From NCBI GenBank assembly GCA_012728125.1, contig JAAYFT010000139.1, forward strand, positions 1 to 47,786: DNA of 47,786 nt, in the 5' to 3' direction. Below, piece after piece: positions 1 through 47,786 of the stretch. The stretch comes from Tissierellia bacterium (lineage in GTDB: Bacteria > Bacillota > Clostridia > Tissierellales > Tissierellaceae). Position numbers and translations under genes: made by a program. Within the stretch, counting starts at the first letter, position 1. The number at the start of each line of letters is the position of its first letter. The notes below the pieces were generated by a model, which ran no database searches, was not told where the DNA came from, and saw only the letters and a list, made by a program, of their open reading frames with translations.

Positions 1-252
1 AAAAAAAACCTTCATCCCAAAGGACGAAAGTTTACTTCCGCGGTACCACCTTAATTGCTAATAGCCAACTCAAACACACATCAATGTGCCTCACAGATAA
101 CGGTGTGAATCCGTCTAAGTCTACTTTCCTTTGGATTTCGGTTAGAAACTCCGGGATGTTCTTCAATATAAGTTTCGTATCGATGTCTCACTATCATCGA
201 CTCCCTGTGACTACCTCTTATATCTACTCTTCCCATCAACGTTTATATACTT
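1..252 (-). ncRNA. T-box leader (tRNA-sensing riboswitch), gene outside window
   Basis: On the minus strand the conserved T-box core AAGGTGGTACCGCG is present at 52-39. It is followed by a terminator hairpin (9-bp stem, 30-22 with 17-9, loop TTTG) and a run of eight U at 8-1. The 5' part has Stem I features: the AGAGTA motif near 226-232, paired arms ATATAAG/CTTATAT, and a distal hairpin (TCGATG/CATCGA). The regulated gene lies to the left of the window and is presumably an aminoacyl-tRNA synthetase or an amino acid biosynthesis or transport gene. The base after TGG in the core is T, so the partner tRNA should have discriminator A. The specifier loop 3' strand reads TGAAGAACATC and I cannot fix the codon by eye. 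Fifth-to-third boundaries are approximate. Confidence 0.93.
9..30 (-). terminator. Rho-independent terminator of the T-box leader
   Basis: The minus-strand hairpin CTTTCGTCC-TTTG-GGATGAAGG has nine pairs, two of them G-U, and runs straight into eight T. It competes with the antiterminator formed by the T-box core at 39-52. Confidence 0.9.
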
Positions 253-259
253 TTATCTA

Positions 260-288
260 ATTATATTTATTTCAATCCCTATTGTCAA
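260..288 (-). promoter_or_regulatory. Consensus sigma-A promoter for the T-box transcript
   Basis: TTGACA (288-283) and TATAAT (265-260) are separated by exactly 17 bp on the minus strand, a perfect match to both boxes. The -35 box lies inside the last codons of rarA, so the promoter is built into the rarA 3' end. Transcription should start near 253, at the beginning of the T-box leader. Confidence 0.9.
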
Positions 289-1597
289 CTAATTTACTTA
301 ATCTTTTTTTAATTTCCCTTTCATATCCATGGTCAGTTGGTTCATAATATTTTTTGCCAACAAATTCATCGGGCAAGTATTGTTGCTGTATATATCCCTC
401 TTCATAATCATGGGGATATTTATAACCAATTCCATGACCTAAAGCCTTAGCACCTGGATAAGATCCATCCCTTAAATGACTTGGTACCTTTCCTATACTC
501 TTTGTTTCAACATCTGCTAAGGCTTGATTTATTCCCTTATAAGCTGCATTGCTTTTAGGGGCAGTAGCTATATACACAGCTGCCTGGGCTAAGGGTATTC
601 TTCCCTCAGGCATGCCTATTATGTTAACAGCATTAAAGGCAGATACAGCTATATTTAAGGCATTTGGATCAGCATTTCCCACATCCTCAGATGCACATAT
701 GATAATTCTCCTTGCTATGAACTTGGGATCTTCACCAGCATTTATCATTTTTGCCAACCAGTATAAGGTAGCATCAGGGTCTGACCCCCTCATGCTCTTA
801 ATAAAAGCGGATATGGTATCGTAATGTTCATCTCCACCCTTATCGTATTTAGGTGTTTTTATTTGAATTGATGCTTTTATTGTATCCAAATCAATTTCTA
901 TTATTCCATTATCATCTGCTGGAGTTGAAAGAACTCCTATTTCTAAGGAGTTTAAAACCGTTCTTCCATCTCCTTCTCCTATGGTAATTAGATAATCTAT
1001 AGCTTCCTCTGTAATATTTATCTTTAAGTTTCCTAAACCCTTTTCTTTATCACTTAAGGCATTATTTACTAACTTCCTCAGATGATCCTTAGATAAGGGC
1101 TCGAGCCTTAATACCATAACCCTAGATAACAGGGCCTTATTAACTTCAAAGTATGGATTTTCAGTTGTTGCACCTATTAATATAATAATGCCCCTCTCTA
1201 CAAAGGGAAGTAATGCATCTTGTTGGGATTTATTAAATCTATGGATTTCATCAATAAACAATATAGTTCTTTTATTGTAAACCTTTAAATTTTCTTCTGC
1301 CCTATTCATTACTTCTCTAATATCCTTAACTCCTGAGGTTACAGCAGATAATTTCTCAAATACCATATTAGTACTATTGGCTATAATCATGGCTAGGGTA
1401 GTCTTGCCAGTACCTGGAGGACCGTAAAATATCATTGAAGTTATCCTATCAGCCTTGATTATTCTATTTAAAAACTTACCCTTGCCTACTATATGTTCTT
1501 GACCAACAAATTCTTCTAAATTTGTAGGTCTCATCCTATCAGCCAAGGGAGCATTTCTCTTTAGTTTTTCCTCAAATTTGAATGTGAACAAATCCAT
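272..1597 (-). CDS. rarA: Replication-associated recombination protein A (RarA/MgsA), AAA+ ATPase
   Basis: This 441-residue protein is a cytosolic clamp-loader-like AAA+ ATPase that in known members acts at stalled replication forks together with SSB and RecA. Walker A GPPGTGKTT is at about residues 59-67 and Walker B with the DEIHRF motif at about 112-121. The sensor region GATTENPYFEVNKALLSR and the long C-terminal helical tetramerisation domain ending in the PxQYLPDE region are also visible. Length is normal for the family. The ATG is preceded by AAGGTGATTA. The gene seems to be transcribed alone: a weak promoter lies at 1715-1743 and the next transcript starts from a promoter embedded in its 3' end. 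The identification is secure; its role in this organism is inferred from the family. Confidence 0.96.
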   Translation of the reverse strand: MDLFTFKFEEKLKRNAPLADRMRPTNLEEFVGQEHIVGKGKFLNRIIKADRITSMIFYGPPGTGKTTLAMIIANSTNMVFEKLSAVTSGVKDIREVMNRAEENLKVYNKRTILFIDEIHRFNKSQQDALLPFVERGIIILIGATTENPYFEVNKALLSRVMVLRLEPLSKDHLRKLVNNALSDKEKGLGNLKINITEEAIDYLITIGEGDGRTVLNSLEIGVLSTPADDNGIIEIDLDTIKASIQIKTPKYDKGGDEHYDTISAFIKSMRGSDPDATLYWLAKMINAGEDPKFIARRIIICASEDVGNADPNALNIAVSAFNAVNIIGMPEGRIPLAQAAVYIATAPKSNAAYKGINQALADVETKSIGKVPSHLRDGSYPGAKALGHGIGYKYPHDYEEGYIQQQYLPDEFVGKKYYEPTDHGYEREIKKRLSKLVDNRD

Positions 1598-1714
1598 TTA
1601 ATCACCTTATCTATTTTTTTATAACTCATGAAAAAACCTACCTAATCATTTTAAATAAAATACTATACTTCATAAGTTTCAAAATATACTTCGAATAAAG
1701 CTTATTTAATATTA

Positions 1715-1743
1715 ATACTATATTAATCCCTTCAAATAGTCAA
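1715..1743 (-). promoter_or_regulatory. Candidate sigma-A promoter of rarA
   Basis: TTGACT (1743-1738), a 17-bp spacer and TAGTAT (1720-1715) lie about 115 bp upstream of the rarA start. The -10 box matches only four of six positions, so this is a moderate call. The rest of 1598-1792 is AT-rich with no further gene. Confidence 0.45.
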
Positions 1744-1761
1744 TTTTGTTTTCATCCTATA

Positions 1762-1794
1762 GTAAAATAAAGCCAGATTATCTGGCTTTATTTT
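1762..1794 (-). terminator. Terminator after the M20D amidohydrolase gene
   Basis: A symmetric hairpin, AAATAAAGCCAGA / TCTGGCTTTATTT around an AT loop, directly overlaps the stop codon of the 1793-2953 gene. It is followed on the minus strand by a T-rich stretch. Because it is symmetric it could work in both directions. Confidence 0.8.
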
Positions 1795-2953
1795 AAAATG
1801 CATTAAATTCTTCTTTTATTCTATTTAAAAGCTCCTTATCTGTAATCACCTGAACTCCGGTATTTACCAAGGCATTAATTGTGATTTTCATATTTTTATA
1901 TGCTAAATCAGTTAAGGTAGCATCTCTGAACTCCTTTGTATGGGCAGGTATACTTTCATCTTCACATATTCCAAAGTAGGGATGAATAGCAGGACAAACA
2001 TGGCTTACATTGCCCATGTCAAGGGAGCCAAAGGAATCTCTTGTTTTATCATAATCTTTTATTCCTTGAATTTCTAGGCTTTTATTATATACTTCTGATA
2101 GGGTTTCATTTGTCACTAAATCATCATATTTAAGCTCATAGTTGGTTATTTCCAGGCTTGCTCCAGTAGCCAAGGCTGCACCCTTAGCACAATTCTTTAC
2201 CTTTTCAGATAGTTCATTTAAATATGCCTTAGTAGTAGCCCTTACATAGAACTGAGCAACGGCTAATTCGGGAACTATGTTTGCTGCTTTTCCCCCTTCC
2301 GTAATAACCCCATGGATTCTAGCAGTGGGTAAAATATGTTCCCTTAGGGCATTAATGCTATTAAAAGTCATTATAACAGCATCTAGGGCATTAATGCCTT
2401 TTTCCGGATCCGCTGCAGCATGGGCAGCTTTCCCTCTAAAAGTAAACTGTATAGGTTCTAAGGCTAGTGATGTACCACTTTTGTAATATGAAGCTGCAGG
2501 ATGTGCTAACATGGCTACATCTATATCATCAAAGGCATTTTTCTCGACCATTATTACCTTTGCACCACTGGTTTCTTCAGCAGGTGTACCAAAAACTACT
2601 ACTGTACCACCTATTTCATCGATTAAATGTTTTAACACAATGCCAGCTCCTGTACTTGTTGTCCCCAACATATTATGGCCACAACCATGACCAATTCCAG
2701 GTAGAGCATCGTATTCTGACAAATATGCTATCTTTGGGCCTGGTTTTTTACCCTCATAATAGGCTTTAAATCCTGTTTTTATACCAAGATACTCTTCTTC
2801 AACTTGAAAACCATATTTTTTTAACAGTTCTTTATGGGCTTTAGAAGATTTATGCTCTTCATACCCAAGTTCAGGGTTATGGTAAATGTATTCATTTAAT
2901 TCCTTCAAATCCTCAAATACCCTATTTGTGATTTCCTTGATCCTATTAATCAT
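1793..2953 (-). CDS. M20D-family amidohydrolase (AbgB-like metallohydrolase)
   Basis: This 386-residue cytosolic enzyme resembles the p-aminobenzoyl-glutamate hydrolase subunit B / aminoacylase branch of peptidase family M20. Such enzymes hydrolyse N-acyl or peptide bonds of small amino acid conjugates. The M20D metal motif GHGCGHN puts Cys91 and His93 in place, Glu126-Glu127 lie in GTPAEETSG, a later His is in LAHPAA, and the last metal His is in IPAHTKEF. The bacterial dimerisation (lid) domain lies between about 165 and 280. The ATG follows GGGGGAATAAA. It is the last gene of a set of acyl-amino-acid enzymes, 16 bp after the D-aminoacylase-like gene, and ends in a terminator. The exact substrate cannot be read from the sequence. 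Confidence 0.88.
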   Translation of the reverse strand: MINRIKEITNRVFEDLKELNEYIYHNPELGYEEHKSSKAHKELLKKYGFQVEEEYLGIKTGFKAYYEGKKPGPKIAYLSEYDALPGIGHGCGHNMLGTTSTGAGIVLKHLIDEIGGTVVVFGTPAEETSGAKVIMVEKNAFDDIDVAMLAHPAASYYKSGTSLALEPIQFTFRGKAAHAAADPEKGINALDAVIMTFNSINALREHILPTARIHGVITEGGKAANIVPELAVAQFYVRATTKAYLNELSEKVKNCAKGAALATGASLEITNYELKYDDLVTNETLSEVYNKSLEIQGIKDYDKTRDSFGSLDMGNVSHVCPAIHPYFGICEDESIPAHTKEFRDATLTDLAYKNMKITINALVNTGVQVITDKELLNRIKEEFNAF

Positions 2954-2969
2954 TTTATTCCCCCTAACT

Positions 2970-4334
2970 TTACTGATGTCTTCTGATGGCCTTGCCTAAC
3001 CTACTATTCAATATATTGCCCTTTTCTAAGGCAATCTTACCATCTATTATAACATATTCTACACCTAAAGGTTTTTTCGTTGGATCACTAAAAGTTGCAC
3101 AGTCTATAATCTTTTCATAATCGAATATTACAATATCTCCATCAAAACCTTCTTTAATCTCACCCTTGCTTTTTAGCTTCAACCTCTCAGCAGGTAGTTT
3201 TGTCATTTTCTTTAATTGGTCAATTAGATCCAGTTTCCCTTCATCCCTTACATACTTGCCTATTACCCTAGGAAAAGTTCCTGCTGCCCTAGGATGACCT
3301 TGGCCTTTATTTAATAGTCCATCGCTGGCAACATATACAAAAGGTTCCTTTAAAGCTTCTATAACTTCATCTTCATTCATTACAAAGGCTACAGCCAACA
3401 TATCAGGATATTCTTCCCTAACCTTTTTAAATATTTCTTCTGTACACACCACATTTCTATAAGGTTCCTCAGTTAATAGAATGGCATCATAACTCTTATT
3501 CCAATTTTCAAAACAACCATCATCAAAAACAGAACTGCCAATTCTTGTACAAAAGGCATCATAGGGATAACAGTCAGCCCTTACATCTATTCCCTTGTCT
3601 ATTGCTTCTTTAATTAAATCTAAAGCTTCTCTCATCTGCCCCATGGCAACGCAAGAACCTAAGTGAGAAATTTGCATCGGAAGTCCTGATATTTCTGAAA
3701 TCTTTATTAATTCTTTAACTGAAGCTATGCCTTCCTTTGCATCTTTTCTATAATGGGCTGAAAGTAATACATCATACTCCTTAATAGAGCTAGAAATTTC
3801 TATAATTTCTTCAAAGGATATACCTGGAGAATATTCAATACCAAAGGATAAGCCTACAACCCCATGTTTTTCTATGTCTTCTTTTATAAAATTGATGATT
3901 TTAGCTATTTCTTCCTTAGTAGCCTCTCTATACCTGTCTATTCCTAGTTTATTTCTATAGAAGTTATGTCCGGTAAATAGCATATAATTCACTGGAGCCC
4001 CATTGCTATCTACAAAATTTAAGAAGTCTTCTACTGATTGTCTAGTATTTCCGCAGTTGCCACCTACACAAGTTGTTACTCCCATGTGTAACATTTTATT
4101 TGCAATATCATAATCATCTCCATCAGTAGTATTACCAATTAATTCTTCATGCATATGGATATCAATGAAACCTGGAGCCACTATTTTGCCTAAGGCATCG
4201 ATTATTACCTTACCATTACTAAGATTATCCCCAGTAACAGCAATCTTTCCATCTTTGATTCCAAGGTCTTTTACTATCAGGTCATGTCTGTCAAAATCAG
4301 CTATAAGTCCATGTTTAATTATAATATCGTACAT
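2970..4334 (-). CDS. D-aminoacylase-like amidohydrolase (N-acyl-D-amino-acid deacylase family)
   Basis: This is a 454-residue metal-dependent amidohydrolase. All residues expected of the D-aminoacylase family are visible: His60-x-His62 in DIHMHEE, the bridging Cys94 in GGNCGN, His194 in SAHYR, His224 in QISHLG and Asp338 in ASDGL. The family removes the acyl group from N-acyl-D-amino acids, and related members are dihydroorotase-like or hydantoinase-like. I placed the start at the ATG at 4334, seven bases after GGAGGTGG. An upstream in-frame TTG at 4352 would precede the ribosome site and is unlikely. Its neighbours are two M20 hydrolases, a YfcC carrier and an IclR regulator, which suggests a catabolic deacylation role. 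A D-amino acid substrate is inferred from the family only. Confidence 0.85.
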   Translation of the reverse strand: MYDIIIKHGLIADFDRHDLIVKDLGIKDGKIAVTGDNLSNGKVIIDALGKIVAPGFIDIHMHEELIGNTTDGDDYDIANKMLHMGVTTCVGGNCGNTRQSVEDFLNFVDSNGAPVNYMLFTGHNFYRNKLGIDRYREATKEEIAKIINFIKEDIEKHGVVGLSFGIEYSPGISFEEIIEISSSIKEYDVLLSAHYRKDAKEGIASVKELIKISEISGLPMQISHLGSCVAMGQMREALDLIKEAIDKGIDVRADCYPYDAFCTRIGSSVFDDGCFENWNKSYDAILLTEEPYRNVVCTEEIFKKVREEYPDMLAVAFVMNEDEVIEALKEPFVYVASDGLLNKGQGHPRAAGTFPRVIGKYVRDEGKLDLIDQLKKMTKLPAERLKLKSKGEIKEGFDGDIVIFDYEKIIDCATFSDPTKKPLGVEYVIIDGKIALEKGNILNSRLGKAIRRHQ

Positions 4335-4435
4335 ACTAAGTCCACCTCCCAATATAAAAAATTCATTGAAAAATTAATTAAGTAATCCATTTAAAGAATA
4401 TGTACTTTGAAGTTTCATCTTCACCTTGATTGTTT

Positions 4436-4463
4436 TAATTAGTCCTCAAAACTGTACTAATTA
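4436..4463. promoter_or_regulatory. Inverted repeat, possible operator upstream of the D-aminoacylase-like gene
   Basis: TAATTAGT (4436-4443) and ACTAATTA (4456-4463) form perfect 8-bp arms with a 12-bp spacer, about 100 bp upstream of the amidohydrolase start. No clear -35/-10 pair was found in the same 165-bp gap. It could be a binding site for the IclR-family regulator of this cluster or for another regulator. Confidence 0.35.
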
Positions 4464-4481
4464 TTCCATATTACACTCCAT

Positions 4482-4516
4482 ATATAATAGGCAGAAGATA
4501 TTTCTGCCTATTATAT
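4482..4516 (-). terminator. Hairpin at the end of the M20 deacylase gene
   Basis: The arms ATATAATAGGCAGA and TCTGCCTATTATAT pair perfectly over 14 bp around a 6-base loop, one base past the stop codon of the 4518-5711 gene. No clean T-run follows on the minus strand, so it may be a weak terminator or a message-stabilising hairpin that partly separates the two halves of the cluster. Confidence 0.55.
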
Positions 4517-4517
4517 A

Positions 4518-5711
4518 TTATAAATATATTTCACAAAATTCTTCAACAATCTTACCATAGATTTCCACATAATCTACTAAGTGTTTAATTGATATCCTTT
4601 CGTCTTTTGTATGTGAATAAGCAATGTCTCCTGGACCTGTAATTACTGTCGGGATATTTCCAAAGTGGGATAACAATGCTGCATCAGTCCAACCTCTTCT
4701 CCTAGTAATTTCAGGTTCCCGATTTATGACTTTTCTTATGGCATTTTTAGTTGCTAAAACTATAGGGTCCTCTGGAGGAGTCATTAAGTATAAATGGTCC
4801 AGGGTTAAAAAATTATTTTCCATCCTAATTAATTCTGCATCAAATTGACTGTCTTCTAACTTTAATTCATCAATAAGCTCCTGAAATTCATTAAATACTG
4901 ATTCAACACTTTCTCCAGGAATGTACCTTCTATCAATTTGTATTGAACACCAATCTGCCACTGTACTAGGCTGACTGCCACCTTCAATCCTGCCAAAATT
5001 TAAGATGGAAGGACCCATATACTCATTATATCTCCCTCCTAATTTAGGAATTAATCTTTCTTCTATTCTTGTAATCAACTTTGCAGCTTTAGAGATAGCA
5101 TTTATTCCCAAGTGAGGAACTCCCCCATGGGCTGCCTTACCCCTAATCTTTATTTCTATCCATTCTAGCCCCCTATGGCCTATGGCATATTCATAGTTAG
5201 ATGGTTCTCCTACAATAGCTCCATCAGCCTTAATACCTGACTTTACTAAGGCTTCAGTTCCATCGCTCTGTTCTTCTTCTCCTAAAACTCCAGCAAAAAC
5301 TATGTTTCCTTTCATCTTAAACTTTGATCTCTTTATAGCTAACATTGCTATTAGCATCGAGGCTATAGGTCCCTTCATATCAGAAGTCCCTCTACCCCAA
5401 ATATATCCGTCCTTAATTTCTGCACTAAATGGCTCTATTACCATATTATAAGGTGGAACTGTATCCATATGTCCGTTAAACATTAAGGTTTTTCCAGTTC
5501 CGTTGCCTTTTAAATATGCAATTACATTTTTTCTCGGCCCATCTACCTCTTGGTATTCAACTTCTAAGCCATTGTTTATACAGAAGTTATAAATGTATTC
5601 TGCCACTTCTTTTTCCCTATTCTCCACATCCTTATGGCTTGGTATTCTAACCAAATCTTGGGTTAATTTTACCACTTCCTCCTCAGTGTAGAACTTCTTT
5701 AAGTCTATCAT
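4518..5711 (-). CDS. M20-family deacylase (ArgE/DapE type)
   Basis: This 397-residue cytosolic zinc hydrolase belongs to the ArgE/DapE/carboxypeptidase G2 branch. The di-metal site is complete: His81 and Asp83 in NGHMDTVPP, Asp111 in GRGTSDMKG, catalytic Glu145-Glu146 in GEEEQ, Glu169 in VGEPS and a C-terminal His in AYSHTKDE. The family cleaves N-acyl groups from amino acids or short peptides. It is unlikely to be biosynthetic ArgE or DapE because no arginine or lysine synthesis genes are nearby. It follows a YfcC-type carrier by 19 bp in an IclR-controlled set, so a catabolic deacylase is the better reading. The ATG is preceded by AGGGAGGTGAAGT. Confidence 0.88.
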   Translation of the reverse strand: MIDLKKFYTEEEVVKLTQDLVRIPSHKDVENREKEVAEYIYNFCINNGLEVEYQEVDGPRKNVIAYLKGNGTGKTLMFNGHMDTVPPYNMVIEPFSAEIKDGYIWGRGTSDMKGPIASMLIAMLAIKRSKFKMKGNIVFAGVLGEEEQSDGTEALVKSGIKADGAIVGEPSNYEYAIGHRGLEWIEIKIRGKAAHGGVPHLGINAISKAAKLITRIEERLIPKLGGRYNEYMGPSILNFGRIEGGSQPSTVADWCSIQIDRRYIPGESVESVFNEFQELIDELKLEDSQFDAELIRMENNFLTLDHLYLMTPPEDPIVLATKNAIRKVINREPEITRRRGWTDAALLSHFGNIPTVITGPGDIAYSHTKDERISIKHLVDYVEIYGKIVEEFCEIYL

Positions 5712-5730
5712 ACTTCACCTCCCTATATAA

Positions 5731-6954
5731 TTAGAAAGGTCCGTATGTTATTGCATTAGCTATAATTAGAAATGCCATACCTGTACCAATCCATATTAAC
5801 ATTAGGGGCCAAATGAATTTAAACCATTTCTCATATGGAACGTTACCCATAGATAAGTATCCCATCAAGACTGCTGAAGTAGGAATTATTGAGTTTGTAA
5901 ATCCATCTCCAAATTGGAATGCCATAACTGCAGTTTGTCTAGTAATGCCCAATAGGTCAGATAAAGGAACCATAATTGGCATAGTAGCTGAAGCTTGCCC
6001 ACTTCCAGAAGGGATAAAGAAGTTTATTATTATTTGCACTATATACATACCTATTACTGATAGTGCCCTAGGTAAGGCTTTTATAGCATTTGCTAAACCA
6101 TATACTACTGTATCTATAATAAGTCCATCAGTCATAACTATTAAAATTCCACGGGCTACACCTACAACTAAGGCTCCAAAGGCAATCGACTTAGCACCTA
6201 CTACAAATTCACTGGCAATCTTACTAGGTCCTAAACCTCCAATTAAGCCACTAATGATACCCATGGCTAGGAAAGTTGATCCTATTTCTACAATGTACCA
6301 ACCGTGTTTAAATACACCGGTAATTATTACTGCAAAACCTGCAACAACTGTTAGTAGTATAATTTTATGTCTAGCATTCATTTCAGGTATATTAGATAGG
6401 TCTATTCTACTTCCCTTCTCTGCCATTTCCAATTCTGCAACTATACTTTTACTTGGGTCATTTTTGACTTTTTCTGAGTATTTAATTACATATATTGCTG
6501 TAATAATAAGAAGTACTACAAAAACTATGGTTTCTTCTGCCATACCAAAGGTTGCTCCACCTAGGCCAAATATTATCATAAATATTGGGATCATTAAGTT
6601 TTCCTTACCACTTAATTTTTTTGCTAAAATGCCTATACCAGCTTCAATAGTACCAGTGGCAGTTATTATTTGGAATGAGCCACCTACAACAAAAATGAAG
6701 AAGATTATCTGTGAGGCAGCCTCCATTCCCTTAGGAACAGCTTGAATTATGTCGAATGGTTTTACAGGATTTTGCTCAACATAATGAAAAGATTCTGCAT
6801 CTACAACGGTCCTATTTGTATTTGGGTCCACAACTCTGTCAAATTCCCCTGCTGGAATTACATAGGTTAATAAAGACATAATGATTATGACTGAAAATAG
6901 AATTACGTAAGTGTGGGGCACTCTGATCCTTTTCTTTTTTAAACTTTTTTCCAT
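5731..6954 (-). CDS. YfcC-family membrane carrier
   Basis: This 407-residue integral membrane protein has about ten to twelve hydrophobic segments. Its start is typical of the YfcC/DcuC-like family: a short basic tail (KSLKKKRIRVPHTY), a first membrane helix and then YVIPAGEFDR. The central GSGQASATMPIMVPLSDLLG and the later QFGDGFTNSIIPTSA segments are family hallmarks of the ion transporter superfamily. Members are annotated as carriers of C4-dicarboxylates, basic amino acids or peptides, but few have been tested. It is somewhat shorter than many relatives (about 450-500 residues), mostly in the central cytoplasmic loop. The position between iclR and an M20 deacylase suggests that it imports the substrate of those hydrolases. 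The ATG follows GGGAGGG. Confidence 0.87.
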   Translation of the reverse strand: MEKSLKKKRIRVPHTYVILFSVIIIMSLLTYVIPAGEFDRVVDPNTNRTVVDAESFHYVEQNPVKPFDIIQAVPKGMEAASQIIFFIFVVGGSFQIITATGTIEAGIGILAKKLSGKENLMIPIFMIIFGLGGATFGMAEETIVFVVLLIITAIYVIKYSEKVKNDPSKSIVAELEMAEKGSRIDLSNIPEMNARHKIILLTVVAGFAVIITGVFKHGWYIVEIGSTFLAMGIISGLIGGLGPSKIASEFVVGAKSIAFGALVVGVARGILIVMTDGLIIDTVVYGLANAIKALPRALSVIGMYIVQIIINFFIPSGSGQASATMPIMVPLSDLLGITRQTAVMAFQFGDGFTNSIIPTSAVLMGYLSMGNVPYEKWFKFIWPLMLIWIGTGMAFLIIANAITYGPF

Positions 6955-7009
6955 TAAAAACCCTCCCTATTTTTTGTAATGGTTATGTAATTATTCTGTC
7001 ACCACCCTG

Positions 7010-7765
7010 TTAAAGATTTAAGCTGTTGATTCTTTCAGCATAGGCCTTTAGTCTTTCTAATATAGCTTCCTTTTCTGAGTCATTTACAGTTCCTTTTATG
7101 TACTTTGCTGCAATACAGGCTGTAACTTTGTTATTGAGATTTCTAACTGGTACACCTATGCCGACAATCCCTTTCATATTTTCCTCATCACTAAAAGCAA
7201 AACCTTGTTGTCTTATGTTTGAATATTCCTCTAATAGTTTTTTTGGATCAGTAATTGTATTTGGCCCTCTTTTTTCTAAGTCAGCGGAATATACTATTTC
7301 TTCTAATTTTTCATAGGGTTCATAGTATGCCATTATACATTTTCCATAAGCCCCACAGTGAATAGGATAGTATGTCCCCACTTTAAATCCTATTTCCACA
7401 GGTTGATGACTTTCTAACTCAAAAATACTCAAAATCTTATCCTCTACTAAAATCGCATAACCAATTGATAGCTTTATTTCCTTGGCCAATTCCTCTAATA
7501 TGGACTTTATTTGCTCCATGTGGGTTTGGCTGTATAAAAATGCAGACCCAATTTGAAAGGCTCTAGCCCCTATGGCGTACTTTCTAGAGTTAGGGCTTTG
7601 ATAAACTACCTTGTTTTCCATTAGGATATTTAATATTCTATGTACTGTGCTCCTATTAATATTTAATTCTCTACTAATGTCTAAAGCAGTTTTTCCATAG
7701 GGATAGGATGATAAGCTCTCTAATATCATGAAAGCCTTGTCTATTGATGATTGATTTTTTTTCAT
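7010..7765 (-). CDS. IclR-family transcriptional regulator
   Basis: The 251-residue protein has an N-terminal winged helix-turn-helix (about residues 5-70, with the recognition part LDISRELNINRSTVHRILN). It is followed by an IclR effector-binding domain (about 80-250) with the typical GAYGKCIMAY and GIVGIGVPVRN stretches. Regulators of this family usually repress or activate an adjacent catabolic operon in response to a small metabolite. It lies 55 bp upstream of the YfcC carrier gene in the same direction, so it is probably co-transcribed and self-regulated. A pair of direct repeats lies just upstream of its start (7782-7816). The ATG follows CTGGAGGAG. The ligand is unknown and is probably the substrate or product of the linked hydrolases. 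Confidence 0.92.
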   Translation of the reverse strand: MKKNQSSIDKAFMILESLSSYPYGKTALDISRELNINRSTVHRILNILMENKVVYQSPNSRKYAIGARAFQIGSAFLYSQTHMEQIKSILEELAKEIKLSIGYAILVEDKILSIFELESHQPVEIGFKVGTYYPIHCGAYGKCIMAYYEPYEKLEEIVYSADLEKRGPNTITDPKKLLEEYSNIRQQGFAFSDEENMKGIVGIGVPVRNLNNKVTACIAAKYIKGTVNDSEKEAILERLKAYAERINSLNL

Positions 7766-7781
7766 TTTTCTCCTCCAGTAT

Positions 7782-7816
7782 GTTCATTATGCTGACACGT
7801 GTTTATTTATCTGACA
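7782..7816 (-). promoter_or_regulatory. Direct repeats, possible IclR operator
   Basis: On the minus strand TGTCAGATAAATAAAC (7816-7801) and TGTCAGCATAATGAAC (7797-7782) match at 12 of 16 positions and are 19 bp apart. They sit between a possible -10 region (TATAAAAT) and the iclR ribosome site, a fitting place for autoregulation. This is an inference from position only. Confidence 0.4.
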
Positions 7817-7899
7817 TATTTTATATTCTACATATATTCTTTAAGTCCTTCCATAATTCGAAAATAATTTATTAAATTTTCTTAATATTTTAAATATAC

Positions 7900-7936
7900 A
7901 AAAACCTCCTCTGCTTTTAAGCTTAGGAAGTTTTTG
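7900..7936. terminator. Imperfect AT-rich hairpin in the iclR/FUSC gap
   Basis: AAAAACCTCC and GGAAGTTTTT pair with one mismatch around a 16-base interior. The A-run and T-run on its two sides could make it a weak bidirectional terminator. The rest of the gap between 7766 and 8011 holds no gene. Confidence 0.35.
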
Positions 7937-7985
7937 AGAATCATCGGGGAAAGTCATTTTTAAATAGAATTGGATTTACATTTAA

Positions 7986-8011
7986 AAACACCTAACTTTT
8001 GTTAGGTGTTT
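7986..8011 (-). terminator. Terminator after the FUSC-family gene
   Basis: The 11-bp stem AAACACCTAAC / GTTAGGTGTTT with a TTTT loop on the plus strand abuts the stop codon of the 8012-8560 gene. It is followed on the minus strand by TTTTTAAA. Confidence 0.88.
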
Positions 8012-8560
8012 CTACATAAGCCTATTTACTATTAATGAAACCACTATTCCCAGTAATGTATCTATTACCCTATTAATTGCAAAATACATAGGATTTGCAT
8101 CTCCAATATGAGAAATGGTTATACTTAAAAAAACTACACAGCTAATATAAGAAGAGCTTGAGTATTTTAGATGTACATTTGTATATATTATGGGAATCAA
8201 AAATAAACTTAATATTAAATAATGAATATAATTAAATAGTTCTATGTTTAATAAGTCTATTAAAAGTATGGCTATAAAACCATATATACCACCGATAATC
8301 GTTCCTACCATTCTGTTCTTACCAACTTTTAAACTACTATCGTGATCAGTTTGCATGCTCAATATGGCTGCTATAACTGAATAAAAGGGACTAGTATTTC
8401 TAAAATAGCTTATTATAAAGCAAATATAAGATGCTATTACTGTTTTTATGACTCGCATTCCTATGATCCTTTTAGTCTTTATTTCCTTACTTTTATTTTC
8501 AGCTTCATGGTCTACATTTTCACTTATATTTTCACTTTCCATATTTTTATTTTCATCCAT
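8012..8560 (-). CDS. FUSC / aromatic acid exporter-like membrane protein
   Basis: This 182-residue protein has a charged N-terminal tail of about 35 residues rich in Glu, Asn and Lys. It is followed by RVIKTVIASYICFIISY and about four to five membrane helices. The segment SPFYSVIAAILSMQTDHDSSLKVG and the repeated GxxxG pattern in RMVGTIIGGIYG match the N-terminal membrane half of FUSC/ArAE_1 proteins. Clostridial members of this short type occur as stand-alone genes with no assigned substrate. Full-length aromatic acid exporters are much longer, so this is either a minimal family member or only the membrane module. It has its own promoter (8614-8643) and terminator and is not linked to an operon. 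Confidence 0.75.
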   Translation of the reverse strand: MDENKNMESENISENVDHEAENKSKEIKTKRIIGMRVIKTVIASYICFIISYFRNTSPFYSVIAAILSMQTDHDSSLKVGKNRMVGTIIGGIYGFIAILLIDLLNIELFNYIHYLILSLFLIPIIYTNVHLKYSSSSYISCVVFLSITISHIGDANPMYFAINRVIDTLLGIVVSLIVNRLM

Positions 8561-8613
8561 AAGTATCCCCCTTATTCCTTATGATTCTAGCCTTGGTACA
8601 TTTCTTATATAAT

Positions 8614-8643
8614 AGTATATGGCATCTGCAAAATTAGTTTCAA
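8614..8643 (-). promoter_or_regulatory. Sigma-A promoter of the FUSC-family gene
   Basis: TTGAAA (8643-8638), an 18-bp spacer and TATACT (8619-8614) match the consensus at five of six positions each. They lie about 55 bp upstream of the start codon and downstream of the ornithine operon terminator. Confidence 0.65.
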
Positions 8644-8675
8644 GTACTATTTTATAATCCTTATTTCCTAAGCAA

Positions 8676-8702
8676 AAAGCTTTGGACCAAAACCAAAGCT
8701 TT
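8676..8702 (-). terminator. Terminator of the ornithine operon
   Basis: AAAGCTTTGG / CCAAAGCTTT forms a perfect 10-bp stem with a 7-base loop, six bases past the orr stop codon. The stem ends in T residues on the minus strand (AAGCTTTTTGC). It marks the end of the ord-to-orr operon. Confidence 0.82.
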
Positions 8703-8708
8703 CGAAGA

Positions 8709-9773
8709 TTAATATATTACTTCCTTTTTAATATATTCGGAGGTCATTGCCCTTAAAAGGCTCACATAATGCATGGTAAACTCTATAATATCTCCAACTT
8801 TATAATCGATTTCACTATCTGTACCATCTAAGATTAGATGGTCTGAACTACCTCCTAAGATTATAACTCCCTTATCTACAGGGTATAAGGTTTCTAGGTC
8901 AATGTCCTGCTTGCCTATGGCACAGAGAATCCTTTTTCTTACACCCCTATCAACGAAAGTAGGTACCTTTCCAAAGGCATCTCTTCCAATTTCACCAGTA
9001 GGTACCGAAGGTTTTTCTTTCACTTCTATAATTTGAGCTTGAATTCTAAAGGCATCATTTCTAGTTCCTTCCACTTGCTCACCATAAGCAGATTCTGTAC
9101 CTAGGACTAAGGATTCACCTAGTCGTAAATTATTTATCCCTTCTAGATCATGGTCTGCTAATAGGTGAATAGAACTTGAATTGCCACCAGATAGGATTTC
9201 TAGTTCAATACTAAATCTCTCTTCTATTTCCCTTTTTAGTCTATTTAGTCTATCAATATGGTCCATAGATGGAATTACTCCACCATAGCAGGTTAGGTTG
9301 GTTCCTAAGCCTATTAGTTGTACACCTTCTAATTTTAGAACTTCTTCGACTGCTTCAAATAGATCTTCTTCTTTATAGTAACCTTCTCTTAAGTCCCCTA
9401 AGTCTACCATTAAAACGATTTTGTGTACTAGGTTTTTTCCTAAGGCCTTTTCAGATAGGGCCTTTATGGTTTCTATTTCCGAGTTAAGGGAAATATCTGC
9501 AAACTCTACTACTTTTTCTGCTTCGGAAATCATGGGGAGTCTCAGCATTATCTTAGGCACATTTAAATTCTTTAATCTCTCTAAATTCTCTATTCGAGAG
9601 TCAGCTAGAAAGCTTACACCGCCATCAACATATGCCTTTGCAATTTCAGGATGGCCACAGAAAACCTTTGTAACTCCAGCTACTTGAATCCCCTTACTAT
9701 TGCATAGATTAACTAGAGCTTTAACGTTGTTCTTTAAAATTTCATAGTCAACAATTAATTTAGGATAGGACAT
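8709..9773 (-). CDS. orr: Ornithine racemase (Orr), PLP-dependent
   Basis: This 354-residue cytosolic enzyme has the alanine-racemase-type TIM barrel fold. It interconverts L- and D-ornithine, which feeds the D-ornithine aminomutase encoded upstream. The N-terminal PLP lysine is in the AGVTKVF segment near residue 36. The conserved SRIENLERL, MVDLGDLREGY and GGNSSSIHLL stretches match the ornithine racemase branch and not the biosynthetic Alr branch. It is the last gene of the ornithine operon, two bases after the glmL-type gene, and a terminator follows. The gene order equals that of the operon described in Clostridium sticklandii. The ATG is preceded by AAGGAGGAATAAGA. Confidence 0.93.
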   Translation of the reverse strand: MSYPKLIVDYEILKNNVKALVNLCNSKGIQVAGVTKVFCGHPEIAKAYVDGGVSFLADSRIENLERLKNLNVPKIMLRLPMISEAEKVVEFADISLNSEIETIKALSEKALGKNLVHKIVLMVDLGDLREGYYKEEDLFEAVEEVLKLEGVQLIGLGTNLTCYGGVIPSMDHIDRLNRLKREIEERFSIELEILSGGNSSSIHLLADHDLEGINNLRLGESLVLGTESAYGEQVEGTRNDAFRIQAQIIEVKEKPSVPTGEIGRDAFGKVPTFVDRGVRKRILCAIGKQDIDLETLYPVDKGVIILGGSSDHLILDGTDSEIDYKVGDIIEFTMHYVSLLRAMTSEYIKKEVIY

Positions 9774-9775
9774 TC

Positions 9776-11137
9776 TTATTCCTCCTTAAGGCTGTTATAC
9801 AACAGCTCTAAAGCTATTTCTGGATATTTTTTGGACATAACCCCTAAGGATGCCATTATATAATGATTATCTATTAATATCTCCGTCTCTGTATTTGGCA
9901 GTAGCATATTACCTGAGTTGGAAAGTAGTGTTTCTCCAATTATAGACTTTCTTCTAGGCAGCCTAGTTAAGGCTCCACCGGTACCTATAATATATTTTAC
10001 ACCTGTTAGGTCTTTCCCTTCTGCTATGGTCTTTTTGCCACTTGGACCATATAGGTGTTTTAATTGGCCAGCATGTCTTTTGACTGCTGTTATTGTAGCA
10101 TGTAGGGTTAAGCTTTCAACAAATCTCTTTTCTAGATCTGTTTCTGGTATTGGCTTATGGTTTTCTATTAGGTTTTCTAATTCCCCTAGGGAGATATTTA
10201 ATTCTTTAGCCAATTCTTCCCTCCCTACAGTTTCTACTATATTTTTCATATTTACATAGACACCTAGATCTCCCTCAACTGTTCTCTTGGCCTTAGGTTC
10301 TGGGTTGATTAGTATTCTAGATATTTCATCGCTATCTTCTGCCACAGAGTGGACATCTGTAGTAGCACCGCCTACATCTATAGTTATTAAATCTCCTAGA
10401 TTTTCGAATAATAATTCTGATGCTGCCATTACAGCCCCTGGAGTAGGCATTATAGGTCCTGTAATCATTTCCCTAATCCTTTCCATACCTGGTGCATGGA
10501 TAATATGCTTTTCAAATACATCTTGGATAACCTTTCTAGTAGGCTCTATATTCAATTCGTCGATCCTTGGGTAAACATTGTCTACTATATATAATTCAGC
10601 TTTTGTATCTTCAAATATTTCTTTTACATCTTCCTGATTTTCTATATTCCCTGCATAGATAACTGGAATACCTAAATTCATTTCTGCAATTAGTTCGCTG
10701 TTATATAGGGCAGTATCCCTTTCACCATAATCTACTCCACCAGCAATTAAGATTATATTAGGTTCTATTTCCTGAATTTTTTTTAAATCAGATCTCCTTA
10801 ATTTTCCTGCTGTTATTAATTTGATATTTGCCCCTGCCCCTAAAGCTGCCTCCTTAGCTGCCCTAACGGTCATGTCATATACAAGTCCATGGACAGTCAT
10901 CCTAAGTCCTCCAGCAGCAGAACTAGTTGCCATTAACTCTTTATATTCAATGGGTTCTCCTAATTTTCTTGATAGGTCATCAATAGCCCCCTTAAGGCCA
11001 ATATTTACATCTCCTTCTAAAACGCTTGTTGGAGCTTGACCCTGCCCAATAAATCTTGGGCAGGAATCAAAGCCATGAAATCCATTGACAACTGTTGTTG
11101 TGCTACCTATTTCTGCAACTAGTAAATCAATCTTCAT
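9776..11137 (-). CDS. GlmL/MutL-family ATPase, likely reactivating partner of ornithine aminomutase
   Basis: The 453-residue protein begins with a phosphate-binding ASKHA-type motif (AEIGSTTTVVNGF). It continues with the GlmL/MutL family sequence, including the second nucleotide-binding element DVGGATTDVHSV near residue 285 and the GTGGALTRLP element. GlmL-type proteins accompany B12-dependent carbon-skeleton mutases and are thought to act as ATP-driven reactivating factors that release damaged cobalamin. Here the partner is OraS/OraE: its start overlaps the oraE stop by 11 bases, a sign of translational coupling. In related operons it is listed only as an open reading frame between oraE and orr. 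Family assignment is firm; the reactivase role is inferred. Confidence 0.9.
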   Translation of the reverse strand: MKIDLLVAEIGSTTTVVNGFHGFDSCPRFIGQGQAPTSVLEGDVNIGLKGAIDDLSRKLGEPIEYKELMATSSAAGGLRMTVHGLVYDMTVRAAKEAALGAGANIKLITAGKLRRSDLKKIQEIEPNIILIAGGVDYGERDTALYNSELIAEMNLGIPVIYAGNIENQEDVKEIFEDTKAELYIVDNVYPRIDELNIEPTRKVIQDVFEKHIIHAPGMERIREMITGPIMPTPGAVMAASELLFENLGDLITIDVGGATTDVHSVAEDSDEISRILINPEPKAKRTVEGDLGVYVNMKNIVETVGREELAKELNISLGELENLIENHKPIPETDLEKRFVESLTLHATITAVKRHAGQLKHLYGPSGKKTIAEGKDLTGVKYIIGTGGALTRLPRRKSIIGETLLSNSGNMLLPNTETEILIDNHYIMASLGVMSKKYPEIALELLYNSLKEE

Positions 11138-13343
11138 AGTTCATCTCTCTTCTCTTTTCTACTAAGAAAGTGGCCACATGCTCACCTTTAGTTCCTCTAC
11201 CGAAACCGGCATCCATACCTGATTCAACTGCTAGTTCATTTGATACTTGAGTACCACCAGCTACTAATATAATCCTATCTCTTATACCCTTTTCGATGCA
11301 AAGCTCGTGTAATTTTTTCATATTCTTATAGTGGATATCATCATGGGATATAATTGTTGAACAAAGTATAGCATCTGCATTTAATTCTATGGCAGCATCT
11401 ACTAGTTTTTCTACTGGTACAGAGGTACCTAGTATATGGCACTCTATTCCATATTTTTCTATTCCACCATGTTTAATATCTATGATCTCTCTTAATCCTA
11501 CAGAGTGTTCATCTTCTCCTACTGTAGCTGCAACTATTTTCATAGGCTTATTTTCAATATCTTTTCTTATTTCGTCTTCAGAAAGTACCTTTGGCTTAGG
11601 TGGTATTACTAGATCCTTAGTATCTATAGTGAAAGTTACTCTACCCTTTAATTCAATACGGGTACCTTCTGCCTCTTGCATTATTTCCTTGTGTATTACT
11701 TCTACATCTTCTAAGCCCATTTTCTTACCAACTTCTATAGCAGCAAATTCTGCAGTTCTTTCATCTGTTGGTAAGAATATAGTCATTAGAACAATCCCAT
11801 CTCCAAGCCATTCCATTTCAGGCTTAATCTTAGAAGTCTTTCTAAGTTCCTTAACTTCTTCCAGTCTTACATTGACATTGTCATTTTCATCTAATTCATC
11901 TATGAATATAATCTTTGATGGGTCTTCAAAAGTAGAACCACCTATTAGTTTTGCAGGATCATCTACATATTCTTCTCCATATTGGGCAACATTATTGTAT
12001 CCAAAATGGGCAGTTACTGGAGCCATATAGTCTTCATCTCTCTCATAAACTGCTCCTGCTCCAACTCCACCGTCAATCTTTCTAAATATACCATCACCAT
12101 TTCTTTCAGGATAATATCCTGAATCTACGAAGAAGCCCTGTTCTACTGCATTAAAGTATCCGCCTACTTCTAGGATTTCTTCCATGAATAGGATGGCTCT
12201 TTCCTTTAACTCTCTAACCTTTTCAGCTAATTCACCTTCATGTCTTTTTATTTCTACCATTTCTGTTAATCCGTCCATACCTGCAAAGGCTTGTTTAGCC
12301 GTATCTACTGCTTCTATATTATAGATGTGCCATGGCACATTTCTTCCTTCATCAGGAGTAATGGTAGATTGAATATCCGCACTGGTTAATTGAGAGATTA
12401 GTAGGTTTAATACATGGGTTACAGTTGCTTCTCTAGTTGAAGACTCCATGTACTTCGTATTCATTTGGGCCCTCATCTTATATTCTCTAAACAATTCTCT
12501 TAAGGCCACAGCATAAGGTAAGTCTAATCTCATACAAGGTGCAGGTGGTGCTGTTGGTGGTACTGTTGAAAGACAGATGTTTTCTTTTTTCATACCTACT
12601 TTAACAGAATAAATTGAGTTTATGGCATGTTGAACCATTAGCTCTGGCATGACCTTCCATGCTTCCCTTGCTGTAGCATTAGCGTTATGAGCCCCGTCTA
12701 TTTGGGCCATATCTGCCCAAGCCATTACCCTTTTAGCTTCTGCAGCATCTACAAAAGACCTTATCATATTGATATTTCTGTATAACACATTATATTGTGG
12801 GTCTTGGTGAGCACCGTTTACTCCCTCTTCTGCAAACATAACTGCTATTTCTGGTCCTGCTACACCTGATACATAGGAATGGTAATTAATTGGTCTACCT
12901 ACTTCATCTTCTATATAGTCTAAGGCCTTTCTTTGAGCCCTAACTTGTTTTCTTGTAACGGGTATGCCCCCTACTCCTTGGGGTGTTCCTTCTATAAGAC
13001 CGTCAAAATGTGATTGTCCTGCAGTTCTAATTACCATAATATGGTCTGCCCCATGCCAAGCAGCCATTCTCATACGCCTTATATCGTCTTCAAACCTACC
13101 TGAAGCGATTTCAGTAGTTATAACTGCCTTTGGTTGGGGATCAATGTTATCAAAATACTTGGCTGCTGGTAAGGGTTGACTATTTTTAAGGGGTTCTGAC
13201 ATATCATAGTATTCAAATTTACCTATGGTTCTCTTTTGTCCAGTTCCCTCTCTCCAGTGCCAACCCCTTCTTCTTGGTCTATATTTATCTATATCCTTCA
13301 ATATAAATTCTATGTCCAGTTTCTCATTATGCTTTAATTCCAT
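11127..13343 (-). CDS. oraE: D-ornithine 4,5-aminomutase, large subunit OraE
   Basis: This 738-residue subunit carries both cofactors of D-ornithine aminomutase. The enzyme moves the terminal amino group of D-ornithine to C4 to give 2,4-diaminopentanoate. The N-terminal part (to about 590) is the TIM barrel. The C-terminal Rossmann domain holds the cobalamin motif DEHSVG with axial His613 and the PLP lysine Lys624 in DIKHGG. The 11-residue spacing equals that of His618 and Lys629 known from the C. sticklandii enzyme. Length is normal. Its ATG shares one base with the oraS stop (TAATG). It works as an alpha2beta2 complex with OraS. Confidence 0.97.
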   Translation of the reverse strand: MELKHNEKLDIEFILKDIDKYRPRRRGWHWREGTGQKRTIGKFEYYDMSEPLKNSQPLPAAKYFDNIDPQPKAVITTEIASGRFEDDIRRMRMAAWHGADHIMVIRTAGQSHFDGLIEGTPQGVGGIPVTRKQVRAQRKALDYIEDEVGRPINYHSYVSGVAGPEIAVMFAEEGVNGAHQDPQYNVLYRNINMIRSFVDAAEAKRVMAWADMAQIDGAHNANATAREAWKVMPELMVQHAINSIYSVKVGMKKENICLSTVPPTAPPAPCMRLDLPYAVALRELFREYKMRAQMNTKYMESSTREATVTHVLNLLISQLTSADIQSTITPDEGRNVPWHIYNIEAVDTAKQAFAGMDGLTEMVEIKRHEGELAEKVRELKERAILFMEEILEVGGYFNAVEQGFFVDSGYYPERNGDGIFRKIDGGVGAGAVYERDEDYMAPVTAHFGYNNVAQYGEEYVDDPAKLIGGSTFEDPSKIIFIDELDENDNVNVRLEEVKELRKTSKIKPEMEWLGDGIVLMTIFLPTDERTAEFAAIEVGKKMGLEDVEVIHKEIMQEAEGTRIELKGRVTFTIDTKDLVIPPKPKVLSEDEIRKDIENKPMKIVAATVGEDEHSVGLREIIDIKHGGIEKYGIECHILGTSVPVEKLVDAAIELNADAILCSTIISHDDIHYKNMKKLHELCIEKGIRDRIILVAGGTQVSNELAVESGMDAGFGRGTKGEHVATFLVEKRREMNYED

Positions 13344-13708
13344 TAGTTGGCACCTCCTTTAAAGATAGCAACTACATCTTCCCACATCTCACCTTCAACT
13401 AGTCTTAGTCCTGCTTCTCTTATTCCTAAATTCTTCTCTTTTGCTAATCTAAAAACAATATGACCTGCCCCTTTTCCGATTAGGCCCCTATCTATAGCCC
13501 CATCTACTATGGCTTTAGCTTCAATACTTGAAAAACCCATTCTTAAAAGTACAGATCTTTCAATGGAAGGAGTAGTATTTTTTCTAGCCAACTCAATAAT
13601 CGGGTCTACTATTTTTTCAGCCAATTCCCAAAATCTTTTTTCTAACTCTTCTTCCGTTAGATTAGCAAGATGTTTTCTTCTTTCTTGAAAATCATCAGCT
13701 CTTTTCAT
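13343..13708 (-). CDS. oraS: D-ornithine 4,5-aminomutase, small subunit OraS
   Basis: The 121-residue helical protein begins MKRADDFQERRKHLANLTEEEL and matches the OraS family over its whole length. It has no cofactor motif of its own and supports the OraE barrel in the adenosylcobalamin- and PLP-dependent mutase. It lies 17 bp after ortB and overlaps oraE by one base, so the two subunits are translated together. A strong site TGGAGGGATATA precedes the ATG. Confidence 0.95.
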   Translation of the reverse strand: MKRADDFQERRKHLANLTEEELEKRFWELAEKIVDPIIELARKNTTPSIERSVLLRMGFSSIEAKAIVDGAIDRGLIGKGAGHIVFRLAKEKNLGIREAGLRLVEGEMWEDVVAIFKGGAN

Positions 13709-13725
13709 TATATCCCTCCATTAAA

Positions 13726-15144
13726 TTAATATTTAACTCCCAACTCGTCTAATATTTCTTTTACGAATTCTAGGTTTGATTTAGTGTCCTTTGCTAAAAA
13801 CTCTAGGTCTTCATGGGTAACTTCTGTTACATTCATATTATTAACTGCATTTCTTATATAGGATCTTTTTGTTCTGTTTATATCTAAATCTTGAATCCAA
13901 ACATAGGATGGATCCTTTGGAAGTATAATATTTTTACCCGGAATCTCTTCTTTTGGATCACCAATTATTATTTCTATTCCATTTTCCTTTGCAAAAGTAA
14001 GTTGAGGATTGATATGTTTACCTGCTCCTGTATATTCAGTTTCTTGAACTACGATAATTTGATCTTCATCCATTTCTTGAGCTAATTTAAAGGCTGCTGC
14101 TAAGGAGGTATTTCCAGCAGGACCTCTTTCTAAGCCTTCTAATTGGGCTAGTAATTCGGTCATATAGAATACGGAACCTTGATTCATTGTAACATATCTA
14201 TCTATATATCTAAGTGGTCTAGCAGCTGATCTTGGCACGTCAGATCTATCAGGCCAAGTGGCAAATGGGATACCGAAACCAGTATGGCCTGTAGTGAAAG
14301 ATTTTTTGTTAAATTGAGTATCTGAAGCCATATGAAGTCCCTCTAGGCTTACACTAGCTGCTATGATCTTAGTATCTACAGCACCTGCCTTTAATAGTCC
14401 CCTAGCAGTACCTGTTAAGTTTCCACCACCTGCATTAGTAATAACTACTGCATCTGGGTCTCTTCCTTCTTTTTCCCTAAATTGCATTGATATCTCATAT
14501 CCTAAGGTTTCCACACCTGCTATACCAAAGGGTGAGTATAGAGAAGCATTGAAGAATCCTGTTTCTTCTAATAAAACTAAGAATGTATAGAATAACTCAG
14601 GTCCTACTGATAGCTGTACAACTTCTGCGCCGTAGGCCTCACAAGCCCTTGCTTTTTCAATTATTTCTGGTTGTCCTACGCCTCTTGAATCATAGCATTC
14701 TTGAACTACAATACATTTAAGGCCTTGCATAGCAGCCTGGCTAGCAACAGCTGCACCATAGTTTCCTGATGTAGCTGCAATAACACCCTTATAGCCTAAT
14801 TTTTTTGCATGATAGCAAGCTGTAGCAGCCCTTCTAGCCTTAAAACTACCTGATGGATTGGAAGCCTCATCCTTTATGAAAATCCTAGCCCCTTTACCCT
14901 TTGGAGCAATTTTTCTGGCAAGTTTAGTTAAATTTCTAAGTTCTAGAATTGGAGTATTGCCAACACCCGTTCTTTTTTGTATTTCTTCTATCTCTTGTAA
15001 TGAGTATCCAGTTTCTTTCATCATTCTTTCATAATCAAAGGCAATACTGCCGGATTCAAATACATCATAGTCTATGCCAATGGCTTTTTTCATTATTTCT
15101 CCTCTTCTAGCCATTACAGCTTCATAACTCATATCTCTAGTCAT
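13726..15144 (-). CDS. ortB: 2-amino-4-oxopentanoate thiolase, beta subunit OrtB
   Basis: This 472-residue PLP protein has the threonine-synthase/cysteine-synthase fold. With OrtA it cleaves 2-amino-4-oxopentanoate with CoA to acetyl-CoA and alanine, the last step of the ornithine route. The PLP lysine is in NPSGSFKARRA (about residue 122) and the phosphate-binding glycine loop in NAGGGNLTG (about 238). The gene overlaps ortA by eight bases, and its ATG is placed after the SD GGAGGCGGG that sits inside the ortA end. A second in-frame ATG four codons later is possible but has a poorer spacing. Confidence 0.95.
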   Translation of the reverse strand: MTRDMSYEAVMARRGEIMKKAIGIDYDVFESGSIAFDYERMMKETGYSLQEIEEIQKRTGVGNTPILELRNLTKLARKIAPKGKGARIFIKDEASNPSGSFKARRAATACYHAKKLGYKGVIAATSGNYGAAVASQAAMQGLKCIVVQECYDSRGVGQPEIIEKARACEAYGAEVVQLSVGPELFYTFLVLLEETGFFNASLYSPFGIAGVETLGYEISMQFREKEGRDPDAVVITNAGGGNLTGTARGLLKAGAVDTKIIAASVSLEGLHMASDTQFNKKSFTTGHTGFGIPFATWPDRSDVPRSAARPLRYIDRYVTMNQGSVFYMTELLAQLEGLERGPAGNTSLAAAFKLAQEMDEDQIIVVQETEYTGAGKHINPQLTFAKENGIEIIIGDPKEEIPGKNIILPKDPSYVWIQDLDINRTKRSYIRNAVNNMNVTEVTHEDLEFLAKDTKSNLEFVKEILDELGVKY

Positions 15145-15451
15145 TATTTCCCGCCTCCTCTCCTAGGATTTCCCTTGCTTGACGACCGATATATAAAAGT
15201 TCTGGAACTGCTTTTCCATAGTCATGTTTATAATAAGGATTAACCTCTATTAAAGTACCTTCTACTATTCTACCTATATAGGTTTCTACTTTTACCTTAT
15301 CTCCTATATTGGCACTTTCATCAAGTAAAAATCCTTTAACCCACATTTCTAATGGAACATTTTGTGTATCTTCCGGAATGTTCTTAGCTCTTTGACCAAC
15401 TTCTAATACAACATTGTGGATTCTTACCCAATCACCGCGTTTAGCATCCAT
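15137..15451 (-). CDS. ortA: 2-amino-4-oxopentanoate thiolase, alpha subunit OrtA
   Basis: The 104-residue protein is a small beta-rich subunit (GDWVRIHNVVLEVGQRA at its start). It matches OrtA of known ornithine degraders in size and position. It has no catalytic motif visible by eye and is needed for the thiolase reaction with OrtB. It is separated from ord by a 150-bp gap that contains a heptamer repeat array, the only long gap inside the operon. The ATG follows AAAGGAAGTGTTAGA. Confidence 0.93.
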   Translation of the reverse strand: MDAKRGDWVRIHNVVLEVGQRAKNIPEDTQNVPLEMWVKGFLLDESANIGDKVKVETYIGRIVEGTLIEVNPYYKHDYGKAVPELLYIGRQAREILGEEAGNND

Positions 15452-15488
15452 TCTAACACTTCCTTTCTATCAATTCACCATACAGTTC

Positions 15489-15508
15489 TAGTGAATAATA
15501 ATAGTGAT
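15489..15508. repeat. Inverted copies of the heptamer
   Basis: TAGTGAA (15489-15495) is the exact reverse complement of the TTCACTA unit, and TAGTGAT (15502-15508) differs from it at one position. Pairing with the array at 15542-15611 could form a long hairpin in the ord-ortA message. Confidence 0.6.
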
Positions 15509-15541
15509 TAATTAATAGATAAAGTTTAACCCTTACAAGTC

Positions 15542-15611
15542 TTCACTACTCACTATTCACTTTTCACTATTCACTATTCACTATTCACTATTCACTATTC
15601 ACTATTCACTA
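15542..15611. repeat. Tandem array of ten TTCACTA heptamers
   Basis: Ten contiguous 7-bp units fill exactly 70 bp. Eight are perfect TTCACTA, and units 2 (CTCACTA) and 3 (TTCACTT) have one change each. On the message strand the unit reads TAGTGAA, so each copy carries overlapping TAG and TGA stops. The array runs into the 3' end of ord and supplies its final codons and stop (15602-15604). Confidence 0.97.
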
Positions 15612-16654
15612 TCTATTAGTTCCCTCATATCTCCCATAATGGCTCTTGGTACTGGTAGGTCTATCATAGTCTTTAGTCCTGGTCTTGCATTGATTACGTG
15701 AGGAATCATGTTAACAGTCATAGCAATAGTTCCTATACCGCCAGGTACCTCTGGTGTTATTTGCATGTTTACATTTGGTGTTCCCTTGATAGTAATGTAA
15801 TCTCCAGTGTTTACACCTTCTAATTGAGGCTCTACTTGTTGTGGATGAAGCATTTCTATCTTTAATTCTCCATCTACATAACCATAGCCCTTCATATTAC
15901 ATCCTGCAACATCTCCAGCTTTTACTTCTGCATATGGAGCCTTTCTATAAACTGATGAAACTATTGGTGCCCTTTCTAATTTGATTTCATCGCTCAATTT
16001 CCATCCTAATGCGTCTGCAATCATTGTGATTGATTCTGGGAATCCTATGTGGCCATCTAAATCGTTTTCTGCAACTCTTCTATTAAATTCATCTACAGTT
16101 ATACCAACACCTTGGCCATGCATAACTGTAGGTCCGAATGGTGATAAGTTATTAACTCTTTCTGCCTTGATACTTTCAACATCTATACATGCTCCTGTAA
16201 GTGTAATAACTAGTAAGTCCATAATAAGACCTGGGTTAATACCTGTACCTAATACAGTCACTCCATTTTCTTTAGCAATTCTGTCTAATTCCTTTGCTAA
16301 TTCTGGAGATTGGGCTTGAGGATAAGCCATTTCTTCTGCAGTTGATACTACATTGATTTTTCTTTCTAGACAATATTTGATCTTATCAAAGGATGTTTTT
16401 GTATAAGAGTCAGTTGCTATTACTACAACATCGGCTGCTCCTTCCTTTATTACATCTTCATAAGAGCCAGCTATTAGATCTGGTCTGTCGCCTCTTTCAA
16501 TGCCTGTTAATTCATACATTGATTTTCCTATTTTATCGCCCCTTACTACTGCTCCAACTACATCTACGCCTTTTTTGTTTAATAGCATTTCTACTACGCC
16601 TTTTCCCATTGCTCCTAGTCCCCAAACAATTACCTTAACATTTTCTTTTCTCAT
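15602..16654 (-). CDS. ord: 2,4-diaminopentanoate dehydrogenase (Ord)
   Basis: The 350-residue NAD(P)-dependent enzyme oxidatively deaminates (2R,4S)-2,4-diaminopentanoate to 2-amino-4-oxopentanoate and ammonia. A Rossmann fold opens the protein (VWGLGAMGKGVVEML). It is followed by the dihydrodipicolinate-reductase-like second domain with TGINPGLIMDLL and the conserved NNLSPFGPTVMHGQGVG segment. It is the first gene of the operon, 35 bp downstream of a -24/-12 promoter, with AGGAGGTATAATC before the ATG. The last residues Asp-Ser-Glu and the stop are encoded by the heptamer array, so the very C-terminus may differ between strains. Confidence 0.95.
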   Translation of the reverse strand: MRKENVKVIVWGLGAMGKGVVEMLLNKKGVDVVGAVVRGDKIGKSMYELTGIERGDRPDLIAGSYEDVIKEGAADVVVIATDSYTKTSFDKIKYCLERKINVVSTAEEMAYPQAQSPELAKELDRIAKENGVTVLGTGINPGLIMDLLVITLTGACIDVESIKAERVNNLSPFGPTVMHGQGVGITVDEFNRRVAENDLDGHIGFPESITMIADALGWKLSDEIKLERAPIVSSVYRKAPYAEVKAGDVAGCNMKGYGYVDGELKIEMLHPQQVEPQLEGVNTGDYITIKGTPNVNMQITPEVPGGIGTIAMTVNMIPHVINARPGLKTMIDLPVPRAIMGDMRELIDSE

Positions 16655-16688
16655 GATTATACCTCCTTTAATCTTTTATAATTATGTA

Positions 16689-16706
16689 ATGCAATTTTCT
16701 TGCCAA
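16689..16706 (-). promoter_or_regulatory. Sigma-54 (-24/-12) promoter of the ornithine operon
   Basis: The minus strand reads TTGGCAAGAAAATTGCAT, with GG and GC exactly 12 bp apart as needed for sigma-54 (consensus TTGGCACG-N4-TTGCA). Transcription should start near 16678, about 24 bases before the ord ATG. A sigma-54 activator gene lies directly upstream, which supports the call. Confidence 0.9.
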
Positions 16707-16753
16707 CTTTTTTAGAATCAGATATGCTTATTTCTTTGAAATTTCCAGAACTT

Positions 16754-16769
16754 TGCCAAATATTTGACA
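16754..16769. promoter_or_regulatory. Palindrome, candidate activator (UAS) site
   Basis: TGCCAAAT|ATTTGACA is a 16-bp palindrome with a single mismatched pair, centred about 84 bp upstream of the predicted start of transcription. That is a normal distance for an enhancer-type site of a sigma-54 activator. Confidence 0.6.
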
Positions 16770-16794
16770 GGTTTCTCGTAATTTTTCTCAAAAA

Positions 16795-16834
16795 ATGCAA
16801 TAATATTTGCATATAAGCGCAAAAATTATTGCAT
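16795..16834 (-). terminator. Long inverted repeat after the activator gene (terminator, possibly also a binding site)
   Basis: ATGCAATAATATTTGC (16795-16810) and GCAAAAATTATTGCAT (16819-16834) pair over 16 bp with one mismatch and an 8-base loop. It overlaps the stop of the activator gene and is followed on the minus strand by TTTTTTGAG. This fits a terminator. Its position about 115-155 bp upstream of the ord start of transcription also allows an activator-binding role. Confidence 0.65.
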
Positions 16835-18237
16835 CAGATTTTATATTTCTTCAACTTATGTTGCAAGGTTTGCCTTTTTATTCCTAATTCTTTAGCTGTT
16901 TTAGTTATATTATTGTGATTATTTTCTAAGGCATTTATAATAAGGTTTTTTTCAATTTCTTCTAAAACTACTGGTAAACTTTTATCTTTTTGCTCCAAGA
17001 CGAAGGGATTTCTATAGTGCTTGTCCTTCATAATATGAATGGAAGAAATGAAGTCCTTCTTTGTCAATAAAGTTTCATTCTCATCCACTATATTCATAGC
17101 CCCTTCAATAACATTGGCTAATTCCCTAACGTTTCCAGGCCAAGTATATTCCATAAAATAATCTAGTACATCTTTTGATACACTTTTTACTTTTTTGTCC
17201 AATAATAAGTTAAATTTATTTATAAAATGGTTTGTAAGTATAGGTATATCCTCTTTCCTTTCCACCAATGGTGGTATCTGGATAAATATTACATTTAGCC
17301 TATAGAACAAGTCTTTTCTAAGGGTTCCTTTTTTTAGGCTCTCTAACGGTGGTTCATTAGTAGTTGCAATAATTCTTACATCTATGGGTATATCTTTAGA
17401 ACCTCCAACCCTCCTAATATAGCCTTCTTGTAGGACTCTAAGTAATTTGGCTTGTAGTGGCAGGGACATGGAGTTTATTTCGTCTAACATTAAGGTCCCA
17501 CCATTGGCCTGTTCAAATATTCCTTCCCTTTCAACGGCTCCTGTAAATCCACCCTTATCTGTACCAAATAATATTCCTTCCAGCAATGACTCAGGAATTG
17601 CAGCACAATTTTGGGCTAAAAATGGCTTATTAGCTCTTATACCTCCATAGTGGATACTTTGAGCGAATAGCTCTTTTCCCGTTCCTGTATCTCCGTAGAT
17701 TAGAACACTTGATATTGAATTACTTGCTTTTTTAGCAATTTTCTTTGCCATTTCTATTGGTTCTGATACTCCAATGATATCGTGGAAATTATATCGTTTG
17801 ATCTTATTTTTAGATGGGGATTTTCTAAATTTTAATTCGCTTTGCAATTCTATCAATTGATCAGACAAGTTCTTAATGTGGGTAATATTATTGGATATCT
17901 CTAAAGCACCTATGATTTCATCTTTATTGTACAAGGGTATGGTAGAATTTATGGTGGTAATTCTTTGTCCTTTAAAGTTTAAATAGGTTTGGGTACTATT
18001 TAGTATTGACTCTCCTGTGTGTAATACCTTAATCAAAGTCGACGTCTCTTCATTTAGGCTAGGAAAGATATCTAAGATATCTTTCCCCAGTACTTGTTCT
18101 CTTTTTAGGCCTTCTAACTTTGCCATAACATCGTTATATATTACAGTCTTTCTATCTTTGTCAATTACATGGATACCAATATTAGCATGGTGCAAAATAT
18201 TTTGCATTATGATTTTATTAAAATCTACATTTCTCAT
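16834..18237 (-). CDS. RocR-like sigma-54-dependent activator (PAS - AAA+ - Fis HTH)
   Basis: The 467-residue regulator has an N-terminal PAS sensor (about 10-125) and a central AAA+ domain with Walker A GDTGTGKE at 182-189. The sigma-54 contact loop GGFTGA is at 229-234, Walker B LMLDEI at 249-254 and a C-terminal Fis-type HTH (ITKTAKELGIKRQTLQ) near 447-462. The LFGTxKGxFTGA and TLMLDEINSM context resembles RocR, the B. subtilis activator of arginine/ornithine use that responds to ornithine or citrulline. It sits directly upstream of the sigma-54-driven ornithine operon, so it almost certainly controls it. The second residue of the usual GAFTGA loop is Gly here. The ligand, probably ornithine, is inferred. 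The ATG follows AGGGATGGTAAT. Confidence 0.92.
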   Translation of the reverse strand: MRNVDFNKIIMQNILHHANIGIHVIDKDRKTVIYNDVMAKLEGLKREQVLGKDILDIFPSLNEETSTLIKVLHTGESILNSTQTYLNFKGQRITTINSTIPLYNKDEIIGALEISNNITHIKNLSDQLIELQSELKFRKSPSKNKIKRYNFHDIIGVSEPIEMAKKIAKKASNSISSVLIYGDTGTGKELFAQSIHYGGIRANKPFLAQNCAAIPESLLEGILFGTDKGGFTGAVEREGIFEQANGGTLMLDEINSMSLPLQAKLLRVLQEGYIRRVGGSKDIPIDVRIIATTNEPPLESLKKGTLRKDLFYRLNVIFIQIPPLVERKEDIPILTNHFINKFNLLLDKKVKSVSKDVLDYFMEYTWPGNVRELANVIEGAMNIVDENETLLTKKDFISSIHIMKDKHYRNPFVLEQKDKSLPVVLEEIEKNLIINALENNHNNITKTAKELGIKRQTLQHKLKKYKI

Positions 18238-18252
18238 ATTACCATCCCTAAC

Positions 18253-18987
18253 TTATTCCTTTAATGTTATGGCAGCAATCATTCTATTTTTAGTACCCTT
18301 TTCTTTTCTATATGAATACAGAGTATCTAGGTTACAGGCAGTACAAAAATTGCTCTTATAAATATTCTCATCCTTAATGCCTGCATCTAGCAAATTAATA
18401 TAATTTACCTTCCAAAGGTCCAAATAGGTCTTTCCATTTTTTTGAACTATTATTTCAGAATTATTATACTTGGACTTAAATAATTTTTCCACATCTTCTC
18501 CTATTTCATAACAGCAAGGTCCTATGGAAGGCCCTATGGCTACAACTATATTGTTTAAATTAGACTGGTAAGATTTCACCATATTATCTATAATGACTCC
18601 TGCTATCTTGTTTAAAGTTCCTTTCCAACCAGCATGGGCAAGACCTATGATGTCTTTTTCTTTATCATAAAAATATATTGGGACACAGTCAGCATGGTAG
18701 GTACATAATACTAGACCTTTAATATTAGTAATAAATCCATCGGCTTCTTCTTGTCCAATGGTTTTATTATCCTGTTGATCTAATATGATTACATCTTTAC
18801 CATGAACTTGTTTTGCCCTATAGATTTTTTCATCGGGTATATTAAGTAATTTACTTAAATCATTAAATATGTTTTTTTGATCCCATCCAATTCTTGAAGA
18901 AAACAGATGGCAAATATTATTATATCTATTAAATCCTTCTATTTCAAAGTATAGGGTATTGTCATAGAATTTTTTTGTAACTCCCAT
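18253..18987 (-). CDS. pgeF: Laccase-domain purine nucleoside phosphorylase (PgeF/YlmD family)
   Basis: This 244-residue cytosolic protein of the DUF152/YfiH family carries the copper/zinc-type His and Cys residues: AKQVHGKD, TYHADCVPIYF, GLAHAGWKGT and GPSIGPCCYEIG. Members were first called polyphenol oxidases; enzymes of the family have since been shown to phosphorolyse purine nucleosides and to deaminate adenosine. I chose the ATG at 18987 because AGGAG lies seven bases before it; the ATG two codons earlier directly touches that site. It starts two bases after the nrdR stop and is co-transcribed with nrdR. The sigma-54 activator follows after 15 bases. Confidence 0.9.
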   Translation of the reverse strand: MGVTKKFYDNTLYFEIEGFNRYNNICHLFSSRIGWDQKNIFNDLSKLLNIPDEKIYRAKQVHGKDVIILDQQDNKTIGQEEADGFITNIKGLVLCTYHADCVPIYFYDKEKDIIGLAHAGWKGTLNKIAGVIIDNMVKSYQSNLNNIVVAIGPSIGPCCYEIGEDVEKLFKSKYNNSEIIVQKNGKTYLDLWKVNYINLLDAGIKDENIYKSNFCTACNLDTLYSYRKEKGTKNRMIAAITLKE

Positions 18988-18989
18988 AT

Positions 18990-19460
18990 TCATCTCCTAT
19001 TGTCAGTATTCTCATTAAGCAAATTTTTCAATTCATCCATAAAAGAATTTAGGTCCTTAAACTGTCTATATACAGAGGCAAATCTTACATAGGCCACATG
19101 ATCAACATCTTTCAATTTATTCATTACCATTTCCCCAATTTCATTAGAAGTTACTTCCTTTTCCATGGAGTTGTATAGGGATTTTTCAATTTCACCTACA
19201 ATATTTTCTATTCTTTCCATGGAAACAGGTCTTTTCTCACAAGCTTTTATTATACCATTTAAGATTTTATTTCTATCAAAGGTTTGTCTATTTCCATCTT
19301 TTTTAATAACCATAAGTGGGATTTCTTCAATTTTTTCATAGGTAGTAAACCTTCTACTACAATTTATACATTCCCTTCTCCTACGGATTGCTTGTCCTTC
19401 TTCTGTAGGCCTGGAATCTACAACCTTGGACTCATGAAATGAGCAAAAGGGACATTTCAT
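18990..19460 (-). CDS. nrdR: Transcriptional repressor NrdR
   Basis: This 156-residue repressor of ribonucleotide reductase genes has an N-terminal zinc ribbon (CPFCSF ... [12 protein letters not shown], four Cys within the first 35 residues). It is followed by an ATP-cone domain (about 46-136) that senses ATP/dATP. Length and order are standard. In clostridia nrdR commonly lies next to the sporulation sigma block, as here. It has its own sigma-A promoter (19496-19524) and the SD AGGTGGAAAG. No clear NrdR box pair was seen at its own promoter. Confidence 0.97.
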
Positions 19461-19495
19461 CTTTCCACCTCACCTTTTACTTTAACTTCACTTTA

Positions 19496-19524
19496 ATTAT
19501 ATTACATTGATTGAAAAATGTCTA
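19496..19524 (-). promoter_or_regulatory. Sigma-A promoter of nrdR-pgeF
   Basis: TAGACA (19524-19519), a 17-bp spacer and a perfect TATAAT (19501-19496) lie 35 bp upstream of the nrdR ATG on the minus strand. Confidence 0.78.
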
Positions 19525-19525
19525 T

Positions 19526-19768
19526 TTATATATCTCCCTTATAATCCACTAAAATAGTGTCAGTTCCTATTTTTACGATATCACTCCAATTAATAATGAT
19601 CTCTGAACTTTTACCAAACAGGCCTAATATTTTACCCCCGCCAGAAATTACTAGGGCTTCTACATATCCTTTTTCTAGGTCTAATTCAAAATCGTCTACA
19701 AAGCCCATTCTTTCTCCTGTATTTATGTTTATTATTTCCTTTTCCCTGATTTCTGATAATTTTAACAT
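19526..19768 (-). CDS. ylmC: YlmC/YmxH-family PRC-barrel protein, sporulation-associated
   Basis: The 80-residue single PRC-barrel protein (MLKLSEIREKEIININTGERMGFVDDFELD) matches the YlmC/YmxH family. Members are small cytosolic proteins conserved in spore formers, often close to sigG, and of unknown molecular function. It is placed between sigG and nrdR, the usual clostridial order. The ATG follows AAGAGGTGGGATT. An inverted repeat and a possible sigma-E promoter lie just upstream (19789-19829). Confidence 0.88.
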   Translation of the reverse strand: MLKLSEIREKEIININTGERMGFVDDFELDLEKGYVEALVISGGGKILGLFGKSSEIIINWSDIVKIGTDTILVDYKGDI

Positions 19769-19799
19769 AATCCCACCTCTTTCATATTATACCCTATTA

Positions 19800-19829
19800 T
19801 TTATATATAAAAATAGGGTATAAATATGA
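19800..19829 (-). promoter_or_regulatory. Possible sigma-E promoter of ylmC with overlapping inverted repeat
   Basis: TCATATT (19829-19823) matches the sigma-E -35 element. After 15 bp TATATAAA (19807-19800) resembles the -10 element CATACAnT at about five positions. The inverted repeat ATACCCTATT (19789-19798) / AATAGGGTAT (19812-19821) overlaps it and may be an operator or a weak sigG terminator. Confidence 0.35.
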
Positions 19830-19860
19830 CAAGATTTTGGTGGGATTTATATCTTCTTCC

Positions 19861-20634
19861 TTATATATATTTTCTCATCTGCCTTAAGGCATTTTTCTCT
19901 AATCTGGAAACTTGAGCTTGTGAAATGCCAATTTCTTCAGCAACTTCCATTTGGGTTTTACCTTCAAAAAACCTTAAATTAAGTATCTGCTTTTCTCTGC
20001 TATTTAATTTTTCTATTGCTTCCCTTAAGGCTATTTGACTTAACCAAACCTCGTCCTCTGCCTTTTCATCCCTTACTTGGTCCATTACGTATATTGCATC
20101 GCCACTATCATGGAAAATTGGTTCAAATAATGAAATAGGTTCTTGTATTGCTTCCAGTGCAAATACTACTTCCTCTTTAGGTAGATTTAACTCCTCTGCT
20201 ATTTCATATATTGTAGGTTCTTTGGAATTTTTATTAATCAATTGTTCTCTTGCTTGTAATGCTCTATAGGCAATATCCCTTAAGGATCTAGATACTCTAA
20301 TGGAATTATTATCTCTTAAATATCTTCTTATTTCACCTATTATCATAGGCACTGCATAAGTAGAAAACCGTACATTTTGACTCAAGTCGAAATTGTCTAT
20401 AGCTTTTATTAAACCAATACAGCCTACCTGAAACAAATCATCAACGTGTTCGCCTCTTCGATTAAATCTTTGGATGATGCTAAGTACTAGTCTTAAATTA
20501 CCTTGAATAAATTTCTCCCTAGCCTTTAAATCACCAGCTTTTATCTTGACAAATAATTCTTGCATTTCTTCATTAGTTAGTACTGGCAGCTTTGAAGTGT
20601 TTACTCCACATATCTCTACCTTAGATATATGCAT
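19861..20634 (-). CDS. sigG: Sporulation sigma factor SigG (late forespore)
   Basis: This 257-residue sigma-70-family protein directs late gene expression in the forespore. The N-terminus MHISKVEICGVNTSKLPVLTNEEM is typical of SigG (SpoIIIG). Region 2 includes LFQVGCIGLIKAIDNFDLSQNVRFSTYAVPMIIGEIRRYLRD, and region 4 ends with a clear HTH (TQMEVAEEIGISQAQVSRLEK). It follows sigE by 98 bp, and that gap contains a sigma-F-like promoter, as expected from the known dependence of sigG on SigF. Confidence 0.98.
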   Translation of the reverse strand: MHISKVEICGVNTSKLPVLTNEEMQELFVKIKAGDLKAREKFIQGNLRLVLSIIQRFNRRGEHVDDLFQVGCIGLIKAIDNFDLSQNVRFSTYAVPMIIGEIRRYLRDNNSIRVSRSLRDIAYRALQAREQLINKNSKEPTIYEIAEELNLPKEEVVFALEAIQEPISLFEPIFHDSGDAIYVMDQVRDEKAEDEVWLSQIALREAIEKLNSREKQILNLRFFEGKTQMEVAEEIGISQAQVSRLEKNALRQMRKYI

Positions 20635-20676
20635 TTACTTTCATCCTTTCATGCTGTATTGCCCCTTTCTCTATAA

Positions 20677-20706
20677 AATTATTGCCTTGAATAGCATTTT
20701 TATTCA
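20677..20706 (-). promoter_or_regulatory. SigF/SigG-type forespore promoter of sigG
   Basis: The -10 box GGCAATAATT (20686-20677) fits the sigma-F consensus GGnRAYAMTW at every position. The -35 box TGAATA (20706-20701) differs by one base from WGCATA and equals the sigma-G -35. The spacer is 14 bp, one short of the usual 15. It lies 43 bp upstream of the sigG ATG. Confidence 0.7.
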
Positions 20707-20732
20707 AAAATTTATTTTACTTAAAGTCCATT

Positions 20733-21449
20733 TTACATCAGCTTTACCATCTCTTTCCTCAGCCTTTTAATTATTCTCTTTTCTAGCCTAGATATATAGG
20801 ACTGGGAAATACCTAAAAGGTCTGCAACTTCTTTCTGGGTTTTTTCCTTCCCATTATGTAGTCCGAACCTTAATTCAATTATGGTTTTTTCTCTACCAGA
20901 TAACTTGCTAATGGCTTGTTTTAACAAGACCCTATCTACTTCCGATTCAATATTTTTAAATATAATATCTCCATCAGTTCCTAAAATGTCTGATAATAGT
21001 AGTTCATTTCCATCCCAATCTGTATTTAAAGGTTCATCTAAGGAGATTTCTGATTTCATTTTGCTAGTCCTTCGAAGGTACATGAGTATCTCATTTTCTA
21101 TACATTTTGAAGCATAGGTGGCAAGCTTAATATTCTTATCAGGATCAAAAGTGTTAACAGCCTTTATTAGTCCAATGGTACCTATTGAAATAAGGTCTTC
21201 AATGGATATTTTAGTGTTTTCAAATTTCCTAGCTATATATACTACAAGTCTTAAGTTCCTTTCAATTAGTATAGTTTTGACTGTTTCGTCTTCCTTGATC
21301 AAGGAAAGATAATGGGCCTCTTCTTCTGGAGATAATGGTGGAGGTAATATTTCTCCACTTCCTATATAATGAACTATTTTTATAATATTTAATTTTTCCA
21401 ATACTTTATATAAAATAGTTTTTAATCTAAGTTTGATACTCGTAAACAT
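20733..21449 (-). CDS. sigE: Sporulation sigma factor SigE (mother cell), made as pro-protein
   Basis: This 238-residue pro-sigma factor has a hydrophobic/basic N-terminal pro-sequence (about residues 1-27) before the core starting near [15 protein letters not shown]. Region 2 ([35 protein letters not shown]) and region 4 HTH ([22 protein letters not shown]) are complete. The SpoIIGA protease encoded just upstream removes the pro-sequence after asymmetric division. The two genes overlap by 23 bases, so synthesis of protease and substrate is coupled. The gene is continuous, with no skin-like interruption. Confidence 0.98.
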
Positions 21450-22356
21450 TTATATTCCCCCTATCTAAGATTTCTAGACTCAATAACCCCTTATATTGTT
21501 CATCTGTGGAGAGCTTACCATTAAATATTCCAATAATTAAATTATCACATCTTATAACTCTTGAGTTTTTCTTAATTTCTATATAATCTGGTTTAAAGCC
21601 TAATAACATCCCTTTTTTAGAACCTATAGTTTTAAAAGGGATAAGTCTAATAAAGTTTTTCTCTTTCAATTCTTCCATAATATTTTGTATTTGCAACAGG
21701 TCATCCTCTTGCTTATTTTCAAATACTTGTCTTAATCTTTCAGGAATTATTTCCTTAATAATTTCATATTCTACTATAAATACTGGTAATCTAGTTAATG
21801 GTTCAAGTAGTGAGTTTCCTGTATCCATTAAAGCAATAAGAGAAGTATTCTTATTACCATAGTATATAGTTACTTCAAATAATTCTTTTTCTCTAGTTGT
21901 TTTTTCTTGATAATAATCGAATATATTCTTAATTAAAATTCCACCTAAAGCTACTCCTAATATTAAATATCTAATTGGAAAGTCTTTGGTAAATACATTT
22001 TCATTTAATGAAAAATTAGAATAGTTCTGCACAAAATAATAGGTTCCAATACTAGCTCCAGCAAAAATAAAGGATACAATATAAAATCCAAATAATTGTT
22101 TTATATATAATTCTATGGATTTAGAATCAAAGGCCAACTTTACAATAATTATAGATATGAGAATTTTCATAAAGAAATTAGTCAAGAATAGGAAAGAAGG
22201 TATAAATAATACAAAGGGATATAAAGCTGCTACAAAGGAAGCTATTAATATCCTTTTCCTACTTGCCTTGGTCCTAGTTATTATCTTGGTAATATTTAAG
22301 ATTGCGAAATTTATTAAAAAATTTTCCAAAAATAAATATTCAGCAACTACATACAA
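21427..22356 (-). CDS. spoIIGA: Sigma-E processing peptidase SpoIIGA
   Basis: The 309-residue membrane-bound aspartic protease has five hydrophobic N-terminal segments (to about 148). It is followed by a cytosolic domain with the active-site motif LMDTGNSL, catalytic Asp178 (the B. subtilis enzyme uses Asp183). It cleaves pro-SigE in the mother cell after a signal from the forespore. The start is a TTG at 22356: AGGAGGA lies at proper spacing, and the ATG one base further into the message is out of frame. It is preceded by the ftsZ terminator, so it needs its own promoter. A TATAAT-like element is present, but I could not find a clear Spo0A box. Confidence 0.95.
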
Positions 22357-22460
22357 ATATATTCCTCCTATAATTATATAGCCTAATACTTATTCTATTC
22401 TTTAATAGTTATTATAGGACATTAATTTTAAATTTTTTGTCATTTTATAGTTAATAATAA

Positions 22461-22488
22461 AAACGTATCTCTACAAAAAGATACGTTT
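22461..22488 (-). terminator. Terminator after ftsZ
   Basis: AAACGTATCT and AGATACGTTT form a 10-bp stem with an 8-base loop, six bases past the ftsZ stop. It is followed on the minus strand by TTTTATTATT. It separates the division cluster from spoIIGA-sigE. Confidence 0.9.
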
Positions 22489-22494
22489 TCTTTG

Positions 22495-23571
22495 TTAATT
22501 TGATTTTTTATCTCTTCTTCTAAGAAATACGGGAATATCTAATTCATCATCGTCATGGGCTGCAACTTCATCTTTCCCGTCATCCTTGTTTATGGCTTCT
22601 CTTATTGACTTTTGACTTTCCATATCGAATCCGGTAGCAATGACAGTTATTTTAATTTCTTCCTTCAAACTTTCATCAATTCCTGCACCAAAGATTATGT
22701 AGGCATCCTTGTCTACTGCAGCCCTAATTAAATCAGCAGCTTCATTGACTTCGAATATTCCCATATCTTCGCCACCGGTGATGTTTAACAATACTGATTT
22801 TGCACCATCGATTGATGTCTCCAATAAAGGTGACCTAATGGCTTGTTTAGCTGCCTCTGTTGCCCTATTCTCTCCAGAAGCCCTTCCAATACCCATGTGA
22901 GCAATTCCCTTAGCATGCATAACAGTCTTAACATCAGCAAAGTCTAGGTTTATTAAATTTGGCACTGCTATTAAGTCAGATATGCCTTGTATACCCTGTT
23001 TAAGTACTTCATCAGCCATCATAAAGGCTTCTACCATAGTAGTCTTCTTATCTGCAATTTGTAATAACCTATCATTTGGAATGGTAACTAGAGTGTCAAC
23101 TTTGGACTTTAACTCCTCTATACCTTGTTCTGCATGTTTCTGTCTTCTTGGCCCTTCAAAGGTGAAAGGCTTTGTAACTACTCCTACTGTAAGTATGCCT
23201 AGCTCCTTAGCTATTTCTGCTACTATTGGTGCTGCCCCTGTTCCTGTTCCCCCACCCATGCCTGCTGTAATAAAAACCATGTCTGCACCCTTTATAATCT
23301 CTGCTATTTCATTTCTATTTTCTTCTGCAGCCTTAGCTCCAATTTCTGGATTCGCTCCAGCACCTAAACCACGGGTCAACTTTTCTCCAATTTGAAGTTT
23401 ATATTCTGCCTTGGAGGAATTAAGGGCTTGTCTATCCGTATTTAAGGCGATGAAGTCAACTCCCCTTACGCCACTTTCTATCATTCTATTTACAGCATTA
23501 TTACCTCCACCACCAACACCAAGAACCTTAATCCTTGCATATTGTTCAACATCTACATCAAAATCAAACAT
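22495..23571 (-). CDS. ftsZ: Cell division protein FtsZ
   Basis: The 358-residue tubulin-like GTPase polymerises into the Z ring. The GTP-binding signature GGGTGTG is at residues 106-112, the NxxD-type T7 loop is in [10 protein letters not shown], and the C-terminal partner-binding peptide DIPVFLRRR is intact. No ftsA gene precedes it, unlike in Bacillus; the small membrane gene sbp takes that place. It is the last gene of the dcw transcript. The ATG has the SD AAGGGGGAAATG. Confidence 0.98.
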
Positions 23572-23624
23572 AACATTTCCCCCTTATATTTTGATAGCTT
23601 ATCCAATATTTGCTTTTTAAATTT

Positions 23625-23978
23625 CTAGTTAGTTTTTTTCCCTTTGAAAAGTAAGATCCTCCTGATCTTAGCAAAGTTTTCAAATAGCCTTCCACCAAAT
23701 GTAAAAATAGCTGCATAATATAGAGGAACGCCTAGTCTATCCCCAAGATATGCAAGAAAAGCAGCTAAAATTGCATTTCCAAAGAAACCTGAGAGAAAAA
23801 TTCTTATATTAAAATTGTTTTCTAAGTTAGATCTAATACCGCCAAATACTGAATCTAAACAGGCTAGTATTGCTACGGAAACGTAAAGTGAATAGGTGGT
23901 ATCATAAGTATAGGGTAAAATAAAACCAATTACAATACCTATTAAAATACCAATTATTGCAACGAACAAATTAATCAT
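23625..23978 (-). CDS. sbp: Small basic membrane protein Sbp (DUF1290)
   Basis: The about 117-residue protein is almost entirely made of three to four membrane helices (FVAIIGILIGIVIGF at its start) and ends with a basic tail. It matches the DUF1290/Sbp family that lies upstream of ftsZ or ftsA in many Firmicutes; function is unknown. The ATG at 23978 overlaps the end of the DUF881 gene. A TTG nine bases later (23969) has a better spacing from AAAGGA and is an equally good start. A longer frame from 24011 has no ribosome site. Confidence 0.85.
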   Translation of the reverse strand: MINLFVAIIGILIGIVIGFILPYTYDTTYSLYVSVAILACLDSVFGGIRSNLENNFNIRIFLSGFFGNAILAAFLAYLGDRLGVPLYYAAIFTFGGRLFENFAKIRRILLFKGKKTN

Positions 23979-24693
23979 CCTTTCCCAATGGCTTGGCATA
24001 TCTGAAGTCAAAATCTCCAGTATAAGCAGGAATATATATCGAATCTTCTATGGTTGTTTCAAAGCCTATTTCATATATTTTTAATAAATCGCCATAAGTT
24101 CCTGGTGCATTCACAGCTGCATATAATACTTTAGGGTCTCCAATAGCTTTAATAATAAAGGGTGTGGCAGAGCTTCTTCCATTTATTCTAATAACTGGCC
24201 CACCACATTTTATTTCAGATGTAGATAATACCCTTTCATTATTTATACTAATGGCTTCTGCTCCTGCAATTCTCAAGTCATTTATTATATTTAGTATATC
24301 TACATCATGGATAACGTCTTCATTTAAATCGAAACCAAAATACCTTTCTGCTGGATTATCATACATTTTTATTACTATTCCAGGTCCTTCCAAAGAAGTT
24401 TGCCCTGAATGAATTTTATTATATTGGATATCTTCCAATAAAATATTAATAATATTATCGTCACCTTTAGCTATATTCTCCAGTAAGGCCAGCTCTTCCT
24501 CTTTCATCTTAATTATATTGTTTAGCTCAGCTATTTCATTATTGATGGCATTGATTTCAGCTTTCATAGTTTGTAGGGATCTAATGGTAATAGGAGTAAT
24601 AGTTTCAAGTTTCATTTTTATTTGTGTAGAAATAAAAATACCAATCATTATACTGAAAAAAGTTAGGATGATTTTTGGATTTTGATTTTTCAT
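23971..24693 (-). CDS. DUF881 family protein (division cluster, second copy)
   Basis: The 240-residue protein has one N-terminal membrane helix (about 7-24), then a predicted coiled coil (about 30-75) and the extracytoplasmic DUF881 domain. That domain has the family pattern GPGIVIKMYDNP, GAEAISINNERV and IKAIGDPKVL. Function is unknown; the genes sit between ftsQ and ftsZ in many clostridia, which suggests a role at the septum or cell envelope. The ATG at 24693 follows GGGGTGATTTCA; a start seven codons earlier would lie before this site. It is a paralogue of the next gene upstream. Confidence 0.88.
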   Translation of the reverse strand: MKNQNPKIILTFFSIMIGIFISTQIKMKLETITPITIRSLQTMKAEINAINNEIAELNNIIKMKEEELALLENIAKGDDNIINILLEDIQYNKIHSGQTSLEGPGIVIKMYDNPAERYFGFDLNEDVIHDVDILNIINDLRIAGAEAISINNERVLSTSEIKCGGPVIRINGRSSATPFIIKAIGDPKVLYAAVNAPGTYGDLLKIYEIGFETTIEDSIYIPAYTGDFDFRYAKPLGKDD

Positions 24694-24706
24694 TGAAATC
24701 ACCCCA

Positions 24707-25435
24707 TTAATCAAGATTTTCGTCTACAGGATTTGCGTATATGAATTCCTTTATCTTCCTAGATTTTGGTATTACTATATTATTTTCTTTATTCACTTGT
24801 ACCAAGTAGTCGTAATTCCTTAATATGGTCACTATTCCTCCTTTAAGGTTTAATGCAGACTCCAAAGTGTCTGGTGGTCCTATTGCTTTTATAACAATAG
24901 GTGGACTTGTTGATACACCATTGATTTCAATATGATTTCCAGCTTTCTCTATCTCAGTAAAGGATGTATATCTTTGGTCATTGATAGATATGGCCTCTGC
25001 ATCGGCTGCATTTAAAACAGATATTACTTGTAAGATTAAATCCAACTCATCAATTATACTATAACCAAAACCATATTCTAAATCCACTGGTGGATCATTA
25101 ATTTCAATAACAACACCTGGTCCTTCTAAATCTAAGTATCCAGCTAACATCCTATATTTCATTGTATCATTATATAGGTTTTCAGCATATATATTTTTAT
25201 CTACTTCACTCATCTCATATTGCTTTATCTTAGCTTCTAATTCATCAACTTTATTTATTAATAAATCCCTTTCATTTTGTGCTTTTTTCAGCTCTGTAGC
25301 AAGCTGCTGAGCTCTTTGAGTAGGTAAAATACCCTCTCCTAGGGTTTTATTCACAGTTTTGAATTGAAGGGATACAATAATTCCAAGTAATATAGATACT
25401 ATTGTTAATGCAATATACTCCTTAAATTTTTTCAT
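24707..25435 (-). CDS. DUF881 family protein (division cluster, first copy)
   Basis: The 242-residue protein has a membrane helix at about residues 7-23, a coiled coil (QLATELKKAQNERDLLINKVDELEAKIKQYEM) and a DUF881 domain with GPGVVIEINDPP, DAEAISINDQRY and IKAIGPPDTL. It is a clear paralogue of the neighbouring copy, so a tandem duplication produced the pair. The coiled coils suggest dimers or heterodimers. The ATG at 25435 follows GGAGAGGTAAG. The start of the longer frame (25465) lies inside ftsQ without a ribosome site. Confidence 0.88.
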   Translation of the reverse strand: MKKFKEYIALTIVSILLGIIVSLQFKTVNKTLGEGILPTQRAQQLATELKKAQNERDLLINKVDELEAKIKQYEMSEVDKNIYAENLYNDTMKYRMLAGYLDLEGPGVVIEINDPPVDLEYGFGYSIIDELDLILQVISVLNAADAEAISINDQRYTSFTEIEKAGNHIEINGVSTSPPIVIKAIGPPDTLESALNLKGGIVTILRNYDYLVQVNKENNIVIPKSRKIKEFIYANPVDENLD

Positions 25436-25445
25436 CTTACCTCTC

Positions 25446-26198
25446 CTACTCCTCGTTAAGTACAATTACAGGATTATCTCCCCTATCCATTAATATCATT
25501 TTACAGGATAGTCCTTTTTTGTCGATATCTTTTAAAATTTCATTTAATAAGTTCAATTTATATTTTACATTATTTATGGTACCAAAGGCAACCATAATAC
25601 CATCATTTAATTCAATATTTATATTGTCATTATCTGTCATATCCACATCTTTCATCTTTGATAATAAACCTAGGGCATGTCCTTCTTCAATAAATTCAAA
25701 ATTTAGTTTAGTATCTTCAGAAGCTATTAAATTTTCGCCAATTCTTTTGTTCTCTATATTAAAGCCACTGATTAAGGGCAAATTTTCATTCTCACTATCT
25801 AATATATCCAAAATATATCCTTCTTCATCAATTAAGGCAACATATGATAAGTTCTTTATCTGAAATACCTCTTTCCTCTCTATAATCTCTATTATAATTC
25901 CTTTAGGAAGTTTTCTTTTTATATTTACATCTTTAATATAAGCTAAATTCCTTAAATTATTCTCTCCATCCTTTGTCCTAACCTTTAGTATGTTTTCCCC
26001 TATGTTAATGGATGAACCTAATATTATACTTTCCTTGGATAGTTTATTATTTCCTATTACCTGTATATTATTTATGATAAACAGATCTGTATTTAATGCC
26101 AACACAATTAACAAAGTTACAAATAAGCCTAACAAGAAAATTCTAAAATATAACCTTCTTCTTCGCATTTTTCTTTCTACTCTAGATATTTTTCTCAT
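25446..26198 (-). CDS. ftsQ: Cell division protein FtsQ/DivIB
   Basis: The 250-residue bitopic membrane protein has a basic cytosolic tail (RKISRVERKMRRRR), one helix (about 17-36) and a POTRA domain (about 38-108, FIINNIQVIGNNKLSKESII). An FtsQ/DivIB domain follows. It links the divisome with FtsL and FtsB-type proteins. Sequence outside POTRA is poorly conserved, as usual. The ATG follows AGGGGTGATAAC. It lies between murA and the DUF881 genes. Confidence 0.92.
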   Translation of the reverse strand: MRKISRVERKMRRRRLYFRIFLLGLFVTLLIVLALNTDLFIINNIQVIGNNKLSKESIILGSSINIGENILKVRTKDGENNLRNLAYIKDVNIKRKLPKGIIIEIIERKEVFQIKNLSYVALIDEEGYILDILDSENENLPLISGFNIENKRIGENLIASEDTKLNFEFIEEGHALGLLSKMKDVDMTDNDNINIELNDGIMVAFGTINNVKYKLNLLNEILKDIDKKGLSCKMILMDRGDNPVIVLNEE

Positions 26199-26232
26199 GT
26201 TATCACCCCTCTGGGCTAGTCCCTATGTATAA

Positions 26233-26252
26233 TTAGCAGCAAATGCTGCTAA
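26233..26252. repeat. 20-bp near-palindrome after murA
   Basis: TTAGCAGCA-AA-TGCTGCTAA has perfect 9-bp arms but no T-run, so it is a weak hairpin and not a clear terminator. It overlaps the 15-bp duplication described for 26241-26270. Confidence 0.8.
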
Positions 26253-26270
26253 TCAAAATGCTGCTAATCA
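26241..26270. repeat. Perfect 15-bp tandem duplication across the murA stop codon
   Basis: AAATGCTGCTAATCA occurs twice in direct succession (26241-26255 and 26256-26270). The right copy contains the murA stop (26264-26266). Confidence 0.95.
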
Positions 26271-27517
26271 ATCTTTACTATATCTGCACCTAAGTTTTGC
26301 AAGGTTATATGGAAATCTTCATATCCTCTTTCTATGTGATAAATATTTTGAACTTCAGTAGTCCCTTTAGCAACTAATCCTGCTAAAGTCAAAGCTGCTC
26401 CACCTCTTAAATCCTTAGCAGTTACCTTTGCACCTGTTAATTCTTTAACACCATTAATGACTGCAACCCTACCAAAGATCTTTATATTGGCCCCCATTCT
26501 AATTAATTCCTCACCATGTTTAAACCTGTTTTCAAATACAGTTTCACAGATTATACTGGTTCCATTAGCTATTGATAAGAGAGCCATCATTTGAGCCTGC
26601 ATATCTGTTGGAAATCCAGGATAGGGTAAAGTTTGTATCATTTCTATTGAATTGACCTTTCTAGGACCTGCTACTTTTAAAGAGTTGCCATTGGTATAGA
26701 TCAAGGCACCTGCTTCCTTTAACTTAGCTATTGTTCCCAATAGATGTTCTACAATAATGTTATTCAAAATAATATCTCCACCTGTTATGGTAGATGCAAC
26801 CATTAAGGTACCTGCTACAATCCTATCAGGAATTATGGTATGTGTAACGTCTTTTAACTCTTTAACACCCTCTATTGTTATTACTGAAGTTCCTGCACCG
26901 GAGACCTTGGCTCCAGACTTATTTAAGTAGTTTTGTAAGTCAATTATTTCAGGTTCCCTAGCTGCATTTCTAATCACTGTAGTTCCCTTTGCCTTTACAG
27001 CAGCTAGGATAATGTTTTCAGTGGCTCCTACCGATGGGTAATCCAATTGTATATCGCAGCCCTTTAACCCCTCAGTCTTACAGTATAGTTGACCATGAGA
27101 CTCTTCTATTATTGCTCCCATACTTCTTAATGCTTTTAAATGTAGATCTATAGGTCTTGGTCCAATTTCACAACCACCGGGGTAAGTTATGACAACCTCA
27201 CCCGTTCTTGATAACATTGCTCCCATTAGTATGATGGAAGATCTCATTTCCCTAACTAATTCCTCTGGAACTACTATTTGATTTAGGGGTTTAGAATCTA
27301 TTTCCATGATATTACCAGTTCTTTTAACTGTACAACCTAATGATAAGAGAATACTTTCCATTATTTCCACATCTCTTAAATTAGGTATATTAAATATGGT
27401 GCTTTTATTTTCTCCAATAACAGTGGCTGCTAATATAGGTAGTACTGAATTCTTGGCTCCTGAAACTGAAACTTCTCCCATTAGCTTATTTCCACCATTG
27501 ATAATATATTTTCCCAC
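26264..27517 (-). CDS. murA: UDP-N-acetylglucosamine 1-carboxyvinyltransferase MurA
   Basis: The 417-residue cytosolic enzyme transfers enolpyruvate from PEP to UDP-GlcNAc, the first committed step of peptidoglycan synthesis. It has the two-domain EPSP-synthase-like fold with the N-terminal GGNKLMGEVSVSGAKNSVLP stretch. The fosfomycin-target cysteine is present (Cys116 in GGCEIGPRPID), so no natural Cys-to-Asp resistance is seen. I chose the GTG at 27517, seven bases after GGAGG; the in-frame ATG at 27538 precedes the ribosome site. Its place between murG and ftsQ is typical for clostridia. Confidence 0.96.
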   Translation of the reverse strand: MGKYIINGGNKLMGEVSVSGAKNSVLPILAATVIGENKSTIFNIPNLRDVEIMESILLSLGCTVKRTGNIMEIDSKPLNQIVVPEELVREMRSSIILMGAMLSRTGEVVITYPGGCEIGPRPIDLHLKALRSMGAIIEESHGQLYCKTEGLKGCDIQLDYPSVGATENIILAAVKAKGTTVIRNAAREPEIIDLQNYLNKSGAKVSGAGTSVITIEGVKELKDVTHTIIPDRIVAGTLMVASTITGGDIILNNIIVEHLLGTIAKLKEAGALIYTNGNSLKVAGPRKVNSIEMIQTLPYPGFPTDMQAQMMALLSIANGTSIICETVFENRFKHGEELIRMGANIKIFGRVAVINGVKELTGAKVTAKDLRGGAALTLAGLVAKGTTEVQNIYHIERGYEDFHITLQNLGADIVKID

Positions 27518-27590
27518 CAAACCACCTCCGCATAACATACATTCGAGTATATAAACATATTATGCATAGGTGGATTTAGGGTTACAGATT

Positions 27591-28688
27591 TTATTTTATG
27601 ATGGTTTCAATAAGCTGGTATATCTTTTCTGCTGCATCGATTTGACCCATTTTTTTGCTATTTTTTCTCATATTTGATAATTTTTTGTCATCTCTTATAA
27701 TACTATATATAATATCATCTAGTCTGGTATTATTTAAATCCTTCTCAAGTACTAATACGCAAGCTCCATTTTTTTCAAAGGCCCTAGCATTAAACTCCTG
27801 ATGGTTTTCTGCTGTATAACTTTTAGGTATTAATATGCTTGGGACACCTACTGCTGAAATCTCTGCCAAGGTAATGGCTCCTGCTGAGGTAATAACAAGG
27901 CTTGCAATGTTTATTGCTTCAGGCATCTGGTAAAAGTATGGGAATATCCTAATGTTTTTATCAAGTATAATGTTGTTTTTATTGATCTCTTTCATAAATT
28001 CATCATAGAATCTTTTACCAGTTACATGAATTAGCTGTATGTCTTTTATACCCCTTCTAATAAAATCAAACATGGCATCGTTTAATTTTTTCTGTCCTCC
28101 ACTACCTCCAAAGGATAGGATAAAGGGTTTATTTTTATCTATATTTAGGCTTTTATAGGCCATTTCCTTATCTATTTCAAGGATTTCCCTACGGATTGGG
28201 TTTCCTGTTTTTACAACCCTATCGGGGTGTTTAAAGTATTTTTTTGACTCCTCGAAGGTTACAGCTACCTTATCCACATATCTAGATAAAATCTTATTTG
28301 TAATACCTGGATAGGCGTTTTGTTCGTGGATTAATGCAGGTATCTTTTTCCTCTTAGCCACATAGACTACTGGACCACAAACATATCCTCCAGTACCTAT
28401 TACAACATCGGGCTTAAATTCGTCTAAGATCTTCTTGGCATCAAATAAGCCATGTATAAGTTCCTTTGCTGCAATTAATGAATTTTTATTTAATCTCCTA
28501 GGCAAGCCCTTAACCCTTATGGTTTTAAATTTTAATCCTTCCTTTGGTACCAGTTCTGCTTCTAAACCCTCCTTAGTACCTACATAAAGGATATTGGCAT
28601 TTTTATCTCTTAACTGAATTTCTTTTGCAATGGCTAAGGCAGGGTATATGTGGCCACCTGTACCTCCACCAGATATTAAATATTTCAA
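27591..28688 (-). CDS. murG: MurG glycosyltransferase (lipid II synthesis)
   Basis: The 365-residue peripheral membrane enzyme adds GlcNAc to lipid I to give lipid II. The N-terminal GGGTGGHIYPALAIA motif, the second glycine motif SFGGSGGQKKLND and the UDP-binding region SAGAITLAEISAVGVPSILIP are all present. The preferred start is the TTG at 28688, nine bases after AGGAG. The TTG at 28697 touches the site and overlaps the ftsW stop. It is translationally coupled to ftsW. Confidence 0.96.
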   Translation of the reverse strand: MKYLISGGGTGGHIYPALAIAKEIQLRDKNANILYVGTKEGLEAELVPKEGLKFKTIRVKGLPRRLNKNSLIAAKELIHGLFDAKKILDEFKPDVVIGTGGYVCGPVVYVAKRKKIPALIHEQNAYPGITNKILSRYVDKVAVTFEESKKYFKHPDRVVKTGNPIRREILEIDKEMAYKSLNIDKNKPFILSFGGSGGQKKLNDAMFDFIRRGIKDIQLIHVTGKRFYDEFMKEINKNNIILDKNIRIFPYFYQMPEAINIASLVITSAGAITLAEISAVGVPSILIPKSYTAENHQEFNARAFEKNGACVLVLEKDLNNTRLDDIIYSIIRDDKKLSNMRKNSKKMGQIDAAEKIYQLIETIIK

Positions 28689-28693
28689 CTCTT

Positions 28694-29821
28694 TCAACTC
28701 CTATCTAAATTCGCATGTCTAGAAATATTTAGCAGTATTCCTATGGCTGACATATAAACCATTAGGGAAGTTCCACCATAAGATACAAAAGGCAAAGTAA
28801 TGCCTGTTGTAGGTATGGAAGATGTTACTACTGCAATATGGATTAAGGTTTGAACAGTTACTAAAGCTGTTATACCTGAAGCCAAAAAACATCCAAATGC
28901 ATCTTCAATACTTAAGGCTATCCTAATGCCACGCCAAATCAATATCATGAATAGTATAATGACGAAACTAGTACCTAAAAAACCTAGTTCTTCACCTATA
29001 ATTGAAAAAATAAAGTCGTTATAGGACTCAGGAATATAGAAGAATTTTTGCCTGCTTTTTCCTAAACCTAGGCCAAATAGGCCTCCAGAACCTAGGGCAT
29101 ATAGTGATTGGACAGCTTGCCATCCAATATCTAATTTGTGGGCAAAGGGGTCTCTAAAAGCTATAATTCTCTTCAATCTATATTCATTCTCTGGCCCCGT
29201 TACAGCTAAGACTCCCAAGGCAGCAGCTCCTAAAACCATGAAAACCAAGTGAAACAAATTCATCCCAGATATGAAAAACATGCCCATCAAGGTAGCTGCC
29301 AAAGTAATGGTAGTTCCTAAGTCTTTCTGAACATATATGGCACCACAGGCTATGCCTACAATGATTAAGGCAGGCAATGTGCCATGAAAAAGTGAAGAGA
29401 TTTCTTCTTTTTTATTAGCAAGGAAGTTGGAAAAGAAAATTATGGAACCTATTTTTATGGCATCTGAAGGCATGAAGGTTGTAAAGCCTAAATCTATCCA
29501 TCTCCTTGCTCCTTTAATTTCCCTACCTAAGGGAGTAAAGATCAAGGCCCCTAAAAATAGGGAGAATATAAAAATCAATAGAGAGTATTTCTTCCAGATT
29601 TTATAGTCTATGTTCATACAAATTAGGAGGCCTGTAAGACCAACTGAAGCAGATATAATTTGCTTTTTCAAAAAATGGTAACCGTTTCCATAATCTTGCA
29701 TGGCTTCAGGCCAGCTAGCACTAAAAACCATAATGATGCCAATGAAGACAAGGAATAAGGTTGACAAAAGTAAGGTGAAATCAACTGCTTTTTTTCTTTG
29801 AAGAGTCTTTTTCTTTGACAT
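28694..29821 (-). CDS. ftsW: FtsW, SEDS-family peptidoglycan glycosyltransferase
   Basis: The 375-residue polytopic protein has about ten membrane helices. Family motifs include GREIKGARRWIDLG, PSDAIKIGSI, QKDLGTT with the catalytic Asp of SEDS proteins, and the C-terminal PTTGITLPFVSYGGTS. It polymerises lipid II at the septum together with a class B PBP, here probably the SpoVD/FtsI-type protein encoded in the same cluster. It could also be the SpoVE paralogue, since sequence alone does not separate FtsW from SpoVE. The ATG follows GGTGGAGTAAT. Confidence 0.94.
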   Translation of the reverse strand: MSKKKTLQRKKAVDFTLLLSTLFLVFIGIIMVFSASWPEAMQDYGNGYHFLKKQIISASVGLTGLLICMNIDYKIWKKYSLLIFIFSLFLGALIFTPLGREIKGARRWIDLGFTTFMPSDAIKIGSIIFFSNFLANKKEEISSLFHGTLPALIIVGIACGAIYVQKDLGTTITLAATLMGMFFISGMNLFHLVFMVLGAAALGVLAVTGPENEYRLKRIIAFRDPFAHKLDIGWQAVQSLYALGSGGLFGLGLGKSRQKFFYIPESYNDFIFSIIGEELGFLGTSFVIILFMILIWRGIRIALSIEDAFGCFLASGITALVTVQTLIHIAVVTSSIPTTGITLPFVSYGGTSLMVYMSAIGILLNISRHANLDRS

Positions 29822-29822
29822 A

Positions 29823-31184
29823 TTACTCCACCTCTAAATTATAAACAGCGTTTTTAAAATCCTTACCTCTTTCCTCGAAACTATTGTACATATCCCAGGA
29901 AGCACACGCAGGAGATAGTAACACATTATCCTTTTCCTTTCCTAACTTATAAGCTAAATTTACAGCTTCCTTCATATTGTCTACTAGATGTACATTTATA
30001 AAATTTAACTTTAAGGCAGTTTCCTTGATTTTTTCCTTTGTTTCTCCCATAAGAATTAGGTCTTTAACTTTTCCATTAAAGGATTTGATCAAATCATCAA
30101 AGTCTGAACCCTTATCATAGCCACCTGCTATTAGGATTATGGGTCCATTAAGGGCCTCTATTGCCTTTATGGTAGAGTCTGGATTAGTTCCCTTGGAATC
30201 ATTATAAAAGGCAATACCTCTTATTTCCTTAACATATTCAATCCTATGTTCTACTCCAGGAAACTCCTTCAAGACTTCTCTAATACTGCTTAAATCTACT
30301 CCCATAGCATAGGCTATAGCAACGCTGGCTAAAGCATTTTCCAGATTATGCTTTCCTAATATCTTTAGTTCACCAGTAGGAATTACTCTTTCATTAATAT
30401 TTTCATCCTTTATAACTATATAATCTCCTTCTACAAATACTCCCTTATCTAATACACTATTAGCACTAAACCAGATAAGCTTTGAATCAATTTCTTCCTC
30501 AAATTGTCTTAGGAAAGTATCTTCAAAGTTGAGTACTGTATAATCATTTTTACCTTGGTTTTTGAATACTTTTTTCTTAGCCCCTATATAATTGTCCAAT
30601 GTACTATGCCAGTCTAAATGGTCAGGGGTAATATTGGTTATTAAGCTTACCCTAGGTTTAAAATGTATTGTATCCTCCAATTGAAAACTACTTGCTTCAA
30701 CGACAAAGACATCTTCCTTTTCAGCATTTATCATATCTGCAAGAATACCCACACCTATGTTTCCTGCTAGGTAAGTCTTATATTTTGCCTTCTTAAATAT
30801 CTCTCCCACTAAGGCAGTAGTGGTAGTCTTACCATTGGTACCCGTTATAGCAATTATATTATCTGTTGGTGAGATTCTATAGGCCAATTCTATATCTGTT
30901 ATTACCTCTATGTTTCTGTTTCTGGCATTAAGAATAATTGGATTAGTAGGCATAATTCCAGGGCTTTTTATTATTAAATCAATATCTTCCAATGGGATAT
31001 CAATTGTATTCAAGTATTTTTCAACAAATATGCCATCTATTTTTTGAAAGAAGTCTTCCAATTCCTCTTCTTTTTTTGAATCAGATACTATTATTTGGGC
31101 ATTTAACTTGTGAAGTGCCTTTACTGTAGATAGGCCTGTTATGCCCAGTCCTAAAACTAATACTCTAGAATTTGATAAATCCAT
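29823..31184 (-). CDS. murD: UDP-N-acetylmuramoylalanine--D-glutamate ligase MurD
   Basis: The 453-residue Mur ligase adds D-Glu to UDP-MurNAc-L-Ala with ATP. The N-terminal Rossmann-like domain (SRVLVLGLGITGLSTVKAL), the ATP loop GTNGKTTTT and the ligase motif (IEYVKEIRGIAFYNDSKGTN) are visible. The chosen ATG at 31184 follows AAAGAGAGTTGATT; a frame start at 31214 lies inside mraY. One base separates its stop from ftsW. Confidence 0.96.
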   Translation of the reverse strand: MDLSNSRVLVLGLGITGLSTVKALHKLNAQIIVSDSKKEEELEDFFQKIDGIFVEKYLNTIDIPLEDIDLIIKSPGIMPTNPIILNARNRNIEVITDIELAYRISPTDNIIAITGTNGKTTTTALVGEIFKKAKYKTYLAGNIGVGILADMINAEKEDVFVVEASSFQLEDTIHFKPRVSLITNITPDHLDWHSTLDNYIGAKKKVFKNQGKNDYTVLNFEDTFLRQFEEEIDSKLIWFSANSVLDKGVFVEGDYIVIKDENINERVIPTGELKILGKHNLENALASVAIAYAMGVDLSSIREVLKEFPGVEHRIEYVKEIRGIAFYNDSKGTNPDSTIKAIEALNGPIILIAGGYDKGSDFDDLIKSFNGKVKDLILMGETKEKIKETALKLNFINVHLVDNMKEAVNLAYKLGKEKDNVLLSPACASWDMYNSFEERGKDFKNAVYNLEVE

Positions 31185-31200
31185 ATAATCAACTCTCTTT

Positions 31201-32169
31201 CTAATAAGGTACACTAACTATCCCAATTAAGCATAATATAACTGTTACAATCCAAAATACAGCTACTACTTTAGTTTCCTTCCAACCTTTTTGCTCATAG
31301 TGATGATGGAGTGGACTCATAAGGAAAACCCTTTTTCCAGTTAGTTTATAAGAAGTTACTTGAATAATAACCGATAGGGCTTCTGCAAAGTATATACCTC
31401 CCACTATTGGTATTATCAAAGGCAGATTCAAAAGTATTGCTATGGCAGAGACTGCTCCACCTAAGGCCATAGACCCTGTATCTCCCATAAAGACTTTTGC
31501 AGGATAGGCATTGTGGATTAAAAAGCCTAAACAAGCTCCTGCCAAGGTAGTGGAGAATATGGATATGCTTTCCATACCATAGTTTAATGCAACCAATCCA
31601 AAGAAGGACAGGATAATTAAAGTAACTCCTGATGCTAACCCATCTAGACCATCGGTTAAATTTACACTATTAACAGTTGCCACAACTACAAAGGTAATGA
31701 ATGGAATGTATAAGGGGCCTAGGTCTAAGTATTGGTCTCTCAAAAAGGGTACTATTAGTTTAGTTCCTAGTACAGAAGTAGATGATTGATATATTGCCAA
31801 AATAACAGCCAGTATAATTTGACCAATCAATTTTTGGTATGCCCTTAATCCCAAAGACCTTTTCTTAACTACCTTTATATAATCGTCTATGAATCCGATT
31901 AAACCGAATCCAAAAGTAGATAATAGTAATACATACATATCACGATTTAATACACCGGATGTTACAATTGTAATGACTAAGGCTATTAGTATTAAAATCC
32001 CACCCATAGTAGGAGTTCCAGATTTTTTTAAGTGGGTTTGAGGGCCATCATCTCTTACATTTTGACCGATTTTTAGCTTCCTTAATAAGGGTATCATAAT
32101 TGGCCCAAGGATAAGGGTTATTAAAAAGGATATTAAAATATTTCTTACTATATCTATATATTCAATCAT
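31201..32169 (-). CDS. mraY: MraY, phospho-MurNAc-pentapeptide translocase
   Basis: The 322-residue polytopic enzyme makes lipid I on the inner face of the membrane. It has about ten helices, the Mg/substrate motifs FIDDYIKV and NSVNLTDGLDGLASG, and the C-terminal SPLHHHYEQKGW. It directly follows murE; the murF gene that often separates them in other bacteria is absent here. The ATG follows AGGAGAAAATT. Confidence 0.97.
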   Translation of the reverse strand: MIEYIDIVRNILISFLITLILGPIMIPLLRKLKIGQNVRDDGPQTHLKKSGTPTMGGILILIALVITIVTSGVLNRDMYVLLLSTFGFGLIGFIDDYIKVVKKRSLGLRAYQKLIGQIILAVILAIYQSSTSVLGTKLIVPFLRDQYLDLGPLYIPFITFVVVATVNSVNLTDGLDGLASGVTLIILSFFGLVALNYGMESISIFSTTLAGACLGFLIHNAYPAKVFMGDTGSMALGGAVSAIAILLNLPLIIPIVGGIYFAEALSVIIQVTSYKLTGKRVFLMSPLHHHYEQKGWKETKVVAVFWIVTVILCLIGIVSVPY

Positions 32170-32197
32170 AATTTTCTCCTCTCAAGTATCTAATCTA

Positions 32198-33655
32198 TTA
32201 TTTTTTGTTATTTAGATAATCTAGTACAATTTGCCTTTCATCAAAAGGTAAGGTCTTTCCATTGATTATGGTATAGGTTTCATGGCCTTTCCCTGCCAAT
32301 AATATTATATCTTTAGGCTTAGCATTATCTAAAGCGTATTTAATAGCTTCCTCCCTATCTATTATCTTAACAAATTTTCCTCCTGTTTTTCTTGTACCAA
32401 CCAAGACATCATCTATAATTGATTCTGGGTCTTCAAATCTTGGGTTATCTGATGTGACTATGGACAAGTCAGCATATTTGCCAACTGTTTCCCCCATTTC
32501 AGGTCTTTTAGTCCTATCCCTATTGCCTCCAGCTCCAAAAACTACGATTATTCTTCCTTCTGCAAACTTTTCAATAACTTTTAGCACTTTTTCAAGTCCA
32601 TCTGCCGTATGGGCAAAATCTATTATAACAGTATAATCTGTATTGGTGGGAACTACTTCAAATCTTCCTTTTATTCCTTCTAAGGATTCTAAGCCCTTTT
32701 TAATAGTGTCTAGGTCTATACCATAGGCATAGGCACAGGCTGCTGCAGCTAAACTGTTATATACGCTAAATTCACCTGGAATATTTAATTTTATCTCTAT
32801 CTTACCTTGAGGCGTGTTTAAGTTAAACTTTACTTTTGATAAGCTAAATTCAACATCTGTTGCAAAAATGTCTGCCTTATTTCTTATACCATAGGTCAAT
32901 AAGGGAATTTGCTCCCCTATTAAGTCTATTATTTTCCTTCCGTAATTATCATCAATATTTATAATATTGTATTTCTTAGTTTTGCTAAAAAGTTTTAATT
33001 TGCTGTGAAAATATTTGTCCATGGTTTCATGATAGTCTAAGTGGTCCTTGCTCAAATTAGTGAATATACCAACATGAAAACCCATATAGTTTACCCTTTT
33101 TAATTCTAAGGCATGGGAAGATACTTCCATGATACAAGTATCAATGCTTTTATCAACCATTTCCTTCAGTAGCTTATGGATAATTAAGGCATTAGGCGTA
33201 GTGTTGGTAATATCGGATTTTTCATCTCCAATTATGGCTCCAATGGTGCCTATAATACCTACTTTTTTATTATATTCTTCAAAAATACTTTTAATGAAAT
33301 ATGTAATTGAAGTTTTTCCATTGGTGCCTGTTATCCCTATTAATTCCAATTGCTCCCAGGGTCTATTATTGAAAATACTTGAAAACCTTGCCAAGGCATC
33401 TACTGAATCCTCAACCTTAATTACTGTAATATCTTCTTTTATATCTAAGTCTCTATCTATAACTACTGCAATAGCACCATTTTCAATAGCTTTGTCAATA
33501 TAATCGTGACCATCTACTGTAAAGCCTCTTTCTGCAATAAAAAGGTCTCCCCTTTCTATTTTGCGGGAATCATTATTTATACCTGTTATGTCTATGTCTA
33601 GACTACCCTTTAGTAAAGTATATTGGTAGTCCTTAACTATATCTTTTAAGTTCAT
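32198..33655 (-). CDS. murE: UDP-MurNAc-tripeptide synthetase MurE (meso-DAP type)
   Basis: The 485-residue Mur ligase adds the third residue of the stem peptide. The ATP loop GTNGKTSITYF, the carbamylated-lysine region and the motif DNPRFEDPE are present. DNPR is the signature of enzymes that use meso-diaminopimelate, whereas lysine-adding enzymes have a different motif. It starts just after the spoVD terminator, so it may have an extra promoter or depend on read-through. The ATG follows AGGTGGGACT. Confidence 0.96.
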   Translation of the reverse strand: MNLKDIVKDYQYTLLKGSLDIDITGINNDSRKIERGDLFIAERGFTVDGHDYIDKAIENGAIAVVIDRDLDIKEDITVIKVEDSVDALARFSSIFNNRPWEQLELIGITGTNGKTSITYFIKSIFEEYNKKVGIIGTIGAIIGDEKSDITNTTPNALIIHKLLKEMVDKSIDTCIMEVSSHALELKRVNYMGFHVGIFTNLSKDHLDYHETMDKYFHSKLKLFSKTKKYNIINIDDNYGRKIIDLIGEQIPLLTYGIRNKADIFATDVEFSLSKVKFNLNTPQGKIEIKLNIPGEFSVYNSLAAAACAYAYGIDLDTIKKGLESLEGIKGRFEVVPTNTDYTVIIDFAHTADGLEKVLKVIEKFAEGRIIVVFGAGGNRDRTKRPEMGETVGKYADLSIVTSDNPRFEDPESIIDDVLVGTRKTGGKFVKIIDREEAIKYALDNAKPKDIILLAGKGHETYTIINGKTLPFDERQIVLDYLNNKK

Positions 33656-33695
33656 AGTCCCACCTGCCTTCTATCCTTTATAAAGATTAACTAAA

Positions 33696-33717
33696 AGGCA
33701 ACTTACTTAAGTTGCCT
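33696..33717 (-). terminator. Terminator between spoVD and murE
   Basis: AGGCAACTT / AAGTTGCCT form a perfect 9-bp stem with a 4-base loop, followed by TTTAGTT on the minus strand. It is 14 bases past the spoVD stop and 41 bases before murE. The short T-run suggests partial termination. Confidence 0.75.
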
Positions 33718-33731
33718 CTAATATCTTACTC

Positions 33732-35894
33732 CTATGTCCCTTCAAATTCAACTACTATTTTGCTATTTATATCTAATACTTCACCAGGAGCAGGGCTTTG
33801 TGACTTAACCTTACCTTCTCCCTTAAGTTCATAATTTATATTAAGATCATTTAATATCTCTATTACTTCTGATTTATCCTTTCCGAATAAATTTGGCATT
33901 ATTATAGTTTCACCTTCTTTAATATTCAAATATAGGTCAACTATAGATCCTTTTTGTACCTCCGTACCTGGCAATGGGAATTGGTCTAGGATTACTGAAT
34001 CAGAAGTTAAGTTTAAGTATTCAGTAGTATATCTTAATCCCATTTCAGTTAAAGCTTTTCCACCTTCTCCTATTTTCATATTTGTAACATCAGGTACTAT
34101 AACTTTTTCTGTCATCATTTCCTGCTCTTCATCTGTGAATACAGGTGTTACTTCAAGATAATTAAGAGTTTCCTCTAAGACATCCCTTGCCACAGGTGCA
34201 GCTATGGTACCACCATAATACTGGCCTGCACTTGGCTCATCTATTACAACTAGTAAGACTATTTTGGGATCATCTACTGGAGCTACTGCCACAAAAGAAG
34301 CTATGTATTTTCCTTGTGCATATTTACCATCTATTATTTTTTGAGCTGTTCCTGTCTTTCCACCAACCCTCATGCCTGGAATATATGCCTTAGTTCCTGT
34401 ACCATCTCTAACTACATGTTCTAACATATGTAGCATGGTTTCCGATGTTGATGGTGACAAGACTTTTCTTTTTACAACAGGTTCAAAGCTCTTAACAATA
34501 TTGCCTTCTTCATCGATTAATTCCTTTACAAGCCTTGGTTCCATTAGATTTCCACCATTGGCAATGGCAGCTACAGCATTAACTAATTGCAAAGGGGTAA
34601 CTGCTATACCATGGCCATAGGACATGGTGGCTAAGTTGACTTCCCTAATAGTATCTGCACTTGCAGGTACTAAGCCGCTTTGTTCACCGTTTAAGTCTAT
34701 TCCTGTAGTTTCACCGAATCCAAAGGCCTTTATGTATTTTAACAATAAATCTTTACCAACTTGCCTTCCTAAATTTACGAATACAATATTGCAGCTATTG
34801 TTCATACCCTCTATTAAGGTTTGAGGTCCATGGGGGTTATACCATCGAGAACATCTTAGAACTACCCCTTTTATATCCCTTATAAAACCATCACAATAAT
34901 AGTGAGAATCAGGTTTAGCAATGTTCTCCTCCAAAGCTGCTGCTGCAGTGATTATTTTAAATGTAGACCCTGGCTCATATACATCGCTAATTGCAGTATT
35001 TCTCCACATTTCATACCATTTTTCCAAAAGTTCATCTTGGGACAGGTTCTCCCAGCTCTTTTTAAGTTCTTCGTCTAAGGGAACCCTTGGATTATTTGGA
35101 TCATAGTCTGGTTTGTTGGCTAAGGCCAAAATATCTCCAGTATGGGGTTCCATTGCTATTATGGTAACATTTTTTGCCTTATTGACGATTAAAGCCTCTT
35201 CAGCTGCTTTTTCTACGAAATGTTGTATAGTCTCATCTATGGTAGTTACAATAGATACTCCATCTGAAGCTTCATATATTTTTTCATCATCGAAGGGTAG
35301 TTGTCTACTGGCAGCGTCAGTGGTTTTTATCCACCTGCCAGGAACACCAGTTAAATATTCGTCATAAATATTTTCAAGCCCCTCTAATCCATTATTGTCA
35401 ATATTTGTAAAACCTAAAACATGAGATGCAAAATTTCCATAGGGGTAATACCTTTTATTGTCATCGACGATCTCTATGCCCGGTAATTTTAACTTTCTAA
35501 GCTCTTGAGCCTCTTCATTGCTTATCCATTGTTTAATCTTTTCAGTTCCTACTCTTTTAGTTATTTTCTCATAAACATACTCTTCATCTAAATTTAAAAC
35601 CCTAGCTACTTCCTTTGCGGTTTTTTCCGGGTCCTTAATATCAGGTGGACTTGCCCATACAGTGGAAGCACTTATACTTAAGGCTAATTTTTTTCCATTT
35701 CTATCATAAATTATACCTCTTTTTGATTTAATTGTAATACCTTTGGTCCACTGTTCTAAGGCTCCCTTCTTTAGTTCTTCTCCTCTAACTATTTGCAAAA
35801 ACCCCAACCTTCCAATAAGTAGAATGAATAAAGCCATGACAGAAATAAAGGTGAAAATAAGTCTCCTTTTAGATGAATAGCTGGGTTTATTCAA
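33732..35894 (-). CDS. spoVD: SpoVD/FtsI-type class B penicillin-binding protein with two PASTA domains
   Basis: The 720-residue membrane-anchored transpeptidase has an N-terminal helix (about 13-34), a dimerisation domain (about 55-220) and a transpeptidase domain. The active site is complete: Ser310-x-x-Lys313 (STFK), Ser367-x-Asn369 (SCN) and Lys513-Thr-Gly. Two PASTA domains follow (about 595-720). In B. subtilis SpoVD has one PASTA domain and the vegetative PBP2B has two. This single copy may therefore serve vegetative division, spore cortex, or both. The start is TTG at 35894 after AGGGGGT. It is part of mraZ-rsmH-ftsL-spoVD. Confidence 0.9.
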   Translation of the reverse strand: MNKPSYSSKRRLIFTFISVMALFILLIGRLGFLQIVRGEELKKGALEQWTKGITIKSKRGIIYDRNGKKLALSISASTVWASPPDIKDPEKTAKEVARVLNLDEEYVYEKITKRVGTEKIKQWISNEEAQELRKLKLPGIEIVDDNKRYYPYGNFASHVLGFTNIDNNGLEGLENIYDEYLTGVPGRWIKTTDAASRQLPFDDEKIYEASDGVSIVTTIDETIQHFVEKAAEEALIVNKAKNVTIIAMEPHTGDILALANKPDYDPNNPRVPLDEELKKSWENLSQDELLEKWYEMWRNTAISDVYEPGSTFKIITAAAALEENIAKPDSHYYCDGFIRDIKGVVLRCSRWYNPHGPQTLIEGMNNSCNIVFVNLGRQVGKDLLLKYIKAFGFGETTGIDLNGEQSGLVPASADTIREVNLATMSYGHGIAVTPLQLVNAVAAIANGGNLMEPRLVKELIDEEGNIVKSFEPVVKRKVLSPSTSETMLHMLEHVVRDGTGTKAYIPGMRVGGKTGTAQKIIDGKYAQGKYIASFVAVAPVDDPKIVLLVVIDEPSAGQYYGGTIAAPVARDVLEETLNYLEVTPVFTDEEQEMMTEKVIVPDVTNMKIGEGGKALTEMGLRYTTEYLNLTSDSVILDQFPLPGTEVQKGSIVDLYLNIKEGETIIMPNLFGKDKSEVIEILNDLNINYELKGEGKVKSQSPAPGEVLDINSKIVVEFEGT

Positions 35895-35906
35895 AATAAA
35901 TACCCC

Positions 35907-36353
35907 CTAAAATAAATTTGATACAAAGCTTAATATCTTGCTTAATCTTCCTCCTAATGTGATTTTTTCTTCATCTTCTATTGTATTATGGTTAACAGTA
36001 ATATATACTATTTGATCTTCAGTTGGATAAGTCATCCCTAGTTTAGTGATGGCATCTTCCTCTATTTTAGCTGATGACTTAATCCCTTCTAAATCAGCAA
36101 TTAAATTCATCTTTATTTTTTCTAACTCTACTTTTTCTCTTTCTAGTTTAGTCAGTTCCTGCCTAATAGATGTAATATTGGCATAGCGAGATAGAATTAA
36201 CAAAGAAATACCCAATAAAACAAATGGTATAGTCAATGCAAATAGTTTCAATATACTATTATTATTTTTCTTTTTTCTTACAGGCTTTTTTCTATGTTTC
36301 TTCTTAACTTCAATTGTTTCTTCAGGGTAATAACTAAATTCTCTTGCTAACAA
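35907..36353 (-). CDS. ftsL: FtsL-like division protein
   Basis: The 148-residue bitopic protein has a long, strongly basic cytosolic tail (KKKHRKKPVRKKK), one membrane helix (LFALTIPFVLLGISLLIL) and an extracytoplasmic coiled coil (about 75-115). It is recognised mostly by size, topology and place between rsmH and the class B PBP gene. FtsL joins FtsQ and FtsB-type proteins to activate FtsW and the PBP. The start is chosen at TTG 36353, because GGGGGAG in the end of rsmH lies six bases before it; an ATG at 36374 precedes that site. Confidence 0.82.
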   Translation of the reverse strand: MLAREFSYYPEETIEVKKKHRKKPVRKKKNNNSILKLFALTIPFVLLGISLLILSRYANITSIRQELTKLEREKVELEKIKMNLIADLEGIKSSAKIEEDAITKLGMTYPTEDQIVYITVNHNTIEDEEKITLGGRLSKILSFVSNLF

Positions 36354-36354
36354 T

Positions 36355-37314
36355 TTATTCTCCCCCTTTAACATTTAGAACATCAAGTTTCTCTCCAATC
36401 CTAAGCTTTGCAGACCTGGATCTAGGGTTTGAATTAACTTCTTCTTCACTGGGTATAATAGGTTTTCTAGTAATGATCTCTATTTCCTTAACTTTATCAC
36501 ATATGCATTGAGGCAATTGTGGTGGACATACACAATCCTTGTTTAATTCTTTAAAGCTTTCCTTTACTATCCTATCCTCTAGTGAATGAAAAGTAATGAT
36601 TACAAGCCTACCCCCAGGATTTAAAACTTCAACCATTTTGGGAATTGATTCCTTTAAAACTTCTAATTCCCTGTTTACTTCAATCCGTATTCCCTGAAAA
36701 GTTTTCTTAGCTGGATGGTGCCCATCTTTTCTAGCATTTTTAGGTATGGCTTTTTTAATTACACTTACTAATTCCAATGTGGTGTCTATTGGCTTTTTTT
36801 TTCTTTCCTCTACTATAAATTTGGCTATCCTTTTAGCCCATCTTTCTTCCCCATAATCCCATATTATTCTCTCTAGGTCTTTTTCAGTATACTTGTTTAC
36901 CACATCCCAGGCTGAAAAGTCCTTAGTCTCGTCCATTCTCATATCTAAGGGTGCGTCCTTATTATGAGAAAAACCTCTACTTTCTTCATCTAATTGATGA
37001 GATGAAACACCTAGGTCTAGTAGTATACCGTCCACTTTATCTATTCCTATTTCATCAAGTATCAGATCTAAATTTCTATAATTATTGTGAACAAAGATTA
37101 CCTTGTCCTCGTATTCTTTTAGCACTTGCCTAGCTTTTTTTAATGCATTTAAGTCTTGATCAATGCCTATTAATTTGCCGCCTTCTAGTCTTTTAACTAT
37201 TTCCTTTGAATGGCCTCCTCCCCCCAAGGTACCATCAACATATATTCCATTAGGTTTTATCTTTAGTCCTTCAATACATTCCTTTAAAAGGACTGGTACG
37301 TGTTTAAATTCCAT
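36355..37314 (-). CDS. rsmH: 16S rRNA m4C1402 methyltransferase RsmH
   Basis: The 319-residue SAM-dependent enzyme methylates N4 of C1402 in 16S rRNA. The SAM motif [14 protein letters not shown], the inserted helical domain and the conserved [16 protein letters not shown] and [12 protein letters not shown] motifs are intact. It is encoded directly after mraZ, the near-universal order at the start of dcw clusters. The ATG follows GGGGGTATAAGG. Confidence 0.97.
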
Positions 37315-37328
37315 CCTTATACCCCCAA

Positions 37329-37760
37329 CTATATGCCTAACTCAGCCATTTTTTCTGCAATACTATCATAGCTTAAGCTATCATCGTTATTATAGCTATC
37401 CCATTCTTCTTTACTCCATATCTCAATTCTTGTGGATACTCCTATTATGACTACTTCTTTTTCCAATTTTGAGTGTTCCCTTAAATTAGGTGGAATAAGA
37501 ACTCTTCCCTGTTTATCTAATTCACATTCACTGGCTCCTGAAAAGAAGAACCTAACAAAAGCTCTTGCATCACGATTGGTAAGTGGTAGTTGTTTTAGCT
37601 TTTCTTCTAAAATAGACCATTCAGTTTTTGGATAAACGAATAGGCAGTTATCCAAACCTTTGGTCATCACAAATTCTTCCCCCAATTCAGTCCTAAATTT
37701 TGAAGGAATTATTATTCTTCCCTTATTGTCCAAGGTGTGTTGATATTCACCAATAAACAT
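37329..37760 (-). CDS. mraZ: MraZ, transcriptional regulator of the dcw cluster
   Basis: The 143-residue protein consists of two SpoVT/AbrB-like half-barrels. The paired DxxGR signatures are [12 protein letters not shown] and [12 protein letters not shown]. It forms ring-shaped oligomers that bind direct repeats upstream of its own gene. The start is the ATG at 37760, giving the canonical [11 protein letters not shown] and the exact family length. A GTG three codons earlier is less likely. The ribosome site is weak (AGTGAGTG), so translation may be modest. Three to four GTGG boxes spaced by 10 bp lie in the 5' leader. Confidence 0.97.
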
Positions 37761-37786
37761 AGGAATCACTCACTTTATTATATTTA

Positions 37787-37856
37787 CTACCACTTCTCTC
37801 CACTTTCTACCACTATATCTATTATTCTACACTAAAATCATAATTCCTACCACCCT
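37787..37856 (-). promoter_or_regulatory. MraZ operator boxes (10-bp phased GTGG repeats)
   Basis: On the minus strand GTGG occurs at 37853-37850, 37813-37810, 37803-37800 and 37793-37790. The last three are exactly 10 bp apart, and the first is 40 bp further upstream, so all four are in phase. The surrounding sequence is AGTGGTAG or AAGTGGAG. They lie between the predicted transcription start and the mraZ ATG, as expected for an autoregulatory MraZ box. Confidence 0.8.
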
Positions 37857-37870
37857 TTTTTAAAAAAATA

Positions 37871-37899
37871 ATTTTAGGACTTTAGTCATATATTGACAA
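37871..37899 (-). promoter_or_regulatory. Sigma-A promoter of the dcw cluster
   Basis: TTGTCA (37899-37894), a 17-bp spacer and TAAAAT (37876-37871) match the consensus at five of six positions each. The transcript would start near 37864, directly upstream of the MraZ boxes. Confidence 0.75.
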
Positions 37900-37928
37900 A
37901 AAGTGCTTGTCAGTTCAAAATTTAGACA

Positions 37929-37967
37929 AAAAAACTGCTGATAAATTGAATTTACCAGCAGTTTTTA
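37929..37967 (-). terminator. Terminator after lgt
   Basis: A long stem (AAAACTGCTGATAAA / TTTACCAGCAGTTTT, one G-U pair) with a 5-base loop is followed by a run of seven T on the minus strand. It lies shortly after the lgt stop. Confidence 0.92.
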
Positions 37968-37975
37968 GACTTTTT

Positions 37976-38704
37976 TTATGCTTTTTTTCTATTTCTATAA
38001 AAAATTATTAAAGGTATTATAAAACCTATAACACTTACAATTTGAGCTACTCTAAACTGTCCCCACATTAAACTATCTGTTCTTAAGCCTTCAATAAAGA
38101 ACCTAATGAAGGAATATAGGGAAAGATATAGTAAGAATACTTCTCCCTCTTTCTTCTTCTTATTTTTCCTATACCAGATAAGAAATAGAAAAACAAGGAA
38201 ATTCCATAGGGATTCATAGAGAAAAGTAGGATGAACTTTTACTCCATTTACCATAATCCCCCATGGTAGATCTGTAGGACCGCCGTAGGCTTCTTGGTTA
38301 ATGTAATTTCCCCACCTGCCTATGGCTTGAGCCAATATTAAACTTGGAGCACATATATCTGCTAAGGTCCAAAAATTCACTTTTTTAATTCTAGTAAATA
38401 TTACGGCTACTATTATGGCCATAATAATAGCCCCATGGATTGCTAAACCTCCATGCCTAATATTTAATACCTCTAAGGGATTATCCTTGTACATATCCCA
38501 GCTAAATATGACATAATACAACCTGGCACCTATTACAGCCAAGGGAATTTCCCAAATCAGCAAGTCTAATATCAAATCCTCATTAAAACCAACTCTTTTT
38601 GCTTCCCTAAGACCTAAGATAGTACCTATCAAAACACCTGAAGCAATTAATATACCGTACCATCTAATTTCTAGGCCAAATAATTCAAATGCAACTGGGT
38701 CCAT
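37976..38704 (-). CDS. lgt: Prolipoprotein diacylglyceryl transferase Lgt
   Basis: The 242-residue polytopic enzyme with about seven membrane helices moves diacylglycerol onto the lipobox cysteine of prolipoproteins. The signature GRWGNYINQEAYGG and the ARLYYVIF and HGGLAIHGAI stretches are present. The ATG at 38704 is seven bases after GGCGG; a TTG two codons earlier is less likely. A YhcN-like lipoprotein gene in the same region would be a substrate. Confidence 0.96.
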   Translation of the reverse strand: MDPVAFELFGLEIRWYGILIASGVLIGTILGLREAKRVGFNEDLILDLLIWEIPLAVIGARLYYVIFSWDMYKDNPLEVLNIRHGGLAIHGAIIMAIIVAVIFTRIKKVNFWTLADICAPSLILAQAIGRWGNYINQEAYGGPTDLPWGIMVNGVKVHPTFLYESLWNFLVFLFLIWYRKNKKKKEGEVFLLYLSLYSFIRFFIEGLRTDSLMWGQFRVAQIVSVIGFIIPLIIFYRNRKKA

Positions 38705-38768
38705 AACCAAACCGCCTTTCAGAATATTTCACTGAAATAGTATAACATAGTTTGTTTAATTTTTCCAT

Positions 38769-40058
38769 CTATTCAAGTGGATTTATTATGGATAGGACTA
38801 CATTTTCTTCAGTGAAATGCTTGTTAAACCTTTCTATTATATCTTTATATTCTATCGACTCTAATATAGTTAAATAGTCAATTAATAGGAAATCGCTAAA
38901 GTATAAGTCGATGAAATTGTTACCTATGAATTCAATGGAGTTTAAGCCCATTAAGAATTCACCTATGGCCTTATTCTTAATTCGATTAAAATCCTCTTCT
39001 AAAAGTAACTTTTCACTTGGTTCCTTTATTAACCGTAATATTCTTTCGTAAACCTTTTTTGGTTCCTTAGATTCACCAACTATTAATGAATGGCCGTAGG
39101 ATTCCTTACCAGTATAGAAACCACCAAAACTACTGTTGATCAAACCTTCCTCATACAGATCATTATAGAAAGTAGAGCTTGAACCAAAAAGGGCATCCAA
39201 TATTATGTTAGTTACTAAATCCTTCTTAATTAACTTCTCTCCCTTAAATCCAGTATCTAAATCCTTAAAACCTATATAAAAGATTGGAGCGGAAGTCATC
39301 ATATTTTCCTCTATAAGTTGAGTATTGATTTTTTTATCTTCAATAGGAAAAATTCTCTTTATTTCTTCAACTTTGTCATAATTATTTTTTTGAGATTTAG
39401 CTACTACTTTTAATATTTCATCAAAGGAAAGGTCTCCTATTACAAATAAAACCATATTTGTAGGATTGTAAAATGTGTTGTAACACTTATATAAGAGTTC
39501 CTTATTTATCTTTTGTATACTTTCTATGGTACCTGCTATATCTATCTTAACAGGATGCTCATTATACATGGCTTTCAAACAGTTAAAGTATACCCTCCAT
39601 CCTGGATTATCCATATACATATTTATTTCTTGGGCAATAATTCCCTTTTCCTTTTCTACATTTTCATCTGTAATATAAGGGTTTTGAACAAATTCTATGA
39701 GCAAGCTTAAACTTTCATAGAAATTATCAGTAGAAGAAAACAAGTAGGCTGTCTGGTTAAAATTGGTATATGCATTTACATTTGCCCCTAATTTAGAAAA
39801 CTTATCGAACAGATTATTATCTGGACTTTCAAATAGTTTATGTTCTAAAAAATGGGCAATTCCTTCTGGAACTTCTAAGGGGTCTTTTTCTCCTATAGGT
39901 ACAAAAACATTATCTATACTGCCATAATCAGTAGCAAATATTGCATATTGCTTTGTATAGCCTTCCTTTGGTATGAAGAAAACCTTTAAACCAGATTCCA
40001 TTTTTTTATAAAAGAGTTTTTCCTTAAGTTTTTCACTTTCGTAAATCTTTATATCCAA
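38769..40058 (-). CDS. ymfH: M16-family zinc peptidase YmfH (EF-P modification-associated)
   Basis: This M16 peptidase of about 429 residues keeps the inverted zinc motif HFLEH (AHFLEHKLFE) and a downstream Glu in the EKGIIAQEINM segment, so it is the catalytic member of the pair. In B. subtilis the ymfF and ymfH genes are among those needed for the 5-aminopentanol modification of elongation factor P; the molecular role is unclear. I favour the TTG at 40058, eight bases after GGAGG; the ATG at 40073 has no ribosome site. It follows ymfF and precedes lgt. Confidence 0.88.
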   Translation of the reverse strand: MDIKIYESEKLKEKLFYKKMESGLKVFFIPKEGYTKQYAIFATDYGSIDNVFVPIGEKDPLEVPEGIAHFLEHKLFESPDNNLFDKFSKLGANVNAYTNFNQTAYLFSSTDNFYESLSLLIEFVQNPYITDENVEKEKGIIAQEINMYMDNPGWRVYFNCLKAMYNEHPVKIDIAGTIESIQKINKELLYKCYNTFYNPTNMVLFVIGDLSFDEILKVVAKSQKNNYDKVEEIKRIFPIEDKKINTQLIEENMMTSAPIFYIGFKDLDTGFKGEKLIKKDLVTNIILDALFGSSSTFYNDLYEEGLINSSFGGFYTGKESYGHSLIVGESKEPKKVYERILRLIKEPSEKLLLEEDFNRIKNKAIGEFLMGLNSIEFIGNNFIDLYFSDFLLIDYLTILESIEYKDIIERFNKHFTEENVVLSIINPLE

Positions 40059-40081
40059 AGCTAATGCCTCCATTCTCTATA

Positions 40082-41365
40082 TTAATTTATATTCATTGCC
40101 TTTTTATTTCTCATAAAATATATGGTGTCCAAGGTCAACTTAGACATGGCTTCTACTATTTCTTCTTTAGTTACCCTATCTATGTCTTCTATGATCTCCT
40201 CTAAGGAACGATTATCATTAGACAGGATTTGACTAAAGAAATACTCTGATATAAGAAAGATGCTATCTTTAATAGACTTAGTAGATGATATTAAAGATTT
40301 CTTTGATATTTCAATATCATCTGTTGTGAAGTTTCCTTTTTGTATTTCTTCGATTTGCTCCTTTATTATATCTATGGTTTTTTCAAAGTTCGCAAATTCT
40401 ATTCCTCCATCTACTAGCATAATAGACTTATATTTAAAGATAGTAGAGGTGACATAATAGGCTAAGCTTTCTTTTTCCCGAACGTTCTTAAATAGCTTTG
40501 AATTAGGCCCACCACCTAATATGTCGCTTCCTATTAATAGGCCATTATATAGCCTATCTTCGTATGGGATTCCTGTTCTATAACCTAGGACCAATTTACC
40601 TTGATTCACGTCTAAGTCGTCATATACCATGTTCTTAGTCTTAGACCCAGCCATTATTTGTTCCCTAGGTATAGTTATTGTTTCCTCCCTTTCAATGTTG
40701 GCCATCTCTTTCATATGGTCAACCATCTTGTCATCATAATCACCTACAAAGAATATTTCAATAGGACTTGTTTTTATTATATTATTGTAATGGTTATATA
40801 ATATACTTTCATCTATACCTGGCAGGTCTTCTATATTCCCTAGGGGATATATGCTAAATCTTTCGTTTTTACACATTTCCTCTATACACCTATCTAAGGC
40901 ATAGGATCTCTTATCGTTAATCCTGCTTTCTATCCTACGTTTTAAGTTTTCCTTCTCCTGGTCTACATAGGATTTCTTAAAATATCCATCTTCTAGCAGT
41001 GGATTAAAAATAATGGATTTCAATAAATTGAATACATCACTAATATATTCCTTATTACCTACATAGTCTCCGTTTACTGTTTCAACTGTAAAGCGAAGTA
41101 CATGTTTTTCTCCTCTTTTATTTATGGCTACACTTAGATCTGCTCCATAGTTTTCTTCTAATTTCTTTTGTATTTCTAAATTTGTTTTATATTCATCTGT
41201 ACCTCTTTTCAAAACTAAAGGGAGTAAAGCATTTTTAGTAACTTCCTCCTTTGTCAAAGGTCTTAAAAAGTAAAAGCTTAGTAAATTTGATTTAAATTTA
41301 TCTGTTTTTACTAGATTTAAATTTATCCCATTCCCAATCTTGATTCTTTCAGACTTCAAGTTCAA
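40082..41365 (-). CDS. ymfF: M16-family protein YmfF, lacking the zinc motif
   Basis: This M16-fold protein of about 427 residues shows EENYGADLSVAINKRGEKH where active members have HxxEH, so it is probably the non-catalytic partner that forms a heterodimer with YmfH. The C-terminal M16 features (GGGPNSKLFKNVREKESLAYYVTS) are clear. The TTG at 41365 is seven bases after GGAGG; the ATG two codons upstream sits too close to it. The two M16 genes are separated by 23 bases and likely form one operon. Confidence 0.87.
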   Translation of the reverse strand: MNLKSERIKIGNGINLNLVKTDKFKSNLLSFYFLRPLTKEEVTKNALLPLVLKRGTDEYKTNLEIQKKLEENYGADLSVAINKRGEKHVLRFTVETVNGDYVGNKEYISDVFNLLKSIIFNPLLEDGYFKKSYVDQEKENLKRRIESRINDKRSYALDRCIEEMCKNERFSIYPLGNIEDLPGIDESILYNHYNNIIKTSPIEIFFVGDYDDKMVDHMKEMANIEREETITIPREQIMAGSKTKNMVYDDLDVNQGKLVLGYRTGIPYEDRLYNGLLIGSDILGGGPNSKLFKNVREKESLAYYVTSTIFKYKSIMLVDGGIEFANFEKTIDIIKEQIEEIQKGNFTTDDIEISKKSLISSTKSIKDSIFLISEYFFSQILSNDNRSLEEIIEDIDRVTKEEIVEAMSKLTLDTIYFMRNKKAMNIN

Positions 41366-41461
41366 AACCATTCCTCCCTATTACTATATTAATTTTACTA
41401 TACCCAAATTCACTTATGTTACTTATAATATTATTATGACAAAAGCAAAAAATTCAAAAAA

Positions 41462-41479
41462 CCCATTCAAAAGAATGGG
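41462..41479 (-). terminator. Terminator after the spore lipoprotein gene
   Basis: CCCATTC-AAAA-GAATGGG, a 7-bp stem, is followed by TTTTTT and a second T-run on the minus strand. Confidence 0.85.
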
Positions 41480-41490
41480 CTCAATTACTT

Positions 41491-41940
41491 TTACTTGCTT
41501 TTTTCGATTAGCCTGCTGATTTCATTTACATATTTATCATAGGAAGTACCATTCATTAAATCTGTTATAATCTCCACTATTTGAAAAAATGTTTTTTCAT
41601 CGTTTGAAATAATGACTTCCTTTATTTCACTATCACTTTCTAATACAGTATCCTTTATTAAATTCTTAGTGTCATCATCAAATTCCATATCATAGGCCAT
41701 TATAACGGAAACAAGTGCTGTATCATTTAAAATAATTGTAGCAGCATCATCTATACCAAATAGCTCCACTACATGGTCTGATAAGGTTTCTGACCTGTCG
41801 ATTATAACCTTATCTTCAACAGATACTTCTACACTGGTATTGTCCGGTTCCTCTACCATGGGAATTTCATTCTGCTTAGATGTGCAACCCATCTGCAATA
41901 CTAGAAGTAAAGCTACTATAAGTAATAAATATCTTTTCAA
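41491..41940 (-). CDS. YhcN/YlaJ-like sporulation lipoprotein
   Basis: The 149-residue protein has a lipoprotein signal peptide: Lys/Arg, hydrophobic LLLIVALLLVLQMG and the lipobox LQMGC with Cys19. The following domain (DHVVELFGIDDAATIILNDTALVSVIM ... IKEVIISNDEKTFFQI) matches the YhcN/YlaJ family of spore-associated lipoproteins. These occur in the inner spore membrane region and influence germination in some species. The start is TTG at 41940, six bases after GAGGAGG. That ribosome site would be buried in a long hairpin (41946-41999), so expression may be controlled at translation. Confidence 0.82.
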   Translation of the reverse strand: MKRYLLLIVALLLVLQMGCTSKQNEIPMVEEPDNTSVEVSVEDKVIIDRSETLSDHVVELFGIDDAATIILNDTALVSVIMAYDMEFDDDTKNLIKDTVLESDSEIKEVIISNDEKTFFQIVEIITDLMNGTSYDKYVNEISRLIEKSK

Positions 41941-41945
41941 AATAT

Positions 41946-41999
41946 CCCTCCTCTTATTATAGTTTTACAAAATTTCTAAAATTTATAACAAGAAGAGGG
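41946..41999 (-). promoter_or_regulatory. Long hairpin covering the ribosome site of the spore lipoprotein gene
   Basis: In the message, CCCTCTTCTTGTTATA (41999-41984) pairs with TATAATAAGAGGAGGG (41961-41946) over 16 bp with two G-U pairs and a 22-base AT-rich loop. The 3' arm contains the SD GAGGAGGG. It may be an RNA switch or an unusual deoC terminator, since ATATTTTG follows. Confidence 0.7.
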
Positions 42000-42007
42000 A
42001 AAATTTA

Positions 42008-42658
42008 TTATAATTCTTGAGCTATTTTTACTCCAGAGCTGGCGCCTAATCTAGTAGCTCCTGCTTCAACCATCCTTCTTGCAGTTTCTAAGTCCCTAAT
42101 GCCACCTGATGCCTTTATGCCCATTTCATTACCAACTACTGACTTCATCAGTTTAACATCTTCTACTGTTGCACCTCCAGTGGAAAAACCAGTGGAAGTC
42201 TTTACAAAATCCGCACCGACTTCTAAGGACAACTCACAAGCCTTTTTCTTCTCATCTTCTGTCAGCAGGCAGGTTTCAATAATTACCTTAACTATTGCTT
42301 TTCCTTTTGCAGCCTCCACAACAGATCTTATATCTTCTTTTACTAGGTCATAGTCCTTGTTTTTTAAGGCTCCAATATTTATTACCATATCTATTTCGTC
42401 TGCCCCATTTTTAATGGCATCTAAGGTTTCAAAGGCCTTTACTTCCTTTGTACTGGCTCCTAAAGGAAATCCAATAACTGTAGCTACTTTAATATCAGTA
42501 TCTTTTAATAGGTCCTTGGCCAATTTTACAAAGTATGGGTTTACACATACGGCACAGAAATTGTATTCAATTGCTTCTTTACATAGATTCTCTATCATGG
42601 AATCTGTAGCATCTGGTTTCAACAAGGTATGGTCTATAATTCCTAAAATATCTTTCAT
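42008..42658 (-). CDS. deoC: Deoxyribose-phosphate aldolase DeoC
   Basis: The 216-residue TIM-barrel class I aldolase splits 2-deoxyribose-5-phosphate into glyceraldehyde-3-phosphate and acetaldehyde. The Schiff-base lysine is in [13 protein letters not shown], the second lysine in [10 protein letters not shown], and the Asp in [14 protein letters not shown] placed the start at the ATG at 42658 after AGGTGATTATT; the GTG at 42667 would overlap the ribosome site. It lies 14 bp after pduL, so both are probably one transcript. No other deoxynucleoside-use genes are nearby. Confidence 0.96.
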
Positions 42659-42672
42659 AATAATCACCTAAA

Positions 42673-43245
42673 TTATTTTATTAATTCAACTAAATCGCCG
42701 TTTTTCACTCCTGCTGCATTACCTTCTTCAATGTCTACATGCATTTCTAGTTGAAAACTATCTGATACTCTAACTAATACATTGTTAAATATTAGTCCCC
42801 TATCTCCGTCTACCTTTATGCTTACTATATCCTTATCCTTTACGCCAAATTCTTCAGCATCTTTAGTATGCATATGAATATGTCTTGCAGCAACTATTAA
42901 ACCTTCTTCTAATTCAACTTCTCCCTTTGGTCCTACTAATTTAGCACCAGGAGTTCCCTTTATATCTCCAGAATTTCTGATTACAGGTTTTACACCTAGG
43001 GTAAAGGCATCTGCAACTGATAATTCAAATTGTGTGCTTGATCTAACAGGACCTAGTATTCTAACGCCCTTAATTGTATTTTTTGGTCCTACTACATCTA
43101 CCTTTTCCTCACAGGCATATTGTCCCGGTTGAGATAAGTCTCTTAGTTTTGTTAATTCATATCCTTCACCAAATAATATATCCAAATGTTCTTGACTTAA
43201 ATGGATATGTCTATTTGATAATGCTATAGGTAATTGTTTTTTCAT
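42673..43245 (-). CDS. pduL: PduL-type phosphotransacylase
   Basis: The 190-residue enzyme exchanges CoA and phosphate on acyl groups (acetyl- or propanoyl-CoA with acyl phosphate). It is made of two beta-barrel domains with the zinc-binding SNRHIHLS (residues 10-17), AARHIHMH and LEMHVD motifs. There is no N-terminal extension of the kind that targets PduL to microcompartments and no shell genes nearby, so this is a free cytosolic form. It could form acetyl phosphate for ATP from acetyl-CoA made by amino acid fermentation. The ATG at 43245 follows GGGGGTTTTAGAT; an ATG five codons earlier precedes that site. Confidence 0.93.
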   Translation of the reverse strand: MKKQLPIALSNRHIHLSQEHLDILFGEGYELTKLRDLSQPGQYACEEKVDVVGPKNTIKGVRILGPVRSSTQFELSVADAFTLGVKPVIRNSGDIKGTPGAKLVGPKGEVELEEGLIVAARHIHMHTKDAEEFGVKDKDIVSIKVDGDRGLIFNNVLVRVSDSFQLEMHVDIEEGNAAGVKNGDLVELIK

Positions 43246-43268
43246 ATCTAAAACCCCCATTGTTTTAT

Positions 43269-43298
43269 ATTATCAATATAATTATAAAGCTTTGTCCA
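43269..43298 (-). promoter_or_regulatory. Candidate sigma-A promoter of pduL-deoC
   Basis: TGGACA (43298-43293), an 18-bp spacer and GATAAT (43274-43269), five of six matches each, lie 24 bp upstream of the pduL ATG in the gap after aroA. Confidence 0.6.
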
Positions 43299-43318
43299 TG
43301 AAAAATCAAAAAATATTC

Positions 43319-44554
43319 TTAGATTGTAAAAATAATATCATAGAAATCAGGATATGAAATATTTACCCAATGGCTATCTATAACCTCACTTTCACCTTCT
43401 ATGGCCAAAGCTGCTATAGATAAGGCCATGGCAATTCTGTGGTCCTTATGAGCATTTACTTTTGCTGGAGTAAGTTTATTTCCACCTTTTATTATCAATC
43501 CATCTGGTAAGGGGCTTATGTCTACTGACATCTTACTTAACTCTTTTGCAATGGCCTCTATCCTATTGCTCTCTTTAAACTTTAATTCTTCTGCCCCCCT
43601 AATTGTAGTAGTACCTTCAGCAAAGGCTGCAGCGACAGCCAAGATTGGTATTTCATCTATTAGTCTACCTATTAGACCTTCATCTACACTTATTCCCTTC
43701 AAAGGGGCATAGGAAACATAAATGTCTCCAATGGGTTCATTATTTACTATCCGGACGTTTTTGACCTCTATATTGGCCCCCATTTCCTTCAATACATCAA
43801 TGATACCAGTCCTTGTAGGGTTGACTCCTATATCTTTTAAAACTATACTGGAATCCTTAATTATGCTAGCTGCAACTATGAAGTAGGCAGCAGAGGAAAT
43901 ATCTCCTGGAATATAGACTTGCCTACCAATAAAATCCTTTTCCCTAAAGTAATCCAACATTCTTTCAGTATGGTCCCTAGTTACTTTTTTCTCAATTATT
44001 TTAGATTCTCCCTGGCTATATATAGAAGCCAGTAGTATTGCTGATTTAACTTGGGCACTGGCTACAGGTAGTTCATAAGTAATCCCATTAAGCTTTTCAC
44101 TTGGCTCTATTTCAAGTGGTGGATACTTATTATGGGCTCCTTTAATATTTCCACCCATTTTGGTTAAAGGTATAATAATCCTATCCATGGGCCTTTTGCT
44201 CAAAGAACTGTCACCTATTAAGGTGGATGAAAAGTTTTGGCCTACTAAAAGTCCAGCCAACAACCTCATTGTAGTACCTGAGTTTCCACAATCTAAGGGT
44301 TTTTTTGGCTCCCTTAGACCATTTAAACCCTTTCCCTTTATATTAACCCTATTATTCTCCTCATCTATATCAAATTCAATACCCATATCCTTAAAGCATT
44401 GAATAGTCTTCAAGGTATCATCAGACAGTAGGATATTGTCAATTTTGGTTTCACCTTGGCTTATGGCACCGAAGATAATAGACCTGTGGGAAATAGACTT
44501 GTCTCCTGGTACTTTTATCTCACCTGTTAATTTTTTTATTCCCTTAAGCTTCAT
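43319..44554 (-). CDS. aroA: 3-phosphoshikimate 1-carboxyvinyltransferase (EPSP synthase) AroA
   Basis: The 411-residue cytosolic enzyme joins PEP and shikimate-3-phosphate. The start motif PGDKSISHR, the LDCGNSGTTMRLLAGLL element, RPMDRI, KESNRI and HWVNISYPDF are all present. The GNSGTT form with these neighbours resembles class II enzymes of Firmicutes, many of which are less sensitive to glyphosate; sensitivity is not shown here. It is a little shorter than many homologues (about 425-430). It follows aroB by 16 bp with the SD AAGGAGTGAAATC. Confidence 0.96.
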   Translation of the reverse strand: MKLKGIKKLTGEIKVPGDKSISHRSIIFGAISQGETKIDNILLSDDTLKTIQCFKDMGIEFDIDEENNRVNIKGKGLNGLREPKKPLDCGNSGTTMRLLAGLLVGQNFSSTLIGDSSLSKRPMDRIIIPLTKMGGNIKGAHNKYPPLEIEPSEKLNGITYELPVASAQVKSAILLASIYSQGESKIIEKKVTRDHTERMLDYFREKDFIGRQVYIPGDISSAAYFIVAASIIKDSSIVLKDIGVNPTRTGIIDVLKEMGANIEVKNVRIVNNEPIGDIYVSYAPLKGISVDEGLIGRLIDEIPILAVAAAFAEGTTTIRGAEELKFKESNRIEAIAKELSKMSVDISPLPDGLIIKGGNKLTPAKVNAHKDHRIAMALSIAALAIEGESEVIDSHWVNISYPDFYDIIFTI

Positions 44555-44570
44555 ATTGAGATTTCACTCC

Positions 44571-45596
44571 TTAATCTAGGTAAATGAATGCCTCTTTTAT
44601 TAAAGTTTCCTCCACATCAAAGAATATTTCAACTTCTCCCTTGCCTACAGGTAGAATAAAGGCAATTTTACCATCCCTGTTTTTCTTATCATTTTTCATG
44701 ATTTGTATAATTGTGTTTAATTCTTCATCACTAAACTCATATGGTTCTACCAAATTAGTTAAGGTATTTCTTATTTCTTCATAGTAATTATAGTCTATAA
44801 GCCCTTTTTTATAGGCAATATTAGCCTCAATTAACATACCTAGTATAACAGCTTCTCCATGATAGTATCTCTCATAGTTAAAAAAGGACTCCATACCATG
44901 TCCAATAGTATGGCCGAAATTAAGTTTTTGTCTTAAGTTTAAATCAAACTTATCCTTTTTAACTATGGAGGCTTTTATCTCCACTGATCTTTCAACTATA
45001 AATGAAAGTATTTCTTCAGATTTTCCATAAATCTTTTTAATGTTTTCCTGAACATATTTAAAAAAACTATAATCTTCTATTATCCCATACTTTATAACTT
45101 CTCCTAAACCAGAGCTTATATCCCTTTCAGATAAGGTCTTTAGAAACCTAATGTCTATTAAGGTCTCAAGTGGAAAATGAAAGGCCCCTATTATATTTTT
45201 ATAGCCTCCATGGTCTATACCAGTCTTGCCACCTATGCTGCTATCTACTTGGGCAAGTAAGCTAGTAGGAATTTGTACATAATTAATTCCCCTTTTATAT
45301 GTGGCAGCAGCAAAACCTGCCATATCTCCTACCATTCCGCCACCTAGGGATAGGATAAGGCCATCTCTTTCTATATTTTTACCTATTAGGTAATCATATA
45401 TTTTTCCTATCTCACTTAAATTCTTGTTTTTTTCCCCTGGTTTAATTAAGTAGATATTATCCTTCCCATTTAATAAACTATCTATATTTTCCTTATACAA
45501 GCTGTAAATATTTTCATCGGTTATTAAAAGATAATTATCTCCTTCTGTGTAAAATTTTAACTGACCCCATATATCATCCACTATCCTATATTTCAT
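44571..45596 (-). CDS. aroB: 3-dehydroquinate synthase AroB
   Basis: The 341-residue NAD- and zinc-dependent enzyme converts DAHP to 3-dehydroquinate. The NAD-binding GGGMVGDMAGFAAATYKRG, the metal residues in GLGEVIKYG and LNFGHTIGHGME, and YYHGEAVILGM are intact. It is three bases after aroC in an operon with the order aroC-aroB-aroA. The other shikimate genes (aroD, aroE, aroK, DAHP synthase) are not in the window. Confidence 0.96.
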   Translation of the reverse strand: MKYRIVDDIWGQLKFYTEGDNYLLITDENIYSLYKENIDSLLNGKDNIYLIKPGEKNKNLSEIGKIYDYLIGKNIERDGLILSLGGGMVGDMAGFAAATYKRGINYVQIPTSLLAQVDSSIGGKTGIDHGGYKNIIGAFHFPLETLIDIRFLKTLSERDISSGLGEVIKYGIIEDYSFFKYVQENIKKIYGKSEEILSFIVERSVEIKASIVKKDKFDLNLRQKLNFGHTIGHGMESFFNYERYYHGEAVILGMLIEANIAYKKGLIDYNYYEEIRNTLTNLVEPYEFSDEELNTIIQIMKNDKKNRDGKIAFILPVGKGEVEIFFDVEETLIKEAFIYLD

Positions 45597-45599
45597 TTC

Positions 45600-46721
45600 C
45601 TACCTCTTTTCTAAATATTTTAAGTAATTATTATAGTTGAGTATGGTCTCCTCCATAAAGTCTCCACCAAATTTTCTAAGGATTTCATCTGCAACAATAT
45701 AGGCCACCATATTCTCTGCAACTATACTGGCGGAAGGTACAGCACAGACATCAGATCTTTCGAATTGGGCCAAGGTTTTTTCCTTAGTAACCATGTCTAC
45801 AGTTTCTAAAGGTTTTCTAAGTGTGGGTATAGGCTTCATTGTGGCCCTCAAAACTATATCTTCCCCATTTGATATGCCAGCTTCTATGCCCCCAGCATGA
45901 TTTGTTTTTCGCTCATATTTAGTAGTATATACTATCTCATCTTGGAAGCTGGAACCTTTTACTTCAGCAGCCATAGTTCCAAGGCCAATTTCCACTGCCT
46001 TTATTCCCTGTATCCCCATTAAGGCAGCAGCTAGTCTTCCATCTAGTTTTCTTTCCCAGTTTATATGGCTACCTAGACCAACAGGTATGTTTCTCCCTAT
46101 AATTTCAATGGTACCACCTAAACTATTGCCTTCCTCTTTAGCTTCTTCAATTTTATCAATCATTTTCTTCTCCGATTCCTTGTGAACTACCCTAATACTC
46201 GAATTGTCTGCTTGGTTTAAGTCCTCTAGCTTAAGTCCATTATAATAGTTGATTGCCCCTTCTACTCCTCCAATATTTATTACATGGCTATAGATGCCAA
46301 TATTAAATTCCCTTAGAAGGAGCTTGCAAATACTGCCTAAGGCTACCCTCATGGCAGTTTCCCTGGCAGATGCCCTTTCCAATATGTTGCGTCCACCTTT
46401 TTGATTATATTTTAATGCACCAACTAAATCACCATGGCCAGGTCTAGGCTTTGTAATTTCTACTAATTCAATATTTGTACCCCTATTCTCTATTGAAATA
46501 GATATGGGACTGCCTGTTGTTAGATTGTTGTTTACTCCAGATAATATCATTACTTCATCATTTTCGATTTTCATCCTATGGGACCTACCAAACCCCATTT
46601 GTCTCCTTTTTAACTCTTTGTTTATGTAGTCTATATCTAGGTATAGATTAGCTGGTATGCCCTCTATTATGCCTATTAGCTTGTTTCCATGAGATTCTCC
46701 CGCAGTTAAAAATCTAATCAT
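45600..46721 (-). CDS. aroC: Chorismate synthase AroC
   Basis: The 373-residue enzyme makes chorismate from EPSP with reduced FMN. The signatures GESHGNKLIGIIEG, GRSHRMKIENDEV, RPGHGDLVGALKY, RASARETAMRVALG and VRATMKPIPTL are present. Its SD AGGAGG is directly joined to the terminator of the previous gene, so transcription from upstream must pass the hairpin, or a promoter must lie inside the flavodoxin gene. FMN for this enzyme must be reduced; the neighbouring flavoprotein is a possible but unproven partner. Confidence 0.97.
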   Translation of the reverse strand: MIRFLTAGESHGNKLIGIIEGIPANLYLDIDYINKELKRRQMGFGRSHRMKIENDEVMILSGVNNNLTTGSPISISIENRGTNIELVEITKPRPGHGDLVGALKYNQKGGRNILERASARETAMRVALGSICKLLLREFNIGIYSHVINIGGVEGAINYYNGLKLEDLNQADNSSIRVVHKESEKKMIDKIEEAKEEGNSLGGTIEIIGRNIPVGLGSHINWERKLDGRLAAALMGIQGIKAVEIGLGTMAAEVKGSSFQDEIVYTTKYERKTNHAGGIEAGISNGEDIVLRATMKPIPTLRKPLETVDMVTKEKTLAQFERSDVCAVPSASIVAENMVAYIVADEILRKFGGDFMEETILNYNNYLKYLEKR

Positions 46722-46735
46722 ATTTACCTCCTAAA

Positions 46736-46769
46736 AAAGGACTTCTACCTTTGAATGTAGAAGTCCTTT
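46736..46769 (-). terminator. Terminator between the flavodoxin gene and aroC
   Basis: AAAGGACTTCTAC / GTAGAAGTCCTTT form a perfect 13-bp stem with an 8-base loop, followed by TTTTTT counting the stem end. The stem overlaps the last codons and stop of the flavodoxin gene, and the aroC SD AGGAGG (46732-46727) begins right after the T-run. Confidence 0.88.
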
Positions 46770-47338
46770 ATGTTTTGAATATTCTTACCTATTGCATATA
46801 ACTCTTCTTTGATTTCTGGTCTCATATATACAGGTATTTCATCTGTATTGGATACAAAATAATTACCCTTATAAGTTGCGTTTATAGATTTAAAGAAGAA
46901 ATCTATTACTGGTATTGAACCATTAAACTGTTCAAAGGTATAGGGTGCTCCTCCAACTGCCAAAAATATGCCAATTCGGTCTTCAGTATTTCTATATTTT
47001 TTACCTAATTTGTATTTTAAAGACCAGTATCTTTGACACCTATCTACCATATTTTTAGTCAATCCATTGATTGAATTAAAGTAGATTGGAGCAGCCAAAA
47101 TTATTATATCACTAGTATCAAAGCCTTCATAAATATAGGTCATATCGTCCTTTTCTACGCAGGCTTCTACATGGCCACAATAGTCACACCCAGTACAGTA
47201 ATTAATTTTTTTATCGATTAAATTGATCTTCTCAATATTATATTCTTCTTTATTTAGGCCATCCAATAGGTATTCTAATAGTTTATCAGTATTCTTACCT
47301 TTTCTCGGACTACCCATTAACGCTAAAATTTTCTTCAT
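46745..47338 (-). CDS. Flavodoxin-fold NAD(P)H-dependent FMN reductase-like protein
   Basis: The 197-residue protein has the flavodoxin-like N-terminus LALMGSPRKGKNTDKLLEYLL that binds FMN phosphate. It also has a cysteine cluster CTGCDYCGHVEAC near residues 48-60, typical of iron-sulfur flavoprotein-like or NADPH-dependent FMN reductase family members in anaerobes. APIYFNSINGLTKNMVDR is the second FMN-contact region. The electron partner is unknown. The gene is eight bases after the FolT-like gene and ends in a terminator. ATG after AGGGGGACAA. Confidence 0.85.
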   Translation of the reverse strand: MKKILALMGSPRKGKNTDKLLEYLLDGLNKEEYNIEKINLIDKKINYCTGCDYCGHVEACVEKDDMTYIYEGFDTSDIIILAAPIYFNSINGLTKNMVDRCQRYWSLKYKLGKKYRNTEDRIGIFLAVGGAPYTFEQFNGSIPVIDFFFKSINATYKGNYFVSNTDEIPVYMRPEIKEELYAIGKNIQNIKDFYIQR

Positions 47339-47346
47339 TTGTCCCC

Positions 47347-47786
47347 CTATAATGCTACTCTAGTTCTTAGGACTCTAACTAGTAGAGTAATTAAATAGGT
47401 TGACAAGGGCATTTTAACCAAGTCTGATAAAAGTCTGCCTGGCAATAGTACAAAAAACCCTTTCCCATACATTAAGCTTAACCAGTAGGTATTTAAGATT
47501 AATGATATGGGGATAGTACAAGCAACTATTATGAATAGGATTCTCTTAAAAGTAAAAGGATTTCCCTTCTCTCCCCTTCTTCTCAAATACAAGCCATAGA
47601 TTCCAGGTAAAATTCCCCATAACATTGAACTTAAGGTAAAGCCTGGGAAAAATGGTCCCTGTGGAAAGGCCCAAGCACCGATTAGGTCTGCCACTAAGCC
47701 TGTCAATCCACCTACAAAGGGTCCAAATAATAGGCCACTCATAATTATAGGTAGTTCTCCAAAACCTAACCTTAAGGCTGGAAGGC
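47347..47786 (-). CDS. ECF transporter substrate-binding (S) component, FolT-like, 5' truncated
   Basis: The gene enters the window at its right edge; the visible 146 or so codons read on past the first in-frame ATG (47742) to the edge with LRLGFGELPIIMSG. The sequence has about four membrane helices and the family element SGLLFGPFVGGLTGLVADLIG, followed by LSSMLWGILPGIYG. This is typical for the folate-type S component of energy-coupling factor transporters. Substrate specificity is inferred from the family only. The N-terminal helices and the start lie outside the window. The flavodoxin-family gene follows closely. Confidence 0.85.
   Translation of the reverse strand, partial: LPALRLGFGELPIIMSGLLFGPFVGGLTGLVADLIGAWAFPQGPFFPGFTLSSMLWGILPGIYGLYLRRRGEKGNPFTFKRILFIIVACTIPISLILNTYWLSLMYGKGFFVLLPGRLLSDLVKMPLSTYLITLLVRVLRTRVAL

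Follow-up and report, generated by a model that had tools for sequence, protein, structure and literature searches.

Ribosome-site hairpins that depend on the transcription start are a known type of control. In the insertion sequences IS10 and IS50, read-through RNA hides the start site of the transposase by an inverted repeat and RNA initiated inside does not; unlike the locus described here, these are mobile elements with terminal inverted repeats. In phage T4, long upstream transcripts of gene e (also of soc, 49 and I-TevI) fold the ribosome site into a helix, and a late promoter just upstream of this site gives RNA that lacks the 5' strand and is well translated; a 100-fold reduction is given for the effect (PMC3014915). 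For Bacillus subtilis, PMC5942855 proposes that a hairpin of 20 or more bp blocks the translation of sigG from spoIIG read-through RNA and is unable to form when the RNA starts at the sigG promoter, and it describes a 5-bp hairpin at the ribosome-binding site of the promoter-initiated sigG leader, which dampens translation 2-4-fold.

The present locus has the same arrangement as T4 gene e, with the Shine-Dalgarno sequence (SD) hidden in the long RNA and a putative internal start, and the sequestration of the SD in the longer upstream RNA is predicted here by computation. T4 gene e belongs to a phage, is driven by one of its late promoters and has a measured effect, whereas here a bacterial spore gene is concerned, with a predicted promoter and a predicted effect. 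Like sigG of B. subtilis, the present gene is a putative forespore gene behind a non-forespore operon, but it encodes a YhcN/YlaJ lipoprotein, follows deoC and is found in relatives of Tissierella. The 5-bp hairpin of sigG likewise covers a forespore gene's ribosome site, while the present stem needs upstream sequence. Our best reading is that the locus belongs to the start-site-dependent type of T4 gene e and B. subtilis spoIIG-sigG; the type is known and the member is new. A literature search of open-licence papers on sporulation, hidden SDs and read-through found no report on the leader of the lipoprotein gene.

In the bacterial family of the window, sigG itself has an SD without deep burial (0.3-4.6 kcal/mol, 10 of 10). 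In four Tissierella-type loci (L058, L060, L061, L062) an inverted repeat, nearly perfect over about 20 bp, lies between sigE and sigG, where it spans the forespore promoter and spares the SD. This repeat is weak in the genus of the window, where its counterpart lies at about 20635-20770 on the minus strand. It could terminate the transcription of the sigE unit, or it could be left over from the arrangement known in Bacillus.

The window is the whole stretch of DNA that was analysed (47,786 nt), and both the lipoprotein gene and the hairpin are on its minus strand. On this strand a phosphate propanoyltransferase gene (42673-43260) lies upstream of deoC (deoxyribose-phosphate aldolase, 42008-42667, stop codon 42008-42010), which was assigned by TIGR00126 (307.9 bits) and the open reading frame list. 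The lipoprotein gene (41491-41940, also in the open reading frame list) encodes 149 amino acids and starts with TTG at 41940-41938, 67 nt past the deoC stop. The earlier note had called it a spore lipoprotein gene, and this is borne out by homology: the protein matches Pfam Spore_YhcN_YlaJ (PF09580) with 52.8 bits (E 6.1e-14), above the gathering cut-off of 26.3, and it stays under the cut-off of NCBIfam TIGR02898 (48.6 versus 99.75 bits). Judged by these profile scores it is a divergent member of the Pfam family PF09580, and its LQMGC sequence is lipobox-like. The terminator scan of the window gave none between deoC and the lipoprotein gene. The first terminator-like hairpin downstream of deoC on the minus strand, in the region scanned, is an intrinsic-terminator-like hairpin directly after the lipoprotein gene (41459-41482, minus strand).

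Between the two genes, the RNA of the minus strand from 41921 to 42010 folds with -25.9 kcal/mol, and shuffled sequences gave a mean of -12.2 (sd 2.6, z -5.3), none of 200 being as stable; the plus-strand fold of the same region has -16.7 kcal/mol (z -4.6). The fold and the alignments place the 5' (blocking) arm at 41984-42000 (alignment columns 13-29), a loop of 22 nt with a weak inner helix at 41962-41983, and the 3' arm at 41945-41961 (columns 52-68), all on the minus strand. The SD, AGGAGG at 41947-41952 on the minus strand by sequence, lies entirely inside the 3' arm. The hairpin of 16 bp that had been proposed at 41946-41999 thus exists in the prediction, with the same loop of 22 bases, but the outer stem has 17 bp since one U-A pair had been omitted. 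The 5' arm accordingly begins 7 nt after the deoC stop, near to it as had been said, and not 8 as in the count for the shorter stem, and the pairing covers the whole SD and not nearly the whole.

We rejected the hairpin as a terminator, as it has no U run and is absent from the terminator scan list, and also as a riboswitch or known leader, as it has no Rfam match. A search with Rfam at gathering score over the whole window detected only a T-box leader (RF00230, 120 bits) at 17-248 of the minus strand, at the window edge.

Freeing the lipoprotein SD costs 13.7 kcal/mol, which is the highest among 44 gene starts of the window (median 2.8; 45 were listed and one was left out for closeness to the window end), and the value varied from 12.9 to 13.7 kcal/mol across computations. 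Among 43 forespore-type gene starts in relatives (gpr, spoIIR, sigG and genes for small acid-soluble proteins, SASP), the median cost was 2.5 and the maximum 11.0 kcal/mol. Two further gene starts of the window exceed 10 kcal/mol (13.1 and 11.8), therefore a buried SD by itself is not unique in the window. At 27480-27600 of the minus strand, an upstream CCACCU arm forms a long stem with the SD region (GGAGGUGG) of gene 26264-27538, which we take to be murA-like; the opening cost is 13.1 kcal/mol and the fold has a z of -2.6. At 47310-47430 of the minus strand, the AGGGGG ribosome site of gene 46745-47338, presumably flavin reductase-like, lies under a hairpin (11.8 kcal/mol, z -2.2).

Matches to the lipoprotein were found in 24 of 40 related genomes (E up to 1e-3) and in 16 of 28 genomes of the family (E up to 1e-10); the two sets overlap and the genome of the window is in both. 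The comparison set consisted of 20 distinct loci with usable upstream DNA, including the window locus. L031-L033, L035, L036 and L037 were left out as the same places as L002, L003, L006, L004, L009 and L034, and L019-L030 were left out as weak, mostly partial matches. The lipoprotein gene is downstream of deoC in 15 of the 20 loci and elsewhere in five, where the upstream gene encodes an ABC transporter (L018), the upstream genes have similar C-termini (L008, L017) or the nearest large frame is divergent from the lipoprotein gene (L014, L016). Tissierella praeacuta (L004, the same place as L035) shares the arrangement of the window. With 95 nt of upstream RNA, the cost of opening the SD is 4.9-16.4 kcal/mol in the 15 deoC-linked loci versus 1.6-4.5 in the other five (rank test, p 0.0006 on loci and p 0.006 on genus means, values that are only indicative because the sequences are related). 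Pairing that hides the SD was predicted to some degree in all 15 deoC-linked relatives; its lack in orthologues had been named in the earlier note as a ground for refutation.

No terminator was found between deoC and the lipoprotein gene in eight genomes, of which three belong to g1, the genus of the window, four to g4 and one to g9; read-through is therefore expected there, and these genomes would rely on the hairpin. Their gap between the two genes is 66-76 nt, and the SD cost with 95 nt of upstream RNA is 9.6-16.4 kcal/mol. In six of the seven remaining deoC-linked loci, a terminator lies directly 3' of deoC; the exception is L012, with a G+C-rich stem without a T run. The SD is still buried to some degree in these seven loci (4.9-11.9 kcal/mol, about 5 in L009, L011 and L015). 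Insulation by terminator and by hairpin therefore appears to coexist there, and the hairpin cannot be seen as a mere replacement of the terminator. The comparison supports a function for the hairpin.

The DNA of the hairpin contains a promoter-like element of two blocks, GTTATA-N14-NGNAA..CTA, which covers 41960-41989 of the minus strand. Its -35-like block, GTTATA (41984-41989, minus strand), lies within the 5' arm, and its -10-like block, TGTAAAACTA (41960-41969, minus strand), is found 14 nt past it; both are kept in relatives. The spacing is 14 in 15 of the 20 loci, 13 of which have the exact GTTATA, and 13 in three loci with GAATTA as the first block. The last two misfit the search expression, and one of them, L038, reads TGTATC-N14-TGTAAAACTA. 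The element also occurs in L008, L014, L016 and L018, which have a weak hairpin or none, and it is therefore conserved for a reason other than the hairpin.

The spacing of 14 is also that of the forespore genes of the family: spoIIR and sigG show GNATA-N14-GGNAA.., and SASP genes show GNATA-N14 with other -10 blocks. The forespore -35 is known as GYATA, and at the window site TTATA stands in place of GNATA, so that A, T and A agree and the G does not. In Clostridium difficile, according to PMC3789822, a G is conserved on the upstream side of the -10 in sigma F promoters, and an A on its downstream side in sigma G promoters. The block TGTAAAACTA has G as its second base and A as its last, though its overall matrix score is weak. 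A forespore matrix was built on the sites of spoIIR and sigG and of a single SASP group, as the entries of the second SASP group lacked one base and dropped out. With this matrix the score at the window site was -0.3, which is matched by 0.31% of window positions, and the training sites scored 3.1-13.3; better scores occurred at nearby positions in all 18 loci scored. In the window locus, a matrix of gpr and spoIIR did not give the conserved site as the top pick; this matrix combines different genes and is in our view a poor test. In the own genome, the only occurrence of the pattern KTTATA-N15-GNNAAACTA is the present site, versus three occurrences of the reversed control, and the pattern therefore defines no regulon. 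The element is likely a forespore promoter, a grade short of demonstrated because the matrix score is weak.

Two other promoter classes were rejected. The -10 of sigma E/K promoters is CATA.., and this class fails at the -10, as the bases after CTA vary. The -35 features of this class were taken from PMC3789822. As to an ordinary sigma-A promoter, the scan listed no site of this kind over the hairpin on its own strand, the minus strand. Upstream of gpr, L040-L047 have a conserved AGGATA-N14 beside a divergent gene start, which resembles a gpr forespore promoter.

If the element is a promoter, transcription would be expected to start at 41953-41955 on the minus strand, 5-7 nt past the -10-like block and in the 3' arm, assuming the usual distance from -10 to start. 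The earlier note had supposed a start inside the loop, for example from a sporulation promoter. An element of forespore form is indeed present in the hairpin, but the start expected from it falls within the 3' arm, just before the SD, and therefore the short transcript would be without the blocking arm. In the eight genomes without a terminator, the SD cost falls from 9.6-16.1 kcal/mol in read-through RNA to 0.2-2.8 kcal/mol in RNA that starts 3, 5 or 7 nt past the -10-like block. In L001 and L003 the SD of the predicted short transcript is mostly paired, the probability of its being unpaired coming to 0.13 and 0.05, though it costs little to open.

Our best reading, which is backed by the comparison of genomes, is that the hairpin serves as an insulator at the level of translation, which keeps read-through RNA from deoC silent but permits the translation of transcripts made in the forespore; we hold this to be rather probable. 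Polymerase leaving deoC would meet no terminator and would copy the lipoprotein gene as the tail of the deoC message. In this long RNA the 5' arm would pair with the SD, as computed in the fold, and the start of ribosomes would presumably be blocked. A forespore-type promoter would be embedded in the DNA of the same hairpin, with its -35 in the 5' arm and its -10 between the loop and the 3' arm. The forespore transcript would then begin in the 3' arm just ahead of the SD, lack the 5' arm and be translated, and the lipoprotein would be made in the developing spore only, despite transcription of its DNA in growing cells. We infer that deoC transcripts do run on into the lipoprotein gene, that ribosomes make poor use of this long RNA and that the forespore produces the short one. 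The restriction of the protein to sporulation by the hairpin, as claimed earlier, is partly supported by the comparison, through the pairing in orthologues, the conserved element and the eight genomes without a terminator.

The hairpin may instead couple the two genes in translation, so that ribosomes finishing deoC open the lower stem and both proteins are produced together. In the genus of the window the arm starts 6-7 nt past the deoC stop and is reachable by a ribosome at the stop. When 11 nt were removed as covered by the ribosome, the opening cost in L001-L003 went from 12.9, 10.6 and 16.1 to 6.2, 2.6 and 4.9 kcal/mol, a drop of 6.7-11.2 kcal/mol. However, in the other five genomes without a terminator, the arm is 11-15 nt past the stop and the cost stays at 8.5-11.5 kcal/mol. 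The ribosome at the deoC stop covers part of the arm only in the window genus, so coupling is a live rival there only. There is also no evident reason for making a sporulation lipoprotein together with an aldolase, and six of the seven remaining deoC-linked loci have a terminator between the genes. We regard coupling as unlikely.

We give a low probability to a side effect of sequence without regulation, in which an AT-rich promoter with palindromic halves, lying beside a pyrimidine tract, pairs by chance with a G-rich ribosome site. The stem portion GTTATA/TATAAT does derive from the promoter-like block, and the two other buried SDs of the window, at 13.1 and 11.8 kcal/mol, would also fit a chance origin. 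But the outer arm lies outside promoter and coding DNA, and it exceeds its own shuffles in stability. We shuffled only the 20 nt before the -35-like block, 400 times in each of the eight genomes without a terminator. The real arm was in the best 0-2.5% by energy in eight of eight, and the stability was lost on shuffling. By the unpaired probability of the SD, L003 and L007 were not exceptional because one base is bulged.

The pattern of substitution also argues against a side effect. Across these eight genomes the 17-bp stem amounts to 136 cells, of which 97.1% pair, and slid controls gave 54-73%. Wherever the outer 5' arm varies among the eight genomes of three genera, C and U are the only bases exchanged; a C-A mismatch occurs in 3 of 88 cells of the outer arm (columns 13-23), and the inner arm has one A-C cell. 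The SD side is almost unchanging, and no covariation on both sides was found in the stem of the eight genomes, where such a change is not possible at the SD because it is invariant. In genus g6 (L009, L011, L012 and L038), a differently placed arm does the same job: the SD is hidden in a shifted register, by an arm that reaches past the SD toward the start codon (fold z -4.9 in L038). One pair of the g6 stem is changed on both sides, U-A in two of four and C-G in two of four. The covariation of the arms, proposed earlier as a check, is therefore seen over the SD stem in this one pair of one genus and in none of the eight genomes without a terminator.

It is very improbable that the hairpin serves the RNA itself, as a 3' end of the deoC message, as an element for the processing or stability of that message, or as a weak terminator. 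It does stand close behind the deoC stop, with no other terminator before the end of the lipoprotein gene, but the missing U run and the terminator scan speak against this role, which also leaves unexplained why the ribosome site is the paired arm in two registers. A switchable element opened by temperature, a small RNA or a protein might be suggested by the AU-rich stem over the SD and the weakly conserved inner helix, but we consider it hardly credible, since no Rfam family is reached at the gathering threshold, the conserved loop blocks are accounted for by a promoter that persists without the hairpin, and the inner helix shifts its register between species and so was not counted as conserved.

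Insulation by a hairpin at the ribosome site may not be limited to the lipoprotein gene. In the own genome (L077, 1400-1470), a CAAX-protease-like gene is followed at a distance of 48 nt by a SASP-like gene. A short hairpin that covers the SD of the SASP-like gene was predicted in five of five relatives (L077, L079, L080, L082 and L083), and the SD cost is 4.2-8.9 kcal/mol with 95 nt of upstream RNA versus 0.4-2.1 kcal/mol from 8 nt before the SD. A forespore-like -35 is right at the upstream stop, and a co-directional gene is near only in L077, L080 and L082. This case of L077 and four relatives suggests that the design may recur. It is possible, though doubtful, that self-hiding promoters are a general insulation in the spore formers of the lineage, in which forespore genes at the tail end of other transcription units have promoter DNA that doubles as a hairpin hiding the SD in read-through RNA.

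Other SASP-like loci (L078, L081, L084 and L085) have ATTACCT directly before the -35 (GTATT or GTATC), which is complementary to the distant SD region AGGTGA(T). ATTACC is also found in other SASP promoters with a non-matching SD, and therefore it may be a protein site instead.

If the proposed insulation is true, a spore gene can follow a metabolic gene without a terminator and yet stay reserved for the spore. Coverage of such genes by RNA-seq in growing cells then need not imply protein. Close relatives would mix insulation at transcription, by the terminator, and at translation, by the hairpin, in different ways.
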